Below, one piece after another: positions 1 through 64,000 of a stretch of DNA of 64,000 nucleotides. Source of the DNA: Roseimicrobium gellanilyticum (GTDB lineage Bacteria > Verrucomicrobiota > Verrucomicrobiia > Verrucomicrobiales > Verrucomicrobiaceae); assembly GCF_003315205.1 (NCBI RefSeq), contig NZ_QNRR01000002.1, positions 714,881 through 778,880 on the forward strand, read 5' to 3'. The notes below the pieces were generated by a model, which saw nothing but the letters and a program-made list of their open reading frames with translations, did no database searches and had not been told where the DNA came from. How positions within the stretch are numbered: position 1 is the stretch's first letter; each line of letters begins with the position of its first letter. The position numbers and the translations under genes were made by a program.

Positions 1-568
1 CCATATCACGGCAGGAGCCCGTTCCCAATGCAAGGGTGCCGACCGGTGTCTGGACGCCGGGTTCTTCCCGGCGGCGGTATTTGATGGTGCCGTAGATGCA
101 ACGTCCCACGTGCTCCACCATCTCGAGCGCGGTGGGATGAGCTTCCTCCGGAGGAGGCAGGGAAGCCACCCAAGCGGTGACTTTCGCGTGGTCGTCTGGA
201 TACACTGACGCGATGTAACCCTGAACCACGGGAAGCTCCATCTGGGGGTAGGTGACGGGTAGGGGAGTGAGCGAGGAACGGCTCACTTTTAGTGGGGCAG
301 CGTCCTCAGCCCGTGGCATGCGGTCGATGACGACTTCGTTCCTGATTTCCAGCCGGTCTGCGGCTTCATCGAACTGGGCCAGAGCGACGTTGTTGCCAAA
401 GATGTCATTCAGCCAGTAGAGGCGGGGCTGCGGTACGATGGTGAGATGGTGTTTCACCACCGTGATTTCATGCCCCTCCCGCGGTCGCAGGACGAGCCGG
501 TGCATGCCAAACTGCACCGGTGCCTTATACCGGTAGACGGTGCGATGCATGATGTGGAAGCGATCCAT
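1..568 (-). CDS. Transglutaminase-like protein, N-terminal part (runs off window)
   Basis: The reverse strand reads open from an ATG at 568 (a GTG lies one codon upstream) to the window edge. The product begins MDRFHIMHRTVYRYKAPV and shows the beta-sandwich start typical of the bacterial transglutaminase N-terminal domain (RxVYRYxxPV...HRLVLRPRE). The last readable residues are GTGSCRDM, which fits the catalytic Cys motif of transglutaminase-like cysteine proteases; the His and Asp lie outside the window. It starts 17 bases after the stop of another transglutaminase-like gene, so the two are probably co-transcribed. In such pairs the substrate is usually unknown; a peptidase or amidase role is inferred from the fold only. 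Confidence 0.8.
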   Translation of the reverse strand, partial: MDRFHIMHRTVYRYKAPVQFGMHRLVLRPREGHEITVVKHHLTIVPQPRLYWLNDIFGNNVALAQFDEAADRLEIRNEVVIDRMPRAEDAAPLKVSRSSLTPLPVTYPQMELPVVQGYIASVYPDDHAKVTAWVASLPPPEEAHPTALEMVEHVGRCIYGTIKYRRREEPGVQTPVGTLALGTGSCRDM

Positions 569-585
569 CACCCAGTACCTGAGAA

Positions 586-1464
586 TTACGCGGCCCGGTT
601 AGCTGAGGGATTTGCAGCGTCGTGACACACCACGGTGGTGCCGAGTTCCTCAGGAGTCATCTTCTTGTAGGAGGGGTCAAGCGCGAGGCACTCCACGGAC
701 TGCCGCTCGAGTTTCAGGCTGCCGAAGGCCGTGCAGACAGAGACATCCGCGGCATCCCGTCCCGTGCCGATGCGCACTACGCCATCCGGCGAGGCCAGGC
801 CGGTGGCATCCCACAGGATCCAGCGCCCACCGATCCACGTCTCAAAGCACGCGTGGAAGTCCGGCGGCTCCAGTTCAAACGCATACCCCGTGAAGTAGCG
901 AGCCGGGATGTTCATGGCGCGGCAGAAAGCGATGCCCAGGTGTGCAAAGTCCCGGCAAACACCTGCACGCTCCACCAGGGTGTCCACGGATGAGGTGTTG
1001 GCATCTGTGGAGCCACTCACATAGGCAATGTGGCGCGAGATCCACGCCACGATCTCCTGCACGGTCTCCACGGCAGAATTCTCCTTCCCGAAGTGATCCG
1101 CCGCGAGGCGCCCCATGCGGTCGGACTGGCTGTACCGGCTGGGGTAGATGAAGGGCAGCACATCGAGCCCGAAGGAGGCAGGGGAGGTTTCCTTCAAATC
1201 TCCGGCAGGAAGTTTTTGGAGGCGGGTCTCGACGACAGCCTCATAGACGATGTTGTACACGCCGGGCACCTCCGCATCGATGCGCTCAAAACGGTTCTTG
1301 GTCACGGGACACGTCAGCAAGGTGTGGGGCAGTTTTGGCGAGATGGAAAAATTCTCCTCCAGCACCTTCTGGCAGCCGTTGTCCTGGGCCCGTACATTCA
1401 ACAGAAATACCACCGGCGCTTCCGCGCTGTAGTCCAGTTCGCATCTCACCCGAAATCGCATCAT
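586..1464 (-). CDS. Transglutaminase-like domain protein
   Basis: Product of 292 aa if started at the MMRFRV methionine (1464); an open frame extends to 1596 but the extra 44 residues are Pro/Arg-rich and look non-coding. The triad is visible: Cys in GVCRDFAHLG, His in FHACFETW, Asp in LWDATGL, the classic transglutaminase-like cysteine peptidase pattern. The N-terminal part resembles the beta-rich domain found before the core in this superfamily. No signal peptide is visible, so a cytoplasmic role is likely. It is the upstream member of a two-gene unit with the partial transglutaminase at the window edge. The substrate is unknown. Confidence 0.85.
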   Translation of the reverse strand: MMRFRVRCELDYSAEAPVVFLLNVRAQDNGCQKVLEENFSISPKLPHTLLTCPVTKNRFERIDAEVPGVYNIVYEAVVETRLQKLPAGDLKETSPASFGLDVLPFIYPSRYSQSDRMGRLAADHFGKENSAVETVQEIVAWISRHIAYVSGSTDANTSSVDTLVERAGVCRDFAHLGIAFCRAMNIPARYFTGYAFELEPPDFHACFETWIGGRWILWDATGLASPDGVVRIGTGRDAADVSVCTAFGSLKLERQSVECLALDPSYKKMTPEELGTTVVCHDAANPSANRAA

Positions 1465-1625
1465 TCGTCTCTGGTTCGCGCCCGGTTTTCCCCGTGCATG
1501 CATTCGGTCTGCGTTCGGGGGAGGGAAGGGGGCGCTGGGTGGCACTCTAGTTCCATGCGGGCCAGGCATTTTCACCTTGCACGCGGCCTCAATCACCGCA
1601 CCCTAGCGCCCTCATTTTACCCGCC

Positions 1626-3602
1626 ATGCAAAGCCTTTGGAACGACCAGGAAGCCGCCACCTTCGGAACTGACCCGCTGGGACAGCGTGTCTACACCTCC
1701 CGCCTGCTCGGCCGGAATCCCGCGCTCGTGCTCCACGGCGGCGGCAATACCTCGGTGAAGGTGGAGGAGAAGGATTTCTACGGCGAGCCGGTGAGCCTCT
1801 GCTACGTGAAAGGCTCCGGCTGGGACCTCGCCACCATCGAGCGGGAAGGCTTTGCTCCCGTGCGCATGAGCGCCCTGTTGAAAATGGCCGAGCTGCCCAC
1901 CATGAGCGATCCGGACATGGTTCTGCAGCAGCGCGCGGCGATGACAAATCCGAATGCGCCCGCGGCGAGCATTGAGGCCATCCTGCATGCCATCCTGCCC
2001 TTCAAGTTTGTGGACCACTCCCATGCCAACGCCATCGCCGCGCTGACTGGTAGCAAAGATGGCGAGAAGCGCGTGAAGGAAGTCTTCGGCAAGCGGGTGC
2101 TCGTGGTGCCGTATGTGATGCCCGGCTTCATTCTCGCGAAGACGGTGTGCGAACTCATCAAGGGACGCGACCTCCGCGCGGAAGGCATCGAGGGTATGGT
2201 CCTGCTGAAGCACGGCCTTTTCACCTTCGCGGATGACGCGCGGAAGAGCTACGAACTGCACATCGAGATGGTGACTCAGGCGGAGGAATGGCTCGCGAAG
2301 AAAGTCTCAGGCAAGCAGGTGCAGGAACTGGCCCAGGCAGCCGAGGACCTGAAGGGACTCGCCAAGATGCGCCAGGCTGTGAGCCGTCTGCGCGGTTATC
2401 CGCAGCTTGCCAGGTTGAACGCCTCCCCCGAAGCGGTGGGATATACCCTGAACAAAGATGTGGCCGCCTATGGCACCAAGGGTCCGCTCACACCGGACCA
2501 CAGCATCCGCACGAAGCGCGCTCCGGTGTTCATTGGCGACGATATGGACGCCGCACTGAAGTCCTACGCGGAGGCATACACCGCCTACTTCAAGCGCAAT
2601 GCCAAGGACCACACCATGCTGGATCCCGCCCCACGTTTCGCCATCTGGGCAGGACGCGGCATCGTGAGCTTCGGTGACACGGTGAAGGATGCTGGCATCG
2701 TCCACGACATCGCCACCCACACGGCTGCCACTGTGCAGCTTGGGGAAGTGGCTGGTGGATGGGAGCCGCTCCCTGAGAAGGACATTTTCGAAATCGAATA
2801 CTGGGAACTGGAGCAGGCCAAGCTGCGCAAGGGCCCGGCCCGCAAGGTGCATCAGGGCAAGGTGGCTTTGGTGACTGGCTGCGCGGCAGGCATCGGCTTT
2901 GCGTGCGCGGAGAGCCTCGCGGAGCAGGGCGCCGTCGTCGTGGGCCTCGATCTCAACCCGGAAATCGCCGACATCATGGCGAAGATTGGCGGCCTTGGAA
3001 AAGTGGTGAACCTCACCGATGACGCCGCGGTGCGTGATGCGGTGGAGGACACCGTGCGCCGCTTCGGTGGACTGGACATCGTGGTGTCCAACGCAGGTAT
3101 CTTCACCGCCGGCCAGTACCTCGAAGATCTGGAGCAGGGGAACTGGGACAAGGCCCTCGCTGTGAACCTGACCAGCGCGCAGAAGCTGATGCGCGAGACC
3201 ATTCCGTATCTCAAGCTCGGGGTGGACAGCTCCTTCATCTTCGTAGGCAGCCGCAATGTGAAAGCCCCCGGTCCTGGCGCGGCCAGCTACTCGTGCTCCA
3301 AGGCAGCGCTCACCCAGCTCTGCCGGGTGGCTTCCTTGGAACTCGCCCCCAACAAGGTGCGCGTGAACATCATCCACCCCGATGCCGTCTTCGACACGAA
3401 GCTCTGGACTCCCGAGGCCCTGCAGCGCAGCGCCGAGCGCTACGGCATGACCGTGGAGGAGTACAAGACGAAGAACCTCATGAAGGTGGAAATCAAGAGC
3501 AAGGACATCGGCAACATGGTCTCCGCCATGGCCTCGCCGCTCTTCCTCAAGGTCACCGGCGCCCAGATTCCGGTGGATGGCGGGAATGACCGGGTGATCT
3601 GA
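1626..3602 (+). CDS. Bifunctional class II aldolase / short-chain dehydrogenase
   Basis: A 658-aa two-domain enzyme. The N-terminal half is a class II (zinc) aldolase: the phosphate/substrate loop LHGGGNTSVK near residues 37-46 and the metal-binding segment DHSHANA around 137-143. The C-terminal part is an SDR Rossmann domain with TGCAAGIG from residue 417, the SNAG motif (SNAGIF) and the catalytic YSCSK (Tyr555, Lys559). This architecture is that of the bifunctional rhamnulose-1-phosphate aldolase/alcohol dehydrogenase family, which cleaves deoxy-ketose phosphates and oxidises the resulting lactaldehyde. The exact sugar cannot be told from sequence, and no rhamnose isomerase or kinase is nearby. 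It is divergent from the transglutaminase pair and appears monocistronic. Confidence 0.88.
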   Translation: MQSLWNDQEAATFGTDPLGQRVYTSRLLGRNPALVLHGGGNTSVKVEEKDFYGEPVSLCYVKGSGWDLATIEREGFAPVRMSALLKMAELPTMSDPDMVLQQRAAMTNPNAPAASIEAILHAILPFKFVDHSHANAIAALTGSKDGEKRVKEVFGKRVLVVPYVMPGFILAKTVCELIKGRDLRAEGIEGMVLLKHGLFTFADDARKSYELHIEMVTQAEEWLAKKVSGKQVQELAQAAEDLKGLAKMRQAVSRLRGYPQLARLNASPEAVGYTLNKDVAAYGTKGPLTPDHSIRTKRAPVFIGDDMDAALKSYAEAYTAYFKRNAKDHTMLDPAPRFAIWAGRGIVSFGDTVKDAGIVHDIATHTAATVQLGEVAGGWEPLPEKDIFEIEYWELEQAKLRKGPARKVHQGKVALVTGCAAGIGFACAESLAEQGAVVVGLDLNPEIADIMAKIGGLGKVVNLTDDAAVRDAVEDTVRRFGGLDIVVSNAGIFTAGQYLEDLEQGNWDKALAVNLTSAQKLMRETIPYLKLGVDSSFIFVGSRNVKAPGPGAASYSCSKAALTQLCRVASLELAPNKVRVNIIHPDAVFDTKLWTPEALQRSAERYGMTVEEYKTKNLMKVEIKSKDIGNMVSAMASPLFLKVTGAQIPVDGGNDRVI

Positions 3603-3624
3603 TGCGAATGCTGCCCCCAAGGAG

Positions 3625-3818
3625 CGGCGGCTTTAGCCGCCGGCTCTTCGCGCCCTGGTGCGAGCAAACCAGCAGCTATAAACATGTCTCTGGCCTTTAA
3701 TCTGAATCCGGCTCGAAGTTGCAGTCTGAAGGACTGCGGCAGCCCAGCCCAGGGTTAGGGAGCCTTAGCGACCGACACCCTGGGTAGACGTAAAAATACT
3801 CGGACCCTGAAGGGGTCC
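3625..3818. repeat. Tract of hairpin-forming interspersed repeat sequence
   Basis: The gap between the aldolase and the dehydrogenase (3603-3965) carries four clean inverted repeats. CGGCGGCT/AGCCGCCG pairs at 3625-3632 and 3635-3642. GCAGTC/GACTGC is at 3721-3726 and 3732-3737 with loop TGAAG. CCCAGGGT/ACCCTGGG is at 3748-3755 and 3777-3784. GGACCC/GGGTCC is at 3802-3807 and 3813-3818, again with loop TGAAG. No convincing protein is encoded. From memory, similar tracts are dispersed through Verrucomicrobiota and Planctomycetota genomes; that link is inference. The rest of the gap (3819-3965) shows nothing I can name. Confidence 0.6.
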
Positions 3819-3965
3819 AGGAGAACGATGCCGGGTCTGTTCCGAGCACTTGGCCAAGTCATCCACCACATTCCATCGAATGGCAAAGTATCCCGCCGCC
3901 TGAATATCCCACGCCCGACGCGCGTTTGTTTCTCCCCTTTGCTCTCGCTCACTCAGTTCGTCCCA

Positions 3966-6900
3966 ATGCTCACCCGTTCTTTCCCCGTCACCCTGCTCGT
4001 CGGCTCTCTGGTGCTCAGTGCTGCCAACCTCTCTGCCGCCGAAGCCCCCAAGCCTCTCTTCCAGAGCCCCGAGCTTACCAGTGAAGCCAAGCCGCGTCTG
4101 GTTCCCATCGACATCCCGGTGAAGGGTTTGAAAGAGCTGCACCTCATCGTTTCGGATGAAGGCAGCGACAGCTGCGACTGGGCCGACTGGATTGAGCCGC
4201 AGCTCATCATGGCGGACGGATCGGTGAAGAGCCTCGCGGAGATCCCCTGGAAGTCGGCGGAGTCCGCGCATGGCAAGGCTCAGGTGGGCAAGGCCTACAG
4301 CGGCACGCCGATCCTCGTGGAGGGCAAATCGTACGAAAAAGCCATCGGTGCCCACGCACCGGCAAATGTGGTGTTTGCACTGCCAGAAGGGGCGGAGCGT
4401 TTCACCGCGAAGGTAGCGATTGATGACGGTGGCATGGAGCGCGGCGGGAAACCCAGCAACGCCAGGATGAAGTTCTACGTGTATGCGGAAAAACCTGCCG
4501 AGCTGCCCAAGCCGGACACAGGCCCGTCGCTGGTGCCCACGGATCTATTTGCCGTGCCGGAGGGGCTGGAAGTCACCCTTTGGGCCAGTTCGCCGATGCT
4601 CCGCAACCCCACCAACATCGACTTTGATGCGCAGGGCCGCATGGTGATCGCGGAAGGTGTGAATTACCGCAGCAAAGGTGGACGCCTGAAGGAAGGCGAT
4701 CGCATCGTGATCCTGGAGGACACCAAGGGCGAGGGGAAGGCCGACAAGGTGACCACATTTGTCCAGGAGCCTGCGCTCGCTTCGCCATTGGGTGTCGCAG
4801 TATTCGAGAACAAGTACATCGTCTCCCAGCCACCTGACCTGATTCAATACACGGATGTGAATGGCGATGGCAAGTTCGACCCAGCCGTGGACAAGCGCGA
4901 GGTACTTCTCACGGGCTTCAATGGCAGGCAGCATGACCACAGCCTGCACAGCACAACCGCGGGGCCCGATGGCCAGTGGTATTGGAACCAGGGCAACACG
5001 GGGGCACAGTTCACGGACAAGTCGGGCAAGACCTTCTACATGGGCAGCCCGTACATGCTGCCGGAGATCGCAGGTAAGAAGAGCGATGACGGCAATGTGT
5101 GGATCGGCGGTTTCCTCGCACGTATGAATCCGGATGGCTCGAACGTGACCATCCTCGGCCACAACTTCCGCAACAGCTACGAGCAGGCCATCACCTCTTT
5201 CGGTGACATCTTCCAGAGCGACAACGATGACCCGCCCGCCTGCCGCGTGACGGAAGTCATGGAGGGAGGCAACGCCGGCTTCGCCTCCGCAGACGGCCTG
5301 CGCTCCTGGGGAGCTGACAAACGCCCTGGCCAGGACACACCCACCGCAGAGTGGCGTCAGGAAGACCCCGGCACCATGCCTTCGGGTGATGTGTACGGCG
5401 GCGGCTCACCAACGGGTGTGGCCTTCTATGAGAATGGCGTTTTGGACAACAAATGGCGTGGCCTTCTTCTCGCCTGTGAGGCGGGCAAGAACGTGATCTA
5501 CGGTTACCTCCCGCAGCAGGATGGTGCAGGCTTCAAGCTGGAACGTTTCGATTTCGTCACCTCGAATAAGGAGAAGGAATTTGCCGGTTCCGACTTCCAG
5601 GGTGGCAAGCCCAGCTTCGAGCTGAAAACCAAGTTCCGCCCCAGCGATGTCTGCGTCGGTCCGGATGGCGCCATTTACGTGGCAGACTGGTTCGATGCTC
5701 GCGTGGGCGGGCACGGCACTCTGGATGATGCCTTCACCGGATCCATTTACCGCATCGCACCGAAGGGATTCAAACCGGTTGTTCCCAAGTTTGATCTCAA
5801 CACCACGGAAGGTCAGATCGCCGCGCTGAAGAGCCCTGCGGTGAATGTGCGCTACGGTGGCTTCACCCGCTTGAAGGCGCAAGGCGCGAAGGCCGTGCCA
5901 GCGGTGACCGCCCTGCTGAAGGACGAGAATCCCTACATCGTGGCGCGCGCTATCTGGCTGCTCGCGCAGATGGGTGAGGACGGAAAGAAGAACGTGGCCA
6001 AGCAACTCGTGCTGCCGGATTCTTATCGTCGACTCGTGGCCTATCGTGCCCTGCGCCGCGTGGGTTATCCTCTTGATGTGGTGAAGTTCAGCAATGACAA
6101 GTCTCCCGCGGTGCGCCGTGAGGTCGCGCTCTCACTGCGCGGTTCCTGGGGACCGAAGCAGGCGGAAGCGCTCACGAACATTGCCAAGCAGTTCGATGGC
6201 AAGGACCGCAGCTATCTTGAAGCCATTGGTCTCGGCTGCACAGGAAATGAAAAGGCAGCTTTCGAAGCCTTGCAACTCGCCCTCGGTGGCACCGCAGCTG
6301 AGTGGACCGATGCCTTTGCCTGGCTGGCCTGGAGACTCCATCCTGCGGAAGCCGTGCACGCCTTCAAGGCTCGCGCCCTCATGACCACCCTGAGCGATGA
6401 GCAACGCAAGCTCATGATCACCGCGCTGGCCTTCGTGAAGACCCGCGAGGCCGCAGGTGCGATGATCGAGCTGACCCACACGAAGGATTTCCCGTTCAAG
6501 GAGCAAACCATGTGGTGGGCCATGAATCGCAAGAATAGCGACTGGAAAGGCTTCGACGTGGAAGGTGGCCTCAAGGCCCTTGGCCTCTACGATCCAGACA
6601 AGGTGAAACTCACTGCCGTGGAAATGCCGCCTGAGCCGAAGGACGGTCCGAAGCTGCCAGAGGTGTCAGAAATCGTGAAGCTCAAGGGCGATGTCGCGAG
6701 TGGCCAGGCCCGGGTGGCCGTGTGCTATACCTGCCACAAGGTGGACAAGGGCGGCGTGGAGTTTGGCCCAGACCTCACCGCTTTCGGGAAACTGCAGCCC
6801 GCGGAAGTCATCATCACCGGCATCGCCAAACCCTCCGCCGATATCTCCCACGGCTTCGAAGGTCGGGAAGTAAAGACCAAGGACGGCCTCACCATCACCG

Positions 6901-7085
6901 GCATGGTCCTCTCCGATGGCGATCCGCTGATCATGAAATGCATGGGCGGCATGGTGCAAACCATCCCACGCTCCAAGATCGCCTCCGTGAACAAGATGAC
7001 GCGCTCCCTCATGTATGAGCCCCAGTTGCTGGGACTCGATGCGCAGGCCATCGCGGACATCGTGGCGTATTTGAAGTCCCTGTAA
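3966..7085 (+). CDS. PVC-type membrane-bound dehydrogenase with NPCBM-like, beta-propeller, HEAT and CxxCH heme domains
   Basis: Length is 1039 aa from the ATG at 3966, chosen because it is followed by a clean signal peptide (MLTRSFPVTLLVGSLVLSA, cleavage near AAEA); the open frame starts further upstream at 3828 without one. Domain order: an NPCBM/NEW2-like carbohydrate-binding module (roughly 40-180, KAIGAHAPANVVFALP), a beta-propeller of the 'putative membrane-bound dehydrogenase' family beginning FAVPEGLEVTLWA, an alpha-helical HEAT-like region around 620-850, and a C-terminal cytochrome-like domain with CYTCH (first Cys residue 920) followed by GPDLTAFGK and ending DIVAYLKSL. Such proteins are abundant in Planctomycetes and Verrucomicrobia and are thought to act in periplasmic oxidation of sugars or polysaccharides; the substrate is not determined. 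Confidence 0.88.
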   Translation: MLTRSFPVTLLVGSLVLSAANLSAAEAPKPLFQSPELTSEAKPRLVPIDIPVKGLKELHLIVSDEGSDSCDWADWIEPQLIMADGSVKSLAEIPWKSAESAHGKAQVGKAYSGTPILVEGKSYEKAIGAHAPANVVFALPEGAERFTAKVAIDDGGMERGGKPSNARMKFYVYAEKPAELPKPDTGPSLVPTDLFAVPEGLEVTLWASSPMLRNPTNIDFDAQGRMVIAEGVNYRSKGGRLKEGDRIVILEDTKGEGKADKVTTFVQEPALASPLGVAVFENKYIVSQPPDLIQYTDVNGDGKFDPAVDKREVLLTGFNGRQHDHSLHSTTAGPDGQWYWNQGNTGAQFTDKSGKTFYMGSPYMLPEIAGKKSDDGNVWIGGFLARMNPDGSNVTILGHNFRNSYEQAITSFGDIFQSDNDDPPACRVTEVMEGGNAGFASADGLRSWGADKRPGQDTPTAEWRQEDPGTMPSGDVYGGGSPTGVAFYENGVLDNKWRGLLLACEAGKNVIYGYLPQQDGAGFKLERFDFVTSNKEKEFAGSDFQGGKPSFELKTKFRPSDVCVGPDGAIYVADWFDARVGGHGTLDDAFTGSIYRIAPKGFKPVVPKFDLNTTEGQIAALKSPAVNVRYGGFTRLKAQGAKAVPAVTALLKDENPYIVARAIWLLAQMGEDGKKNVAKQLVLPDSYRRLVAYRALRRVGYPLDVVKFSNDKSPAVRREVALSLRGSWGPKQAEALTNIAKQFDGKDRSYLEAIGLGCTGNEKAAFEALQLALGGTAAEWTDAFAWLAWRLHPAEAVHAFKARALMTTLSDEQRKLMITALAFVKTREAAGAMIELTHTKDFPFKEQTMWWAMNRKNSDWKGFDVEGGLKALGLYDPDKVKLTAVEMPPEPKDGPKLPEVSEIVKLKGDVASGQARVAVCYTCHKVDKGGVEFGPDLTAFGKLQPAEVIITGIAKPSADISHGFEGREVKTKDGLTITGMVLSDGDPLIMKCMGGMVQTIPRSKIASVNKMTRSLMYEPQLLGLDAQAIADIVAYLKSL

Positions 7086-7158
7086 GTGGCTCAGAGATAG
7101 ATATTACAGGACCCTTGTCATCAAAACTTTGCCCACGGGGAAACTTGTGTGGCGAAGC

Positions 7159-7215
7159 CACCTTGGACTGCGCGCAGCCTGCTGCCGCTTTCCAGAGTCC
7201 ACAGCCTGCTGTGGC
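7159..7215. repeat. GC-rich hairpin repeat, copy 1
   Basis: The segment has GCAGCCTGCTGC-type palindromic blocks: GCAGCCTGCTGC in the middle and CACAGCCTGCTGTG at the end. It aligns with 49730-49783, sharing TGGACTG, GCGCAGC, GCTTTCC and GCAGCCTGCTG-like blocks in the same order and orientation. It therefore looks like a dispersed REP-like element. It lies in the 252-base gap after the dehydrogenase gene, where it could also serve as mRNA 3' structure. No open frame of interest covers it. Confidence 0.55.
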
Positions 7216-7337
7216 GATGGTGACCACCGCCAACCCATGTAGACCTTCAGCATGGTCTTCTTCATTCTGTGTATTCGGGAATCGTCTGAATTCCTTGAAG
7301 ACTTCAGCACGGATACCGTCTACTCACCTGAATCAGT

Positions 7338-8084
7338 ATGCCCGAGCTTGAGTCACAGGCATCGAAGACCCGGAAGCGTAGCCGCTTGCTGGTACTTGCT
7401 TCGCTACTCGTGCTGGCTCTCTCCTGCGTGCCCCCCGGTTGGAACTACTACCGAGTGGCGGCAGTACAAAATGCGCTTCAACGGAACTGGGAAATCAGGT
7501 TCGAGAAAGATGGGAAACCGGATGCGATGCCGAAGTTTCTGGATGACAAGGTACAAGAACTGTTGGGACATACGGAAAACAGGTGGGGAGAGCAGATTCC
7601 CTGCGTCGTTTTTCGAGAGCGTGTACGGGCCATGTTTCGCGGACGCATCGACGAGATCCACATTTACTATCCTGAGGACATTCGGGGAGACCTCGGTGCG
7701 GCTCTGCTCAAGTTTGGGGAGTTGAGGAAACTGGTTGTGTTCGAGAATGAGGAACACCTTCCCGCGGAAGCTTCCTACAAGTTGCTGTGCCAGCGGCTTC
7801 GGAGCTCGAAGAACCTGGAAGAGTTGGAACTAGGAGGTGGCCAAATCACCAGTGATGCCCTGGCTCCTCTGGCAGGGCACCCGAAGCTGAGAAGGCTGAA
7901 TATTTCAGGCAGTTACCGCCTTACCGTCGATGTCCTTGAGACATTCAAGACACTTCCCGCTCTTGCCACACTCGAAATAGAAGACATTTATGGCCCAGCT
8001 GAGGAGGAGTGGAAATCTCCCGCGCTACACGCACAGTTTCGTGAAGCTTTGCCAGGGGTAACATTGACACTTCCGCAACCATAG
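7338..8084 (+). CDS. Membrane-anchored LRR-like protein, tandem copy 1
   Basis: A 248-aa protein of unknown function. A basic N-terminus (SKTRKRSR) is followed by one hydrophobic segment (about residues 17-31), then an exported or cytoplasmic domain. The C-terminal half has leucine-rich-repeat character: LEELELGGGQITSDALAPLAGHPKLRRLNIS, in register with LTVDVLETFKTLPALATLEI. The next gene encodes a paralogue with the same layout, including the YYRxAAVQxAL motif after the membrane segment and the ending LPGVTLxLPQP. The two are separated by only 12 bases and are probably one operon. No catalytic residues are recognisable, so a protein-interaction role is a guess. Confidence 0.75.
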   Translation: MPELESQASKTRKRSRLLVLASLLVLALSCVPPGWNYYRVAAVQNALQRNWEIRFEKDGKPDAMPKFLDDKVQELLGHTENRWGEQIPCVVFRERVRAMFRGRIDEIHIYYPEDIRGDLGAALLKFGELRKLVVFENEEHLPAEASYKLLCQRLRSSKNLEELELGGGQITSDALAPLAGHPKLRRLNISGSYRLTVDVLETFKTLPALATLEIEDIYGPAEEEWKSPALHAQFREALPGVTLTLPQP

Positions 8085-8096
8085 AGGAGCACGTGG

Positions 8097-8852
8097 ATGT
8101 CCTCCAAGACCATGTCCGACTCCAACGACTTGCTTGAGAAGAAGTCCCGCGGGCACCGCCCCCGCTGGCACTACTTTGCAGCGCTGGCCGTCATTCTGCT
8201 TTGCTGGTCACTGGCAGCGTGGCGTTACTACCGTATTGCGGCGGTGCAGGACGCGTTGAGTCGGGACTATGAAATTTCCTTCGGAGAGCCTCGGCCGTTC
8301 GGGATGCCTGAGGCATTGGATAGTGCCGTGCAACGATATCTGGTTGGCAAGCGAGAGACCTGGAAGCGGTACAATCCCGAAATCGTTTACGGGGAGCGTG
8401 TCCGCGGCATTTTCCGGGGAAGCATCAGGGAGATGGGCATTTACTATCACGAGGGGTTTCGCAATGACTTGGGCGCGGCGTTGCTCCGTTTCCCAGAGTT
8501 GAAGAAGCTTGAGATCTTCGAAAACAGCTCACACAAGGGTGATTACAAGCTGCTGTGCGAGAGCCTCAGACGGTTGCGCAATCTGGAAGAGCTTGAGTTG
8601 GGAGGCCCGCAGATCAATGACGATGCCATCGCATCCCTGGCAGGGCACTCCAAGCTTAAGAAACTGAACATCTCCTACAGCGAATTCCTGACCCCTGACG
8701 TTCTGCGCACACTGAAGTCACTACCCAATTTGGACACGCTTGAGATCGGGGACATGTATGGCCCTGGTGAGAAGGAGTGGAGGTCACCGGAGGTTCTCGC
8801 CCGTTTCCGTGAACAATTGCCTGGCGTGACGCTGAAGCTGCCACAGCCATGA
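8097..8852 (+). CDS. Membrane-anchored LRR-like protein, tandem copy 2
   Basis: A 251-aa paralogue of the preceding gene, similar along its whole length (roughly half the residues by eye). It has a basic N-terminus, a membrane segment around residues 27-42, the YYRIAAVQDAL motif, the ERVRGIFRGSIREMGIYY block and two LRR-like units (NLEELELGGPQINDDAI, LKKLNIS). A good ribosome-binding site, GAGGAG, sits about 7 bases before the ATG at 8097; a second ATG at 8112 is possible. The function is unknown. The pair arose by local duplication and has diverged considerably, unlike the isomerase pair downstream. Confidence 0.75.
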   Translation: MSSKTMSDSNDLLEKKSRGHRPRWHYFAALAVILLCWSLAAWRYYRIAAVQDALSRDYEISFGEPRPFGMPEALDSAVQRYLVGKRETWKRYNPEIVYGERVRGIFRGSIREMGIYYHEGFRNDLGAALLRFPELKKLEIFENSSHKGDYKLLCESLRRLRNLEELELGGPQINDDAIASLAGHSKLKKLNISYSEFLTPDVLRTLKSLPNLDTLEIGDMYGPGEKEWRSPEVLARFREQLPGVTLKLPQP

Positions 8853-8925
8853 GATACTTAAAGGGAGTGAGTTGGATGACCGGCTCCCACGTGCATAAAC
8901 GCCAGTCGTTAGGCCGCCACGCGCG

Positions 8926-8964
8926 GCGATTGCTGACATCGTGGTGTTTTTGAAGTCGCTGCAA
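8926..8964 (+). pseudogene. Relic of the heme-binding dehydrogenase C-terminus
   Basis: Reading from 8926 gives AIADIVVFLKSLQ. This is a near copy of the last residues of the dehydrogenase gene, AIADIVAYLKSL followed by TAA at 7083-7085. The stop codon position reads CAA here. The similarity continues a few bases past the stop (CTGTAAGTGGC versus CTGCAAGTAGCG). Nothing upstream of 8926 resembles the rest of the gene, so this is a scrap of a duplicated or largely deleted copy. It lies between the second LRR-like gene and the small membrane protein gene. Confidence 0.6.
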
Positions 8965-9029
8965 GTAGCGCGACACCGCCCTGATTACCGTTGTTGACAT
9001 TAGGGGATGCCTTGGAGACAATTCCTCGT

Positions 9030-9602
9030 ATGGCTTCCCATGATGAGGTCCGCCGCGCCAGAGAAGAGCGTCAGCTCCGGCTCTGGGTCAGCGCGGCTGT
9101 TGGCTTGGGGGGATTTGCGGTACTCGTTCCTGAGTATCAGGTGCCGGCGGTTATGGGGTGTGTAGCCATGTCTGTCTTTGTTGTCATCGCGAGTGTCGCA
9201 TTGCTTTGGCGGCGGCATTTCAAGACTGGAGCGCGGGCTTTGCTGCTCGGGTTGCTACTCCCGGTGTGGGGTTGCGTCGTTTCAGAGCGGATCGATGATG
9301 AGGTTAGAGTGATGTTCTCTGAAATTCACCGGAAGGACACCGCGCCAAACATGGAGGATAGCAAGGCCCTTGGTCCGTGGCTTGAGGACAGCAAGCGTAT
9401 GGAAACGACCTATAGGGTGCAGATGGCTTTCCTGCATCTGGATCGCAAAGGGGGAGTACGTATGCGTGAGGTGTTGCTCCAGAAACGACCTGACCACGAC
9501 GGCGACAACACCACGGCACAATTGTACCTACTGGCCTTCCAAAACGGTCGGGTGGTTTCTGAGAGAAAATTGCCAGACCGCATGAAGCCAAAGGGATACT
9601 GA
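9030..9602 (+). CDS. Small membrane protein of unknown function
   Basis: Product of 190 aa from the ATG at 9030 (MASHDEVRRAREERQ); the frame is open from a TTG at 8991 but the ATG is preferred. Three hydrophobic stretches are visible in the first half (LWVSAAVGLGGFAVLVP, AVMGCVAMSVFVVIASVALLW, ARALLLGLLLPVWGCVV), with charged and basic loops between. The C-terminal half is soluble and rich in charged residues, without a recognisable motif. The family is not recognised. A GAAGTTG/CAACTTC inverted repeat (9601-9607 and 9622-9628) begins at the stop codon but has no T-tract after it. Confidence 0.6.
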   Translation: MASHDEVRRAREERQLRLWVSAAVGLGGFAVLVPEYQVPAVMGCVAMSVFVVIASVALLWRRHFKTGARALLLGLLLPVWGCVVSERIDDEVRVMFSEIHRKDTAPNMEDSKALGPWLEDSKRMETTYRVQMAFLHLDRKGGVRMREVLLQKRPDHDGDNTTAQLYLLAFQNGRVVSERKLPDRMKPKGY

Positions 9603-9724
9603 AGTTGTCGCGGAGGCATTGCAACTTCCGCAGAGAGATTCATGCGTGGTTCGCCAAAAATCACCTCGCCACCCGGAACTGCCTTACAGAGAATGGAAAT
9701 ACCAGGCAGTAGCAGCCCTCGCAC

Positions 9725-10717
9725 TTACTTCTCCGCGAACTGCGCATCGAACACAATCTTCGAAGCCGGGAAGTCCAGCTTCTTCACGAAGGCGCATGAT
9801 TCCGTCGCGCCGAACTCACGGTCCATCCCGCCGTCTTCCCACTCCACACTGAGCGGACCGGTGTAGGAGATGTCATTTAGAGCACGGATGATCTTCTCGA
9901 AGTTAATCATGCCACGGCCCACGGACTTGAAGTCCCAGTAGCGGTTGGAACGGTGGAAGTCTACATGGCCTCCGAACACGCCGGTGTCGTTCGCCAGGTT
10001 CCAGGCCACGTCCTTCATATGCGCGTGGAAGATGCGGTCGGAGAACTTGTGGATGAACTTCACATAGTCCACGCCCTGATAGCCGAAGTGGGACGGGTCA
10101 TAGTTGAAGCCAAACGCCGGATGGTAATCCACCGCCTGAAGCGCGCGCTCCGCGGAGGCGATGTCGAATGCAATCTCGGTAGGGTGCACTTCCAAGGCAA
10201 ACTTCACGCCTTCTTTGTGGAAGGCGTCGAGGATTGGCGTGAAACGTTTCGCGAAATCCTTGTAGCCGTCTTCGATCTGGTTTGGCAGGTTCGGCGGAAA
10301 GCTGTAGACGAGGTGCCAGATGCTGCTTCCGGTAAAGCCGGTCACGATGTCGATGCCGAAACGCTTCGCGGCTTGCGCCGTCTTGATGAGTTCCTCCGCA
10401 GCGCGCTGGCGCACGCCTTCGGGATTGCCATCGCCGTAGATGTAGCCGGGGAGGATTTGCTTGTGGCGCGCGTCGATGTTGTCGCAGACCGCCTGATCCA
10501 CCAGATGCGCGGAGATGGCGAAGCATTGGAGCCCTGCCAGGTTCAATTTTGCGCGCTTCGTATCGCAATATGTTTGGTCTGCCTTGGCTACTTCGAAGTG
10601 GTCACCCCAGCAGCACAGCTCCACGCCATCGTAGCCGAAGGACTTTGCCTTCTGTAGCATGACATCCAGGGGCAGATCTGCCCACTGGCCGGTGACAAGG
10701 GTGACAGGTCTGGACAT
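9725..10717 (-). CDS. Sugar phosphate isomerase/epimerase (xylose isomerase-like TIM barrel), tandem copy 2
   Basis: A 330-aa TIM-barrel protein of the AP endonuclease 2 / xylose isomerase-like family. Signature segments are [15 protein letters not shown], the metal-ligand strands [14 protein letters not shown] and [21 protein letters not shown], and the C-terminal [14 protein letters not shown]. These supply the Glu, Asp/His, His and Glu ligands for divalent metal. Relatives isomerise or epimerise sugars or inositols; the substrate is not known here. It lies 99 bases downstream of a nearly identical paralogue, with a terminator-like hairpin between them, so it may be separately transcribed or a weak second operon gene. 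Confidence 0.85.
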
Positions 10718-10754
10718 GGATGCTTGAAGCGAAAGCGTCGAGGTACAAAATGAA

Positions 10755-10796
10755 TCACCCCGCTGCCCGGAAGTTGCCTCCCAGAGAGCGGGGTGA
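10755..10796 (-). terminator. Hairpin between the tandem isomerase genes
   Basis: CACCCCGCT (10756-10764) pairs with AGCGGGGTG (10787-10795), extendable by one A-T pair on each side. On the minus strand it follows the stop of the upstream isomerase and precedes ATTCATTTTG, a poor but present T-rich tail. It could be an attenuator or an intrinsic terminator separating the two copies. Confidence 0.5.
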
Positions 10797-10816
10797 GAAT
10801 ACGAATAGAGTCGCGA

Positions 10817-11809
10817 TTACTTCTCGGCGAACTGTGCGTCGAAGATGATCTTCGAAGTTGGGAAGTCGAGCTTCTTCACAAAAGCTGCGGACTCGGCCGC
10901 GCCGAACTCGCGGTCCATACCGCCGTCTTCCCATTCCACGCTCAGCGGACCGGCGTAGGAGATGTCGTTGAGGGCACGGATGATCTTCTCGAAGTTGATC
11001 ATGCCACGGCCCACGGACTTGAAGTCCCAGTAGCGGTTCGGACGGTGGAAGTCCACATGGCCACCGAAGACACCGGTGTCATTGGAGAGGTTCCAGGCCA
11101 CGTCCTTCATGTGCGCATGGAAGATGCGGTCGGAGAACTTGTAGATGAACTTCACATAGTCCACGCCCTGGTAGCCGAAGTGGGACGGGTCGTAGTTGAA
11201 GCCGAAGGCAGGATGGTAATCCACCGCCTGAAGCGCGCGCTCCGCAGAGGCGATGTCGAACGCGATCTCCGTGGGGTGCACTTCGAGGGCGAACTTCACG
11301 CCTTCCTTCTGGAAGGCATCAAGGATGGGCTTGAAGCGCTTGCCGAAGTCCTTGTAGCCGTCTTCGATCTGGTTCGGCAGGTTCGGTGGGAAGCTGTACA
11401 CGAGGTGCCAGATGCTGCTGCCGGTGAAGCCGTTCACCACGCTCACGCCAAAGCGCTTTGCAGCCTGGGCGGTCTTGATGAGTTCTTCCGCAGCGCGCTG
11501 ACGCACGCCTTCCGGATCGCCATCGCCGTAGATGTAGTCGGGGAGGATTTGCTTGTGACGCGCATCGATGTTGTCGCACACGGCTTGACCCACGAGGTGG
11601 GCGGAGATGGCGAAGCACTTCAGGCCGGCCTTTTCTACGGCGGCGCGCTTGGCATCGCAGTAGGCCTGGTCGGCCTTGGCGACTTCGAAATGGTCACCCC
11701 AGCAGGCGAGTTCCACGCCGTCATACCCGAAGGTCTTGGCTTTCTGAAGCATGGTGTCCAGGGGCAGGTCTGCCCACTGACCGGTGAAAAGAGTAACGGG
11801 TCTGGCCAT
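10817..11809 (-). CDS. Sugar phosphate isomerase/epimerase (xylose isomerase-like TIM barrel), tandem copy 1
   Basis: Product of 330 aa from the ATG at 11809 ([16 protein letters not shown]). The open frame extends to 11908, but the chosen start matches the paralogue exactly. The protein is collinear with copy 2 without gaps and differs at about 30 positions by eye count, concentrated around residues 55-64 and 122-127. All metal-binding segments are identical between copies ([41 protein letters not shown]). It is the promoter-proximal gene of the pair. Reaction and substrate are inferred only from the fold; the copies could differ in substrate or dosage. Confidence 0.86.
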
Positions 11810-11940
11810 TGTGAGTGAAGTGTAGTGGAAAGGTTCGGTTGCGTTTTTTCCGGGACGCGATGCTGTCACGCGCTGTTTGCCTTGGCAAGGGGGAAAGTCG
11901 GACACCATGGATGACCGATTTCCCCTAAAAATTGTCCGCG

Positions 11941-12576
11941 CTACACCTCCAGCAATCCCAGCCGGATGGCCTCTGTCACTGCGTGGGCTCGATCTTGCGC
12001 CTGGAGTTTTTGCATGATGTTACTCACATGCGTCTTCACTGTCTCGTCAGACACTCCCAGCGCAGCGGCGATCTCCTTGTTGCTCCGACCTTTGGCGATG
12101 AGCGCCAGCACCTCCAGCTCCCGGGCGCTGGGCTCGGGCCGACCAAGGCGCTCCGCGAGACGTTGCGCGATGTCCGGCGGCAGGAAGCGCTTCCCTTGAG
12201 CCACAGTGCGTACGGCCTGCAGCAGATCTTCACGGGGCGCCGCCTTCTGCAGATACCCCATGGCTCCGGCTCGGATGGCCCGGTAGACGTCCTCATCTCG
12301 GGCGAAGGAAGAGAAGACGAGCACTCGCGCCGTGGGGTGCTCCTTACAAAGGCGGGACGTGGCGTCGAGGCCGCTGCTGTTCCCGAGTTGCAGATCCATG
12401 ATGACCACGTCGGGAGTCTTTGTGGCGTATTGGGCCAGAGCCTCATTGGCATCACCCGCCTCGGCCACCACCCTCAAATCATCCTCGAGCCCCAGCGAAG
12501 CCGCCAGTCCGCTGCGGACGACAAAGTGATCGTCTACGAGCAGGATGCGGAGGGGGGTGGGGGAAGTGGAAGCCAT
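11941..12576 (-). CDS. NarL/FixJ-type response regulator
   Basis: Product of 211 aa from the ATG at 12576 ([17 protein letters not shown]). The receiver domain occupies residues 1-125 with acidic pocket VDD, phospho-acceptor Asp in VVIMDLQLG, Ser in VFSSFA and Lys in YLQKAAP. The C-terminal LuxR-type helix-turn-helix (about 145-205) has the usual [21 protein letters not shown] and [17 protein letters not shown]. It is therefore a transcription factor activated by phosphorylation. No histidine kinase gene is in the window, so the partner is elsewhere. It is divergent from the acyltransferase gene, which it might regulate; that is context only. Confidence 0.9.
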
Positions 12577-12791
12577 GCTTACAGGAGGCAAGGTGCAGGA
12601 GGTCCGCCAGCATGGTGGAGACTGGGATGGCTGGCAAGGAGGGAAGGGCCGTGATCCCCCCGGCGATTTCACAATCCTCGCAGGATGCACATGCAGATGC
12701 ACGTGGAGAGATTGAGATTTGCACATCGTTCGCCCTGCGCCATGGAAAGCGGGACCGACCAACCTGTGACTGCCCCAGCCGACACTCCTCT

Positions 12792-14183
12792 TTGAAGAAC
12801 CTCCTCCGCCGCTTTTCCGCCCATGGCGACTTCTGGCTGCGCTACCTCCACTGGGGTACGCGTCACTGCCCGTGGTTTCTGGAGCCGATGTATGTGTTTG
12901 CCTTCACGGTGATGTTTTGGGTGTTTCTGGGTAGGCAGCGCCGGGCGGTGACGGCCAACCTTGCCGTGCTGCTGCCGGGCAGTTCGCCGGTGATGAATCT
13001 GTTCCGCGCGGGCCGGGTCTTTTGGAATTTCGCATGGTCCTTGGTGGATCAGGCGCACGCGAGGCACGGGAGCAAAAACATCCACTGGGAAATCATGGGC
13101 GATGAGCATCTGGCGATCCTGGAAAGGGAAACGAAGGGCTCCGTGCTGCTGACTGCCCACATGGGGAACTATGATGTGGCAGCGCCACTTTTCGCGGAGC
13201 GCATCCAGCGGCCCATCCACATGGTGCGCGCTCCGGAGAGAGAACAGAAGAGTCAGGAATTCCAGGCCGCGCAGCGTGAGAAGGAACGGAAGGCCGGATT
13301 CGTGGTGCACTACAACGAGCCCGGAAACATGCTGGGCATGGACCTCGCCCGTGCCATTCAGGAGGGTGGGGTGGTGGCCATTCAGGGAGACCGCATTCTC
13401 TTCGATGTCTCTCCCCTGGAGCTCACCTATCGGGAGGGCATCACCTGGCAGATTCCGCGAGGTCCGTTTCTCTTGGCACTCGTCACGAAGGCGCTGATCC
13501 ATCCCGTGTTCATCGTGCGCATGGGGTACCGCCGCTACCGGGTCGTGGCCGCGGCGCCCATCGAGGTGCCGCTACCGGCGAATCGCGACAAGGAAGCGGC
13601 ACAGAGGTTGGCGGCGGAGCAATGGAATGCCGTACTGCGTGAGGTAATGGAGCGCCACTGGCGGCAATGGTTTGTCTTCGAGCCCGTGTTTCAGAAGACG
13701 GTCAAGTCTGACGACCAGCAATCTCAACGTGCTGAAGCGCGAGAAGCAGCGCCCAAGGAACAACAGACGCCCGACCGCATCATCCCCGCCGAGTCTGGGC
13801 ATGGCGCCATGGCTGCGCTCACGCTTTCTGCGCTTGTGGGATGCTGGTCGGGGATGGTGATGCTGCGTTGGTTGTTGGAGCGCAGCCTTGGCTGCACCGG
13901 ATGCATGATCACCTCGGTGCTGATTTGGCCAGTCCTCTGGTTCCTCGCCATGGTGGCCCTGGCCCAGGTGTCGCTGTGGGTGGCACTCGCGATCATGAAG
14001 CTCACCCGCCTGCCCATGCGACACTACGATGTGCTCGCGTGCGGCATCACCCTGACGGGGCTTAGCGCGGTCGCGTGGGAGGAATACAGCGGTGGTTGTC
14101 CCGTCGGGTGGTGGCTGGGCGTGCTGTGGTTTGTGGGGCTTGGAGTGGCGCTCATTGGCACGCTCTTCCGTCCTGCAAGGTAG
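12792..14183 (+). CDS. LpxL/HtrB-like lipid A acyltransferase with extra C-terminal membrane domain
   Basis: About 463 aa if started at TTG 12792, where family-like sequence begins (FSAHGDFWLRYLHWG). The acyltransferase domain has a membrane segment (EPMYVFAFTVMFWVFLG) and the HxxxxD motif in TAHMGNYD, followed by substrate-binding IQGDRILFD and PRGPFLLAL. It would transfer a late acyl chain to lipid A at the inner membrane. After about residue 300 a polar linker leads to an extra region with about four membrane spans, unusual for LpxL. The start is unclear: the frame is open upstream to 12420 with an ATG at 12612, but that part is not family-like and reaches over the divergent regulator's start. 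An ATG at 12742 in another frame gives a plausible N-terminus that stops at 12793-12795. Confidence 0.8.
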   Translation: MKNLLRRFSAHGDFWLRYLHWGTRHCPWFLEPMYVFAFTVMFWVFLGRQRRAVTANLAVLLPGSSPVMNLFRAGRVFWNFAWSLVDQAHARHGSKNIHWEIMGDEHLAILERETKGSVLLTAHMGNYDVAAPLFAERIQRPIHMVRAPEREQKSQEFQAAQREKERKAGFVVHYNEPGNMLGMDLARAIQEGGVVAIQGDRILFDVSPLELTYREGITWQIPRGPFLLALVTKALIHPVFIVRMGYRRYRVVAAAPIEVPLPANRDKEAAQRLAAEQWNAVLREVMERHWRQWFVFEPVFQKTVKSDDQQSQRAEAREAAPKEQQTPDRIIPAESGHGAMAALTLSALVGCWSGMVMLRWLLERSLGCTGCMITSVLIWPVLWFLAMVALAQVSLWVALAIMKLTRLPMRHYDVLACGITLTGLSAVAWEEYSGGCPVGWWLGVLWFVGLGVALIGTLFRPAR

Positions 14184-14192
14184 GCTGGTTCG

Positions 14193-14735
14193 CTACTTCT
14201 TCCAGATCGTGGCCATGAAATCGTGGTGCTGCTGGCGAGTGATACCGTAGGAAGTGGCAGCCATGATGCTCCACCAATCGCGAGCCTTGAAGGCAGTCAC
14301 CGGGAACCGCATGCCGGGAAGTGCCGCGCTCTCGATGATGTCTCCATCGTTCATCGGCACTTCAATGAGCTTGCCTTCTACGAGGCGTAGCCATACCGGT
14401 TGATTTTCTGTGGCGTTCCACAAGACATATTCAATGACTCCGGATGCCTCGAATGCCCGGCGGCGGCGCTCGATTTCCGGACGCTGTTCCTCGTGACAGA
14501 CATCGAAGACGAAGTTCGGCGGGCCGCTGAAGTAGTCGTAGTCACCCGGATCACATTGCTTGAATTTCCCTTGGTTGACCTGGGCCACCAGACCGGGCAC
14601 GAACACGGCATCTCCCAGCCGCACCTGAGCATGGACGCACACAAACAGGCCGAGCGTGGACATGCGGTAGTGATTCACACACATGGCGACATCTGCCAAT
14701 GTGGCCGCCTGCATGATATCCAGATCGAGCATCAT
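14193..14735 (-). CDS. Uma2-family (PD-(D/E)XK nuclease-fold) protein
   Basis: A 180-aa protein with the late landmarks of the Uma2/DUF820 family: PPNFVFDV, where the Asp stands for the usual catalytic acidic residue, RRRRAFEASGVIEYVLWNATENQPVWLRLVEGKLIEV, and a closing beta-rich segment ending near FPVTAFKARDWW. The family has a restriction-endonuclease-like fold, but no proven activity in most members. The N-terminus is short and differs from typical Uma2 proteins (usually about 190-210 aa), so it may be divergent or trimmed. It converges on the acyltransferase gene, with only 9 bases between stops. Confidence 0.7.
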   Translation of the reverse strand: MMLDLDIMQAATLADVAMCVNHYRMSTLGLFVCVHAQVRLGDAVFVPGLVAQVNQGKFKQCDPGDYDYFSGPPNFVFDVCHEEQRPEIERRRRAFEASGVIEYVLWNATENQPVWLRLVEGKLIEVPMNDGDIIESAALPGMRFPVTAFKARDWWSIMAATSYGITRQQHHDFMATIWKK

Positions 14736-14793
14736 TTGGACGCATGCGTTAGCCGAAAGGTTGCCCTTTGCAAGGCGAGGTGCAGCCGGGACG

Positions 14794-15702
14794 CTACTCG
14801 ATGGGCGCTTTGATGATCACCGTCTTGCTGGTGAATCCCTTGCCCCAGCCTTGGGGTGTTTGCAGCAAACCGAGAAGTTGCGCGGGCGGGCTTTTGCCGT
14901 CGTAGTATTCGGAGACGGTCAGTTCCAGACTGAGCTTTCCATCACCGTCCCGGCGCAGGATCTGGTCCTTGTCTACGTGGATGTAGCCATCGTCCGTGAA
15001 GAAGAGCACCTCTTTCACGGACGCGAGTTGCTGCTTGGCGGCATCGCTCTTCGCAGTGACGTGCAGGGTCACCAGGTTCTTGTCCTTTCGTGTCGCGGTG
15101 ATGGCCCATGCTTTTTCATCCAGCGCTTGTGGCGCCGCTTCACGTGCTTTCACGAACGCGGGTTCCCACTTCGCGTCAAGCTCCGCAGTTTCGGTCACGG
15201 GCAGTTCAAGCGTGAGGTCTGCGAAGTCTGGATTGCAATCACGTCCGCAACACATCCAGGCTGCTTTGCCAGCGAGCGTGACCTTGGTGCCCGGCTTCAA
15301 GTCGGCCGGAGGTGTGATACGCACGGGAATCACGAGATCACCGTGATACCCCTGCGCTCGAATCTGGAACATGTGCACCTGCTCCGGTTCCGGCCACTCC
15401 AACCCGCCGGCTTTCCATCCGTCAGGCAGGCTCCAATCCAGGCTGATGGGCACGCCCACAATGCCGGGGAACTTCCAGTACGTGTGATAGCCCTCCTTGT
15501 GCTTCAGATGCAACCCCGCGTAGAACGCCTTCCCCGGTTGCACTGCCTTCACCTCGCTGACCAGCGCGATCTGCAGCGGGCTATTCGGCTCCAAAGCGTG
15601 CGCATTCTGCTGAAGTACGAGCCCGGCAAAGATGGCCAAGAGAAGCTGAACGAGGCTCCCTCGTCCCTTCTCCCTTGTCCCATGTCCCTTGTTGCTGCTC
15701 AT
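14794..15702 (-). CDS. Secreted DsbD N-terminal-like (disulfide corrector) domain protein
   Basis: Product of 302 aa from the ATG at 15702; earlier in-frame starts would overlap asnS. A signal peptide (LVQLLLAIFAGLVLQQNAHA) puts it in the periplasm. The body matches the DsbD-alpha/DsbC corrector fold: GLHLKHKEGYHTYWKFPGIVGVPI, LPDGWKAGGLEWPEP, and the cysteine-bearing AWMCCGRDCNP. In full DsbD this domain accepts electrons from the membrane domain and passes them to periplasmic thiol proteins; here it stands alone without the membrane and thioredoxin parts. It begins one base after the asnS stop codon, so translation is probably coupled. Confidence 0.75.
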   Translation of the reverse strand: MSSNKGHGTREKGRGSLVQLLLAIFAGLVLQQNAHALEPNSPLQIALVSEVKAVQPGKAFYAGLHLKHKEGYHTYWKFPGIVGVPISLDWSLPDGWKAGGLEWPEPEQVHMFQIRAQGYHGDLVIPVRITPPADLKPGTKVTLAGKAAWMCCGRDCNPDFADLTLELPVTETAELDAKWEPAFVKAREAAPQALDEKAWAITATRKDKNLVTLHVTAKSDAAKQQLASVKEVLFFTDDGYIHVDKDQILRRDGDGKLSLELTVSEYYDGKSPPAQLLGLLQTPQGWGKGFTSKTVIIKAPIE

Positions 15703-15703
15703 C

Positions 15704-17068
15704 TTAGAAATCGGCATGACCTGGAGTGCGTGCGAAGGGAATGACGTCACGGATGTTGCTTACGCCCGTGGCGAACATGAGGAAGCGCTCAAAGCCCATG
15801 CCATAGCCGGCATGTGGCACGGAGCCGTAGCGGCGGAGATCCGCATACCAACGATACCCTTCCGGATCGAGCCCGTGATGCGCCATCGCAGCCTCCAGCA
15901 GGTCGAGCCGCTCTTCTCGTTGACTGCCGCCGATGATCTCGCCAATGCCCGGCACCAGCACATCCATGGCGGCGACGGTTTTGCCGTCATCATTCTGGCG
16001 CATGTAGAAGGGCTTCAGGGTTTTGGGATAATTGAAGACCGTAACCGGGCTCTTGAAGTGTTCTTCTGCGAGGAAGCGTTCATGTTCGCTCTGCAGGTTC
16101 TCACCCCAGGCCACGGGATATTCGAATTGCTTCCCGCTCTTCAGCAGCACCTCCACCGCGTCCGTGTAGCTGATGCGCTGGAAGGGCTTCTCCAACGTGT
16201 GCTGCAGGCGGGTGATGAGATCCTTGTCGATGAATTTGTTGAAGAACTCCAACTCCTCGCTGCAGGTCTCGAAGAGTTTCTGGATCAGATACTTCACATT
16301 CTGCTCGGCCAGCGTCATGTCGGCATCGAGATCAAAAAAGGCCATCTCCGGCTCGATCATCCAAAACTCGGCGGCATGGCGGGCCGTGTTGGAATTCTCC
16401 GCGCGGAACGTGGGGCCGAAAGTGTAGATGCGGCTCAGGGCGCACGCGAAGGTTTCCCCCTGGAGCTGGCCGCTCACGGTGAGGTAGGCGGGTTTGCCAA
16501 AGAAGTCCTGATCCGGCTTCGCATTGCTGCCCTGCGGCAGCGTGGTCACGCGGAACATCTCTCCGGCGCCTTCGCAGTCGCTCGCGGTAATGATGGGCGT
16601 GTGCACGTAGAAGAAATCCTGCTCCTGGAAGAACTGGTGAATCGCGAAGGCCATGCGGCTGCGCACACGGAACACTGAGCTCAGCAGATTCGTGCGCGGG
16701 CGGAGGTGTGAAATGCTCCGTAGAAACTCCGGCGTGTGCCCTTTCTTCTGCAGTGGGTAGGTGCCGTCGGCCTCGCCGAGCAGTTCCACATTCTTTGCCA
16801 GTACTTCGTAGGACTGCTTGGCCCCGGGGGAGGCTACGAGATCACCGGTCACACGCACGCTCGCTCCCGTCAGGATCTTGGGGTACAGGTCCGCGCATGG
16901 AAGCGTGTGGTCCGCCACCACTTGCAACTCCCGCAGGCAGGAACCGTCATTCAGGGAGATGAAGGTGCATGCCTTGGAATCCCGGCGGGTGCGCACCCAC
17001 CCCTGCACGGTGATGTCTTGTTGCGGCGAAGTCGAGGCGAGCAGGGTGCGGATGTTCGGCGTGGGCAT
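15704..17068 (-). CDS. asnS: Asparaginyl-tRNA synthetase
   Basis: A class IIb synthetase of 454 aa. The N-terminal OB-fold anticodon-binding domain is seen as [23 protein letters not shown]. The catalytic core carries motif 2 ([22 protein letters not shown]) and motif 3 ([11 protein letters not shown]), both in the asparagine-specific form rather than the aspartate form. It charges tRNA-Asn in the cytoplasm. Length is normal for bacterial AsnS (about 460). It starts at ATG 17068 and heads a two-gene unit with the DsbD-like gene, which is an odd functional pairing. Confidence 0.95.
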
Positions 17069-17212
17069 GGGAGATTGGGAACTGACTGTCTCTAAACGAA
17101 AACGCGGGGAATCGCAAAAAAGTCACACGGAACGCCAAGCAATCAAGCTGCCGTGCATCCTGCTTGGCAGTTCGGACGATTTTAGGATAGACTCACCTGT
17201 ACAAGCCACTCT

Positions 17213-18151
17213 ATGAGACGCCCTTCCTGGTCATGGATCCTGCCGCGGACGACTTCCTTCGCCTATGAACAATTTGGAGGTGGGGGAGGGCGGGGGAGGT
17301 CACCGTTCTCAAGTTGCGGCCCGCGGCTTCTTATCATATTGGCCATCGCGGGATTCGCCTTGTTCAAGTACTTCAGTCTGCCCACGGAGAAGAACCAGTT
17401 CACTGGGCGCCAGCAACGGTTGAACTTGGATGCCAAGGAAGAAATCGTCCTGGGCCTCAACTCCGCACCCCAGATGGCACGCCAGTTTGGCGGGCTTTCC
17501 CCCGATGAGCGGGCCCGGGAATACGTGGCGCGCGTGGGCGCAAAACTGGTAAACGACACCGACGCCGACCAGACCCCTTACGGAAACAACTTCAAATTCC
17601 ACCTGCTCGCGGATCGGAAGGTCGTGAATGCCTTCGCCCTGCCCGGAGGCCAGATTTTTATCACTGAGGCATTGTTTCGACTGCTGAAAACCGAAGACGA
17701 ACTCGCCGGCGTGCTGGGACACGAAATCGGCCACGTGGTGGGCCGTCACTCCTCCGAGCAGATGGCCAAGAGCGATCTCATCAATGGCCTGACCACCGCC
17801 GTGGTGGTGGGAGCCTCTGGGGAAAGCGGTGGCATGGAGGCAGCGCGCGTGGCCCAGATGGTCGGGCAGATGGTGAACATGAAGTACGGCCGTGGTGACG
17901 AGCTGGAATCAGACAAGCTGGCGGTGCTCTTCCTCCTGCAGGCGGGCTACGACCCCGAGGCGATGATCCGTGTCATGGAAGTCCTGCGGGACGCGTCCGG
18001 TGGCGGAAGCCAGCCAGAGTTCATGAGCACACACCCGGCGCCCGCCAACCGCATGGAAGTCATCAAGGCGGAAATCGCCAAACTCCGCAAAGAGGGCAAG
18101 GACAAGCGTGGAGGCACCGGTCAGGCACCGCTGGTGGAGATTAAGGAGTAG
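17213..18151 (+). CDS. M48-family zinc metallopeptidase, membrane anchored
   Basis: A 312-aa protein. After a Gly-rich N-terminus, one membrane segment (LLIILAIAGFALFKYF, about residues 39-54) anchors a peptidase domain. Zinc-binding HEIGH is at residues 170-174, with the third ligand in ELESD near residue 232, as in M48 peptidases. The segment NAFALPGGQIFITEALF is the family's conserved edge strand. Relatives include BepA and Oma1-like envelope quality-control proteases. It is divergent from asnS and followed by the convergent MBL-fold gene; no partner gene is adjacent. Confidence 0.88.
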   Translation: MRRPSWSWILPRTTSFAYEQFGGGGGRGRSPFSSCGPRLLIILAIAGFALFKYFSLPTEKNQFTGRQQRLNLDAKEEIVLGLNSAPQMARQFGGLSPDERAREYVARVGAKLVNDTDADQTPYGNNFKFHLLADRKVVNAFALPGGQIFITEALFRLLKTEDELAGVLGHEIGHVVGRHSSEQMAKSDLINGLTTAVVVGASGESGGMEAARVAQMVGQMVNMKYGRGDELESDKLAVLFLLQAGYDPEAMIRVMEVLRDASGGGSQPEFMSTHPAPANRMEVIKAEIAKLRKEGKDKRGGTGQAPLVEIKE

Positions 18152-18198
18152 GGCAGTTTATCCGCTGATACCTCGCGCCTTCACTGCATCCGTCGGCT

Positions 18199-19035
18199 TT
18201 ACAATTCCAGCTCCATGCCTTCCTTCGCAAGGAGGCACTCTTTGAATCGCCCCTGACAGAGCTTCTCCATGCGGGTCAGGAACTCATCGTCATGATCAGG
18301 ATCGTGATGCGTCATCGCCAGCCGCTTTGCCCCGGCCATTTCGGCCACCTGCAGCGCCTGATCGTAGGAGCTGTGACCCCACCCGCGCCGTCTTGTCAGC
18401 TCTTCCGCAGTGTATTGTGCGTCGTGCACCAGCAGATCGGCGCCCTGCGCCAGCGCGACCACATTGGGGTCGATTTTGTCCCCATGTTCCAGATCGGTGC
18501 AGATCACCAGGACCTTGCCGTCCCGTTCGATGCGAAACCCGTAGGAGCCCCCGGGGTGATTCAGCTTTTGAGCCGTTAGTTTGGTGGTTGAATTGTTTGC
18601 GGTCTTGAAGTGCTCCGTAGCCTTCTCCAGTTTCACGAACTCAAAGTCCGCTCCCATGTGGTCCAGTTGCACGGGAAAATAGATGGACTGCATTTGTGTC
18701 TCAAACACTTGGCGCAGGTTGCTGACATTCTGGTCCTCACCGAGAGTCAGCATGGTGAGCTTCTGTTTCGGATTGTAAGCCGGGCCGAAAAATGGAAATC
18801 CCTGGATGTGATCCCAGTGGAAATGCGTGAAGGCGAGGACGATTTGCTCTTGCGTGTGACCGATCGCCTTCAGGTCGCGACCCAAATTCCTGATGCCTGT
18901 GCCCGCGTCTACAATCGCGATCCTGTTGATGTCGCGGAAGGTGATTTGGAAGCAGGTGGTATTGCCGCCAAATCTTTGAAAGCCCGCATCACATACCGGG
19001 ACCGAACCCCGCGTTCCGTAAAATTTCAGCTTCAT
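18199..19035 (-). CDS. MBL-fold metallo-hydrolase
   Basis: A 278-aa metallo-beta-lactamase-fold hydrolase. The ligand set is clear: THFHWDHIQGFPFF (HxHxDH), LNHPGGSYGF, TDLEHGDKIDP, HDAQYT and the closing MTHHDPDH. The N-terminus MKLKFYGTRGSVPVC is typical of RNase Z/PhnP-like cyclic phosphodiesterase relatives. It is cytoplasmic with no signal peptide. The substrate could be a cyclic nucleotide or phosphodiester; this cannot be settled from sequence. The gene is monocistronic and converges on the M48 peptidase gene. Confidence 0.85.
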   Translation of the reverse strand: MKLKFYGTRGSVPVCDAGFQRFGGNTTCFQITFRDINRIAIVDAGTGIRNLGRDLKAIGHTQEQIVLAFTHFHWDHIQGFPFFGPAYNPKQKLTMLTLGEDQNVSNLRQVFETQMQSIYFPVQLDHMGADFEFVKLEKATEHFKTANNSTTKLTAQKLNHPGGSYGFRIERDGKVLVICTDLEHGDKIDPNVVALAQGADLLVHDAQYTAEELTRRRGWGHSSYDQALQVAEMAGAKRLAMTHHDPDHDDEFLTRMEKLCQGRFKECLLAKEGMELEL

Positions 19036-19151
19036 AGTATTGGGCGCAGTGAAGCCATGAGAGTTGAGTTGACGCGAAATGGCAAGCGAATCGCAGCAAA
19101 TTGACCTGCCACACTATCACCTTGAAAGCGTCCATATCTTGGAGGTGCTCC

Positions 19152-20225
19152 TCAGGAATCCGTGCCACCCTTCATTGCCCAGCGCAATTTCGCCGGGGCC
19201 GCTCTCGAGTTATCTCGTATTTCTGCGGGCGAGGGACGCACGACTTCTTCGCTGATGGCGGTGTAAGTTCCCGTCCGTAGGCCTTCTTGGAAGGCGCGTT
19301 TCACCCGCCGGTCTTCACCGCTGTGGAAGGTGAGCACGACCACGCGTCCGCCGGGACGAAGTGCATCCGGCAGGCTGCGCAACCATGTGTCCAGCACGGA
19401 GAATTCTTCATTCACCGCGATCCGCAGTGCCTGGAAGACACGCCGCGTGGTGTCCTGCTTCTCTTCGTCATCCATGCTCTGAGGCAAGGCGCTGCGAATG
19501 GCGCGGGCGAAGGCCGTGGTCGTCGCGAAGGTGCGCTGCGCGAGGGCCCGGGACAGCAAGGTGGCGCGTGGTTCGTCGGCGTTGTCGGTGAGAATGGTGG
19601 CCAGCGACTCCGCATCGAGCTTTTGCAGCAGGGCACTCGCAGGCTGTCCCTTTTGCGGATTCATCCGCATATCCAGCGGACCTTCCTCTTTGAAGCTGAA
19701 CCCGCGTGCCGGGTTGTCGATCTGCATGGAAGAAACTCCGAGGTCCGCCAGGATGACATCTGCACCATCCGTCCATCCGACTTCCGTCAGTACCTTGCGG
19801 AGGCCGGCAAAGTTGGTTCGCTTCACCACCAGTGAATCTGCGGGGAGTCCAAGTGCCCGCATCCGCGACTCTGTCCTGACGATCTCGATGGGATCCTGAT
19901 CCAGAGCCAGCAGGCATCCGTCTGGCTGTACCGCCTTCAGCAGATGGGTCGCATGTCCGCCATGGCCCAGCGTGCAGTCCACGGCTCGCTCCCCGGGTTG
20001 TGGAGCGAGCACCTCCAGGATCTCGGATACCATGATGGGCACATGCTGTCCCGCAGGGGTCTTGCCGCCGACACGCACCTTGGCGACCGTATCCGGATAC
20101 TTGGACGGGTCGTGCTCCTTGTACTTGTCCTCGAAGCGGCGCGGGTTCTTCCCCTTGTACCGGACGCGGCGCTTGTGCGGCGTCGGGGTGGGAACGGGGG
20201 ACTGTGGCTCAGATTCTTCGTTCAC
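19152..20225 (-). CDS. rsmH: 16S rRNA (cytosine(1402)-N4)-methyltransferase RsmH
   Basis: A 357-aa SAM-dependent methyltransferase. The family marks are HVPIMVSEILE, the SAM site VDCTLGHGGHATHLL, DLGVSSMQIDNPARGFSF, GPLDMRMNP and VVLTFHSGEDRRVK. It methylates C1402 in the ribosomal decoding centre. An extra basic, Pro-rich N-terminal tail of about 55 residues precedes the domain. The start is GTG at 20225, and it overlaps the stop of the upstream pyrophosphohydrolase gene as GTGA, which argues for translational coupling. Unlike in many bacteria, no division or cell-wall cluster follows it in the window. Confidence 0.94.
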   Translation of the reverse strand: MNEESEPQSPVPTPTPHKRRVRYKGKNPRRFEDKYKEHDPSKYPDTVAKVRVGGKTPAGQHVPIMVSEILEVLAPQPGERAVDCTLGHGGHATHLLKAVQPDGCLLALDQDPIEIVRTESRMRALGLPADSLVVKRTNFAGLRKVLTEVGWTDGADVILADLGVSSMQIDNPARGFSFKEEGPLDMRMNPQKGQPASALLQKLDAESLATILTDNADEPRATLLSRALAQRTFATTTAFARAIRSALPQSMDDEEKQDTTRRVFQALRIAVNEEFSVLDTWLRSLPDALRPGGRVVVLTFHSGEDRRVKRAFQEGLRTGTYTAISEEVVRPSPAEIRDNSRAAPAKLRWAMKGGTDS

Positions 20226-20566
20226 AGTTCAGTATATTTCGCGTTGGAGCCATGGGCCTTTTCGACCGGGTAGCGCTGCTCGTTTCTTGCGAGCTTGGCC
20301 AGGATCGCGTCCTCCACCGAGATGCCCAGATTGTGCGCGAATTCAAAAAGCAGCATCGCCACGTCCGCGACTTCGTCACGCAGGTAGTCGTGCTTTTCCT
20401 GGGCGACCGCCTCGACTTGCTCTGGTGTCTTCCACACGAAAGGCTGCATCAGTTCCCCCGACTCCGCCGCGATGGCCATCGCCAGATCCTTCGGGTTGTG
20501 ATACTGCATCCAGTCCCGCGCATCGCGAAAGGCGCAGATGCGGGCCGTGAGTTCCTCAATCGTCAT
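20222..20566 (-). CDS. MazG-like nucleotide pyrophosphohydrolase
   Basis: A 114-aa single-domain all-alpha NTP pyrophosphatase. Recognisable elements are FRDARDWMQYHNPKDLAMAI, the acidic helix AAESGELMQPF and the DEVADVAMLLFEFA motif that binds Mg2+ (ExxE and ExxD). Small relatives hydrolyse dCTP or modified nucleotides as housecleaning enzymes. It is cytoplasmic. It precedes rsmH and shares four bases with it (GTGA), so the two form one transcription and translation unit. Confidence 0.85.
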   Translation of the reverse strand: MTIEELTARICAFRDARDWMQYHNPKDLAMAIAAESGELMQPFVWKTPEQVEAVAQEKHDYLRDEVADVAMLLFEFAHNLGISVEDAILAKLARNEQRYPVEKAHGSNAKYTEL

Positions 20567-20695
20567 GACCCGAACATGCTGGTCGTGCGGGTGGCGGCAA
20601 GGCGAAACAAAGCACGATTTTCCGGGCCAGACGCCCGGGACGAGCGGACTGCGAAAAAAGAAAAATCAATGCAGTGAAGGGATTCTTACTGTTTC

Positions 20696-21136
20696 ATGGA
20701 AGCCATGAGGTACGTCTCGCTGTTTCTCCTCTCCATTCTCACCTCGTGTACCATCACGGGAGATTCGAAGCTGAACGTGCAGATCATCGACAAAAAAACG
20801 CGAAAGCCTGTGACGGGAGCTCCTGTCACCGCCAAATACTTGACCAAGTTTCCTGCGCCGATGGCATTCCCTCGCGTCATTAAGAGGACTTCGGACGCAA
20901 ATGGCAGCGTCACGTTTGACAAGCTGGCGGACGGGTCCTGGGATGTATACGTCCTGATGGAGGGAGGGGAGTTGCAGGACACCTCTTTTCACATCCGCGA
21001 AGGACAGTTGGAAAGAGGGAACATACTTAAGAGGACAAAGGACGGTGGCTCGGAGGGAAGTGTATACGGCAATCCCGACGCCACCACCACCACCCCTGTG
21101 TCTCCGGTGGTATTTTATGGGAAGCTGGTACGGTAA
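20696..21136 (+). CDS. Small lipoprotein with carboxypeptidase-regulatory-like fold
   Basis: A 146-aa predicted lipoprotein. The signal sequence ends in a lipobox, ILTSC (LSILTSC), after which the Cys would be lipidated. The body NVQIIDKKTRKPVTGAPVTAKY... SDANGSVTFDKLADGSWDVYV has the look of a small beta-sandwich (carboxypeptidase regulatory-like / CnaB-type) domain. A second possible ATG lies three codons in, at 20705. The function is unknown and there is no operon partner. Confidence 0.65.
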   Translation: MEAMRYVSLFLLSILTSCTITGDSKLNVQIIDKKTRKPVTGAPVTAKYLTKFPAPMAFPRVIKRTSDANGSVTFDKLADGSWDVYVLMEGGELQDTSFHIREGQLERGNILKRTKDGGSEGSVYGNPDATTTTPVSPVVFYGKLVR

Positions 21137-21289
21137 ATCACTGTCAAGCGTCTTCTGAGGAGGGCTCGGGCGGTGGCACAGGACACAAGCGCACTCTGCG
21201 CAGACCTTTAACCGTCGTTTTCACTCTGCCGGGAATACTTCTCTTCTTGCCTCCACGCCCCCCTTGCCTACACTGCTCCCCCCATTCCT

Positions 21290-22369
21290 ATGCGCGACCA
21301 CGTCAAACTGTTCATCCCCGGCCCCGTCGAAGTCTCGCCCGATACCTACGCGGCGATGTCTGCTCCCATGGTGGGGCATCGTGGCAAGGGGTTCCAGGAC
21401 CTCTACGCTGAAATCCAGCCCAAGCTGCAGACCCTTTTTGGCACGAAGCAGCTCGTGTACATCAGCACCTCCTCCGCATGGGGCGTGATGGAAGGCTCCA
21501 TCCGGAATCTCGTGAAAAAGAAGGTGCTCAACTGCTGCTGCGGTGCCTTCTCGGACAAGTGGTACGACGTCTCCCTCCGCTGCGGCAAGCAGGCGGAAGA
21601 GCTCAAGGTGGAGTGGGGACAGCCCATCACCGCCGAGCTCATCGACGCCAAGCTCGCCACGGGTGAATTCGACGCGTTGACCCTTGTGCACAGCGAAACT
21701 TCCACCGGCGTGCTGAACCCGGTCGAAGAAATCGCCAAGCTCAAGGCGAAGTACCCGGACGTGATGTTCATCGTGGACACCGTGTCCAGCTTCACCACCG
21801 TGCCGATGAACTTCGACGCGCTGGGTATCGATGTCCTCCTGACCGGCAGCCAGAAGGCCTTCGCCATGCCCCCCGGCATGGGCCTCTTCACCGCCAGCGA
21901 GGCCGCCTACGAGCGCTCCGCCTCCATCAAGGACCGCGGCTACTACTTCGATTTCCACGAGTTCAAGGCAAACGGGGAGAAGAACATGACCCCCAGCACG
22001 CCGTGCATCTCCCTGATCTACGGCCTGCGCCACCAGCTCAATAAGTTCTTCGCCGAAGGCCTGGAAAACCGCTACGCCCGCCACGCGCGTCTCAATGCCC
22101 TGGTGCATGATTGGGTGAAGCGAAATGGCTTCGAATTCTTCGCCGCCGAAGGGTACCGCTCCAAGGGCCTCACCTGCGTGAAGAACAACAAGGAGATCGA
22201 CGTCGCCAAGTTCTCCGACCTCCTCAAGAAGCGCCACAAGCTCCTGATCGACGGCGGCTACGGCAAGATCAAAGGCAAGACCTTCCGTCTCTCCAACATG
22301 GGCGACGAAACGGACGAGACCATGGGCGAACTCATCGCGGCTCTCGACGACTGCCTTGCGGCGCTCTAA
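21290..22369 (+). CDS. Class V aminotransferase (alanine-glyoxylate / serine-pyruvate type)
   Basis: A 359-aa PLP enzyme of fold type I, class V. The N-terminus LFIPGPVEVSPDTYAAM and MVGHRGKGF are hallmarks of the alanine-glyoxylate/serine-glyoxylate aminotransferase group. Lys189 in TGSQKAFAMPPGM is the PLP Schiff-base lysine, and VDTVSSF carries the cofactor Asp. Likely substrates are small amino and oxo acids; phosphoserine aminotransferase of this divergent type is an alternative. It appears monocistronic, with a strong terminator right after it. Confidence 0.88.
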   Translation: MRDHVKLFIPGPVEVSPDTYAAMSAPMVGHRGKGFQDLYAEIQPKLQTLFGTKQLVYISTSSAWGVMEGSIRNLVKKKVLNCCCGAFSDKWYDVSLRCGKQAEELKVEWGQPITAELIDAKLATGEFDALTLVHSETSTGVLNPVEEIAKLKAKYPDVMFIVDTVSSFTTVPMNFDALGIDVLLTGSQKAFAMPPGMGLFTASEAAYERSASIKDRGYYFDFHEFKANGEKNMTPSTPCISLIYGLRHQLNKFFAEGLENRYARHARLNALVHDWVKRNGFEFFAAEGYRSKGLTCVKNNKEIDVAKFSDLLKKRHKLLIDGGYGKIKGKTFRLSNMGDETDETMGELIAALDDCLAAL

Positions 22370-22397
22370 CGACAGCGTCGGCAGAAATCAAAATTTG

Positions 22398-22437
22398 GGG
22401 GTGGAAGGCGTTTCGCGTCTTCCACCCCTTTTTTTCT
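22398..22437 (+). terminator. Rho-independent terminator of the class V aminotransferase
   Basis: GGGGTGGAAG (22398-22407) pairs perfectly with CTTCCACCCC (22419-22428) around an 11-base loop and is followed by an unbroken run of T. It lies 29 bases after the stop codon. This is the best intrinsic terminator in the window. Confidence 0.93.
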
Positions 22438-22527
22438 TTTTGATGGAAGCGTGTTCACCTTCAACATCTTTTAGGGCAGTGGGATTTTATCTATAAGAAA
22501 TTTCCTGTCTTTCACGTTGCAGAATAC

Positions 22528-24771
22528 ATGCCCCAGAAGCCCACTCCTCGGATTCCCGGCAGACCGCAACGCCCAGGTGTTCCCACGGCCCGTCCTCCGG
22601 CGCCGCCGCGGCGTTCGTACGGCCCTGTCCAACCTTCCGGCGGCGGTGGTGGAGTATGGATGGCGCTGGTCATCATCATCCTCTGCGGAGCCGTGGGTTA
22701 CGGCGGCTGGGTGATGTACAAGGAGAAAACCAAGCCGGTGGTCGCCACCACCCCAGTGGTGGAGGAGCCGGCTCCCAAGCCCGCTGTGCCAGAGCCAAAG
22801 AAAGAGCCAGAACCGCCGAAACCCATCGCAGAAGCACCCAAGCCCGAGCCGAAGCCGGAGCCCAAGCCGGAACCTGCTCCTATGCCAAAGATGGCAGAGA
22901 CGCCGCCGCCATCGCCTGCTCCCACCGTGGACGAAGCGAAGTTGGCCGCGATTTTTGCCGGCACGCTCAATCTCGACGAACGCGAAGGCGCAAAGCCAGA
23001 GTCCATTGCCCAGGCGAAGGCCGCGTTCGAGGCGGCGATGGTGCATGGCAAATGGGCGGAATGGTCCGGACTGCTGAGGCGCTCGATGCTGGCGGCGTTG
23101 AAGAAGATAGGTCCTTCGTCGGTTACTCCGCAGGGGCTTGCCACTTTGTCGAAGAGTCCGGCTTTTGTGCTGGCACTGGAGCAGTCCGCTTTTCTGGCTT
23201 CGCTGCCAGCGGGGACCACGCTCGCGCCAAAGAAAGCGCCAGCCGCGCAGGCTGAGTCCACCGAATCACCCGGGCAGGAAGATGAACTGCGGCCGTTTCA
23301 TGAGTGGGTGCTTTCCACCCCGGCGGCCTTGGAGGCGTGGCTGCTGACGGTGCGTCCCGCAGACGACGCGGGCAAGGCACTCGCACAGTGGTCCTCGCTG
23401 GCTCAAACCGACCCCGCGGCAAAAGAGAAGTACATGAACCTTGCGCTCGCTTGTTCACTGGTTTTTGAGGAACCCAAGAAGGTGGAGTGGAACGGCTCAC
23501 AAACGATCACCCTGAGTGCGGACAAGCGCTACGCCTACTATTCCAAGAATGCCGAGAAGGGCGCACTCGCTGTGAATCCCGCCAAGCTGACGGCCCGTGA
23601 TCTGGTATGGACCGTGGCGGCGCCGGTGCCCGAGAGTGAGTTGGAGTGGGCACTGAAGAAGATGAACTTGCGCCAGAAGACCTGGGGCAACGCCTACGGT
23701 AACATCGTGTACGACATGGAACGTGCCGTGAAGGACACCAACAAATACGATGAGTACACCTTCGCCGAAATTGAGAAGAAGGGGGGCATCTGTGGTGACC
23801 AGGCGTACTACACCGCCTATACGGCCCGCGCCGCTGGCATCCCGGCCGCGATCGTTTCTGGTGATGGCTCACGTGGGCCGCACGCCTGGGCCACCTGGTT
23901 GAGCGAAGACAATCAGTGGAGTTTTGCAGGACGGTTTGGTGGCTATCCGCTCGGGGATGTGAGCAATCCCCAAACGGGAAGGAGAGAATCAGAGCAGGAG
24001 TTCATCCGGCGCTCGGATCGCAATGCTTCAGATGAAGGCCTGCTCAGGGGCTTGAGGGCTGTCTGGCTTGCCCAGGCGATGGAGGCGGAGGGATCTATCG
24101 ACATGGCTGCGGCCATTTATGAAGGAGCCACCGTGCTTGGTAATAACGTGCCGGCCATGTGGAAGGCGAAACTTGCCTTCTGGTCCGCTCATCGCGGTGA
24201 AGCACCCCTCGACCAGTGGCGTGCCTTTCTCGACCTGCTGAAGCGGCAGATGAAGGACGACGTCGATCTCCTGGCCGAAGCGCGCGCTGCCGAGGAGAAG
24301 TTTGTCTTCCCGCGTCAGGACTCGAAGCTTGCGATGAAGGAACTCAAGAAGGATGTGCGCAAGCTCGACCGCTCGAACTCTGAGGTCGATCAGGCAGATC
24401 AGATCGCCAAGGTGCTCAAGCAACAGGCAGCTGTGCTGGAGAAGTCGGGGCTTGAATCCGTTCGCAGCCTGTATGACAAAAGCTACCGCGAGCACGGACG
24501 CAATCCCGCTGTGTTCAAGCTGCTCGCGGCGGACTGCTGGGGCTTTGTGAAGGGCGATCCGGAGGTCGCCAAGAAGGCATGCCGCGACATGGAATCCTCC
24601 TTCCGTCGCTACATTGACTCCGGCGGCGATTACTTCGATATCACGAGCCAGATGTCCGTGCTTTCACTCATCTCGAACTGCTATCGGGAAATTGGTGAGG
24701 AAAAGAAGGCCGAGTCGCTGGCCAAGGATGTGGAGAAGGCGAACGCCAAGGCAAGTAGGAACGCACTGTAG
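22528..24771 (+). CDS. Membrane-anchored transglutaminase-like protein with Pro-rich linker
   Basis: A 747-aa protein. A short Pro/Arg-rich cytoplasmic tail is followed by one membrane span (MALVIIILCGAVGYGGWVMY, about residues 44-63). Next comes a TonB-like proline/lysine/glutamate-rich linker (repeated PKPEPKPEP) to about residue 130. The transglutaminase-like core has Cys422 in GGICGDQAYYTAY and His452 in GPHAWATW, with RFGGYPLGD further on. The C-terminal 200 residues are alpha-helical and rich in Lys/Glu, TPR-like in feel. The linker could span the periplasm. It is flanked by terminators on both sides, so it is probably monocistronic. The substrate is unknown. Confidence 0.82.
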   Translation: MPQKPTPRIPGRPQRPGVPTARPPAPPRRSYGPVQPSGGGGGVWMALVIIILCGAVGYGGWVMYKEKTKPVVATTPVVEEPAPKPAVPEPKKEPEPPKPIAEAPKPEPKPEPKPEPAPMPKMAETPPPSPAPTVDEAKLAAIFAGTLNLDEREGAKPESIAQAKAAFEAAMVHGKWAEWSGLLRRSMLAALKKIGPSSVTPQGLATLSKSPAFVLALEQSAFLASLPAGTTLAPKKAPAAQAESTESPGQEDELRPFHEWVLSTPAALEAWLLTVRPADDAGKALAQWSSLAQTDPAAKEKYMNLALACSLVFEEPKKVEWNGSQTITLSADKRYAYYSKNAEKGALAVNPAKLTARDLVWTVAAPVPESELEWALKKMNLRQKTWGNAYGNIVYDMERAVKDTNKYDEYTFAEIEKKGGICGDQAYYTAYTARAAGIPAAIVSGDGSRGPHAWATWLSEDNQWSFAGRFGGYPLGDVSNPQTGRRESEQEFIRRSDRNASDEGLLRGLRAVWLAQAMEAEGSIDMAAAIYEGATVLGNNVPAMWKAKLAFWSAHRGEAPLDQWRAFLDLLKRQMKDDVDLLAEARAAEEKFVFPRQDSKLAMKELKKDVRKLDRSNSEVDQADQIAKVLKQQAAVLEKSGLESVRSLYDKSYREHGRNPAVFKLLAADCWGFVKGDPEVAKKACRDMESSFRRYIDSGGDYFDITSQMSVLSLISNCYREIGEEKKAESLAKDVEKANAKASRNAL

Positions 24772-24780
24772 AAATGCCAT

Positions 24781-24806
24781 GCGGTGCCCGCCTGAGCACC
24801 GCTTTT
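24781..24806 (+). terminator. Rho-independent terminator after the transglutaminase-like gene
   Basis: GCGGTGC (24781-24787) pairs with GCACCGC (24796-24802) around an 8-base loop and is followed by TTTT. It begins 10 bases past the stop codon. Confidence 0.85.
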
Positions 24807-24949
24807 GGCTTGCTGCCTCAGAGACGTGCACGGCCCCGCCGAAGCACGTCCTTGTGACTTTTGACCTCTTGATCATTGACTCCATGCCACCCGACATGCG
24901 AATTGCACCGTAAGCTATAAAACAGGGTATCAAGCCCTTAGCGCATCGC

Positions 24950-26164
24950 ATGTCAGACACCCCCGCATTCTCTCCCTTCTCCCCGGTCGAAGCCATCCTG
25001 GCAGATATCCGGATTGGCAAAATGGTCATCGTCACGGATGACGCAGACCGTGAAAATGAAGGGGACTTGGTCTGTGCTGCCCATGGTGCCACGGCAGAGG
25101 CAGTGAATTTCATGGCGAAGTTTGGCCGGGGGCTCATCTGCGCTCCCGTGTCGGAAGAGTACGCTCAGCGCCTTGGCCTTACTTCCATGGTGCAGAAGAA
25201 CCGGGATGCCTTTTCCACGAATTTTACGGTGAGCGTGGACGCGGCGGTGGGCGTCACTACAGGCATCAGCGCACCAGACCGGGCGAAGACCATCTCTGTC
25301 CTCGCCAATCCCGCCAGCAAGGAAGGCGACCTCGTGCAACCGGGACATGTGTTCCCGCTCATTGCCAAGAATGGTGGCGTCTTGCGTCGTGCCGGCCATA
25401 CCGAGGCCGCCGTCGATCTTGCTCACATGGCGGGTCTGGAGCCTGCGGGCGTGATCTGCGAGATCATGAACGACGACGGCACCATGGCCCGGTTGCCGGA
25501 GTTGGTGAAATTTGCCAAGGAGCATGACCTCAAGATCTGCACCATTGAGAGCCTGATTCGCTACCGTCAGGAGCGTGAGAAACTCATTGAGCGTGAGCAG
25601 GTCATCAAGATGCCCACGGACTACGGCACCTTCGACCTGCACCTGTACCGCAGCAAGCTGGATGGCGAGAACCATCTCGCCCTCGTGAAGGGGCAAATCG
25701 ATGACGGTGAGCCCGTGCTGGTACGTGTTCACAGTGAGTGCCTTACGGGCGACGTGTTTGGCTCCCGCCGTTGCGATTGCGGTGGGCAGCTTCACGCCGC
25801 CTTGGAGCGCATTGAGAAGGAGGGCAGGGGAGTCCTGCTCTACATGCGCCAGGAAGGCCGCGGCATCGGCCTCGCCGCCAAGATTCACGCCTACAAGCTT
25901 CAGGAAGAAGGGCTGGACACCGTGGAAGCCAACCTGAAGCTCGGCTTCGCCATGGACCTGCGCGACTATGGTCTGGGTGCCCAGATTCTCTTCGACCTCG
26001 GCGTGCGCAACATCCGGCTCATGACGAACAATCCCCGCAAGGTGGTGGGTCTGGAGGGCCACAAGCTCCACATCGTGGAGCAGTGCCCCATCCGCCTCGA
26101 GCCGAACGAGCACAACGCGAAGTACCTCGAGACTAAGCGGACGAAGATGGGTCACGACCTGTGA
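24950..26164 (+). CDS. ribBA: Bifunctional DHBP synthase / GTP cyclohydrolase II
   Basis: A 404-aa fusion enzyme feeding both branches of riboflavin synthesis. Residues 1 to about 205 are 3,4-dihydroxy-2-butanone 4-phosphate synthase ([37 protein letters not shown]). The rest is GTP cyclohydrolase II, with zinc cysteines in [19 protein letters not shown] and the catalytic [10 protein letters not shown] and [14 protein letters not shown] segments. It is the first gene of a ribBA-ribH-nusB-ftsY run. The leader (24807-24949) shows no FMN riboswitch. Confidence 0.96.
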
Positions 26165-26256
26165 GGTTGTCGGCGTCTGGGCACATCTGGGATTCCGTAG
26201 GGACAACCGCTTCCACGGTTGATCTGCAACCCAATCGCCAGTAAGTCTCCCGCCCC

Positions 26257-26757
26257 ATGTCCGAAGCCGCACCCCCACGCCCGCGCAGTTCCTCCTCGCG
26301 CGCGAACATTGCCATCGTAGCCAGCCTGTACAACGAGCCCTACGTGAACGCGATGCTGGACGCGGTGCGGTCCGAGATTCAAGAACTGATGCCCGAGGCC
26401 CAGGTGGTGACCTACCGCGTGCCCGGCGCCTTCGAGATTCCCGTCTGCGCGGAGTTCGTGCTGCGCAACACGGGGGCCGATGCGCTGGTAGCCCTCGGCG
26501 TCATCATCCGCGGTGAGACAGAGCACGGCGACCTCGTTGGAGCATCTGTGACGGATGCGCTCATGCGCATGGCGGTGGCCCATGTCACGCCTGTGGTGCA
26601 TGAGGTGCTGCTCGTGGACAGTGAGGAACAGGCAGAGGAGCGCACGATGGGTGAGCGCATCAATCGTGGCACTGAAGCGGCTCGCGTTGCCGTGAACATG
26701 GTGCAGCTCTTTGAGAAGCTGCGCGTCACCTTTCCCTTTCCCCAAACTCCGGCGTAA
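26257..26757 (+). CDS. ribH: 6,7-dimethyl-8-ribityllumazine synthase
   Basis: A 166-aa protein. Family marks are IAIVASLYNE, YRVPGAFEIPVCAEFVLR, GVIIRGETEHGDLVGASVTDALM, and the catalytic His in this segment. It condenses the products of the RibA and RibB branches; riboflavin synthase (ribE) is not in the window. It lies 92 bases after ribBA and 9 bases before nusB, consistent with the common ribH-nusB pairing. Confidence 0.95.
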   Translation: MSEAAPPRPRSSSSRANIAIVASLYNEPYVNAMLDAVRSEIQELMPEAQVVTYRVPGAFEIPVCAEFVLRNTGADALVALGVIIRGETEHGDLVGASVTDALMRMAVAHVTPVVHEVLLVDSEEQAEERTMGERINRGTEAARVAVNMVQLFEKLRVTFPFPQTPA

Positions 26758-26766
26758 CACGATTCG

Positions 26767-27201
26767 ATGGCAAAACCTCCAGGAAAACGCCGGGAAGGCC
26801 GCCAGGCCGCAATGCAGTACCTCTTCGCCCATGACTTGCATGGTGAGGTGAGCGACACGGAGCGCAATGCGTTCTGGGATCTCCACATGGCGAAGAATGA
26901 TGTGCGCGAGTATGCCGAGCGCCTCATCAAAGGCATTTTGGCCTTCCGTGAAGAGATCGATACCCGCATCGCGGGCGTGTTGCAAAACTTCAGCTTTGAG
27001 CGCCTCGGTACGGTTGATCGCAATATCCTCCGCTTGGCTGTCTATGAATTGCTGCACGAGCAGGACGTGCCCCGTCCCGTGGTGATCAATGAGGCCATCG
27101 AAATCGCCAAGGCCTTTGGTGATACCCAGACACGTGTCTTCGTGAACGGCGTGCTGGATCGCATCGCCAAGACGCTGCCTCCTGTCACCACTGCAGGCTA
27201 A
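26767..27201 (+). CDS. nusB: Transcription antitermination factor NusB
   Basis: A 144-aa all-helical protein with the NusB pattern: GKRREGRQAAMQYLFAHD at the N-terminus, VDRNILRLAVYELL, and PVVINEAIEIAKAFGDTQTRVFVNGVLDRI at the C-terminus. With NusE it binds boxA RNA in rRNA operons. It sits between ribH and ftsY with gaps of 9 and 23 bases, so is co-transcribed with both. Confidence 0.95.
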   Translation: MAKPPGKRREGRQAAMQYLFAHDLHGEVSDTERNAFWDLHMAKNDVREYAERLIKGILAFREEIDTRIAGVLQNFSFERLGTVDRNILRLAVYELLHEQDVPRPVVINEAIEIAKAFGDTQTRVFVNGVLDRIAKTLPPVTTAG

Positions 27202-27224
27202 AACGACTATCGCCAACTTTCTTA

Positions 27225-28073
27225 ATGGCCGGCTTTTTCACCAAACTCGTTCAGCGCTTTACCAAGGCAGAGATTGACTGGGATGATCTCGAAGCGCAAC
27301 TCATCGCGGGTGATTTGGGGGTGAAGCTCTCGATGCAGATCGTGGAAGACCTGCAGGCCCAGGCGCGGAAACTGCATGATGTGGACATCGTCGAAGTGAC
27401 GAAGAAGCACATCCGCGCGCTCCTTCCAGCGTACACCACCCCACTGCCCCCGCTCATCTCCGGCAAACCGAAGGTCGTGCTCGTGGTCGGTGTGAATGGC
27501 ACCGGCAAGACGACCTCTACGGCGAAGCTTGCCAATTTTCTGAAGAAGCGCGGCAACAGCCTTGTGCTCGCTGCGGCCGATACCTTTCGTGCTGCCGCCG
27601 TGGAGCAGCTCGAAGTCTGGTCGAAGCGTGTGGACGTCCCCCTCGTAAAAGGACCACCCAATGCAGACCCTGCTGCCGTCTGCTTCGACGCGTACACCTC
27701 GGCCGCTGCGAGGAGCGCGCAGTTCCTCATTTGCGACACCGCGGGCCGCCTGCACACACGCCACAACCTCATGGAAGAGCTGCGCAAGGTGCAACGCATC
27801 GTGGGCAAGAAGGACCCCACCGCACCTCACGAAGTGCTGCTGGTGGTGGATGCCACCACGGGTGGCAACGCCTTGCAACAAGCACGGGAGTTTCACAAGG
27901 CTGTCCCTCTGACCGGCATCATCGCCACCAAGCTGGATGGCAGTGGCAAGGGTGGGGTGGTGGTGGCCATCCAGCAGGAACTGGGGATCCCCACGCGCTT
28001 TGTAGGTACCGGCGAGCAGGTAGACGACTTCGCGCCGTTCAATGCGGACACCTACCTTGATCAAATGCTCTAG
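27225..28073 (+). CDS. ftsY: Signal recognition particle receptor FtsY
   Basis: A 282-aa SRP-type GTPase with the N domain followed directly by the G domain. P-loop [15 protein letters not shown], the [12 protein letters not shown] insert helix, [16 protein letters not shown] and [12 protein letters not shown] are all present, and the last motif is FtsY-specific. The acidic N-terminal A domain of the E. coli protein is absent, leaving only a short [12 protein letters not shown] start. That is common outside the Proteobacteria. It targets nascent membrane proteins to the translocon. Confidence 0.95.
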
Positions 28074-28260
28074 ACCGTTCTAGGCGTTCCTTGCTTGGAA
28101 GGATGACGCTGCTTCAACCGTTTGAATATGATGGAATCACCCACGCTTTTCTGCGATCATCCCTGCGGCCTTGCGCACAGGATCGCAAGGAATGCGGTGT
28201 CTGTCTCCCCGTGACACCGTAGTGATCCCAAAGACTGGAACCCTTTTCTGATTATCCCCC

Positions 28261-29400
28261 ATGACTGCCACCGAGAACTCCACCCTTGTGCCGACGGAAC
28301 ACACGGATCCGATTAACGCTGAGATCCTGGCTGTGTCGGAGGACCAGATCAAAGGCTTCCACAAGCATCCTTTCCAGTTCGTGGCGGAGAAGAGCGGTCT
28401 CCCCCTTGAGACGGTGTTGGAACGTGTACGTGCGATGCTGGGTGCTGGCGTCATTCGCCGCGTGCGACAGACGCTGCTTGCAAACAAACTCGCGGATGGC
28501 GGCCTTGTGGCGTGGAAGATGCCTTCGGTCGACAAGCTCGATGCAGCCTTCGACTTCATGTTCAAGGAAGACCCCTTCAGTGGTCACGTGGTGCTGCGCT
28601 CCACGGATCGTGAAGTGAGTGGCTCCGACTTCAAACTCTGGACTACTGTAAAGGTGCCGCAGGGCAAGGAGATCTCTGAGCATTGTGATGCGCTGAAGCG
28701 CCTCGTGGGTGCGGAGGAATACATCATCATGCAGCCCAAGGGCATCTTCGCCCTCGGCGTGGGCCATGTCCGCCGCAAGACCATGGAGATTGGTTCCAAG
28801 GCGGATGAACCTGCCGAGATGATCACTCCGGACATCGTGGACCTGACCCAGGAAGAGTGGGACGTGCTCATTGCGATGAAGCGCGACTTCAAACCGGAGG
28901 AGATCGTTCCCGAAATCTGGGCCGCTCGTGCGAAGGAGGCCGGCGTGTCTCTCGACCGCTTCTGTGAAGTGGCGCGCGGCTTTGAGACGAAGGGCATCCT
29001 CGGCCGCTTCTCGACCTTCCTTGAGCACGTGAAGCCCTCGCAAACGGGCGTGCGCGTGACTCGCTTCAACGCACTCTTCCACTGGCGTGTGGAGGAGGGC
29101 ATGCAGGCCAGGGCCGGCAGCGAAGTCGGGCGTCATGACATCATGACTCACGCCTACTGGCGCGAAGGTGGTCCCCGCTTCGCCAACGCCAACATCATGG
29201 GCGTGGTGCACGGCACCGATAAGCAGCGTGTGCTGGAGCACAAGGCGGCGATTGACCGTCACCTGGAGAGCATCGGCATCCCCGTGCTTTACACGAACGT
29301 CTTCTGGGGCGGCCGCAGCGAGATCAAGCCCAGCGAAATCTCACCCAAGGTCTATGCCGAATGGCACGCGAAGTGGGCCGGGAAGGCGAATGTGATTTGA
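28261..29400 (+). CDS. Lrp/AsnC-fold protein resembling a fused AhbA-AhbB siroheme decarboxylase
   Basis: A 379-aa protein made of two similar halves. Each has an AsnC-type winged-helix start and then a ligand-binding alpha/beta segment. The first half has HPFQFVAEKSGLPLETVLERV and GAGVIRRVRQ, then GSDFKLWTTVKVP. The second has AKEAGVSLDRFCEVARGFETKGILGRF and ANIMGVVHGTDKQ...GIPVLYTNVFWGG. This matches the pattern of the NirDL/AhbAB siroheme decarboxylases of the alternative heme pathway, which normally act as pairs of separate subunits. An alternative reading is a DNA-binding AsnC-type regulator. No other heme gene is near. It stands 187 bases after ftsY and ends in a terminator. Confidence 0.6.
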   Translation: MTATENSTLVPTEHTDPINAEILAVSEDQIKGFHKHPFQFVAEKSGLPLETVLERVRAMLGAGVIRRVRQTLLANKLADGGLVAWKMPSVDKLDAAFDFMFKEDPFSGHVVLRSTDREVSGSDFKLWTTVKVPQGKEISEHCDALKRLVGAEEYIIMQPKGIFALGVGHVRRKTMEIGSKADEPAEMITPDIVDLTQEEWDVLIAMKRDFKPEEIVPEIWAARAKEAGVSLDRFCEVARGFETKGILGRFSTFLEHVKPSQTGVRVTRFNALFHWRVEEGMQARAGSEVGRHDIMTHAYWREGGPRFANANIMGVVHGTDKQRVLEHKAAIDRHLESIGIPVLYTNVFWGGRSEIKPSEISPKVYAEWHAKWAGKANVI

Positions 29401-29433
29401 GCTGCTGAACGAAGCATTCACCTTTTCAAGGAG

Positions 29434-29457
29434 CGGGGGCATTCTTGCCCCCGTTTT
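29434..29457 (+). terminator. Rho-independent terminator after the AhbAB-like gene
   Basis: CGGGGGC (29434-29440) pairs with GCCCCCG (29447-29453) around a 6-base loop, followed by TTTT. It lies 34 bases after the stop codon. Confidence 0.85.
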
Positions 29458-29702
29458 GCGTTGGGGTGGCTTTCGAAACCGAAGCACTCAGGGTTTTTGC
29501 AGAATACGTACGGGGGGTCTGTTCCGCACGCTGTTGCGAGCCGAATGGGAAAGAGTGTTCTCCACTCCTTCACACGTGAGCAGCCTCCTGTGAATAGGGG
29601 CGATGCCTTGGAAAACACAAGGCGCCCTGAGGGTGGCCGGGGTCCGAGCACTGCTCGGTTGGCCATGATCTCAAGGCGCCTCTCGGGGGTGATTTGCGGA
29701 AC
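29458..29702. other. Intergenic stretch without a gene
   Basis: Between the terminator of the plus-strand gene and the stop of the convergent zinc metallopeptidase gene I see no credible coding frame. The only structure is CCGAGCA/TGCTCGG (29644-29650 and 29652-29658) and two GGCGCC palindromes; no T-run follows them. Confidence 0.5.
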
Positions 29703-30398
29703 TTATTCGTTGCTGCTGCTGCGTCCGCCGAGGATCAGCGGCAGCAGGTGCCAGAGCAGGTAGGCGAGCGACGTGATGAAGGCGGCAACGTAGGTCCAGG
29801 CCGCGGCTCTGAGCACGCTGCTCACAGCGCTGGCCTCCTCCTGCGAGCGCACGATGCCAAGGTCATTCAGCACGAGTTTCGCACGGCGGGTGGCGTCGAA
29901 TTCCACCGGGAGGGTCACCAGGTTGAAGAGCATGATCACGCCCCAGGCCACGGCCATGATCATGAGACCGGTGTAGGGGGCGATGATGTTGGTGAACATG
30001 CCCAGCAGCGGCAGCCACATCACAATCTGGCTGGCGAATGTGGTTGCACCCACGGCGGCCATTCGCCAGTGCAGGGGAGCATAGGCCACCTTGTGCTGGA
30101 TGGCGTGGCCGGCTTCGTGCGCAGCCACACCCACGGCGGAGGCTGAGCGGCCATGGTAGTTGTCCGTGCTCAGCACAAGACGCTTGTGCATGGGATCGTA
30201 GTGGTCGCCGAGCATTTCCTGATGTTCATAGATCTGCACATCATGAATGCCTGCACGCTCCAGAATGAGCGCGGCAGCCTGGGCGCCCGTCATGCCATTG
30301 GCCACCGGGGTCTGCAGGTGCTTGCGATACACGCTTTTGACACGCCAGGACGCCCATAGGGACAGGGCCAGGGTGCCGAAGAAGAGAAGCCAAATCAT
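29703..30398 (-). CDS. Membrane zinc metallopeptidase (YugP-like)
   Basis: A 231-aa integral membrane peptidase. It begins with a membrane helix (MIWLLFFGTLALSLWASW), followed by a conserved substrate-side region (GAQAAALILERAGIHDVQI...GDHYDPMHKRLVLS). Zinc-binding HEAGH lies in GVAAHEAGHAIQHK. Three further hydrophobic segments follow toward the C-terminus. These features define the neutral zinc metallopeptidase YugP family. The target is unknown. It is divergent from the NhaR-type regulator gene across a 154-base gap. Confidence 0.88.
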   Translation of the reverse strand: MIWLLFFGTLALSLWASWRVKSVYRKHLQTPVANGMTGAQAAALILERAGIHDVQIYEHQEMLGDHYDPMHKRLVLSTDNYHGRSASAVGVAAHEAGHAIQHKVAYAPLHWRMAAVGATTFASQIVMWLPLLGMFTNIIAPYTGLMIMAVAWGVIMLFNLVTLPVEFDATRRAKLVLNDLGIVRSQEEASAVSSVLRAAAWTYVAAFITSLAYLLWHLLPLILGGRSSSNE

Positions 30399-30516
30399 AG
30401 GAGTTCGGGGTAAAAGGTTGAGAGTGTCTATCTATAGGTACGCCCTTTTCGGAAGCGGCGGACGTGAAGATTAGTGCCATCATCCTGTGGAATGTTGATG
30501 AAGAAAATTCTATGCA

Positions 30517-30539
30517 ATTCTTAGGTTTTAACTAAGAAT
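30517..30539. promoter_or_regulatory. Perfect 8-bp inverted repeat upstream of the NhaR-type gene
   Basis: ATTCTTAG (30517-30524) and CTAAGAAT (30532-30539) form a perfect dyad with a 7-base centre, ending 13 bases before the chosen ATG. In an AT-rich patch between divergent genes this is a candidate operator for autoregulation by the LysR-type protein. The spacing is not the standard T-N11-A box, so the assignment is tentative. Confidence 0.45.
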
Positions 30540-30552
30540 CGTGACCGAACCC

Positions 30553-31452
30553 ATGGAATGGCTGAACTATCATCACCTGCGCTACTTCTGGAGCGTGGCC
30601 CGGGAGGGGAGCATGCGGGTGGCTGCGGAGAAGCTTGGCGTGTCCCAGCCCTCCATCAGTGCGCAGATCCATCTGCTGGAGGAATCGTTGGGCGCAGAAC
30701 TCTTTCGGAAGAAGGGGCGTTCCCTCATTCTTACGGACACCGGGCGGGTGGTGTACAACTACGCTGAGGAGATCTTTGCCCTTGGTCGCGATCTATTGGG
30801 AGCCGTAAGGCACGGGCCAGTCAGCCGATTGGCTCCATTTCACGTGGGGCTCACGGACACGCTTCCCAAACTGGCCGCCGCGGAGATCCTGCGGCCGGTT
30901 TTCAAGCTGTCGCAGCCCGTTCGCGCGGTGTGTCATGAGGATGACATCGAGGATCTGCTGCCGTTGCTGGCCACGCACCGGCTGGACATCATCCTGGCGG
31001 ATGAGCCCGCGCCGAGCAGCGCGAAATTCAAAACCTTCAATCATTCCCTGGGCACCTGCGGAGTGACTTTGTGCGCGCCACCGAAGGTCGCTGCGAGACT
31101 GCGTCAGGAGTTTCCGAAGTCTCTGGATCGCGCACCTGCGCTTCTGCCTGCGGAACACTCGCCTCTGCGTCGCATCCTGGATCCGTGGTTCGACGAGCAT
31201 CAGGTACGCCCGGAGGTGATCGCCGAGTTCGACGATCCGGCACTCATGCAGGTGTTCGCGCTGGATACGCCGGGATTTTTTCCACTGCATGCGGTCGCCG
31301 TAGAAGAGGCCGTGAAGCGCTATGGTTTCCGTGCCATAGCCACGCTGGAAGGCGTGCGCAGTGAGTTTTTCGCAATAACCGCGGAGCGGAAGCTCAAACA
31401 TCCGGCCACGGTGGCCGTGACCCAAAATGCGCAGGAACGTCTGCTTGGTTGA
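30553..31452 (+). CDS. LysR-family regulator, NhaR type
   Basis: A 299-aa LysR-type transcription factor. The N-terminus MEWLNYHHLRYFWSVAREGS aligns with E. coli NhaR (NYNHLYYFW) as I remember it, which favours ATG 30553 over an in-frame GTG at 30541. The winged helix-turn-helix covers residues 1-65 (AAEKLGVSQPSISAQIHLLEE). The effector domain keeps NhaR features such as LATHRLDIILADEP and AEFDDPALMQVFA. NhaR relatives respond to Na+ or stress, but no antiporter gene is nearby. It is divergent from the zinc metallopeptidase and 45 bases upstream of hpf. Confidence 0.88.
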   Translation: MEWLNYHHLRYFWSVAREGSMRVAAEKLGVSQPSISAQIHLLEESLGAELFRKKGRSLILTDTGRVVYNYAEEIFALGRDLLGAVRHGPVSRLAPFHVGLTDTLPKLAAAEILRPVFKLSQPVRAVCHEDDIEDLLPLLATHRLDIILADEPAPSSAKFKTFNHSLGTCGVTLCAPPKVAARLRQEFPKSLDRAPALLPAEHSPLRRILDPWFDEHQVRPEVIAEFDDPALMQVFALDTPGFFPLHAVAVEEAVKRYGFRAIATLEGVRSEFFAITAERKLKHPATVAVTQNAQERLLG

Positions 31453-31497
31453 CGCCTTTGACGCGATTCTTTATTAAACACACAACGCTTCACTCAC

Positions 31498-31851
31498 ATG
31501 CAACTCCATCTCAGTCCCCGCAACCTCCGCCTCACCGCCGCCATCCACCAGTACGCCGCAGAAAAGATTCTGCATCTGGAAGACCTTGCCGAAGAAATCA
31601 TGGCCGCACACGTGGTGCTCATCAATGACGAGGCAGCTCGTGCGCAGAAGAAATTCACGGTGAAGGCTCACCTTGCCGTACCCGGACCCGACATTCACGC
31701 CCAGGAATCCGGCGAGGATCTCTATGCCGCACTGGACAAGGTGGCGGCACGCCTGGCACGCCAGCTCCGCAAGCGCCACACCGCGCTGATCGACAAGAAG
31801 CGCCAGAAGAAGCAGCGCGCCAAAGAGGCGACAAAGCGTCGCGGCGCGTAA
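31498..31851 (+). CDS. hpf: Short-type ribosome hibernation promoting factor
   Basis: A 117-aa protein of the RaiA/HPF family: beta-alpha-beta-beta-beta-alpha order with MQLHLSPRNLRLTAAIHQYA, an EEIMAAHVVLIND strand pair, HAQESGEDLYAALDKVAARLARQLRK and a very basic tail (KKRQKKQRAKEATKRR). It binds the 30S decoding region in stationary phase. Only the N-terminal domain is present, so it is a short form rather than the dimerising long form. It may be read through from the upstream regulator gene. Confidence 0.85.
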   Translation: MQLHLSPRNLRLTAAIHQYAAEKILHLEDLAEEIMAAHVVLINDEAARAQKKFTVKAHLAVPGPDIHAQESGEDLYAALDKVAARLARQLRKRHTALIDKKRQKKQRAKEATKRRGA

Positions 31852-31905
31852 CTCAGTGATGCATTTCGCGCAAGGTTGAAAGGTGAGGCGCGTTGAAAGT
31901 GGCGC

Positions 31906-33195
31906 ATGCGTGCTCTTTCATTCCTCACCCTCGTCTTCACGACCTGCCTGAGTCTAAACACCTCTCTTCGTGCGGAGGCCCCGCCGAACGTGGTCCTGAT
32001 CATTTCGGATGACCACCATTGGGGCGACTACAGCTTCATGGGGCATCCGGAGGTGAAAACTCCGCATCTCGACAAGCTTGCCTCACAGAGCCTGCTGTTC
32101 ACCCGCGGCTACGTACCTTCCAGCCTTTGCTGCCCCTCCCTGGCCACCATCATCTCCGGGCAGTACCCGCATCAGAATTACATCACCAGCAACGATCCTC
32201 CCGGTTCCTCGGCTGGCAAACTGAAGCAAAACGATCCAGCCTTCCTGGAGGGACGCGAGAAGTTCAACAAGCACATGGACCAGCTCAACACCCTGCCACG
32301 GGTGCTGGGTAAGCAGGGTTACGTCAGCTTCCAGACAGGGAAGTGGTGGCAGGGCGACTTCACGCGCGGCGGCTTCACTCACGGCATGACCAAGGGCAGC
32401 CGCCATGGAGACGATGGGCTGAAGATCGGTCGCGAGACCATGCAGCCCATGTATGACTTCATGAAGATGGCGCAGGGGGAGAAGAAGCCCTTCTTCCTCT
32501 GGTATGCCCCCTTCCTCCCGCACACACCGCACAACCCACCGGACCGTCTCCTCGCGAAGTACAAGGACAAGACGCCATCCCTCACCGTGGCGAAATACTG
32601 GGCCATGGTCGAGTGGCTCGATGAAACCTGCGGCGACCTGATGAAGTACCTCGATGACAACGGTCTCGCGGAGAACACCATCGTGGTCTACGTGACTGAC
32701 AACGGCTGGATCCAGGATCCCGAAAAGCCGAAGTATGCACCACGCTCCAAGCAGAGCCAGTACGATGGCGGCTTGCGCACGCCTATCATGGTGCGCTGGC
32801 CGGGTAAGGTGAAGCCAGGCAAGACAGAGGCTCTTGCCAGCAGCATTGATATTGCGCCAACGGTGCTCCGGGCCATCGGCAGCGAGCCTCCCAAGGAAAT
32901 GACCGGCCTCAACCTGCTGGATACTGCTGCCGTAGACGCACGCAAAACCATCTACGGAGAGATCTTCACCCACGACTCACAGAACATCGATGTCCCGGGT
33001 GCGAGTCTCCGCTGGCGCTGGATGATCGACGGAGATTTCAAGATCATCGTCCCTGATTCGAAGAACGAGCCAGATGCCAAAGTGGAGCTCTACAAGATTA
33101 CGTCGGACATCAACGAGCAGAGGGATCTCTCACTGACACAAACGGAGCGAGTGAAAGAGCTCACAGCAAAGCTGGATGCGTGGTGGAAGCCGTAG
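31906..33195 (+). CDS. Secreted sulfatase-family hydrolase with altered modification motif
   Basis: A 429-aa protein with a signal peptide (MRALSFLTLVFTTCLSL, mature start near AEAPPNVV). The sulfatase/alkaline phosphatase fold is clear: NVVLIISDDHHWGDY with metal-binding Asp pair, TPHLDKLASQS, GKWWQGDF, and VYVTDNG. The usual formylglycine motif C-x-P-S-R reads C-C-P-S-L here (Cys75-Leu79), so the Arg needed by the modifying enzyme is replaced. It may act as an unmodified hydrolase of the same fold, or not at all. Paralogue at 35835 has the normal motif. It ends in a shared hairpin terminator. Confidence 0.85.
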   Translation: MRALSFLTLVFTTCLSLNTSLRAEAPPNVVLIISDDHHWGDYSFMGHPEVKTPHLDKLASQSLLFTRGYVPSSLCCPSLATIISGQYPHQNYITSNDPPGSSAGKLKQNDPAFLEGREKFNKHMDQLNTLPRVLGKQGYVSFQTGKWWQGDFTRGGFTHGMTKGSRHGDDGLKIGRETMQPMYDFMKMAQGEKKPFFLWYAPFLPHTPHNPPDRLLAKYKDKTPSLTVAKYWAMVEWLDETCGDLMKYLDDNGLAENTIVVYVTDNGWIQDPEKPKYAPRSKQSQYDGGLRTPIMVRWPGKVKPGKTEALASSIDIAPTVLRAIGSEPPKEMTGLNLLDTAAVDARKTIYGEIFTHDSQNIDVPGASLRWRWMIDGDFKIIVPDSKNEPDAKVELYKITSDINEQRDLSLTQTERVKELTAKLDAWWKP

Positions 33196-33201
33196 GGAGA
33201 T

Positions 33202-33257
33202 TTCAGTAATCAGTAGGTCAGTAATCAGTGTTCAGATCTGTTTACTGACTTACTGAA
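33202..33257. terminator. Nested inverted repeat between convergent genes
   Basis: TTCAGTA (33202-33208) and GTCAGTAA (33217-33224) pair with TACTGAA (33251-33257) and TTACTGAC (33242-33249). The long imperfect hairpin sits between the sulfatase and thioesterase stops and could terminate both transcripts. The left arm also contains a direct repeat, CAGTAATCAGT. Confidence 0.5.
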
Positions 33258-33276
33258 TACTCTGCCCACCACCCTT

Positions 33277-33627
33277 CTAGAGCGCGACTTTTCTACCACT
33301 CTCATCCACTCGCACCTGCGTCACGGTAGTGCTGAAGACCAGCTCCGCCGTGCCGGTTTGCAGCGACTCCGCGTACACCTGCACGAGATAGCTCACGGAA
33401 GTGGTGCCCGTGCGTGACTTGGTGGCATCGAATCGCAGCACGGTGCCGCTGTGCACGCTCTTGCGGAAGATGACCTCATCCATCGCCACGGTCACGAGGC
33501 GGCAACCGGGGTGCTCGTGGCTGGCGGCGATCCAGGCAATCTCATCCACCCACTGCAGGAGATGTCCACCGAACAGAAAGCCGTAGTGATTGAGATGCTC
33601 CGGCAGTACGAGGCGACGGTTTTCCAT
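33277..33627 (-). CDS. Acyl-CoA thioesterase (hotdog fold, YciA-like)
   Basis: A 116-aa single hotdog domain. The segment LNHYGFLFGGHLLQWVDEIAWIAASHE is the central helix with the catalytic Asp, as in YciA/BFIT-type acyl-CoA hydrolases; VTVAMDEVIFRKSVHSG and the SYLVQVYAE strand follow. It would hydrolyse acyl-CoA to free acid and CoA in the cytoplasm. Chain preference cannot be predicted. It is monocistronic. Confidence 0.88.
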   Translation of the reverse strand: MENRRLVLPEHLNHYGFLFGGHLLQWVDEIAWIAASHEHPGCRLVTVAMDEVIFRKSVHSGTVLRFDATKSRTGTTSVSYLVQVYAESLQTGTAELVFSTTVTQVRVDESGRKVAL

Positions 33628-33764
33628 GGAAGCATTCTGTGCCTTGGGGAGGGGGGCGCAAGGTGATTTGCGGGAGGGGTTGGTCTATGATTCAATCCAC
33701 CTGTGCAGGAAGCTGGATTGAAGAACCCTGTTGCTTCGCTCCTGCTCCCGCTCACTCTGTCCGC

Positions 33765-34367
33765 ATGCCAGATGGATTGACCTATCATGAACTTCAGGGA
33801 CCTGCGCTAGAACCGTGGCTGGATCAGCTCGGACAGCTGCGCATTGCCGTGTTCCGCGAGTATCCGTATCTCTATGATGGTTCGCTGGAATACGAACGCG
33901 ATTATTTGCGCACATACTCCGGGGCGCCGGACAGCCTTGTGGTGTTGGTGACCAATACCAGCGGTGAAGTCGTGGGTGCCACCACCTGCATCCCCCTGAA
34001 AAACGAGGGGCCTGAATTCCAGGAGCCCTTTCTCAAACACGGCTTCCATGTTGATGAAGTCTGCTACTTCGGGGAATCCATTTTGCTGCCGGAGTTGCGT
34101 GGCCAGGGGGTGGGGAAGGAATTCTTCCGCCGGCGCGAAGCTCACGCTGCCCGGCTCGGCTCGCGATGGACCAGCTTCTGTGCCGTGGATCGCGATCCTG
34201 CGGATCCCCGCCGACCCGAGGGCTATCGTCCGCTGGATTCCTTCTGGCAGGCCCAAGGCTACGCGAAGCGACCCGGCATGCAGGCGACCTTCGTATGGAA
34301 AGAGATCGGCGAAGAGGCTGAATCTCCCAAGACACTTACTTTCTGGCTCAAGAAATGGACACGCTGA
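33765..34367 (+). CDS. GNAT-family N-acetyltransferase
   Basis: Product of 200 aa from the ATG at 33765 (MPDGLTYHELQG); the frame is open further upstream but without family-like sequence. The acetyl-CoA site is ESILLPELRGQGVGKEFFRRREAHA (RGQGVG), preceded by the LVVLVTNTSGEVVGATT strand. The substrate is unknown. The gene overlaps the next gene, a carbon-nitrogen hydrolase, by 13 bases. In several bacteria these two domains are fused in one protein, so the pair likely forms a functional unit. Confidence 0.85.
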   Translation: MPDGLTYHELQGPALEPWLDQLGQLRIAVFREYPYLYDGSLEYERDYLRTYSGAPDSLVVLVTNTSGEVVGATTCIPLKNEGPEFQEPFLKHGFHVDEVCYFGESILLPELRGQGVGKEFFRRREAHAARLGSRWTSFCAVDRDPADPRRPEGYRPLDSFWQAQGYAKRPGMQATFVWKEIGEEAESPKTLTFWLKKWTR

Positions 34368-35215
34368 ACATTGACCTCTGGACCTGTGACGTGGGCGTTG
34401 CGGCATCCTCACCCCAGGCTTTTGCGGACTTGCTGAAGGAGCGGGTGCTGGAGAGCTGGAACAAAGGAGCTGATGTCGCAGTGCTGCCGGAGTATTCCTG
34501 GATGGGCTTGGAACGCTTTGTCACCGGTGAAGACAAACTCGGCGGTGTGGCGGATCTCTTCTGGGGTGATATCTGGCCGGAACTCAAAACGCAAGTCGCG
34601 CGCAAAGACAGGGCGGTGGTGATGGGCACGGTCCCATTTAAGACATCGGCTGGGACTCTGCGAAATCGTGCGCCCATTCTCTGTGGTGAGAAGGAACTGC
34701 ATCAAGACAAGCTCTGCCTGACTCCGTGGGAGAGAGTTTTTGAAGGGGGCGAGGCGCTCTACGTCTGGACGCTTCACGGGGTGAAGTTTGCCGTGGTCAT
34801 CTGCCTGGACATCGAGGTGCCGGAGATCTCGGTCGCCCTGAGGGGCAGGGGAGTGGACTGCGTGCTGGTGCCCAGCGCCACGGAGAGCATTCTTGGTGTC
34901 GAGCGGGTGGGACGCTGCGCCTCGGGGCGTGCCGTGGAGCTATGCGCCTTCGTAGGTGTATCACAACTGGTGGGCAAGGCCGAGTCTGAACTGGTCGATG
35001 AAAACGTGGGCAAGCTGGCCTGGCATGCACCGTCCCAATCTGCCTTCAAGCACGCATCACGGGAGACGATGAGTCCGGCTTTGCTGGAAGAGGGCTTTCA
35101 CCGTCTGCGCGGTGCGCTTCAGGTGAAATCCTTGCGTCGGGCTCGAAAGATGGTGGTGGAAACCAATCCTGCACACTTGACGCCGGGAGCAATTCTCGTG
35201 CAGGATGACGGCTGA
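34355..35215 (+). CDS. Carbon-nitrogen hydrolase (nitrilase superfamily)
   Basis: A 286-aa amidase of the nitrilase superfamily. The catalytic triad is visible: Glu46 in VLPEYSW, Lys119 in HQDKLCLTPWER, and Cys150 in VVICLDIEVPE. It lacks signal and membrane segments. The reaction is hydrolysis of an amide or nitrile; the substrate is unknown. Its start codon lies inside the GNAT gene (13-base overlap), so translation is coupled. The partner is known as a fusion elsewhere, where the combined protein is annotated only as GNAT/carbon-nitrogen hydrolase. Confidence 0.88.
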   Translation: MDTLNIDLWTCDVGVAASSPQAFADLLKERVLESWNKGADVAVLPEYSWMGLERFVTGEDKLGGVADLFWGDIWPELKTQVARKDRAVVMGTVPFKTSAGTLRNRAPILCGEKELHQDKLCLTPWERVFEGGEALYVWTLHGVKFAVVICLDIEVPEISVALRGRGVDCVLVPSATESILGVERVGRCASGRAVELCAFVGVSQLVGKAESELVDENVGKLAWHAPSQSAFKHASRETMSPALLEEGFHRLRGALQVKSLRRARKMVVETNPAHLTPGAILVQDDG

Positions 35216-35284
35216 TTAGGCATTCTGTGTGCTCACATCATTCAAGGTGCTGTGCCTGGCTAAACCTCAACCAAGGACGGACTC

Positions 35285-35767
35285 ATGAAAAACCTGCTGA
35301 ATGAATTCAAGACCTTTGCCCTCAAGGGGAATGTAGTCGACCTCGCGGTCGGTGTGATTATTGGCGCTGCGTTTGGGAAGATCGTGTCCTCGATCGTGGA
35401 GGACCTCATCATGCCGGTGATCGGCGCGATCTGGAAGGCCGACTTCACGAACCTGTATGTCGGGTTGAGCGCCGAGGTGCACAAGGCGGTGGAGGCTGCG
35501 GAGAAGGCCGGCGCCCCCCTGTCCCTGGCTGATGCAAAAAAATTCGGTCCAGTATTCGCCTACGGTAGTTTCATCACCATCCTGATCAACTTTGCCATCA
35601 TCGCCTTCTGCGTGTTCATGCTGGTGAAGTTCATCAACAAGCTCGCCAGAAAGAAAGCCGAGGAGCCGGCGCCTGCAGCCCCTGCGGAAGACGTCAAATT
35701 GCTTGCGGAAATCCGTGACTTGCTGAAGGCTCAGCAGAGTAGCGCAGGGAAGGCGGGCCCGCTGTAG
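35285..35767 (+). CDS. mscL: Large-conductance mechanosensitive channel MscL
   Basis: A 160-aa protein. The conserved N-terminal amphipathic helix and first membrane span read [44 protein letters not shown]; the second span is [30 protein letters not shown]-terminal helix ([17 protein letters not shown]) follows a charged linker. The periplasmic loop is somewhat long. It forms a pentameric safety valve in the inner membrane against hypo-osmotic shock. It is a single gene. Confidence 0.95.
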
Positions 35768-35834
35768 TCGCAGAACCCGCTCCAAGGTCACATTTTCCAG
35801 ATAGGACAGGGTCATTCGGGCGTTTCCGCCTGTC

Positions 35835-37472
35835 ATGACCTTTGCACGTCTTCCCATCCTTGCCCTCGTGCTTGCCGCTGGCTTGCCTGCGGTATCGCCA
35901 CGACCTGTGGCTGCCGCTGAAGCCAAGCCCAAACAGCCGAACATTCTGTTCATCTTTTCGGACGATCACGCCTACCAGGCCATCAGTGCCTACAAGGACC
36001 CACGTCAGCTTGTCGAGACGCCCAATATCGATCGCATCGCCAAGGAGGGCATGCTTTTTAACCGCTGCATGGTGCCCAATTCCATCTGTGGCCCCAGCCG
36101 CGCGGTGGTGCTCACGGGGAAGTACAACCACATCAACGGCTTCCTGAACAACAGCAACTCGCGTTTCGACAATACCCAACCCACTTTCGTGCGTGACCTG
36201 CATGGAGCCGGCTACCAGACGGCCATTGTGGGCAAGTGGCACCTCATGACGGACCCGGTCGGCTTTGACTACTGGCACATCCTTCCCGGCCAGGGCGTCT
36301 ACTACAACCCACCGATGATCGACAATGGCAAGCCAGTGAAACACGAGGGGTATGTCACCGACATCATCACGGACCTCACGCTGGATTGGCTGAAGAATCG
36401 CGACAAGACCAAGCCCTTCCTCATGATGTGCCAGCACAAGGCTCCGCATCGCGAGTGGGATCCACCCATCAGACATCTCGGATGGAACAAGGGGAAGCCT
36501 TTCGCTGAGCCGGAAACGCTTTTCGATGACTATGAGAATCGTGGTCAAGCCGTGAGGGACCAGGACATGACTATCGAGAAAACATTCACGCCCAAGGATG
36601 CCAAGCTCACCGCGCCGCCGCAGCTCAATGCCGAGCAGAAGGCCGCTTGGGACGCCTACTACGCACCGCTTAACGAAGAATTCCAGAAGCAGAACCCACA
36701 GGGCAAGGATCTCATCCGTTGGCGCTACCAGCGCTACATGCATGACTACCTCGCCTGTGTGAAGGCGGTGGACGACGGCATGGGGCGCGTGCTGAAATAC
36801 CTGGATGAGGAGGGCCTCTCAGAAAATACCATTGTAGTGTATGCGGCCGATCAAGGCTTCTACCTCGGAGAGCATGGCTGGTTCGACAAGCGTTGGATCT
36901 TCGAGGAGTCACTTCGGACACCGCTACTCGTTCGCTGGCCCGGAAAGGTGAAAGCGGGCAGTGAGAACAAGGACATTGTCTCCACCGTGGACTTCGCTGA
37001 GACGTTTCTGGAGGCGGCGGGCCTGCCCATTCCGGCAGACATGCAGGGGAAGAGTCTCGTGCCCATTCTCTCCGGCAATACGCCGTCCGATTGGCGGAAG
37101 AGTTTCTACTATCACTACTATGAGTACCCCCAGCCCCATCACGTGCGGCCCCACTACGGAGTGGTGACGGACCGCTACAAGCTGGTGCACTACTACGCGC
37201 CGGATGTGGACTACTGGGAGCTCTACGACCGTGAAAAAGACCCGCATGAACTGCAGAGCTTCTACGGGAACCCTGACTATGAAAAGGTGACTGCCGACTT
37301 GAAGGCTGAGGTGCAACGCCTCCGCACCGAGTTGAAGGTTCCAGAAAAGGAGGAGCCCTGGTTCTACGGCGGTCGCAAGCCAGGCCAGCCCGAACCTGGC
37401 AAGGCCGGTGGCGGCGGGGGACAAGGAAAGAAAAAGAAGGCTCAGAACGCCGGTACGGCGCAGGGCAGCTAA
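35835..37472 (+). CDS. Secreted sulfatase
   Basis: A 545-aa arylsulfatase-type enzyme with a signal peptide ([20 protein letters not shown]). The FGly motif is canonical, C-G-P-S-R at Cys85-Arg89, followed by the [11 protein letters not shown] signature. Other landmarks are [47 protein letters not shown] and a C-terminal [16 protein letters not shown] region. The end is a Gly/Lys-rich tail ([13 protein letters not shown]). It likely removes sulfate esters from algal or animal polysaccharides in the periplasm. A sulfatase-modifying enzyme gene is not in the window. Confidence 0.93.
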
Positions 37473-37607
37473 ATCGCTGTGCAAGATGGAATAAATTGTT
37501 CTCGACAGTATTCATCCTTCCGACCTAACATCATCGAACGTACAGGAGGTCATCTCCGTAGGTGGCCGACCTGTGGCGAAATCACTACCACAACCTGACT
37601 CCATCCC

Positions 37608-37793
37608 ATGAAAGCTCTGCTTACCGTGCTCACCGCCGCTGCCATGATGACCTCCTTCTCGCTTGCGGAATCCAAGTACAAGGAAGGAAGCTGCTGCGAC
37701 AAGGCCGCCAAGAAAGGCGAGAAATGCCAACATCCCTGCTGCGTCGATGCCGAGAAGGCAGGCAAGGTGTGCGAGAAGTGCAATAAGAAGTAG
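37608..37793 (+). CDS. Small secreted Cys-rich protein
   Basis: A 61-aa product. A signal peptide (MKALLTVLTAAAMMTSFSLA) leaves a mature peptide of about 40 residues holding six cysteines in pairs (SCCDK, CQHPCC, CEKC) and many lysines. The spacing suggests metal binding or disulfide pairing. Similar small proteins are common in Verrucomicrobiota from memory, without known function. It is followed by its own terminator. Confidence 0.7.
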   Translation: MKALLTVLTAAAMMTSFSLAESKYKEGSCCDKAAKKGEKCQHPCCVDAEKAGKVCEKCNKK

Positions 37794-37816
37794 CCGACGC
37801 TACCCAACTTTCGGAG

Positions 37817-37851
37817 AGGCCAGTTCGTGCGCGTGCCGGACTGGCCTTTTT
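37817..37851 (+). terminator. Rho-independent terminator after the Cys-rich gene
   Basis: AGGCCAGT (37817-37824) pairs with ACTGGCCT (37840-37847), followed by TTTTT. It lies 23 bases after the stop codon. Confidence 0.9.
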
Positions 37852-37970
37852 CGCGTCGGCCCCATAAATCGGCCCAGTCCACTGGGATTCTGCATTTTTC
37901 CGACACTTTCTGCTGGCACATTCTACCAACCGCGTTACATAGCTCTCCGCCTTGAACGCCAAGCGCAAAG

Positions 37971-38045
37971 GCGCGGTTAGCTCAGTGGTAGAGCACGTGC
38001 TTCACACGCACGGGGTCGCAGGTTCGAACCCTGCACCGCGCACCA
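37971..38045 (+). tRNA. tRNA-Val (anticodon CAC), CCA encoded
   Basis: A full cloverleaf of 75 bases including CCA: acceptor GCGCGGT/ACCGCGC, D arm GCTC/GAGC, anticodon arm CGTGC/GCACG with loop TTCACAC (anticodon CAC, reading GUG valine codons), a 5-base variable loop and T arm GCAGG/CCTGC with loop TTCGAAC. The discriminator is A and the 3' CCA is in the DNA. It is free-standing. No phage-like integration remnant adjoins it. Confidence 0.97.
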
Positions 38046-38188
38046 TCTCCCCAGTAATCTTGATGGGAGCCCTCGTATACCTCTGTCGGAGAGTCTTTTT
38101 TGAGGTACGGATAATCGAGAAGGTTGCGCCGTAACCGCTTTCGCGCGGGCACACCTCAGCCTTGGGAGCAAGGGCCTTGTTGCGCTCC

Positions 38189-38629
38189 TCAACCAAGTGA
38201 AGTCGCATGTTGGCGAATGAAAGCAACCAGCTCTGCGTCCGTGGTGTCAGAAAACACTTTCAGCAGTATTTCTCGCGCCACCTGTTTCGTGACTGTTGCC
38301 ACCGACAAGTCCGAATCCGAAAACCAAATGTCGAGAGTGACGTCTGCGAACCACCTGCTCGCATAATAGTCGATCACCATGCTTTCGGCACTCTCGACGG
38401 AGAAAGTCTTTGGAGATGCGAGGAAACAATCGAAAGCCTCGAGTGCCGTGGTGGCATCGACTGCATCAAATTGGGTGAAGCAACCCTGACGGTGAAGTCC
38501 GAACAGTCGCTGCCACTTAGGTACAGCTTTCTCCGGAGCCCCCTCGACACGACCATGCATGAGCCCCTTCTTTGTTTCGCACCAGATGTGCCGCTGCATG
38601 GTGATGGGGTGTGGTTGTAGGGAAGTCAT
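38189..38629 (-). CDS. Hypothetical protein
   Basis: A 146-aa protein (136 aa if the second ATG at 38599 is used; that start gives MQRHIWCETKKGLMHG). The sequence is soluble, of mixed alpha/beta character, with no recognisable motif. Its translation shows balanced composition, which favours a real gene over a shadow. It lies between the tRNA and the bestrophin-like gene with no evident operon. Confidence 0.5.
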   Translation of the reverse strand: MTSLQPHPITMQRHIWCETKKGLMHGRVEGAPEKAVPKWQRLFGLHRQGCFTQFDAVDATTALEAFDCFLASPKTFSVESAESMVIDYYASRWFADVTLDIWFSDSDLSVATVTKQVAREILLKVFSDTTDAELVAFIRQHATSLG

Positions 38630-38721
38630 CGGGTACTTGAAGCTCAGCGACTTGGTTTCCCCCCCTTGAAAATTTCTACGTCACCAAGATTCCACCAACG
38701 GAAGATGCTGAAACATTGCTG

Positions 38722-39729
38722 CTATAGAACAATGCTGTTCTTGGGCTCAAGTGGTGGTGGCAGTTCTGTTTCTCCGAGCATCTCGCGCAAATCGATTTCT
38801 GCGGTGCGGCACATCTGTGAAATGGGCACGTCATTCGGACTTCCTTCAAAAGGGCACTCGGTGCTGTCGCCCACCTGTTCCAGTGAGGTGTATATCCAGG
38901 AGAGCAACACACTGAAGGGAACCACCAGCCAGACCATGTTTCCTTTCATGATCCCAGTGAGGCTCTCGTTGAGCTTGTCGAATTCCCTCAAGAGACCGAA
39001 CGGCAGCAGCAGGCAGAACAACTTCACGAAAATGCGATTGATGGTGGCGAATTGCCGCGGGTAGGGGAAGTCCTTGATACGTTCGCTTCGACCCTGCAGC
39101 AGGAAGAAATCCCGGAGGACCTTTTCCATGTCGATGAACTGGGATACCACCATCTCTTCTTTGGCGAAAAGTTCTTTGAGCGCCTTGCCCTGTGTGCTCA
39201 TGAGATAAGTCGCCTTGTTTTGCGCCAGGAGAACCTCTTTTAACTCTTCACAAGATAGATACTTCGCCAGCTCGGCCTCCAAGGTGGTTTCCTTTTCAGG
39301 GATGCAGTACAACCTGGAGTACCTGATGTTGTTCGTCTTGTGCGACGATTCCCAAGGCCTGGGCTCTCGCATCTGATAGCGCATCGCCGCCAGCCAGGCG
39401 AGATGGCGGTAGATGAGTTCCTTGGCTTTCTCTGCGCTCTTCAGATAGTCCCGGCTCGTGACTCCCCAAGCCCTGCTGCTGCTCAGGATATCTCCCCAAA
39501 CTTGGCGAGCCTCCCAAATGCGACTGTAGGTTTGCGAGTTCTTGAAACCAACAATGAACGCCGTGGCCGTGCCGAGGAGCGCGACCACCGTCCAGGGAAT
39601 GCCCAGCCACTTCAAGTCCGCCATCTGATAGAGCACCACGGGCACGACTCCCATGACGACGAGAAGGTAGATGTCCCGCTTGGTCCAGGCGATGAATTCC
39701 GAAATCCTGTAAGATTTGCCGATGTGCAT
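38722..39729 (-). CDS. Bestrophin-like chloride channel family protein
   Basis: A 335-aa membrane protein of the bacterial bestrophin (UPF0187) family. Marks are the N-terminal helix SEFIAWTKRDIYLLVVMGVVPVVLY, WTVVALLGTATAFIVGFKNSQTYSRIWEARQVWG, and two later hydrophobic stretches (RIFVKLFCLLLPFGLL, MVWLVVPFSVLLSWIYTSLEQVG) with ECPFEG nearby. Family members form pentameric anion or cation channels. Nothing adjacent suggests a partner. The gene stands alone. Confidence 0.88.
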   Translation of the reverse strand: MHIGKSYRISEFIAWTKRDIYLLVVMGVVPVVLYQMADLKWLGIPWTVVALLGTATAFIVGFKNSQTYSRIWEARQVWGDILSSSRAWGVTSRDYLKSAEKAKELIYRHLAWLAAMRYQMREPRPWESSHKTNNIRYSRLYCIPEKETTLEAELAKYLSCEELKEVLLAQNKATYLMSTQGKALKELFAKEEMVVSQFIDMEKVLRDFFLLQGRSERIKDFPYPRQFATINRIFVKLFCLLLPFGLLREFDKLNESLTGIMKGNMVWLVVPFSVLLSWIYTSLEQVGDSTECPFEGSPNDVPISQMCRTAEIDLREMLGETELPPPLEPKNSIVL

Positions 39730-39827
39730 GATTGCTTCCCAGTGATCGAATCCAGAGTCTCATGGATGTCGAGCACAATTCTCGCGACAGATTTTTCTCC
39801 TAGGTGCCATCTGCACACGCCAGTCAC

Positions 39828-40235
39828 CTACCAAGGCTCAAAGCAATCGTAGTTTCTCTGCCGGTGTATCTTGCCGTCACGCAGTTCAAAGAAGATGGCG
39901 AAGTGTGCCATCATGGTGCCACCTGCTGGCAGGGATGCAATTGGGACTGCCAGCACGGCCGTCCAGGTGGCCTCCACGGCAACGCGATCGCCTTGCGAGA
40001 CGATGGAGTGGATTTCGTATTCCTGGCTTTGAAGAATGACCGGCACTTGCTCGGCCCGCTTCAGGAGATTGGGAACGTCACTGTGTCCTCCGCTCGGATT
40101 GAGCCGGTTCGGAAGTTCTATCTGTAGGGCGTCAGTAGTATAGAAGCGGGCCAGGGCGTCTCCCGTGGCGTTGCTCTCGACGGCAGCGAGGTAGTCCCGC
40201 ACCAATTGGATATTCTGGGCCTCGGTACTGATCAT
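39828..40235 (-). CDS. NTF2-like (SnoaL-type) protein
   Basis: A 135-aa single-domain protein. The fold is an N-terminal helix pair (QNIQLVRDYLAAVESN) with FYTTDALQIELPN, then strands around VAVEATWTAVL and a closing MMAHFAIFFELRDGKIHRQRNYDCFEPW, as in SnoaL/ketosteroid isomerase-like proteins. A catalytic or ligand role is unknown. Its ATG overlaps the TGA of a short upstream frame that is the tail of a VOC-type gene, and a 9-bp hairpin lies just before the start, so its expression may be coupled or attenuated. Confidence 0.82.
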   Translation of the reverse strand: MISTEAQNIQLVRDYLAAVESNATGDALARFYTTDALQIELPNRLNPSGGHSDVPNLLKRAEQVPVILQSQEYEIHSIVSQGDRVAVEATWTAVLAVPIASLPAGGTMMAHFAIFFELRDGKIHRQRNYDCFEPW

Positions 40236-40351
40236 AGCGGGCCAGCATGGCTGGCCCGGTTCGACACCTCAATGATATTCGTATCAGGATCGCGAAAATG
40301 CGCGGGAATTAGGAGGCGGAGTTTCGCTTCCTGGCACGGGAACGTTAACAT
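40232..40351 (-). pseudogene. C-terminal remnant of a VOC-family (glyoxalase/bleomycin-resistance) gene
   Basis: A 39-codon frame on the minus strand ends LLIPAHFRDPDTNIIEV followed by SNRASHAGPL. HFRDPDxNxIEV is the conserved last strand of VOC proteins (typically FRDPDGNxIEL). The N-terminal 90 or so residues of the family are missing, so this is a truncated relic. Its TGA shares two bases with the ATG of the NTF2-like gene (ATGA), suggesting that the two genes were once a translationally coupled pair. Confidence 0.65.
40238..40258 (-). promoter_or_regulatory. Hairpin immediately upstream of the NTF2-like start codon
   Basis: CGGGCCAGC (40238-40246) and GCTGGCCCG (40250-40258) are a perfect inverted repeat with a three-base loop, ending two bases from the ATG of the NTF2-like gene. 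It would mask the ribosome-binding region of that mRNA unless opened by an upstream ribosome. It also lies in the VOC remnant frame. It could be chance GC-rich sequence. Confidence 0.4.
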
Positions 40352-40386
40352 CGTTACTCCACTGGGCGCTCCAGCTGACTGAATCT

Positions 40387-41007
40387 TCAGGGCGTATCCT
40401 GCGCATCCCAATCATCGCGCGAGTCCTTGGCAAGATCGCGCCGCCAGCATTGGGTGACGGAGCCAGCGAGAATGCAGCTATAGACCTGCCATTGGTCCTT
40501 GTCCCGTTTCACCGAGAGAAGGTTCGGCGCGACGTATTGATAGTCGGTCCGCTCGGTGTGGATAGAACCCTTGTAGGAATACAGCACGTGAGCAAAGCGG
40601 TCGTCGTCAAAAATACTGCCGTGTATTCTTAAGGGAAGGAGTTGCGGATCACCGACAAAATCCGGGTGACGTGCGATCGCGTGGTAGCAGGCGGATGCAA
40701 AAATTTCCGCATCAGGCGCGGTGAGGTCCTTGGGGTGCAAGGCAAGACCAGATACCGCCGCGATCTGCTCTTTTGAGAAGTCGTGGAGCAACCGATCGTA
40801 GCAAGCAGAGAGGTGCTTGCGAAACATCCGTAGCGAGGCAGGATGCATCAGGCTGGAGAGCTGTTGGAAGTCATGGCTGAACTGGGCGCCCAGTACTGCA
40901 TCGAGGAGATCGTAAATGGCAGTCTCCGCAGTAGGATTCGCCAGGGCGACAGTGGGCAACGCGACAGCCCCGCCGGCAAGAGTCTTGAGAAAAGCGGTTC
41001 GGTTCAT
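40387..41007 (-). CDS. Exported protein of unknown function
   Basis: Product of 206 aa from ATG 41007 (MNRTAFLKTLAGGAVALPTVALA), which looks like a twin-arginine-less export signal ending near ALA-NPTAE. The mature part is helical (YDLLDAVLGAQFSHDFQQLSSLMHP) then mixed, with DYQYVAPNLLSVKRDKDQWQVYSC near the end. I do not recognise the family; a nuclear transport factor 2-like fold is possible from the length. Adjacent genes give no pathway clue. Confidence 0.6.
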   Translation of the reverse strand: MNRTAFLKTLAGGAVALPTVALANPTAETAIYDLLDAVLGAQFSHDFQQLSSLMHPASLRMFRKHLSACYDRLLHDFSKEQIAAVSGLALHPKDLTAPDAEIFASACYHAIARHPDFVGDPQLLPLRIHGSIFDDDRFAHVLYSYKGSIHTERTDYQYVAPNLLSVKRDKDQWQVYSCILAGSVTQCWRRDLAKDSRDDWDAQDTP

Positions 41008-41069
41008 GGCTGCGGTGTTAGAGGCAGCCACAGCATTTTTGTTCACATGGAGTAAAGGACAGAGGCCCT

Positions 41070-41738
41070 TCAGCTGATTAGAAGCAACCTCGGCATCTGC
41101 CCCGGTTCCGTGGTTGGCGCCCGGTGGATGCAGGGCGGCACAGGACAGCCCGGATACTGGATGGCTATGCGCCAGAGATTCCCAATGCCGAAGGTGTACG
41201 GCTGTGCACCCGGGAGAGGGGCATAGTGCAGGTCATAGCAGTTGTCCTGCAGGTACTCCCGGAAGGCCTCGTCATCCTCACCGCCGAAGCGCTCCAGAAG
41301 CGTGGTGCGGGTCTCCGGCACATCTACACGGCGCACCGCCTCTTCATTGCGCAGTCCCTCGGAGGTCGCTCCGTAGTAGGTGCAAAGGTAGGTGTCCGCC
41401 ATCGTGGTGGCGCTGTCGGCATGAAAGGAATACACATCCGTGGGCACCGGCTCGCCATCCATCTCCCGGAGACCGGTGTGCACGCAGTCGAGATTGGGAG
41501 AAAGCTCCCAGGAGCGCAGGAGTTCCTGGTCTGCTATGAGGATGTCACGCGCGGCATTTCCAGCCTCGCTCAGGTCCAGTGCCAGCAGTTCTTCATCCTC
41601 AACACTGACAATGCCGTCCGTGACGCCCAGTTTCTTCACGATCTCGCCAAAGTCCCCTGCGAGTTCACGCTGCCAGCACAGTGCGTTGATGCCTGAGTTG
41701 AACGCGGTCGTCACAAGCTCGTCAAAGCTGCGCACCAT
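41070..41738 (-). CDS. Hypothetical protein
   Basis: Product of 222 aa from ATG 41738 (MVRSFDELVTTAFNSGINALCWQREL); the frame is open to 41906, but the longer start would overlap the next gene on the other strand and the extra part is Pro/Arg-rich. Visible segments are HADSATTMADTYLCTYYGATSEGLR, RTTLLERFGGED and a late IAIQYPGCPVPPCIHRAP rich in Pro and Cys. The His/Asp and Cys-rich pieces could bind a metal. I do not recognise the family. Confidence 0.55.
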   Translation of the reverse strand: MVRSFDELVTTAFNSGINALCWQRELAGDFGEIVKKLGVTDGIVSVEDEELLALDLSEAGNAARDILIADQELLRSWELSPNLDCVHTGLREMDGEPVPTDVYSFHADSATTMADTYLCTYYGATSEGLRNEEAVRRVDVPETRTTLLERFGGEDDEAFREYLQDNCYDLHYAPLPGAQPYTFGIGNLWRIAIQYPGCPVPPCIHRAPTTEPGQMPRLLLIS

Positions 41739-41893
41739 CTTGACGCGAAAATAACCAAATGGGGAAGCGGGGGAGGACAAGCGGGAAATGATGGGCGGTA
41801 TGGCCCTGGCGTCAACCTGTGGGGTGATCCTTCTTGCATATGCACAGGGATCTTTCGGTTGCGCTTCCGAGCGGGTTTTGATACCCAGCATGC

Positions 41894-42586
41894 ATGGACC
41901 AGTCACAGGCCTTTCAAGATGGATACTTCGTTGGTCGTATGATCGGCGCGATTCTCCTGGTGCTGCTGGTAGGTGGAGGTGGTGTTTTCTTCGTCGTGGC
42001 CCTGGTCAAGTCTTTCACCAGAAAAACCACGGGATGGATCGTGACAGCATCGATCCTGGGGTTCCTGGGACTTGCGCTTTTGGGAACGATGCTGCTCGGC
42101 TTCGCCGTAGGCATTACCAAGGCAATAAAACAGTCTGACCTGGACCAGGTGCTGACTTCCAAGGATGGGCGATATTCCATTTCGGTGCCTGGGGCGTGGA
42201 ACGGAAACACCGCCCCGGATGGAGTGACCTGCCTTGAGGCGAGGAGTAGATTCCCGGCGCGGCATGTCATGGTGATCGCGCTCGGAAAGGATCTCGTGCA
42301 GAGACCGCTGGCCGACTACGCGGCAATTTCGACAGAACGCATCACCAGCGGTACCAAGAATGGTGTTCGCAGCGACCCGGAATCACTCGCCTTGGGAAGC
42401 TATCCAGCGATCCGGTATCGAGTCTCCGGAAATTTGGAAGACAGCGAGGTAGTATACCATCTGACTTTCGTCGAAACGCCAGGGGCACTCTGCCAGATCT
42501 CGTGCTGGAGCCTCCAGTCTGACGAAGGGATCGCGAAGCCTATCTTTGAAAAGGTAGCAGCATCGTTCGTGGAGAATCCGAAGTGA
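41894..42586 (+). CDS. Membrane protein with soluble C-terminal domain, unknown function
   Basis: A 230-aa protein. Two membrane spans (IGAILLVLLVGGGGVFFVVALV; WIVTASILGFLGLALLGTMLLGFAV) with a basic loop between, then a soluble domain beginning LTSKDGRYSISVPGAWN and ending IFEKVAASFVENPK. That domain layout (strand start, YSISVPxxW, C-terminal helix and SF) resembles PsbP-like/lipoprotein modules seen in many bacterial unknowns. No catalytic residues are evident. It is divergent from the hypothetical gene at 41070. Confidence 0.6.
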   Translation: MDQSQAFQDGYFVGRMIGAILLVLLVGGGGVFFVVALVKSFTRKTTGWIVTASILGFLGLALLGTMLLGFAVGITKAIKQSDLDQVLTSKDGRYSISVPGAWNGNTAPDGVTCLEARSRFPARHVMVIALGKDLVQRPLADYAAISTERITSGTKNGVRSDPESLALGSYPAIRYRVSGNLEDSEVVYHLTFVETPGALCQISCWSLQSDEGIAKPIFEKVAASFVENPK

Positions 42587-42611
42587 AGCCGTTCCATCCT
42601 CCTCGCCAGGC

Positions 42612-42938
42612 TCACGTGTGCTCCTTGGCTTTCTCGCTGGCGTAAGCAGCCCGGGAACTGGCGTTGTTTTCCTCACCGTGGTCCTTCAACCATTGCCTGA
42701 ATACGTCAGGTTCCATGGGAACTTTGACGAATTGAATCCCTTGCTTGCCGAAACTAGCGACACTTTCGGAGGCCATCGCTTCCCACTCGACGTGGCTATC
42801 TTCAAACCGGTCGGGATCCTGTGCAAATGCCTTCACCTCCGCCCAGGTGCGCTCGTTGGGATACCAGGCAACCCCGAGCACAACATTGCGCAAGAGTTTT
42901 CGGGAGGCAAAGCGTTCAAGGAAGGGGCGTCGCTTCAT
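42612..42938 (-). CDS. Hypothetical protein
   Basis: Product of 108 aa from ATG 42938 (MKRRPFLERFASRKLLRNVV). It contains GVAWYPNERTWAEVKAFAQDPDRFEDSHVEWEAMA and a Lys/Glu-rich C-terminus. The family is not recognised. It converges with the gene at 41894 with 25 bases between stops. Composition looks coding. Confidence 0.5.
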   Translation of the reverse strand: MKRRPFLERFASRKLLRNVVLGVAWYPNERTWAEVKAFAQDPDRFEDSHVEWEAMASESVASFGKQGIQFVKVPMEPDVFRQWLKDHGEENNASSRAAYASEKAKEHT

Positions 42939-43328
42939 GATGTTGGGCGGGCCTGTTGGTGCATCGCGGATAGATTCATACAAAAGCACGAAACCGAAGA
43001 CAACATCTGTTCAAGCCTCGAGACGTCAACTTGAAGTAACTGACGGGCTGGTCTGTTCCTGAAACCAACGGAGTTGATTTTCTCGAAGCTCACTTTGATC
43101 CGCAGAACGTGTCATCATTTGATACCCCGGATCTATTGTTCCAGAGCATCATTTATTTTGCGCGATGCTTGCACACGACATGAGAAGTAACCCTCTCTCT
43201 GTCAACGCACAAATGGTTCACCAAGGGATGTTTGCGATGAGGTCGGCTTGCCTGACTTTGAGTCCCCCCAAAAACACAAGTCCCACTGCCAGGTCGCAGC
43301 GGGATTCTGCATTCGTGGGATGGTATCA
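42939..43328. other. Upstream region of the Verru_Chthon cassette, no gene seen
   Basis: This gap lies between the divergent hypothetical gene and cassette protein A. I find no coding frame beyond the spurious upstream extension of protein A, and no clear -35/-10 pair, operator dyad or riboswitch. The cassette promoter should be here. Confidence 0.4.
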
Positions 43329-46300
43329 ATGAAGAATCCCCCTCCGCAATTCACTTCGTTTCACAATATTCGTTCGTCCCAGGGAATTGCCCTGATCATG
43401 GTGCTGGTGGCCATCACCATGGTATCTCTGCTGATACTGGCATTCCTTGCCAGTGCCCGCACGGAACACCGTGCGGCCTCGGCCTTTTCGAACGTTGCCC
43501 AGGCACGCAACCTCTCTGAGCTGCCTGTAAATTTAGTCATCGGGCAGATCCGTCGTGCCACGGAACAGAATGGCCTGGAGCAGACGTGGGCCTCGCAGCC
43601 CGGATTGATTCGGGTGTTCGGGACGGAGCCGGATCCGCAGAACACAGGAACACGCTCCAAAACCGTCGCCCTATATAAGTTGTATTCAGACGAGACCATG
43701 GTGGTCATGAGATCCAATGCGAGCGCCACGGCGAATGGTATGAACATCAATGAGGTGAAAACCGCCCTCGATGCCGATGTTCAAGGCGTGCCGGACTGGC
43801 AGAAGACTCCGGGAATGTACGTGGACATCAATGAACCGGCCGTGGCTCTTGTGGAAGGCTCCGACAAGGTGCAGGCGGTGTTTCCCATCAGCGATCCTCG
43901 TGCCAGGTTCGCTCGCGACAACGGACGGGCCGTGGATGGTTTCCAGTTCGATGACAAGGCGGTGCCGGGTACGGTAGCACCTTCAGGTCCCGATGACGTG
44001 ACTGCGCGTCTGCCCATGCCCGTGAAGTGGCTCTACGTCCTTGCCGATGGTCAGCTCGCAGCTCCCAAAGGTGGAAACGCTGAGACAGGTCTGGCATTTG
44101 ACGATGCGACAGCACCGTCCTCCATTCCTTCGGCAACGAATCCCATCGTAGGGCGTGTCGCATTCTGGACTGACGATGAGAGCACGAAAATCAATGTAAA
44201 CACCGCGACGGAAGGAACGGCATGGGATGTGCCTCGCGCCTACACGGCCACCACGGTGAAGTTTGCCCGTCGACAGCCCGCGCAGAACGAATACTCACGT
44301 TACCCAGGGCACCCTGCGCAAACATCATTGAGCCCGGTCTTTCAGGCCTTCGGTTCCTCCCTGATCGTGGAGCCTTTCATGAGCGACAATGAGCTGGCGG
44401 CCGTATTGAAGCGTTACCACCAGTTCAGCCCGCGCACGCCGTGGGGTGGCAGTAAGGGAGGCACCATCGCACCCTCCGCTGCCGTCCTGATGGACAAGGA
44501 CGATCGGCTCTATACCACGCTCGACGAACTCGTGTTCGACCGGAATCGCAAGGAGCAGGATCCGATGTTGAGCCGTCAGGACATCGCGGCTGCGCGCTTC
44601 TTTCTCACTCCGCATAGTCGTGCACCTGAGTTGAACCTTTTCAATCAACCGCGAGTGATGCTTTGGCCCATCTCGGCGGACAGCGCGGAGCGCAATGCCA
44701 AGGACAAGCTGTTGGCGTTCGTCGGCACGGGTGGAGGCAAGGCATGGTACTTCTCCCGCCTGCGAAACTTCAAGAGCTTGACTGATGCTGGTTCCGCACA
44801 GAGCACCAGAGGCGATCTGGACCTGCAGGGCGGCGCCGGCAACGCTGCGCTGAAGCGCAATCGCGAACTTTATGAGAGCCACCTGATCCCGCTTACTGGC
44901 GGCAACAACGGTCAAGCGGCTTCGGCGCATAACATCCCCGGCTTCGGTGGGAACTTTGCCGCGAAATACACGGTGCCAAGGCGCAATCAGATCCTCACTG
45001 AGATGGTGGACTTCATCCGGTGGTCTGTGAATAGCTACAGTACCGGTCTTGCGCCTTCGTACACTTACACACCACCGCGCACGGGAGTCAGGACCGCGGA
45101 ATCCTCCGCAGTGCCTCTCATTCCCGGCAATGGCACGAAGGGCTTCGGGAGATTTCCCTCCATCACGGAGGCCGCGATCGTGTTCATGGCAACGAGCAAG
45201 AACAACGCCACGGGAGCAACGACCCGCATGCAGGCGTTCATTGCTCTGGAGCCATACATTCCCACCACCGGAGCTCCGGCGGCCACGGCAAATGTGCGCT
45301 ATCGTATTTCTGGTTTGAATGGATTCACCGTCAATGGGGTTCCCGTCTCATTCCCTGACGTGGATATGATCCGGTGCAACACGGCTGCCGGTTATCTGGA
45401 CTCCGGAGGCAGCACCGCCTTTTCCGGATTCGCGGCTCAATTCAAAAAGGCGAATCTCAGTTCCAGTGCCTCGGACCAGACGACGTCCGCTCGCCAGTTG
45501 GCAAGAGGGAACGAAGACAACGCCTTCCCCTTCTACAGTGCGCTCATCCCCGTGAATCCGACAGCGTCCGATTTCACCTTCAGCGGTGGCACCATCGCCA
45601 TTGAGGTGCTGACCGGCTTCTCGGACGCGGCCAGCGCGGAGCTTGTGCAGACACTGCATCTGACTTTCCCACCAACGACGCTGAAGGTGCCGAAGATGGT
45701 AAGCGAGGAATACAATACTCTGGCCAAGCGCATGCAAGTGAATGCCGGAGAGTTCGTGAAGTCCTTGATCCAACAAGGGGACATCACACGTAGCGTGGAA
45801 GTGGATGTGAATGGCCCCTCTCGAGGAGATCTTCGCCTTCTTTCCGCCATGAGTGATGTGCCCACCTCGTGGTTCACCACTCATCCCAGCTACACGGATT
45901 CCAATGTGGAGCGCCTGCATTTTCTCCGGCAGGGAAATCAGATGGTCGCCGGGCAGTTTGGTCCTGGTGATGGAGCTGGTGGTCCTCTAGGAGTATCTCG
46001 CAGCCAGAACCGGGCCGCCACGGTGAATACCGCAGGCACATTGGTCCGGGGCATCTGGTATGCACGTGACTCCACTCCTGCCGTAGGTCGCGGACAGGAT
46101 GGAGCGTTCAATACCAAGAATCGCCCTGGCGATTTCGACAATGGCACGGGACGCATCGAAGACGGTCCGTACATCAACAAGGCGGATGAGAACAACATCA
46201 TCACAAACAACCAGGCGGATGATGGCAGCCTTGGCTACTTCAGCCGGCACTCATTCACGGTGGAGGATGGTGTGACCTTCAGTCCCAATCGCCAGATCGC

Positions 46301-47267
46301 CTCGGCCATTGCATTCGGCTCACTGCCCTCAGGCATCTTCAGCAACCTGCCTGCGGATGTGCACAAACCCTGGCAGACCCTGTTGTTCTCACCCATTCCT
46401 CCCTCACGTACTACTCCTGCCAACGCACAGCCAGACGAGGACGATCATGAAGGATTCAAAGGTCCACGTGATCACCTCTGGCTCGACCTCTTCTGGATGC
46501 CGGTGGTCGAACCGTATGCCATCAGCGAGTCCTTTGCCACGGCTGGCAAGATCAACATGAACTACCAGTTGATGCCGTTCCGTCACATTGAACGCAGCAC
46601 GGGCATGCATGCCGCCCTGAAGCCCGTAATGCTCAGCGCCATCAGCCCTAACTCGGTCGGAGGCACCAATTCTGCCGGTTATGACAACGTGGGCGGGAAC
46701 AACTACAAGGAAGGCACCTTGCACAAGTACGAGTTGCACTACCACGTGAACCGCAGCGAGACGCTCAAGGGGCTTTCCGGGAGATTCACCTCAGGTGATG
46801 TCTTTCGGTCTCCCTCGGAGATCTGCGAAATCTTCCTTGTTCCCCAACGGCGCAGCGGTGCCAGCTACAACCCTGACGCCAACCCGCCTCCTGCCAACTA
46901 CAACGACATGGTGACGTGGTGGAATGGAGACATGAACGCTCCAGATGCCTTTGAACCAACCGGGGACAACAGCCGCGAAGCTCCCTATAACCAGCTCTAT
47001 CCAAGGCTGACGACCAAGTCGAATACCTTCACGGTCCACTTCCGTGTGCAAACCTTGAGAAAGGCGCGCAGTACGGATGCGGCGCACTGGTTCGAGGACA
47101 AAGATGAAGTCCTTTCGGAACATCGCGGCTCCGCAACACTCGAGCGTTATCTGGATCCGCAGGATCCGGAGCTTGCTGCCCTGGGCAACAATGGACCCAG
47201 TGACACCCAAAGCTGGGATCGCTACTACAGATTCCGCATCATCGAACGCAAAGTCTTCTCCCCCTGA
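43329..47267 (+). CDS. Verru_Chthon cassette protein A
   Basis: Product of 1312 aa from ATG 43329 (MKNPPPQFTSFHN); the frame opens at 43248. After a short charged leader comes a hydrophobic segment SSQGIALIMVLVAITMVSLLILAFLASAR, like the GspK/PilX start (GxALxxVLxxL). Unlike B-D it lacks the Glu after the processing Gly. The rest is a large, probably exported domain rich in Asn, Gly and Pro without recognised catalytic motifs. By name and neighbours it is protein A of the four-gene Verru_Chthon cassette. GspK-like proteins cap pseudopilus tips; a similar place is inference. It ends 11 bases before protein B's ATG. Confidence 0.85.
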   Translation: MKNPPPQFTSFHNIRSSQGIALIMVLVAITMVSLLILAFLASARTEHRAASAFSNVAQARNLSELPVNLVIGQIRRATEQNGLEQTWASQPGLIRVFGTEPDPQNTGTRSKTVALYKLYSDETMVVMRSNASATANGMNINEVKTALDADVQGVPDWQKTPGMYVDINEPAVALVEGSDKVQAVFPISDPRARFARDNGRAVDGFQFDDKAVPGTVAPSGPDDVTARLPMPVKWLYVLADGQLAAPKGGNAETGLAFDDATAPSSIPSATNPIVGRVAFWTDDESTKINVNTATEGTAWDVPRAYTATTVKFARRQPAQNEYSRYPGHPAQTSLSPVFQAFGSSLIVEPFMSDNELAAVLKRYHQFSPRTPWGGSKGGTIAPSAAVLMDKDDRLYTTLDELVFDRNRKEQDPMLSRQDIAAARFFLTPHSRAPELNLFNQPRVMLWPISADSAERNAKDKLLAFVGTGGGKAWYFSRLRNFKSLTDAGSAQSTRGDLDLQGGAGNAALKRNRELYESHLIPLTGGNNGQAASAHNIPGFGGNFAAKYTVPRRNQILTEMVDFIRWSVNSYSTGLAPSYTYTPPRTGVRTAESSAVPLIPGNGTKGFGRFPSITEAAIVFMATSKNNATGATTRMQAFIALEPYIPTTGAPAATANVRYRISGLNGFTVNGVPVSFPDVDMIRCNTAAGYLDSGGSTAFSGFAAQFKKANLSSSASDQTTSARQLARGNEDNAFPFYSALIPVNPTASDFTFSGGTIAIEVLTGFSDAASAELVQTLHLTFPPTTLKVPKMVSEEYNTLAKRMQVNAGEFVKSLIQQGDITRSVEVDVNGPSRGDLRLLSAMSDVPTSWFTTHPSYTDSNVERLHFLRQGNQMVAGQFGPGDGAGGPLGVSRSQNRAATVNTAGTLVRGIWYARDSTPAVGRGQDGAFNTKNRPGDFDNGTGRIEDGPYINKADENNIITNNQADDGSLGYFSRHSFTVEDGVTFSPNRQIASAIAFGSLPSGIFSNLPADVHKPWQTLLFSPIPPSRTTPANAQPDEDDHEGFKGPRDHLWLDLFWMPVVEPYAISESFATAGKINMNYQLMPFRHIERSTGMHAALKPVMLSAISPNSVGGTNSAGYDNVGGNNYKEGTLHKYELHYHVNRSETLKGLSGRFTSGDVFRSPSEICEIFLVPQRRSGASYNPDANPPPANYNDMVTWWNGDMNAPDAFEPTGDNSREAPYNQLYPRLTTKSNTFTVHFRVQTLRKARSTDAAHWFEDKDEVLSEHRGSATLERYLDPQDPELAALGNNGPSDTQSWDRYYRFRIIERKVFSP

Positions 47268-47278
47268 GCTTGCTTCTC

Positions 47279-47815
47279 ATGCAAAAACACCCCCCCTCCA
47301 TCACTACCCGGGCGTTCTCACTGCCCGAAGTCGCCCTCTCTCTGGGCATCGCCACCACGGCACTACTCACACTGATCTCGCTCCTGCCATTCGGCCTGGA
47401 TACCTTGCGCGAGTCCAGCAGCAAACAAGCCGAGGCCCGCATCCTCCAATCCGTACTGGACCGGTACCAATCCGGCATCTGGATGGAGAAGGACTCGGCC
47501 GGGGGCACCGGCAATGTATTGCTCAAGGATAGGCTGCTCTATTTTGACCAGACAGGCACCGAGATGGAAGATGCCTCCAGCGTCGAGTGCGACTATGTGG
47601 TGCAGATTCATATCGACGGTCCTCCCACCTTGCACGGAGATGCCAGCGACAATCCCTACCTGCGTCGCGTGCGGGTACGAGTAAGCGACCGGCCCAATGA
47701 TCCCCAGCGGGCCTTTGCAGATGGCTCCGGACACTACCACGAGCACAGCGTGTGGATCGCGCTTCTGGACCAGACTGGACCCCTGATGGGCCCTCTCCAT
47801 TCCTCTGAGCTGTGA
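47279..47815 (+). CDS. Verru_Chthon cassette protein B (pseudopilin-like)
   Basis: Product of 178 aa from ATG 47279 (MQKHPPSITTRAFSLPEVALSLGIATTALL). RAFSLPE is a type IV pilin-type prepilin peptidase site with Glu five residues after the cleavage point, followed by a hydrophobic helix. The exported domain has beta-strand character and ends in HSVWIALLDQTGP. Its stop overlaps the GTG of protein C (GTGA). It is the second gene of the cassette. Confidence 0.85.
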   Translation: MQKHPPSITTRAFSLPEVALSLGIATTALLTLISLLPFGLDTLRESSSKQAEARILQSVLDRYQSGIWMEKDSAGGTGNVLLKDRLLYFDQTGTEMEDASSVECDYVVQIHIDGPPTLHGDASDNPYLRRVRVRVSDRPNDPQRAFADGSGHYHEHSVWIALLDQTGPLMGPLHSSEL

Positions 47816-48876
47816 AAAGAACGCCTTCGCCTCACGGCTTCACTTTGATCGAGGTGCTGGTGTCCGTCTCCGTGCTCGCGCTGATGCTGACCATCCTCGC
47901 GGACATGATGACACGGACGCAAGATACCGTGACCAATGCCAGCGCGCATGCCACGGAGTTTCAGGAAGCCCGTCGTGCACTCGATGCCATCAGCAACACT
48001 CTGTCGCAGGCAACCATGGACGCGGTGTGGGCTTATCGCCGTTCCACGACGGATGCATCTGCCATCATTGGATATGATCGCACTTCCGATCATCACTTCA
48101 TTCTGGGGCCGGCATCTGATCTGTTGCGAAGGGACGCTGAGGCAGGGCAGGTGGTGTTTTTCCAGGCTCCCTTGGGGAAGACCAGGAATCAGGCAAAGAG
48201 CCGGTTGCATGACCTCGTGAATTGCTGCGGCTTCTACATCCAGTATGGAAGTGACCTCACTGAGCGTCCTGATTTCCTGAGGGCCGGGCAGGCCACAGTG
48301 CTGAATCCTGAACGCAAGCGTTTCAGGTTGATGCAATACACACAGCCTTCGGATGACAGCCTGCTGTATGGTGACGCTACGAGACTGGGGTTGAATCGGC
48401 TTTCCAATCGGAGTCAGGCGTTGCGGTGGTACCAGGATGATCTCGCCACCGCTTCCAAGCCGCTCGCGGATAACATCCTGGCATTGGTGCTAACACCATA
48501 TGCCACGCATGCCCAAGGGGCCACTACCTCGCTCTTGCCTGATCCGCAGTACCGCTACGATAGCAGGGACTTCCAGTGGAATGGCTTGAACGAAGCCAAC
48601 AAATCGCGCCGTCACCAACTCCCGCCAATGGTCAGTGTTACCATCGTCGTTGCCGAGGAGCGCAGCTTCGAAGCGCTTGTTTCCCGAAAGGGAGAGCAGG
48701 GGGCAGCAGAGGCGGTGCGAGGGGTTCTGCGAGACCGGTTCAAAGAACACGACAAGCTCAAGGTCGACCTTGAGCTGGTGCAACAAGGATTGAGTGCGCT
48801 GCGTCTGCACCACAAGGTGCTCAGCACCATGGTGGCGTTGCGTGGCTCCAAATGGATATCAGAAAATGAAATGTAG
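47812..48876 (+). CDS. Verru_Chthon cassette protein C (pseudopilin-like)
   Basis: A 354-aa protein starting at GTG 47812, which shares four bases with the stop of protein B. The N-terminal HGFTLIEVLVSVSVLALMLTILADMM is a canonical prepilin signal (GFTLIE) and helix, then a long domain with CGFYIQYGSD and SVTIVVAEERSFEALVSRKGEQGA. It resembles GspJ/PilW-type minor pseudopilins in plan. The C-terminus overlaps protein D. Confidence 0.87.
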   Translation: MKRTPSPHGFTLIEVLVSVSVLALMLTILADMMTRTQDTVTNASAHATEFQEARRALDAISNTLSQATMDAVWAYRRSTTDASAIIGYDRTSDHHFILGPASDLLRRDAEAGQVVFFQAPLGKTRNQAKSRLHDLVNCCGFYIQYGSDLTERPDFLRAGQATVLNPERKRFRLMQYTQPSDDSLLYGDATRLGLNRLSNRSQALRWYQDDLATASKPLADNILALVLTPYATHAQGATTSLLPDPQYRYDSRDFQWNGLNEANKSRRHQLPPMVSVTIVVAEERSFEALVSRKGEQGAAEAVRGVLRDRFKEHDKLKVDLELVQQGLSALRLHHKVLSTMVALRGSKWISENEM

Positions 48877-49483
48877 CAAATGGACATCACGCAGACACGG
48901 AGCCTTCACCCTCGTGGAGATTCTTGTCGTGATCACGCTCGTCGGCATGTTGATTACCATGGCGGCTCTCACCGTGCCCGGCGCGCTTGCCAGTCAGCGG
49001 CTCTCGGCTGCGGCTCGCCAGCTGTCCGCTGATCTCAATCATGCCACACTTATGGCACGAAAGGAAAATCGTCCGGTGGAGGTGCGTTTCTATCTGATGG
49101 ATCCGCTCATGCCACCGGGGGAGGTCGCGTGTCGCGGGTACCAAGTTGCTGTGGTCACAGGCTGGGATGCGGAAGGGCGACCAACCACGAGCTTGGATGC
49201 AGAAATGCAGCGCCTACCGGATGATGTGCTCCTCATGCCGAGCCCCACCTACAACACGCTTCATGGCAAGGCGATTCATGACAATGACAATTCAAACGCT
49301 GGAGGCGGCGCACCGTATGTCAGCTATTTCATCAACGGTGATGGAACGACCACGTTGCCCAGTCAGGCACCGGCCGTACTCACCTTGGTACGTGAGACCT
49401 CCGGTCGCATCCCTGCTTCACTGCCTTCGGATTACCGATCCGTGGTGATCGATCCTCAGACACATTTGTGCCGACTTTACTAA
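48866..49483 (+). CDS. Verru_Chthon cassette protein D (pseudopilin-like)
   Basis: Product of 205 aa from ATG 48866, overlapping the end of protein C by 11 bases. The prepilin site is GAFTLVEILVVITLVGMLITMAAL, followed by RLSAAARQLSADLNHATLMARKENRPVEVRF, a GspH/FimT-like pattern. The exported part ends in DYRSVVIDPQTHLCRLY. It is the last gene of the cassette, followed by about 510 bases without a gene and then a convergent PEP-CTERM gene. Confidence 0.87.
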   Translation: MKCSKWTSRRHGAFTLVEILVVITLVGMLITMAALTVPGALASQRLSAAARQLSADLNHATLMARKENRPVEVRFYLMDPLMPPGEVACRGYQVAVVTGWDAEGRPTTSLDAEMQRLPDDVLLMPSPTYNTLHGKAIHDNDNSNAGGGAPYVSYFINGDGTTTLPSQAPAVLTLVRETSGRIPASLPSDYRSVVIDPQTHLCRLY

Positions 49484-49993
49484 CTTGATGGGAGCATGGG
49501 ATGCTTTGACCCTGCACTTGTTTTTCTTGGGCAAAGACTCGCTTTTAGCACATCGGCTGTACACACCTTCAGGTGCATTCAGCTTTGCGGTGCGAGGTGG
49601 CGGTGCACGCCGCAAGGATCGGCAGGTTGTTAGAGCACTTTGGATAAATCCAACCGCAGAGCTTCTGATAGCGCTTTCCCGAATCTGCTCCTGCAGCTGC
49701 CGGTTGTTTTGGTAGAGATGCTGAAGGCCCTGGACTGTGCGCAGCACTGCTGCTGCTTTCCTCAGTGCAGCCTGCTGCACGCCCTGTTGCGACGAAGTCG
49801 CCAGGCTTTAATCGTTCCACGTTTGCTCGCAAGGCGGAAGGCCGGCCACCGTGCAGTATTGGAGTTGCGAGAACGGCGACTCGCCCCTGCCACCCCCAGA
49901 TCGATATGCGTTGAATGCCTCACGCACCTGCTCGCAGCCAGCATGATGTCAGCTGCGAGCCAAAGTTCAGCATGCTTTTTGACGAGCACGGTA
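49484..49993. other. Intergenic region between the cassette and the PEP-CTERM gene
   Basis: Both flanking genes end here. No convincing coding frame is seen in either strand, and no clear intrinsic terminator follows the cassette. The only structure is the GC-rich hairpin repeat at 49730-49783 annotated separately and its less structured flanks, which may be part of the same dispersed element. Confidence 0.45.
49730..49783. repeat. GC-rich hairpin repeat, copy 2
   Basis: The segment has the same ordered blocks as 7159-7215: CTGGACTG, GCGCAGC, GCTTTCC, then GTGCAGCCTGCTGCAC, a 16-base palindrome. The two copies are in the same orientation and differ by small indels. This supports a mobile or recombinogenic REP-like unit. 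Confidence 0.55.
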
Positions 49994-52453
49994 TCACTTC
50001 CGCACCGCTTTTCTGCGACGGCGCAGCATCGCGCTTGCTAGTCCAACAAGGGAAAGCATGGCCATCGAAGGTTCCGGCACCGCAGCACCCATGGCGGAAA
50101 GCATGAGGTCGTTGCCACCAAATAAAGTGCCGGTGTCAAAGTCTGCGCCATAGAACATCGCAAACTCCATGCCGTCGATGGTGACGAAGCCGTTGGCGCC
50201 CATGAGAAGGTACTGGGAAGCCAGATCGTTGTTGGACTCGTAGACCATGTTGAGGAAGTCATTTAGCCCAAAGCCATTCTCACTGACGACCACCCAGTAG
50301 CGGCTGCCTAGCCCCGTCTCACTGCCCTGCGCCCACGTGCCATTGATCACAGCACCGTCGATATTGAGGTCGCCGGTGATCGTAAGGCGGTCCGCCTTGA
50401 GTGCAGTCGAGCTGTCGAAGTTGACGAAGAGCGTGCTTTGCGATGCGGCTCCGGAAGTCGAGATGAGGTTCACATTGCCCTCGATGGTCAACTGGCCAAC
50501 GGTCGACATGGTTCCTCCGGTGATCGTACCATAGTTGCCGACCCACACGCCGCCCTCGGCTTTGATAGTTCCGGTGCCACCGATCAAACCACGACCCGTG
50601 GTATTGTTTTCCTGGCCAGCGCTATCATTTCCATGGCCAACGCGAATGCCAGCTGCGGCGCTGGTCTTTTCAAGGTAGCCATCGACAATCACGGTGCCGT
50701 TGGAGTCGTTCTGCCGCCCTACGAAAAAGAAGGCTTGGGGATCCGTCGATTGATCATAAACCCTGGCAGTCGAGCCGATGTACATGCTGCCCGTGCCTTT
50801 TTCACCGATCGTCATGTCACTGTTCAGGTGGTAGAGCTCTCCACCGGTCAAGGTGTAGGTGGCGGTGTGGCCTGCATTCAAGCCGATGGACATCGCGTTG
50901 GTCGCCGTGACCTTACCGCCGCTCTGCGTGATGGTGGCGGTGCCTGCAGACGTGTTGGTACCGAAGTCCGCTCCGGTATCCCCACCAGCGAAGAGGTTGC
51001 CTTTGATGAGCATTTCCCCCCCTTGAATATCGACGGTGGCAGTGCCAGCGCCACGAGCGAGGTTGAATGCTCCCACTTCCGCGTAGCCTGAGATGAGCCG
51101 GAAAGTGCCGTTCCCGTTCTGCCCTAGATACAGCGTGCCGCCAGCCATGACGAGCTCGCCGCCGTCCACTTGAATCAAGCCCGTGGCTGCTCCTTTGGTT
51201 GCGTTTGCCGCATTCACGCCCACCTGCATCGAGCTGTTGGCGGTGGTGTAATACTTGCCACCTTGATTCACATAGACGGCACCGTTGCTTCCTGCATTGT
51301 TGCCAATCCAATCCCAATTGGTGGAGCGGTTGATGAATTCGCCGCCACTTTCGATGGTCACGGTGCCTCTGCCGTCGTTGCCAATGTAAAGATCGCCCAC
51401 GTTGCCACCGGTATCGCGGATGAATTTGCCGTCCGTGCGGATGGTCAAGGTTCCAATGGCATTGGCACCCCTGCCGATGAAGGTGTTGTTCCTCGGAGGA
51501 GTCAGTCCACTCACAGGATCCACTGCGTTGGTCACGTGAATGTATTCAGCAGAGTTCTCCACGATCATGCGGCCTTCCCCGTTGTAGGCGATGTTCAGTT
51601 CACCATAGTACTGGGTCATCCTGGCCCCCACACCGTCCAGGTGCAGCAGTCCCTTGGTTGTGACTCCGTTGTTGGCGTTGCTGGCGGCCACCTCCACGTT
51701 TCCGCGGGCATTGAACTGCCCGCCGGCCTTGATGAGAAACACACTTTCGGTCGGAGAGGCATACCGGCCGATACGGGTGATGCTCTGGGTGATCGTCCAC
51801 TGATTGGTCGTGGCGTTGTAGACGGTGAGGGAGTTGGCGCCTTCCAGAATACCATCGGATTCGATGGTGATGAATCCCGCACTGCCGGGTGACCATGTAC
51901 CGTCCTGGGTTCCCAAATTCAGAGAAGTGGCCCGCCCGCTTGCCGCTCCGCTCAACTGGTCTCGGAGATTCAGTACTGCGGAACCGGCGGCTCCCGTACC
52001 GTCACCGATGCGGATGGTTCCCTGAGCATTGTTCTTCGCCCCCACTTGGATTTCGCCAGCTGGAAGATAGACAAAGCCACTCTTGATGTCCAACGTACCC
52101 TGACCATGGTTGCCGATACGTACCCAGGCTCCGCCCACGGTGTGGGCAAGGATGCCCCCGTCGACGGTGATGGTGTTACCATTGTCCACCCCGAAGTCGG
52201 TGGTCGCGCCACCGGAGGCATTGGTATTGCCCACACCGGTTCCCTTCCCACTATAGGTGATCGTATGACCAGCTCCAATAGTCACGCTGTCGCTCCCATT
52301 GGTACCGGTAAGGGGGGAGGTGCCTGTAGGAATCCAGATGGAAGCGGCGTCATCGATCCAGTGACCAGAGCCGTTGGAAACATACGGTTGGGCGAAGCTG
52401 GCGGATTGGAATACTGTAATAAATGAGATTGCAAAAAAACGATGTAGTGTCAT
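49994..52453 (-). CDS. PEP-CTERM beta-strand repeat protein
   Basis: An 819-aa exported protein. The signal peptide is MTLHRFFAISFITVFQSASF. The body is built from beta-strand repeats rich in Gly, Asn and Thr with recurrent phrases (IGNHGQGTLDIKSG, IGNDGRGTVTIESGGEF, VDGGELVMAGGTLYLGQNGNGT), as in autotransporter-associated beta-strand families. The C-terminus VPEPSMAMLSLVGLASAMLRRRRK is a PEP-CTERM tripartite sorting tail (Pro-Glu-Pro, hydrophobic helix, basic). Such proteins are recognised by exosortase, processed and anchored or released at the outer surface. No autotransporter barrel is present. It converges on the Verru_Chthon cassette. Confidence 0.93.
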   Translation of the reverse strand: MTLHRFFAISFITVFQSASFAQPYVSNGSGHWIDDAASIWIPTGTSPLTGTNGSDSVTIGAGHTITYSGKGTGVGNTNASGGATTDFGVDNGNTITVDGGILAHTVGGAWVRIGNHGQGTLDIKSGFVYLPAGEIQVGAKNNAQGTIRIGDGTGAAGSAVLNLRDQLSGAASGRATSLNLGTQDGTWSPGSAGFITIESDGILEGANSLTVYNATTNQWTITQSITRIGRYASPTESVFLIKAGGQFNARGNVEVAASNANNGVTTKGLLHLDGVGARMTQYYGELNIAYNGEGRMIVENSAEYIHVTNAVDPVSGLTPPRNNTFIGRGANAIGTLTIRTDGKFIRDTGGNVGDLYIGNDGRGTVTIESGGEFINRSTNWDWIGNNAGSNGAVYVNQGGKYYTTANSSMQVGVNAANATKGAATGLIQVDGGELVMAGGTLYLGQNGNGTFRLISGYAEVGAFNLARGAGTATVDIQGGEMLIKGNLFAGGDTGADFGTNTSAGTATITQSGGKVTATNAMSIGLNAGHTATYTLTGGELYHLNSDMTIGEKGTGSMYIGSTARVYDQSTDPQAFFFVGRQNDSNGTVIVDGYLEKTSAAAGIRVGHGNDSAGQENNTTGRGLIGGTGTIKAEGGVWVGNYGTITGGTMSTVGQLTIEGNVNLISTSGAASQSTLFVNFDSSTALKADRLTITGDLNIDGAVINGTWAQGSETGLGSRYWVVVSENGFGLNDFLNMVYESNNDLASQYLLMGANGFVTIDGMEFAMFYGADFDTGTLFGGNDLMLSAMGAAVPEPSMAMLSLVGLASAMLRRRRKAVRK

Positions 52454-53168
52454 GGGGGTCAGTGAGTTATGGGTTCAACTCCTGGACCCGCAAATCACGT
52501 AATCGTCACTGGTTGTTCACTTGCCAGCGTCCAACGGAGGCAAGCCCGAACGATTGGATGTAAGCCGCTAGAAAAACCCCCTGAGCGTCCTTGGAGCGCT
52601 GCCGCACCCATGACAGCGAAGATTTGCACGAACGGGCTCCCAATGCCGTCCCGACTTTTGGTTCGCGTGAACACCTCTGGATGGAGACAATGTTATTGCT
52701 CTACACGATTGCAGTGTAGATGAAAAACAAACGGTGCCTCTTTGCCGATGATCCGATCGAGGCACTCTCTGGGCTAAATTGCCTTCTAAACCTCAATGTC
52801 CGACCCACAACGTGAGTGATGCCGTCCAGATGTGATGGCTGACATGTATACGGAGAAAAACAGGAAGAGCAGTCGTGGCGGTAGGCGAGCGCTTCGGTTT
52901 CAGTGATGCCAACAGCGAGCAGCATTCTTCCGGAATGAAAGACGTCTCGCAACCACCGCAGTAGAATGCTTCGAAAAAACGGACGTCGCGGAAGTGTTTG
53001 CGTGACCGCAGTCAGTGCGGAAACGACAACGTGAAAGGAGACCCGTCAGCGGCCGATATGAAACGGAAATGTCACCAGCTCTCGCCTCGAGAGATGCCCG
53101 GTGGTGGATTTTGGCACATTTTCATTCCGACTCCATGAGAGAGGGTGTGGAAGGGCTTGGTGTCGCTC
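52454..53168. other. Long intergenic region upstream of the PEP-CTERM gene
   Basis: About 715 bases without a gene I can support on either strand. Frames present are short and compositionally odd. A small inverted repeat CTCTCG/CGAGAG around 53084-53098 has no further support. The minus-strand promoter of the PEP-CTERM gene must lie in the first part, but no ribosome-binding site is obvious within 15 bases of its ATG. Confidence 0.4.
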
Positions 53169-53199
53169 CAAAAAAAGCGCGGGCCGTGACAGCCCGCGC
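53169..53199 (-). terminator. Rho-independent terminator of the secreted protein gene
   Basis: On the minus strand GCGCGGGC pairs with GCCCGCGC (plus coordinates 53177-53184 and 53192-53199), followed by a run of seven or more T (plus A 53170-53176). It lies 38 bases after the stop of the gene at 53237. Confidence 0.92.
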
Positions 53200-53236
53200 T
53201 TCGTGATATCAGACAGAGTTCTTGCTGCGGCTCAGC

Positions 53237-53758
53237 TTATTTTGCTTCAAAGGGGCTGAGCGCCATCTTCTTGAAGGCCTCCTGCATCTTGGCCACATCA
53301 TCCTTGGGACCGGTGAGCTTGATGAAGCAGGAGGAGTCCGAACCTTCCAGCACCGCGCCGAGCATGGTGTAGCCGGGGCGCGGAGTCTTCTGGGGGGACA
53401 TCGGAGCACCATCGAGGAAGGTGCCGGTGGCGGTAAGCAGGGCGATCTTGGTGCCATTCTTTTCCAGATCTTCACGCTTCACTTCAGGAGTTCCTTCGAA
53501 CTGACCGATCCAGCGTTTGATGTTTGCCTCAACGCCACCGCTGGGGCCGCCGAAGTCATAGTACTTCGCTTCGAGCTTGCTGCCGCCCTCGACTTGATAG
53601 TTCACGATGGCCTTGGTCATCATGCCAGTGTTCTCAGCCTGCTTCCATGGAGCGGGCAGAGCGAAGGTGAACTGGCCCACAACGAGCTTGGCGTCTTCCG
53701 CACGTAGGGTGGTGGCTGCGGCAAGACCGAGGAAGGCGGCGATGAGGAGTGCTTTCAT
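53237..53758 (-). CDS. Secreted protein of unknown function
   Basis: Product of 173 aa from ATG 53758 (MKALLIAAFLGLAAATTLRA), a signal peptide followed by mature EDAKLVVGQFTFALPAPWKQ. The body looks like a single alpha/beta domain with AKYYDFGGPSGGVEANIKRWIGQFEG and ends FEAK. It is similar in style to PsbP/Mog1-like lipoprotein modules, but no residue defines a family. It has its own strong terminator and is 197 bases downstream of the cupredoxin gene. Confidence 0.65.
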   Translation of the reverse strand: MKALLIAAFLGLAAATTLRAEDAKLVVGQFTFALPAPWKQAENTGMMTKAIVNYQVEGGSKLEAKYYDFGGPSGGVEANIKRWIGQFEGTPEVKREDLEKNGTKIALLTATGTFLDGAPMSPQKTPRPGYTMLGAVLEGSDSSCFIKLTGPKDDVAKMQEAFKKMALSPFEAK

Positions 53759-53877
53759 GAATGGGGATGGATGTATGTATGAGAAAGGGAATGGATGCGT
53801 AGACAAGTTTGCCGTGAGAAAACGCTCCGGGCCGAGGATCTCACAGAAAAATCACCTCTTCTGCATCAGGATTCTGC

Positions 53878-53922
53878 AAAAAAAGAAAGGAGATGGGCAG
53901 CACATGGCGGGAGCCCATCTCC
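53878..53922 (-). terminator. Rho-independent terminator of the cupredoxin gene
   Basis: GGAGATGGGC (53889-53898) pairs with GCCCATCTCC (53913-53922). On the minus strand it is followed by TTTCTTTTTTT (plus 53878-53888). It lies just past the stop at 53955. Confidence 0.88.
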
Positions 53923-53954
53923 TCGGGAGATTCAATCAGTGGAAGTCCGTGGAC

Positions 53955-54413
53955 TTATTTCTCCACCTTCATGGTGCCATTCATGAGCATCCAGTGGCCG
54001 GGGAAGGTGCAGAGATACACATAGTCACCAGCTTCCGCAGGAGCGGTGAACTCAAGCACGGCCGTCTGGCCGGGCTGTACCAGCTTGGTGTGGTGAAGCA
54101 CTTCCGGGGACTCGGGGATGTAATCCTTCGCGAGGGCCTGCGGGTCCGTAAGCATTGCGTTCGCAGCGGCGCCAACCTTCTGCAGGGAGCCGGGCTTGCA
54201 GATGAGCAGGTTGTGCGGCTGGGGAATGGTGGCCTTGTTCTCGAGGGTGATTTTTACCTTCTGACCTGCCTTGACGGTGAAGGTCTTCGAAGCCGCGTCA
54301 TAAGCGAGCGGGTTCGCGTTGTCAGGCTTCAGGGTCACTTCCTTCGCGTCTTCAGCGTGAAGACCGGCGGCAAGCACCAGGGAACAGGCGGCGGTAAGCA
54401 GAGTGCGGATCAT
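53955..54413 (-). CDS. Secreted azurin/plastocyanin-like cupredoxin
   Basis: Product of 152 aa from ATG 54413 (MIRTLLTAACSLVLAAGLHA), a signal peptide. The mature domain has the copper-site pattern: His in PQPHNLLICKPG, then Cys, His and Met in YLCTFPGHWMLMNGTMKV. The core NPLAYDAASKTFTVKAGQKVKITLENKA fits the azurin group. It should carry electrons at a type 1 copper site in the periplasm. No oxidase or reductase gene is adjacent to name its partner. Confidence 0.88.
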   Translation of the reverse strand: MIRTLLTAACSLVLAAGLHAEDAKEVTLKPDNANPLAYDAASKTFTVKAGQKVKITLENKATIPQPHNLLICKPGSLQKVGAAANAMLTDPQALAKDYIPESPEVLHHTKLVQPGQTAVLEFTAPAEAGDYVYLCTFPGHWMLMNGTMKVEK

Positions 54414-54669
54414 TTGTGGATAGGTTCGTAATCTGTGCCGGACCACCCGGCAGTTTCAGGAGGCAAAGAACGGACTCTGTCCGGGACGTTTTGCAAACGA
54501 AATGGTACATCCAAAAAGCGGCATGATTCTTGCGGAAAGAAAAGTTTCTGGTTCCTTTTCCATGGCGACGCAAGCTGCTCACACTCACGTAGGTATCTTT
54601 GATGCCCAGCGATAGACCAGATGGTTTGGCGACGTTTATGAAATAACCCCCAAAATCATCCCAGTTCTC

Positions 54670-56010
54670 ATGTCATCATCCTCTTCCGTTTCTCGTCGCT
54701 CGTTCCTGCGCAGTGCCGGTACCTTCATGGCCCTGCCCATGCTGGAATCGGTGGGCTTTCGTGCCTTTGCCGCAGAAAAGGCCGTGACGACTCCCACGAG
54801 GATGGCTTTCCTCTACATTCCGAACGGGGTGAACATGCACCAGTGGGTCCCCAAGGGCACGGGTGCTGGCTATGAGCTCTCTCCGACACTCCAGCCGCTC
54901 GCAAACCTGAAGGGCGAATTCAATATTTTCTCCAACCTCGCCCACGACAAGGCCGAATCCAACGGCGACGGGGCAGGGGACCACGCCCGCGCGACCGCGA
55001 CCTTCCTGACCGGCTGCCAGGCCAAGAAGACGGCTGGCTCGGACATCCGCATCGGCCAGAGCGTGGACCAGATCGCAGCCACCGCCTTGGGGGACAAGAC
55101 CCGCCTGGCTTCCATGGAGCTCAGCACGGACGGTGAACGCACCTCCGGTCGCTGCGACTCTGGCTATAGCTGTGCGTATCAGTTCAACTTGTCATGGAAG
55201 ACTGAGACCATGCCCATGGCTCCGGAAATGGATCCGCGCCTTGTGTTTGAGCGCATGTTCGGCATGGGCTCGGCCACCGGTTCTCCCGCAGAGGCAGAGA
55301 AGCGCCGCCGCTACCAGAAGAGCGTGCTCGATTTCGTGATGGCCGATGCCAAGAGCCTGCAGCGCCGCATTTCCAACTCGGACAACCGCAAGCTCGATGA
55401 ATACTTCGCTTCCGTGCGTGATATCGAGACGCGCATTGAAAAGGCTGAGCGCATGAAGATCGACATGCCTGCGGGGGTGCACGTTCCCACGGGTATCCCG
55501 CAGTCCGCTCAGGAACACATCCGCCTCATGTTTGACCTTCTGCTGCTCGCCTTCCAGACGGACAGCACCCGCGTGGCGACCTTCCTGCTGGCGCATGATG
55601 GCAGCAACCGTTCCTTCCCGGAAATCGGCGTACCGGATTCGCATCACAACATCTCACACCATCAGAACAATCCTGAGAAGCTGGCGAAGATCGCGAAAAT
55701 CGACCAGTTCTATATGACACAGTTTGCCTACTTCCTGCAGCGCATGAAGGAGGCGCAGGAAGGTGGCAAGTCTCTTCTGGACAGCAGCATGATTGTGTAC
55801 GGCGGTGGCATCAGCGATGGCAATGCCCATGACCATGATCGCCTGCCGGTGATTCTCGCCGGTCGTGGCAATGGCACGCTTAATCCCGGACACCACATCC
55901 AGCTCGGCGAAAAGACTCCGATGACCAATCTCTATCTCGCCATGCTCGACCGTATGGGGGTGAAGGCAGAGCGCATTGGTGACAGCACTGGAGTGCTGGA
56001 GGGGATCTAA
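54670..56010 (+). CDS. DUF1552 protein, Tat-exported
   Basis: A 446-aa protein with a twin-arginine signal (SRRSFLRSAGTFMALPML) and the DUF1552 pattern: RMAFLYIPNGVNMHQWVPKGTGAGYEL, ARATATFLTGCQAKKTAG, GIQPSAQEHIRLMF-like helix, and the late YGGGISDGNAHDHDRLPVILAGRGNG. These proteins in Planctomycetes and Verrucomicrobia usually follow a DUF1592/DUF1587-type heme protein; that partner is not in this window. The fold is phosphatase/sulfatase-like, yet the activity is unknown. Confidence 0.88.
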   Translation: MSSSSSVSRRSFLRSAGTFMALPMLESVGFRAFAAEKAVTTPTRMAFLYIPNGVNMHQWVPKGTGAGYELSPTLQPLANLKGEFNIFSNLAHDKAESNGDGAGDHARATATFLTGCQAKKTAGSDIRIGQSVDQIAATALGDKTRLASMELSTDGERTSGRCDSGYSCAYQFNLSWKTETMPMAPEMDPRLVFERMFGMGSATGSPAEAEKRRRYQKSVLDFVMADAKSLQRRISNSDNRKLDEYFASVRDIETRIEKAERMKIDMPAGVHVPTGIPQSAQEHIRLMFDLLLLAFQTDSTRVATFLLAHDGSNRSFPEIGVPDSHHNISHHQNNPEKLAKIAKIDQFYMTQFAYFLQRMKEAQEGGKSLLDSSMIVYGGGISDGNAHDHDRLPVILAGRGNGTLNPGHHIQLGEKTPMTNLYLAMLDRMGVKAERIGDSTGVLEGI

Positions 56011-56120
56011 GAGGGTTGATAGCCTGAGGGCAGATCCCTGTCCTCAGTGTCCGTCTTTGAAGTTCTGCCTTTCTGTGTCTCTGCGTTGAGTCCAATACAG
56101 AGGAACACACCTACTACCCT

Positions 56121-56582
56121 TCACGGTACCACCACCGTCGCGCTCACAGCATTCGCCGAAATGGAAAAGACTCCCGGCGGTTGTCCTTGCAGATCCACGG
56201 TCACCACGCGCTCGAAGGGAATGATCGCCAGCGTAGCCACCGCATCCTTCGGCCGTGCTGTAATGACAGACAGTGTCACACCGCCAGGGACACGTTGTTG
56301 CCGGATGTCGTGAATGCGCGTCGCACCATCATTGAGCGTGCCGGAAATCGTCACGCGTGCCTGCGGGCTGGGAGACGGTTCATAGGTAGCCTCCACGCGT
56401 TCCACATCGGCAAGCTTAAGCATGAGGTTGGATTCGAGGGGAAAATCTGCGGGATGCTGCAGCGCCCCATCACCCTGATCTGATGAAACGGCGTTCGGCG
56501 GAAGTTTGCTCCGGCTGGTAGTGCAGCCAACTGCACACAGCAAGAGCAACACCAAGACACACTGGGAGAAATAGTCACGCAT
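56121..56582 (-). CDS. Small lipoprotein of unknown function
   Basis: A 153-aa predicted lipoprotein with a lipobox, CAVGC, at residue 20. The mature part is beta-rich: YEPSPSPQARVTISGTLNDG, GGVTLSVITARPKDAVATLAIIPFERVVTVDLQGQPPG, and NAVSATVVVP. It looks like an Ig-like or immunoglobulin-type domain without a known family. It converges with the DUF1552 gene. Confidence 0.65.
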   Translation of the reverse strand: MRDYFSQCVLVLLLLCAVGCTTSRSKLPPNAVSSDQGDGALQHPADFPLESNLMLKLADVERVEATYEPSPSPQARVTISGTLNDGATRIHDIRQQRVPGGVTLSVITARPKDAVATLAIIPFERVVTVDLQGQPPGVFSISANAVSATVVVP

Positions 56583-56709
56583 CTCCTATGAGATACGACG
56601 CAGATGTCGCGATTTGATCGCGGAGCGTGAGGGCGAAAGTGTCAGGTTCGCTGGCGGGTTGGGAAACCTTCCATCCCCTGTCCGGTCAGGAGACCCGACT
56701 TCCAGAACT

Positions 56710-59700
56710 CTACCCTAGCACTTTTGCCAGGAAGCGACCGGTCGCGCTGCGCTCATTCGCCGCAACCTGCTCAGGCGTTCCCACAGCGACGATTTCGCCG
56801 CCTCCACTGCCACCTGTCGGACCTAGATCGATGATCCAGTCGGCACATTTGATCACATCGAGGTTGTGCTCGATCACCACCAGGGTGTTGCCGGCATCCC
56901 GCAGACGCATGAGCACGGTGAGCAGCGTTTGGATATCGGCGAAATGCAGACCCGTGGTCGGCTCATCAAGCAGATACAAGGTGTGGCCCGTGGCCTTCTT
57001 CGCGAGTTCCGCGGCGAGCTTCACGCGCTGAGCTTCACCTCCCGAGAGTGCAGCACCACTTTGGCCGAGCTTCACATAACCAAGCCCCACTTGCTCCAGC
57101 GCATGCAGCTTGGGAAAGATGGCCGGATGCCGCTCAAAGAAGCGCGTCGCCTCCGCCACCGTCATGTCGAGCACATCAGAGATGTTCCGCCCCTTCCATG
57201 TAACTTCAAGTGTCTCCAAGTTGTAGCGGCGTCCTCGGCACTGGTCGCAGGTCACCTGCACATCGCTGAGGAAATGCATGTCGATCGTCAGCAAGCCATC
57301 GCCGCCGCACTTCTCGCAACGTCCACCGGCGACATTGAAGCTGAAACGGTTTGGCTGGTAGCCACGCACCTTGGAAGCGGGGAGCTGCGCAAACAATTCC
57401 CTGATGGGCGTGAAGGCACCCACGTACGTGGCGGGATTGGAGCGCGGGCTGCGACCGATGGGCTCCTGATCAATCACCACCACCTTGTCGATGGAATCCA
57501 AGCCGCTGATACGCTCATGTTTCCCCGGCTCGTCCTTGGCGCCATAGAAGTGGCGCATAAGTGCGCGGCGCAGGATAGTATCCACCAGCGAAGACTTGCC
57601 GCTGCCAGAGGGACCCGTCACGCAAATGAAGCAGCCTGCAGGGAAGGAGACGGTGACATTGCGCAAGTTGTGCTCAGAGGCGCCGTGAATGGTGAGGGGA
57701 CTGCCGGAGACGGTCACAGCGCGCTGGAAGCGTGAGCGTTTCGCTGCAGGTGCGGACTCCCCCGATTCGAGGGTGAGGTCGTCGCCGCCATGGGTGCCTT
57801 GTGGTGTCCCATTTCCTATCAAACCCGCACTGCGTCGGACCTTTGGTACAGGGATGCCGCTGCGACCATCCAGCCACGAACCCGTGAGGGACTCACGCTG
57901 CTGCATCAGGTCGGTAGCCGGCCCTTGGGCCACGATACGTCCGCCGTGCGGTCCAGCGCCCGGGCCGAGTTCGATGAGCCAGTCTGCTTCGCGAATCGTG
58001 TCCTCGTCATGCTCCACCACGAGCACGGAGTTTCCGAGATCCCGCAAACGCTTCAGTGTGCCGATCAGGCGTTCATTGTCCACCGGGTGCAGGCCGATGC
58101 TCGGTTCATCCAGCACATAGAGCACACCCGCAAGACCTGCGCCTATCTGACTGGCGAGGCGGATGCGCTGGGCCTCTCCACCGGAGAGGGTGCCGCTCTC
58201 GCGATCCAGCGTGAGGTATCCCAACCCCACCTCATCCAGGAAGGCAAGACGCTTCAAAATCTCCCGCTGCAACTCGGTGCAGTACTTCTTTTGCAACTCT
58301 GTGAGCACCAGTCCCTGCATCCACGGGATGACATCCCGCACTGCCATCCTGGTGAACTCATAGACATTCACCTTGTCAGTGGATTCCAGGGTTACGCCCA
58401 GCACCTCGGGCTTCAGTCTCTTCCCTCCGCACGTCTTGCAGGGCAGGGGATTCATCAATCTCGTGAGCTGGGCGCGCAGTGACTCACCTTTCACGGTGTT
58501 GTGCATGCGCTCCACTTGATCCAGCAACCCCTCAAAGGGCTTGGCTACACTCTTCTTGTTGGCATCGATTTTCCAGCCTGTGGGCACCGCCACCTTGCCC
58601 GTGCCGTGGAAGAGTGCGTCCTTGAACTTCAGCGGCAGCGCACGGAATGGCGTGTCGATATCGACCTCATAAAACTTCGCCAGTGACTCGATGCTGCGCT
58701 GTAGCATGCCCTTGAGCTTGGGCTGCTTGTTCCACCAGGTCTTGATGGCACCATCCTTGATGGACTTGGACTCGTCTGGAACGATTAGCTTCGGATCTGC
58801 CGCCATCACCGTGCCCACGCCTTCGCAGGTGGGACAGGCGCCGAGATGCGTGTTGAAGGAGAAATGCTTCGGCGTGAAATCTTCCAGCACCGTGCCGGTC
58901 TGGGGATTCGCATACGCCGTGGTGAAGACGCGAAGGTCAGATGGATCGCCATCTCCGGTAAGAAACCGCACCTCGCGCGGATTCCACTTCAAGGCGGATT
59001 CGAGTGCCTCCATGAGCCGACCACGTACGCCTTCACGCAGCACGAGACGGTCGAGCACTACCTCGATGTCATGCGCCTCGGTGCGAGTGGTCTTGAGTTT
59101 CTCATCGAGCTCGTGGATCACGCCATCCAGCCGCACACGGACAAATCCCTGCCGTTGCAGCTTCTCGAAAAGCCCGCGGAAGTCGCCCTTTTCCTGGGCC
59201 ACCACCGGCGCCAGTACAATGGCGCGTGTGCCCTCGGGAAGTTGCAGCATTTCATCGGCAATTTCTGCCGGCGTCATCTTCCGCAGCGGCTCACCCGTGA
59301 CGGGATCATGCGGCTGGCCAGCCGCAGCATAGAGCACACGCAGGTAGTCGTAGATTTCCGTGACTGTGGCGATGGTCGAGCGCGGATTGTGCGCCACGGT
59401 GCGCTGCTCAATCGCCACGGCGGGCGACAGGCCATCGATGAAATCCACATCTGGCTTGTCGAGCTGGTCCAGGAACTGACGGGCGTAGGCCGAAAGACTC
59501 TGCACGTAGCGCCGCTGCCCCTCCGCATAGAGCGTGTCGAATGCCAGGGAGGATTTTCCTGAGCCACTGACGCCCGTGAGCACCACCAGCTTTCCTCGCG
59601 GGATGTCGACGTCCACATTCTGCAGGTTGTGCTGCCGGGCTCCCCGTACCCGGATGAAGCCGGTGGATTGTTCAGTCTGGAGGGGGGGAGATGTGGCCAT
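56710..59700 (-). CDS. uvrA: Excinuclease ABC subunit A
   Basis: Product of 996 aa from ATG 59700 ([12 protein letters not shown]), a little longer than the typical 940-950. Two ABC modules are complete: first Walker [17 protein letters not shown], signature [14 protein letters not shown]; second Walker [16 protein letters not shown], signature [14 protein letters not shown], Walker [15 protein letters not shown]. Zinc-finger cysteines are seen in [17 protein letters not shown] and CEKCGGDG...CDQCRGRR. It is the damage sensor of nucleotide excision repair, working with UvrB. The gene is single and divergent from the sigma factor gene. Confidence 0.97.
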
Positions 59701-59949
59701 GAGTCGGATGACCAAGATGCCTGCGCCGGGCTTGCTCACAAGGCTGGATTTTCCAGGCTGACGGATCTCGGTGGCCTGCTGCCGACACCCGCGAGTAGGA
59801 AAAGTGGACTGGGTGCGCTAAATGGCGCCTCCGGCCGGTCATTGGCTCTAGGCGTGAATGAGATGCGCAACCTTTCCGTCCGAGGTTGGTTTACACCCGG
59901 CATGTCCGCGGTAACGTTCGCTGCCACACCACCTTTTTTAGCCTGGAAC

Positions 59950-60570
59950 ATGCCGGACTGGACGCCGAGCACCGCCAACAGCAGCGCCCCGGAAGCATCT
60001 CCTGATGAGGAGAATGTCCGCCTCATGCTGCTGGTGAAGCAAGGAGACGTGCAGGCCTTTGAGCAGCTGGTGGAACTTCACCAGCGCGCTGTCATCGGCA
60101 CCGTTGCCCGCATGCTGAACAATGTGGATGACGCCCACGATGTGGCCCAGCAGGTCTTTGTGCGCGTATGGCGCTCCGCACCGCGCTACGAGCCGAGCGC
60201 GAAGTTCACCACGTGGCTTTTCACCATCATGCGCAATCTTGTGTTCAACGAGATGCGCCGCCGCTCCCGGAAGCGCGAGGTCTCGATGGATGAGCAGCAG
60301 GAGGACAGCCACCGCGAGCATGCGGACTCTCCCCGGCACCATCCAGACACCACCGTGGCCCAGAGTGAGCTGGAGGAGGCCATCGATCGCGCCATCCAGA
60401 CGCTGCCGGAGAAGCAGCGTCTCGCCGTCACCTTGCGTCGTGACCTCGACATGCCCTATGAGGAGATCTGCGAGATCCTCGGCATGTCCCTGTCCGCCGT
60501 GAAGAGCCTGCTCTTCCGTGCGCGCAACGATCTCAAGGAACGCCTCAAAGGCTACCTTGACGAGGAGTAA
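59950..60570 (+). CDS. ECF-type RNA polymerase sigma factor
   Basis: Product of 206 aa from ATG 59950 (MPDWTPSTANSSAPEASPDEENVRLMLLVKQGD); earlier in-frame ATGs lack family-like sequence. Region 2 has FEQLVELHQRAVIGTVARMLNNVDDAHDVAQQVFVRVWRSAPRYEPSAKFTTWLFTIMRNLVFNEMRRRSRKRE, region 4 has LPEKQRLAVTLRRDLDMPYEEICEILGMSLSAVKSLLFRARNDLKERL. The linker is acidic/basic-rich. It will redirect RNA polymerase to a small regulon. No anti-sigma factor gene is adjacent; two zinc-ribbon proteins follow on the other strand. Confidence 0.92.
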   Translation: MPDWTPSTANSSAPEASPDEENVRLMLLVKQGDVQAFEQLVELHQRAVIGTVARMLNNVDDAHDVAQQVFVRVWRSAPRYEPSAKFTTWLFTIMRNLVFNEMRRRSRKREVSMDEQQEDSHREHADSPRHHPDTTVAQSELEEAIDRAIQTLPEKQRLAVTLRRDLDMPYEEICEILGMSLSAVKSLLFRARNDLKERLKGYLDEE

Positions 60571-60582
60571 ACCCCGGGCGGT

Positions 60583-60909
60583 TCAGGCCGTGGCAGGCAC
60601 AAGATCGGAGCCGCACGACCAGCAGGTCTCGAAGTTGCCAGGGTTGTTCTCCTGGCATTTGGGACATGGGACTTCCATCTGGCTGGACTCACTGTCCTTT
60701 ACCACGCAGTCCCGGATGATCTGCACCGCCTGCTCATAGTCCTCATCATTCATCACGCACAGCGCCGGATAGAACTCCGGGATGGGTATCTCTGTCATGA
60801 ACGTGGTTGTGTCCTTGTTGCGCACAAAAGTGGGGATACCCTCGGCCTCCAGAATGGTCTGAAAGTAGCCCACTCGAGTGTAGTCTTTCTCGCGGAACAG
60901 TTCCTTCAT
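60583..60909 (-). CDS. DUF2007-like protein with C-terminal zinc ribbon, tandem copy 2
   Basis: Product of 108 aa from ATG 60909 (MKELFREKDYTRVGYFQTILEAEGIPTFVRN). The N-terminal ferredoxin-like DUF2007 domain is followed by PCPKCQENNPGNFETCWSCGSDL, a pair of CxxC knuckles that should bind zinc. It is probably a signal-transducing or interaction domain. Its paralogue lies 95 bases upstream, and it converges with the sigma factor gene with 12 bases between stops. Confidence 0.8.
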   Translation of the reverse strand: MKELFREKDYTRVGYFQTILEAEGIPTFVRNKDTTTFMTEIPIPEFYPALCVMNDEDYEQAVQIIRDCVVKDSESSQMEVPCPKCQENNPGNFETCWSCGSDLVPATA

Positions 60910-61004
60910 GGGAAATTGCGGAGTTAATACATGGCGAACATACCTCCGAAGAGGGACGATGCACCACCACAAAAAAGAATGCTCCGGCGTTCAGGGGCAC
61001 GCCA

Positions 61005-61340
61005 TCACACCAAGCGTTCGCCGGGCGGCAGCAGATCCGCGCCGCAGGACCAGCATGTCTCGAAGTTGCCGGGGCTTCTCTCCTGGCAGGCAGGGCACAC
61101 TCTTTGTTGCTGGCCCAGGCGGGCATCCGTCACGGAGTTCTGCTCCAGTACTTCCACGGCGCGCTCGTAGTCCTCGTCATTCACCACGCACAGGGCGGGG
61201 AAAAAATCGGGAATGGGTACCATGGTGGTCATGGTTTCCACGTTCTCATTGAGCACAACTGCAGGTATGCCCTCCGTTTCCAGCATATTTCGATACAGCC
61301 CGACTCGGGTGAAATCCCTCTCACGAAACAGCTCCTTCAT
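61005..61340 (-). CDS. DUF2007-like protein with C-terminal zinc ribbon, tandem copy 1
   Basis: Product of 111 aa from ATG 61340 (MKELFRERDFTRVGLYRNMLETEGIPAVVLN). It shares the paralogue's order: DUF2007-type domain with PIPDFFPALCVVNDEDYERAVEVL, then CPACQERSPGNFETCWSCGADL with two CxxC pairs. The copies are alike over the full length (more than half identical by eye). The pair is a local duplication in one orientation. The function is unknown; zinc and protein binding are inferred. Confidence 0.8.
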   Translation of the reverse strand: MKELFRERDFTRVGLYRNMLETEGIPAVVLNENVETMTTMVPIPDFFPALCVVNDEDYERAVEVLEQNSVTDARLGQQQRVCPACQERSPGNFETCWSCGADLLPPGERLV

Positions 61341-61450
61341 GGTGTGTGTCCCCCTTTTGACAGATGATGGTTCCATGAATGAATCGCGCACGATCACCCG
61401 GATGGCCGCGAGTGGCCTGAGGGTAGGGCAGGGGTACTTTCCTCTCTCTG

Positions 61451-61813
61451 CTAATTCTCCGTCACCTTGCGGTTGTTCTGCCGGTACTCGCTGGGTGTCA
61501 TGTTCATCTCGCGTTCGAAACCACGGCAGAAGGCACTCATGCTGTGATAACCTACGGTAGAGGCAATTTCGCCGACACTGGACTTGGACTCAAGAAGCAG
61601 GGATGCCGCCCGCTCCATGCGTTGCTGGCGGAGCAGACCGGGAATGGTCCTTCCCATCACCGCGCCAAAGAGGCGGCTGAGCTGGAATGAAGTAAGGCCC
61701 ACCTGGCTGGAGAGGGCTTCCAACGTCGGGGGATGCACGATGTCCTGAAGGAGGATGGACGCAGCGCGTTCTGCGAGGAGGCGACCAGTTGTTTCTTCTG
61801 CGACGACAGGCAT
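61451..61813 (-). CDS. AraC-type DNA-binding protein (helix-turn-helix domain only)
   Basis: Product of 120 aa from ATG 61813 (MPVVAEETTGRLLAERAASIL). It is essentially the two helix-turn-helix motifs of the AraC family: PPTLEALSSQVGLTSFQLSRLFGAVMG and SSVGEIASTVGYHSMSAFCRGFEREMNMTPSEYRQ. The ligand-binding half of full AraC regulators is missing, so it is a short form like MarA/SoxS. The target is unknown. Confidence 0.87.
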   Translation of the reverse strand: MPVVAEETTGRLLAERAASILLQDIVHPPTLEALSSQVGLTSFQLSRLFGAVMGRTIPGLLRQQRMERAASLLLESKSSVGEIASTVGYHSMSAFCRGFEREMNMTPSEYRQNNRKVTEN

Positions 61814-61930
61814 GAGCACGCCTTCATATGCTTAAATACGCATGTATGCCAGCTTTAACCTTGGCCCAGAATTGCGCCGACCACTGGTCTGTGATCCACC
61901 AAGATGGATTTGCACTCGCTCTTCGTACCG

Positions 61931-62392
61931 CTAAACCACCTTGGCTACAGGACGCTCCTCGAGCATCGATTTCAGGAACGTAATACTCTCAAGGGCTTGA
62001 GAATGATAGATTTCTGGATTGCTACGAGCCCTTTTGCCCACCTCCTGTTCGTCGATCCGCGGAGGAATGGACCGAATGGCAATGGAGAGCTCCAAACGGA
62101 CGTCGGCATACATGTTGTGCCTCTTCAACGTTTGGGTGACCGTGTCCAGAAGCTGAAAGGCATGCACACGGGCAGTCCCCGCCAAGCAATCGGGAGTTGC
62201 CTCGATGATCTCCTTCAAGGCATTCAGGTCCTGAGTCAGACGTGCCTTGTCGAAACGTGTAGAAATACCAGACGGATTTTGCCCCATTCGAATAGAATTA
62301 TAAGTAATTCTGTATTCATTGCCAACTTCCAGACTGAAAATATGTGAGGCAAAATTCAGATTTAGCTCCCCATTGCGACAAAAGCTGTTCAT
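61931..62392 (-). CDS. Hypothetical protein following csaA
   Basis: A 153-aa protein. Its ATG directly abuts the stop of csaA (62393), so translation is coupled. Predicted mainly helical in the middle (KARLTQDLNALKEIIEATPDCLAGTARVHAFQLLDTVTQTLKR) with a C-terminal LESITFLKSMLEERPVAK. No family is recognised. The gene is AT-richer than its neighbours, a possible sign of different origin. Confidence 0.6.
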   Translation of the reverse strand: MNSFCRNGELNLNFASHIFSLEVGNEYRITYNSIRMGQNPSGISTRFDKARLTQDLNALKEIIEATPDCLAGTARVHAFQLLDTVTQTLKRHNMYADVRLELSIAIRSIPPRIDEQEVGKRARSNPEIYHSQALESITFLKSMLEERPVAKVV

Positions 62393-62737
62393 TCAGAGCA
62401 ATTTAGTCCCAAGGGGCACCTCTCGGTCCGGCACGCAGAGGACTACGTGTCCCTCCTGGTTGTGAAATCCGGTGATCAAGCACTCGGATTGGATGGGGCC
62501 GATTTGCTTTTTCGGGAAGTTCACGACTGCCACCACGAGCTTTCCCACCAAGTCCTCCAGAGTGTAGCGGTGGGTAATCTGGGCGCTGGACTTCCTGATG
62601 CCCAACTCCGGTCCGAAGTCCACCTGTAGGACATAGGCCGGCTTCCTGGCTTCGCTGAATGGGCGGGCGCTCACCACCTTGCCAACACGCAGTTCCACTT
62701 TGGCAAAGTCGCCCCATGTAATCGTCTCCATTTCCAT
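62393..62737 (-). CDS. csaA: tRNA-binding protein CsaA
   Basis: A 114-aa OB-fold protein. The tRNA-binding domain of the MetRS/Trbp111 type is clear: TWGDFAKVELRVGKVVSARPFSEARKPAYVLQVDFG, SSAQITHRYTLEDLVGKLVVAVVNFPKKQIG, and SECLITGF. CsaA homodimers bind tRNA and have been described as a chaperone in Bacillus. It is followed immediately by the hypothetical gene. Confidence 0.92.
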   Translation of the reverse strand: MEMETITWGDFAKVELRVGKVVSARPFSEARKPAYVLQVDFGPELGIRKSSAQITHRYTLEDLVGKLVVAVVNFPKKQIGPIQSECLITGFHNQEGHVVLCVPDREVPLGTKLL

Positions 62738-62784
62738 TCGCGGAGTTTATGCCCAGCCTGTTGCACCGCAACCGGTGCGGACCT

Positions 62785-63525
62785 CTAGGGCAGCTCACGA
62801 ATCCGCAGTTTGCGGAACTGGATAGGAGAGCCCTCGCTCTCGAGACAAAGGTAGCCAGTCTTCGGGTCGCACGCGGTGCCACCGGAGACTTCCTCGCCAT
62901 TCACCCAGAGGCGTACTTCGCCGTTGACGGCGCGGATGTAGTACTGGTTCCACTCACCATGGCCCTTGCAGAGGTGTTTGCGGGGGAAGCTGCGCTGACC
63001 ATTCGGTGAGACAGGAGGGAAGGGGGTCATCTTTACTCCCACTGGGAAGACATCGCCGTTCGTTCCAAACCAATCGGTGGGCCGGCCTGCCTTGGCCTGG
63101 AGTTCGGTGTAGCCATGATCGAGGATTTGAACCTCAATCCCCTGTGGCAGACCCGGCTTGCCCGCAGCGGTGAGCTTTTCAATCGACTCTGGTGTACCCC
63201 AGAGGAACACGCCCGAGTTGCCGGCGGGCTTCTCATGCATCCACTCCACGACGAGCTCGAAGTTTGTCAGAGGTTTCACGGTGCGCATCACGCTGACCGG
63301 TTTGCCGGTGCAGTGGAGCACGCCGTCCTTCCAGCTCCAGGTGTCGTCGGCGCTGTTGACCTTCGTGAAGTCTTCCGCAGTCAGCGCACGCCATCCGGGT
63401 TGGGTGTCGTCGATCACGGCGCGAATGCCCGTGGCTGCCGGCGTGGGGTCGGCCGCTCGCTGTGGTGATGTGATACTCAAACTGGCGGCGAGGATGAGGA
63501 GGCAGGTGATTGGCAGCGGCTTCAT
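62785..63525 (-). CDS. Secreted DUF1080 (3-keto-disaccharide hydrolase-like) protein
   Basis: Product of 246 aa from ATG 63525 (MKPLPITCLLILAASLSIT), an export signal. The DUF1080 jelly-roll is seen in TWSWKDGVLHCTG, NFELVVEWMHEKPAGNSGVFLWG, QGIEVQILDHG, and WNQYYIRAVNGEVRLWVNGEEV. It is a concanavalin-like fold linked to glycan or 3-keto-glycoside turnover in PVC bacteria. It lies 33 bases downstream of a Gfo/Idh/MocA oxidoreductase gene, a common pairing in sugar-oxidation loci. Confidence 0.88.
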   Translation of the reverse strand: MKPLPITCLLILAASLSITSPQRAADPTPAATGIRAVIDDTQPGWRALTAEDFTKVNSADDTWSWKDGVLHCTGKPVSVMRTVKPLTNFELVVEWMHEKPAGNSGVFLWGTPESIEKLTAAGKPGLPQGIEVQILDHGYTELQAKAGRPTDWFGTNGDVFPVGVKMTPFPPVSPNGQRSFPRKHLCKGHGEWNQYYIRAVNGEVRLWVNGEEVSGGTACDPKTGYLCLESEGSPIQFRKLRIRELP

Positions 63526-63558
63526 GGAATGTAGTACTCGGTAGGGATGCACTCTTAA

Positions 63559-64000
63559 TCACGCTTTCAATCCACTGAGATCCGGGGGCACAGGTTTTGA
63601 TTTGGTGATGAAGTCCTCCCAGGTGGCTCCACCCGGTGTCTTGGCTGCGTATTCACCGAACAGGGTCAGAAGCGTGGACTCCACGGCCCCTTCAATGGTG
63701 GGATTCCCATTCGGATTCTTTGCAGCGATGGCGGCACGGAAGTCCTCAACATTCTTTTCCGACCCGGTGCGGTACAGGTTCTTCGTATCGCCTCCGCGCC
63801 AGAAGCTCTCCTTGTCACCCCGGATCATCACGCGACCGCCGAAGTCACTGGTGAAAATGCCCTTGTTTCCCACGAAGCGGTTGGAACACATGAACGGTGA
63901 GCCCCAGCCGTTGAACTGCCGCGAGGCGAAGGTCACCGCTCCTTTTTCAAACTCGAACAGCAGGGAGAAGTGGTCGGACGCATCGCCCAGCTTGTCTGGC
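63559..64000 (-). CDS. Gfo/Idh/MocA-family oxidoreductase, C-terminal part (runs off window)
   Basis: The reverse strand is open from the window edge to the stop at 63559 (about 146 residues). DHFSLLFEFEKGAVTFASRQFNGWG and VGNKGIFTSDFGGRVMIRGD fit the C-terminal beta-sheet of the Gfo/Idh/MocA family, and the closing VESTLLTLFGEYAAKTPGGATWEDFI is the usual last helix pair. The Rossmann half lies outside the window. It likely oxidises a sugar with NAD(P), in an operon with the DUF1080 gene. Confidence 0.85.
   Translation of the reverse strand, partial: PDKLGDASDHFSLLFEFEKGAVTFASRQFNGWGSPFMCSNRFVGNKGIFTSDFGGRVMIRGDKESFWRGGDTKNLYRTGSEKNVEDFRAAIAAKNPNGNPTIEGAVESTLLTLFGEYAAKTPGGATWEDFITKSKPVPPDLSGLKA

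Follow-up and report, generated by a model that had tools for sequence, protein, structure and literature searches.

In the type II secretion system (T2SS), four minor pseudopilins form a substrate-binding tip (PMC6211770). Myxococcus xanthus carries three clusters, each encoding four minor pilins and one PilY1, alongside a single pilus machine (PMC7541494). Surface proteins bearing MYXO-CTERM and GlyGly-CTERM tails have been found to depend on the T2SS (PMC11980579). In our literature search we found no paper naming the Verru_Chthon cassette (proteins A to D: TIGR02600, TIGR02598, TIGR02599, and TIGR02596), and among the papers examined no link of PEP-CTERM to pseudopilins was found. Here we compare one such cassette from Roseimicrobium gellanilyticum (family Verrucomicrobiaceae), together with the gene beside it, to these systems.

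The window analysed is a stretch of 64,000 nucleotides (contig NZ_QNRR01000002.1, positions 714,881 to 778,880), and the five genes of interest are listed in Table 1. A previous sequence-only reading of this DNA had proposed a complete Verru_Chthon cassette adjoining a beta-repeat protein with a PEP-CTERM tail. Every coordinate and junction it gave for genes A to D proved correct: an 11-base gap separates A and B, B and C share a 4-base GTGA overlap, and C and D overlap by 11 bases. Searches with the four cassette models placed all four proteins far above the NCBIfam cut-offs in a cluster on one strand, and these scores exclude that the identity of the cassette arose by chance. The window therefore holds the named cassette itself, without any difference. 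What we add to the Verru_Chthon family is a correspondence of its four proteins to the minor pseudopilins GspK, GspI, GspJ, and GspH, and a measured partnership with beta-repeat/PEP-CTERM genes.

Table 1. Genes of the cassette and the neighbouring repeat-protein gene, in positions of the window.
Gene	Product	Coordinates	Strand	Model score
A	Verru_Chthon_A (TIGR02600), 1312 aa	43329..47267	+	TIGR02600, 1412 bits (cut-off 332)
B	TIGR02598, 178 aa, prepilin-like, PilV/GspI-type	47279..47815	+	170 bits (cut-off 51)
C	TIGR02599, 354 aa, GspJ-type pseudopilin	47812..48876	+	398 bits (cut-off 257)
D	TIGR02596, 205 aa, GspH-type pseudopilin	48866..49483	+	157 bits (cut-off 70)
W	819-aa beta-repeat protein, Sec signal and PEP-CTERM tail	49994..52453	-	TIGR04393 and TIGR02595 above cut-off

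The prepilin-type N-termini proposed for B, C, and D can be read in the sequence as RA/FSLPE, HG/FTLIE, and GA/FTLVE, respectively. Each carries Glu5 of the processed prepilin helix, and this E is invariant in the alignments of all three families. Protein A begins with QG/IALIM, which has Met in place of Glu5, like GspK; the presence of Glu5 in B, C, and D and its absence from the K subunit is the pattern of the T2SS minor pseudopilins. The A protein of the window matched the GspK model NF037980 with an E-value of 2.2e-5, the similarity being confined to residues 18-91, and 19 of 26 A relatives, each scanned singly, also matched GspK. PilX_N was matched by a few A members, far fewer than matched GspK. 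An AlphaFold model of A reached a pLDDT of 89, and a PDB structure search with the 1200-residue model returned no clear match, though the size of the model makes this absence weak evidence. Searching PDB sequences with a profile of A likewise yielded no match. A is roughly four times as long as the 307-position GspK model and looks like an enlarged GspK-like member that lacks Glu5 in its prepilin-like N-terminus.

Among 30 relatives of B, PilV was matched by 12, XpsI by 8, and GspI by 4, while a GspI search with the window's own B using NCBIfam gave no match. The structure model of C (pLDDT 89) aligned to the GspJ-type chains EpsJ, XcpW, and GspJ with Z scores of 11-12.4 (12.4 for EpsJ, 3cfi_B, and 11.4 for 3ci0_J) versus 2.9 for the best unrelated chain, which gives C a GspJ fold. 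D scored at the gathering score of the Pfam GspH model PF12019, and GspH was matched by all 24 D relatives. With A resembling GspK, B resembling PilV/GspI, C having the GspJ fold, and D resembling GspH, each of K, I, J, and H has one counterpart, and by profile and model the cassette appears to resemble the minor pseudopilins family by family. The sequence-only reading had supposed a minor-pseudopilin set with a GspK-like member, which the profiles and the fold of C bear out. None of the window proteins reached the GspH, GspI, GspJ, or GspK equivalog cut-offs (A, 24.1 bits versus 130 for GspK; C, 18.4 versus 64.85 for GspJ; D, 43.5 versus 80 for GspH), and thus they may work like minor pseudopilins but are not filed as members. 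The cassette differs from the T2SS set GspH-GspI-GspJ-GspK (XcpUVWX) in these low scores, in the great length of A, and in having no major pilin or pseudopilin, motor, or secretion machine in its cluster.

The protein encoded by W begins with a Sec-type signal peptide, MTLHRFFAISFITVFQSASFA, recognized by eye, and ends in a PEP-CTERM tail, AVPEPSMAMLSLVGLASAMLRRRR. It exceeded the cut-offs of TIGR04393 (T5SS/PEP-CTERM repeat; 23.7 bits, cut-off 23) and TIGR02595 (PEP-CTERM; 18.3 bits, cut-off 16) by small margins, and fell just below the cut-off of the Pfam PEP-CTERM model PF07589. The Sec signal, PEP motif, hydrophobic helix, and basic cluster expected of an exosortase substrate are all present, and the genome encodes two exosortases. 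The repeats of W are of the TIGR04393 type and not of the TIGR02601 type found in the giant proteins beside most other cassettes of this genome. We considered PEPxR as a PEP-CTERM signature specific to cassette-linked proteins and rejected it, as most unlinked tails of the genome carry PEPxR and W does not. A tail of a different type from the PEPxR tails of the giant proteins, PEPGTTLL, is encoded immediately next to one of the genome's two exosortase matches (G000 C2:940679-941527; L056, L218). A scan for promoters and terminators returned no more sites than shuffled sequence.

We examined whether the placement of W beside the cassette could be meaningless using 65 cassettes fetched from five Verrucomicrobiaceae genomes (G000, G001, G002, G006, and G012) and annotated with local profiles built from the repeats, tails, and cassettes of the window's own genome. 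A beta-repeat/PEP-CTERM gene lay within 1 kb of 44 of the 65 cassettes, compared to about 1.5 expected by random placement, an enrichment of about 30-fold. The gene was co-directional with the cassette in 37 of the 44 linked cases, 33 of them within 300 bp. The binomial p of 3e-56 is computed as if cassettes were independent, which they are not, and a positional control is therefore the better guide: across 130 flanks, 48 such genes (37%) fell within the first kb, versus 0-1.6% per kb from 1 to 6 kb. On a tree of A, which has open forks, adjacency changed at least 14 times and side or orientation at least 13 times, and so the linkage is not the inheritance of one frozen operon. In genome G012, three A genes without adjoining B, C, and D (L165, L166, and L168) each have a divergent beta-repeat PEP-CTERM gene 245-612 bp upstream.

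The partnership is thus non-random within the Verrucomicrobiaceae. That the two are chance neighbours might be argued from the abundance of PEP-CTERM genes in this genome (29 hits), from W being convergent to A-D in the window with a transcript of its own, and from four of the genome's cassettes having no partner at all. The strength of the enrichment, its sharp decay with distance, and the conserved five-gene module described below refute this explanation within the family, and we give it hardly any credence.

Family searches and fetched stretches of the R. gellanilyticum genome revealed 11 cassettes. A co-directional giant PEP-CTERM gene of the TIGR02601 type adjoins the cassettes C12a, C3, C7, C10, and C1, and C1 (G000 C1:582000-625720; L040, L041) has such genes on both sides, with reading frames of 8045 aa and about 3620 aa (3622). 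A PEP-CTERM gene is found 4.2 kb downstream of C12b, and the cassettes without a nearby partner are C4, C5a, C5b, and C6. Most PEP-CTERM genes of the genome are not linked to a cassette. Elsewhere, the genome encodes three GspG proteins above cut-off, GspE/PilB-type ATPases, and secretins.

Orthologs of W were found in 3 of the 24 genomes searched (G012, G002, and G006; 56-62% identity), and a further one (59%) in Verrucomicrobium sp. BvORR106 (L071). All of these orthologs, 55-62% identical overall, lie directly upstream of an orthologous cassette and on its strand, each ending 20-40 bases before A. The A proteins of the window and of the four other loci group in a single clade (support 100%), outside which no A is adjoined by W. 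Weaker partial matches to W were seen in G019, and G001, from the same genus as the window, has neither W nor a member of the W-linked A clade. When the loci were compared gene by gene, the window had only W, A, B, C, and D in common with the others. Around these five, the genes vary between the window, L174, and L160/L179; matches in the flanks are confined to L179 and L071, apart from one short upstream stretch in common with L160. Since W and A-D are kept while their surroundings differ, these five genes appear to be inherited as a module. In G012, the W ortholog and its ABCD cassette are followed on the same strand by a giant beta-repeat gene and a second ABCD cassette (L160, L163).

The convergent layout of cassette and W that the sequence-only reading had described is true of the window but is the exception, as the partner is co-directional and upstream of A in the other four loci. 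One inversion of the A-D block with respect to W would produce the layout of the window, although a search for inverted repeats at the presumed breakpoints found only short, weak pairs, and none at both ends. We would like to note that W and A-D of the window cannot be one transcript, which counts against W being the cargo of this cassette.

That same reading had also proposed checking whether cassettes neighbour PEP-CTERM or beta-repeat genes more often than expected at random, and had named a lack of such enrichment as evidence against its model. Inside the Verrucomicrobiaceae the enrichment is present, but the link is weaker outside the family, where such a gene lay within 1 kb in 8 of 52 loci. 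PEP-CTERM proteins and cassettes also occur apart: the genomes G020, G022, and G023 have 20-55 PEP-CTERM hits and no cassette, and cassettes without any PEP-CTERM hit are found in G017 and G021. Neither therefore needs the other, and the cassette does not serve as a general exporter of PEP-CTERM proteins. In three Verrucomicrobiales metagenome-assembled genomes (L118, L122, and L132), the cassette is split, with B, C, and D located some 4 kb away from A and on the other strand. Cassettes also occur in contigs labelled Betaproteobacteria (L143) and Akkermansia muciniphila (L134), which are possibly misbinned and would otherwise represent transfer.

This separability across genomes would fit a relationship of co-regulation only, with the cassette and the beta-repeat gene needed under the same conditions and exported independently. 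Outside the family (flanks L073-L148), regulators of the LacI, GntR, IclR, and MarR types and the glycoside hydrolases GH2 and GH130 adjoin cassettes instead, somewhat more often than they occur among the more distant genes used as a control, which could be explained in the same way. Mere co-regulation does not readily account for W being confined to one cassette clade, nor for a five-gene module that is kept while its neighbours change, and we consider it rather improbable.

That cassette and long repeat-protein gene travel together in relatives suggests instead that the tip exports or displays the repeat protein. The model that we favour, and to which we give an even chance, is that A-D are minor-pseudopilin tips, exchangeable with one another, each delivering its partner (W in the window) on a shared T2SS or type IV pilus engine. 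Starting from the observed family identity, K-I-J-H resemblance, enriched linkage, and module of W with A-D, we infer that A-D would form a tip complex with A in the place of GspK at the very tip, B as GspI, C as GspJ, and D as GspH. This tip would be mounted on a T2SS- or type IV pilus-type machine encoded elsewhere in the genome. W, as the dedicated partner of A-D, would leave the cytoplasm by Sec, stay anchored in the inner membrane through its PEP-CTERM helix, and then be trimmed by an exosortase; the tip would bind W and carry it through a secretin to the cell surface. The 11 cassettes of this genome, many with their own giant beta-repeat protein, would then be exchangeable tips on a shared engine. 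The four partnerless cassettes of the genome, its many unlinked PEP-CTERM genes, the weaker link outside the family, and the lack of a PDB match for the large domain of A speak against this model. The MYXO-CTERM and GlyGly-CTERM proteins are a parallel in being C-terminally anchored, processed surface proteins that cross the outer membrane by the T2SS (PMC11980579); the tag of W, in contrast, is a PEP-CTERM for exosortase, and W is at most a putative T2SS substrate.

Clusters 1-3 of M. xanthus resemble the cassettes in that a genome with a single machine has several sets of four minor pilins, and every set comes with one large partner (PMC7541494). They also point to our main alternative, in which a true type IV pilus is primed by the cassette and W, as a tip adhesin like PilY1, remains on the fibre once extended, belonging to the filament rather than being cargo. 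Clusters of FimU-PilV-PilW-PilX with PilY1 have the same make-up, and M. xanthus likewise has several copies for one machine (PMC7541494); PilV is the best match of B members, a few A members match PilX_N, and fimbriae have been observed at the prostheca tips of V. spinosum (PMC12283558). The partner also tends to adjoin A, as PilY1 genes cluster with minor pilins: among A-first cassettes 17 of 23 have it at the A end, and among A-last cassettes 7 of 9 (p 0.015, kinship ignored). W differs from the partners in M. xanthus in having beta-repeats and a PEP-CTERM tail, and Pfam and NCBIfam searches matched it to no PilY1 model at E-values up to 0.1. Its C-terminal membrane anchor and sorting tag, and the preference of A for GspK over PilX_N, argue further against a pilus adhesin, which we regard as unlikely, if still a serious contender.

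The exchangeable-tip model, extended to the family, leads to a more tentative picture that we think may be right but rather doubt: the Verrucomicrobiaceae would possess numerous exchangeable pseudopilus tips, every one paired with a giant beta-repeat protein of its own that bears an exosortase tag. Such pairs, with tip and cargo inherited as one module, would give proteins as long as about 8,000 residues a dedicated path through the outer membrane. If true, M. xanthus would be joined by a second lineage in which many alternative tip sets seemingly serve one pilus-type machine. By its sequence, the cassette of the window appears to be a real, well-annotated family member, and its partnership has strong genomic support within one bacterial family. 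The Verru_Chthon cassette has so far been a name without a function; its four proteins can now be placed, by resemblance, in a known architecture, and the copy in the window has a named candidate for its cognate partner, which bears on how giant PEP-CTERM proteins may cross the outer membrane.
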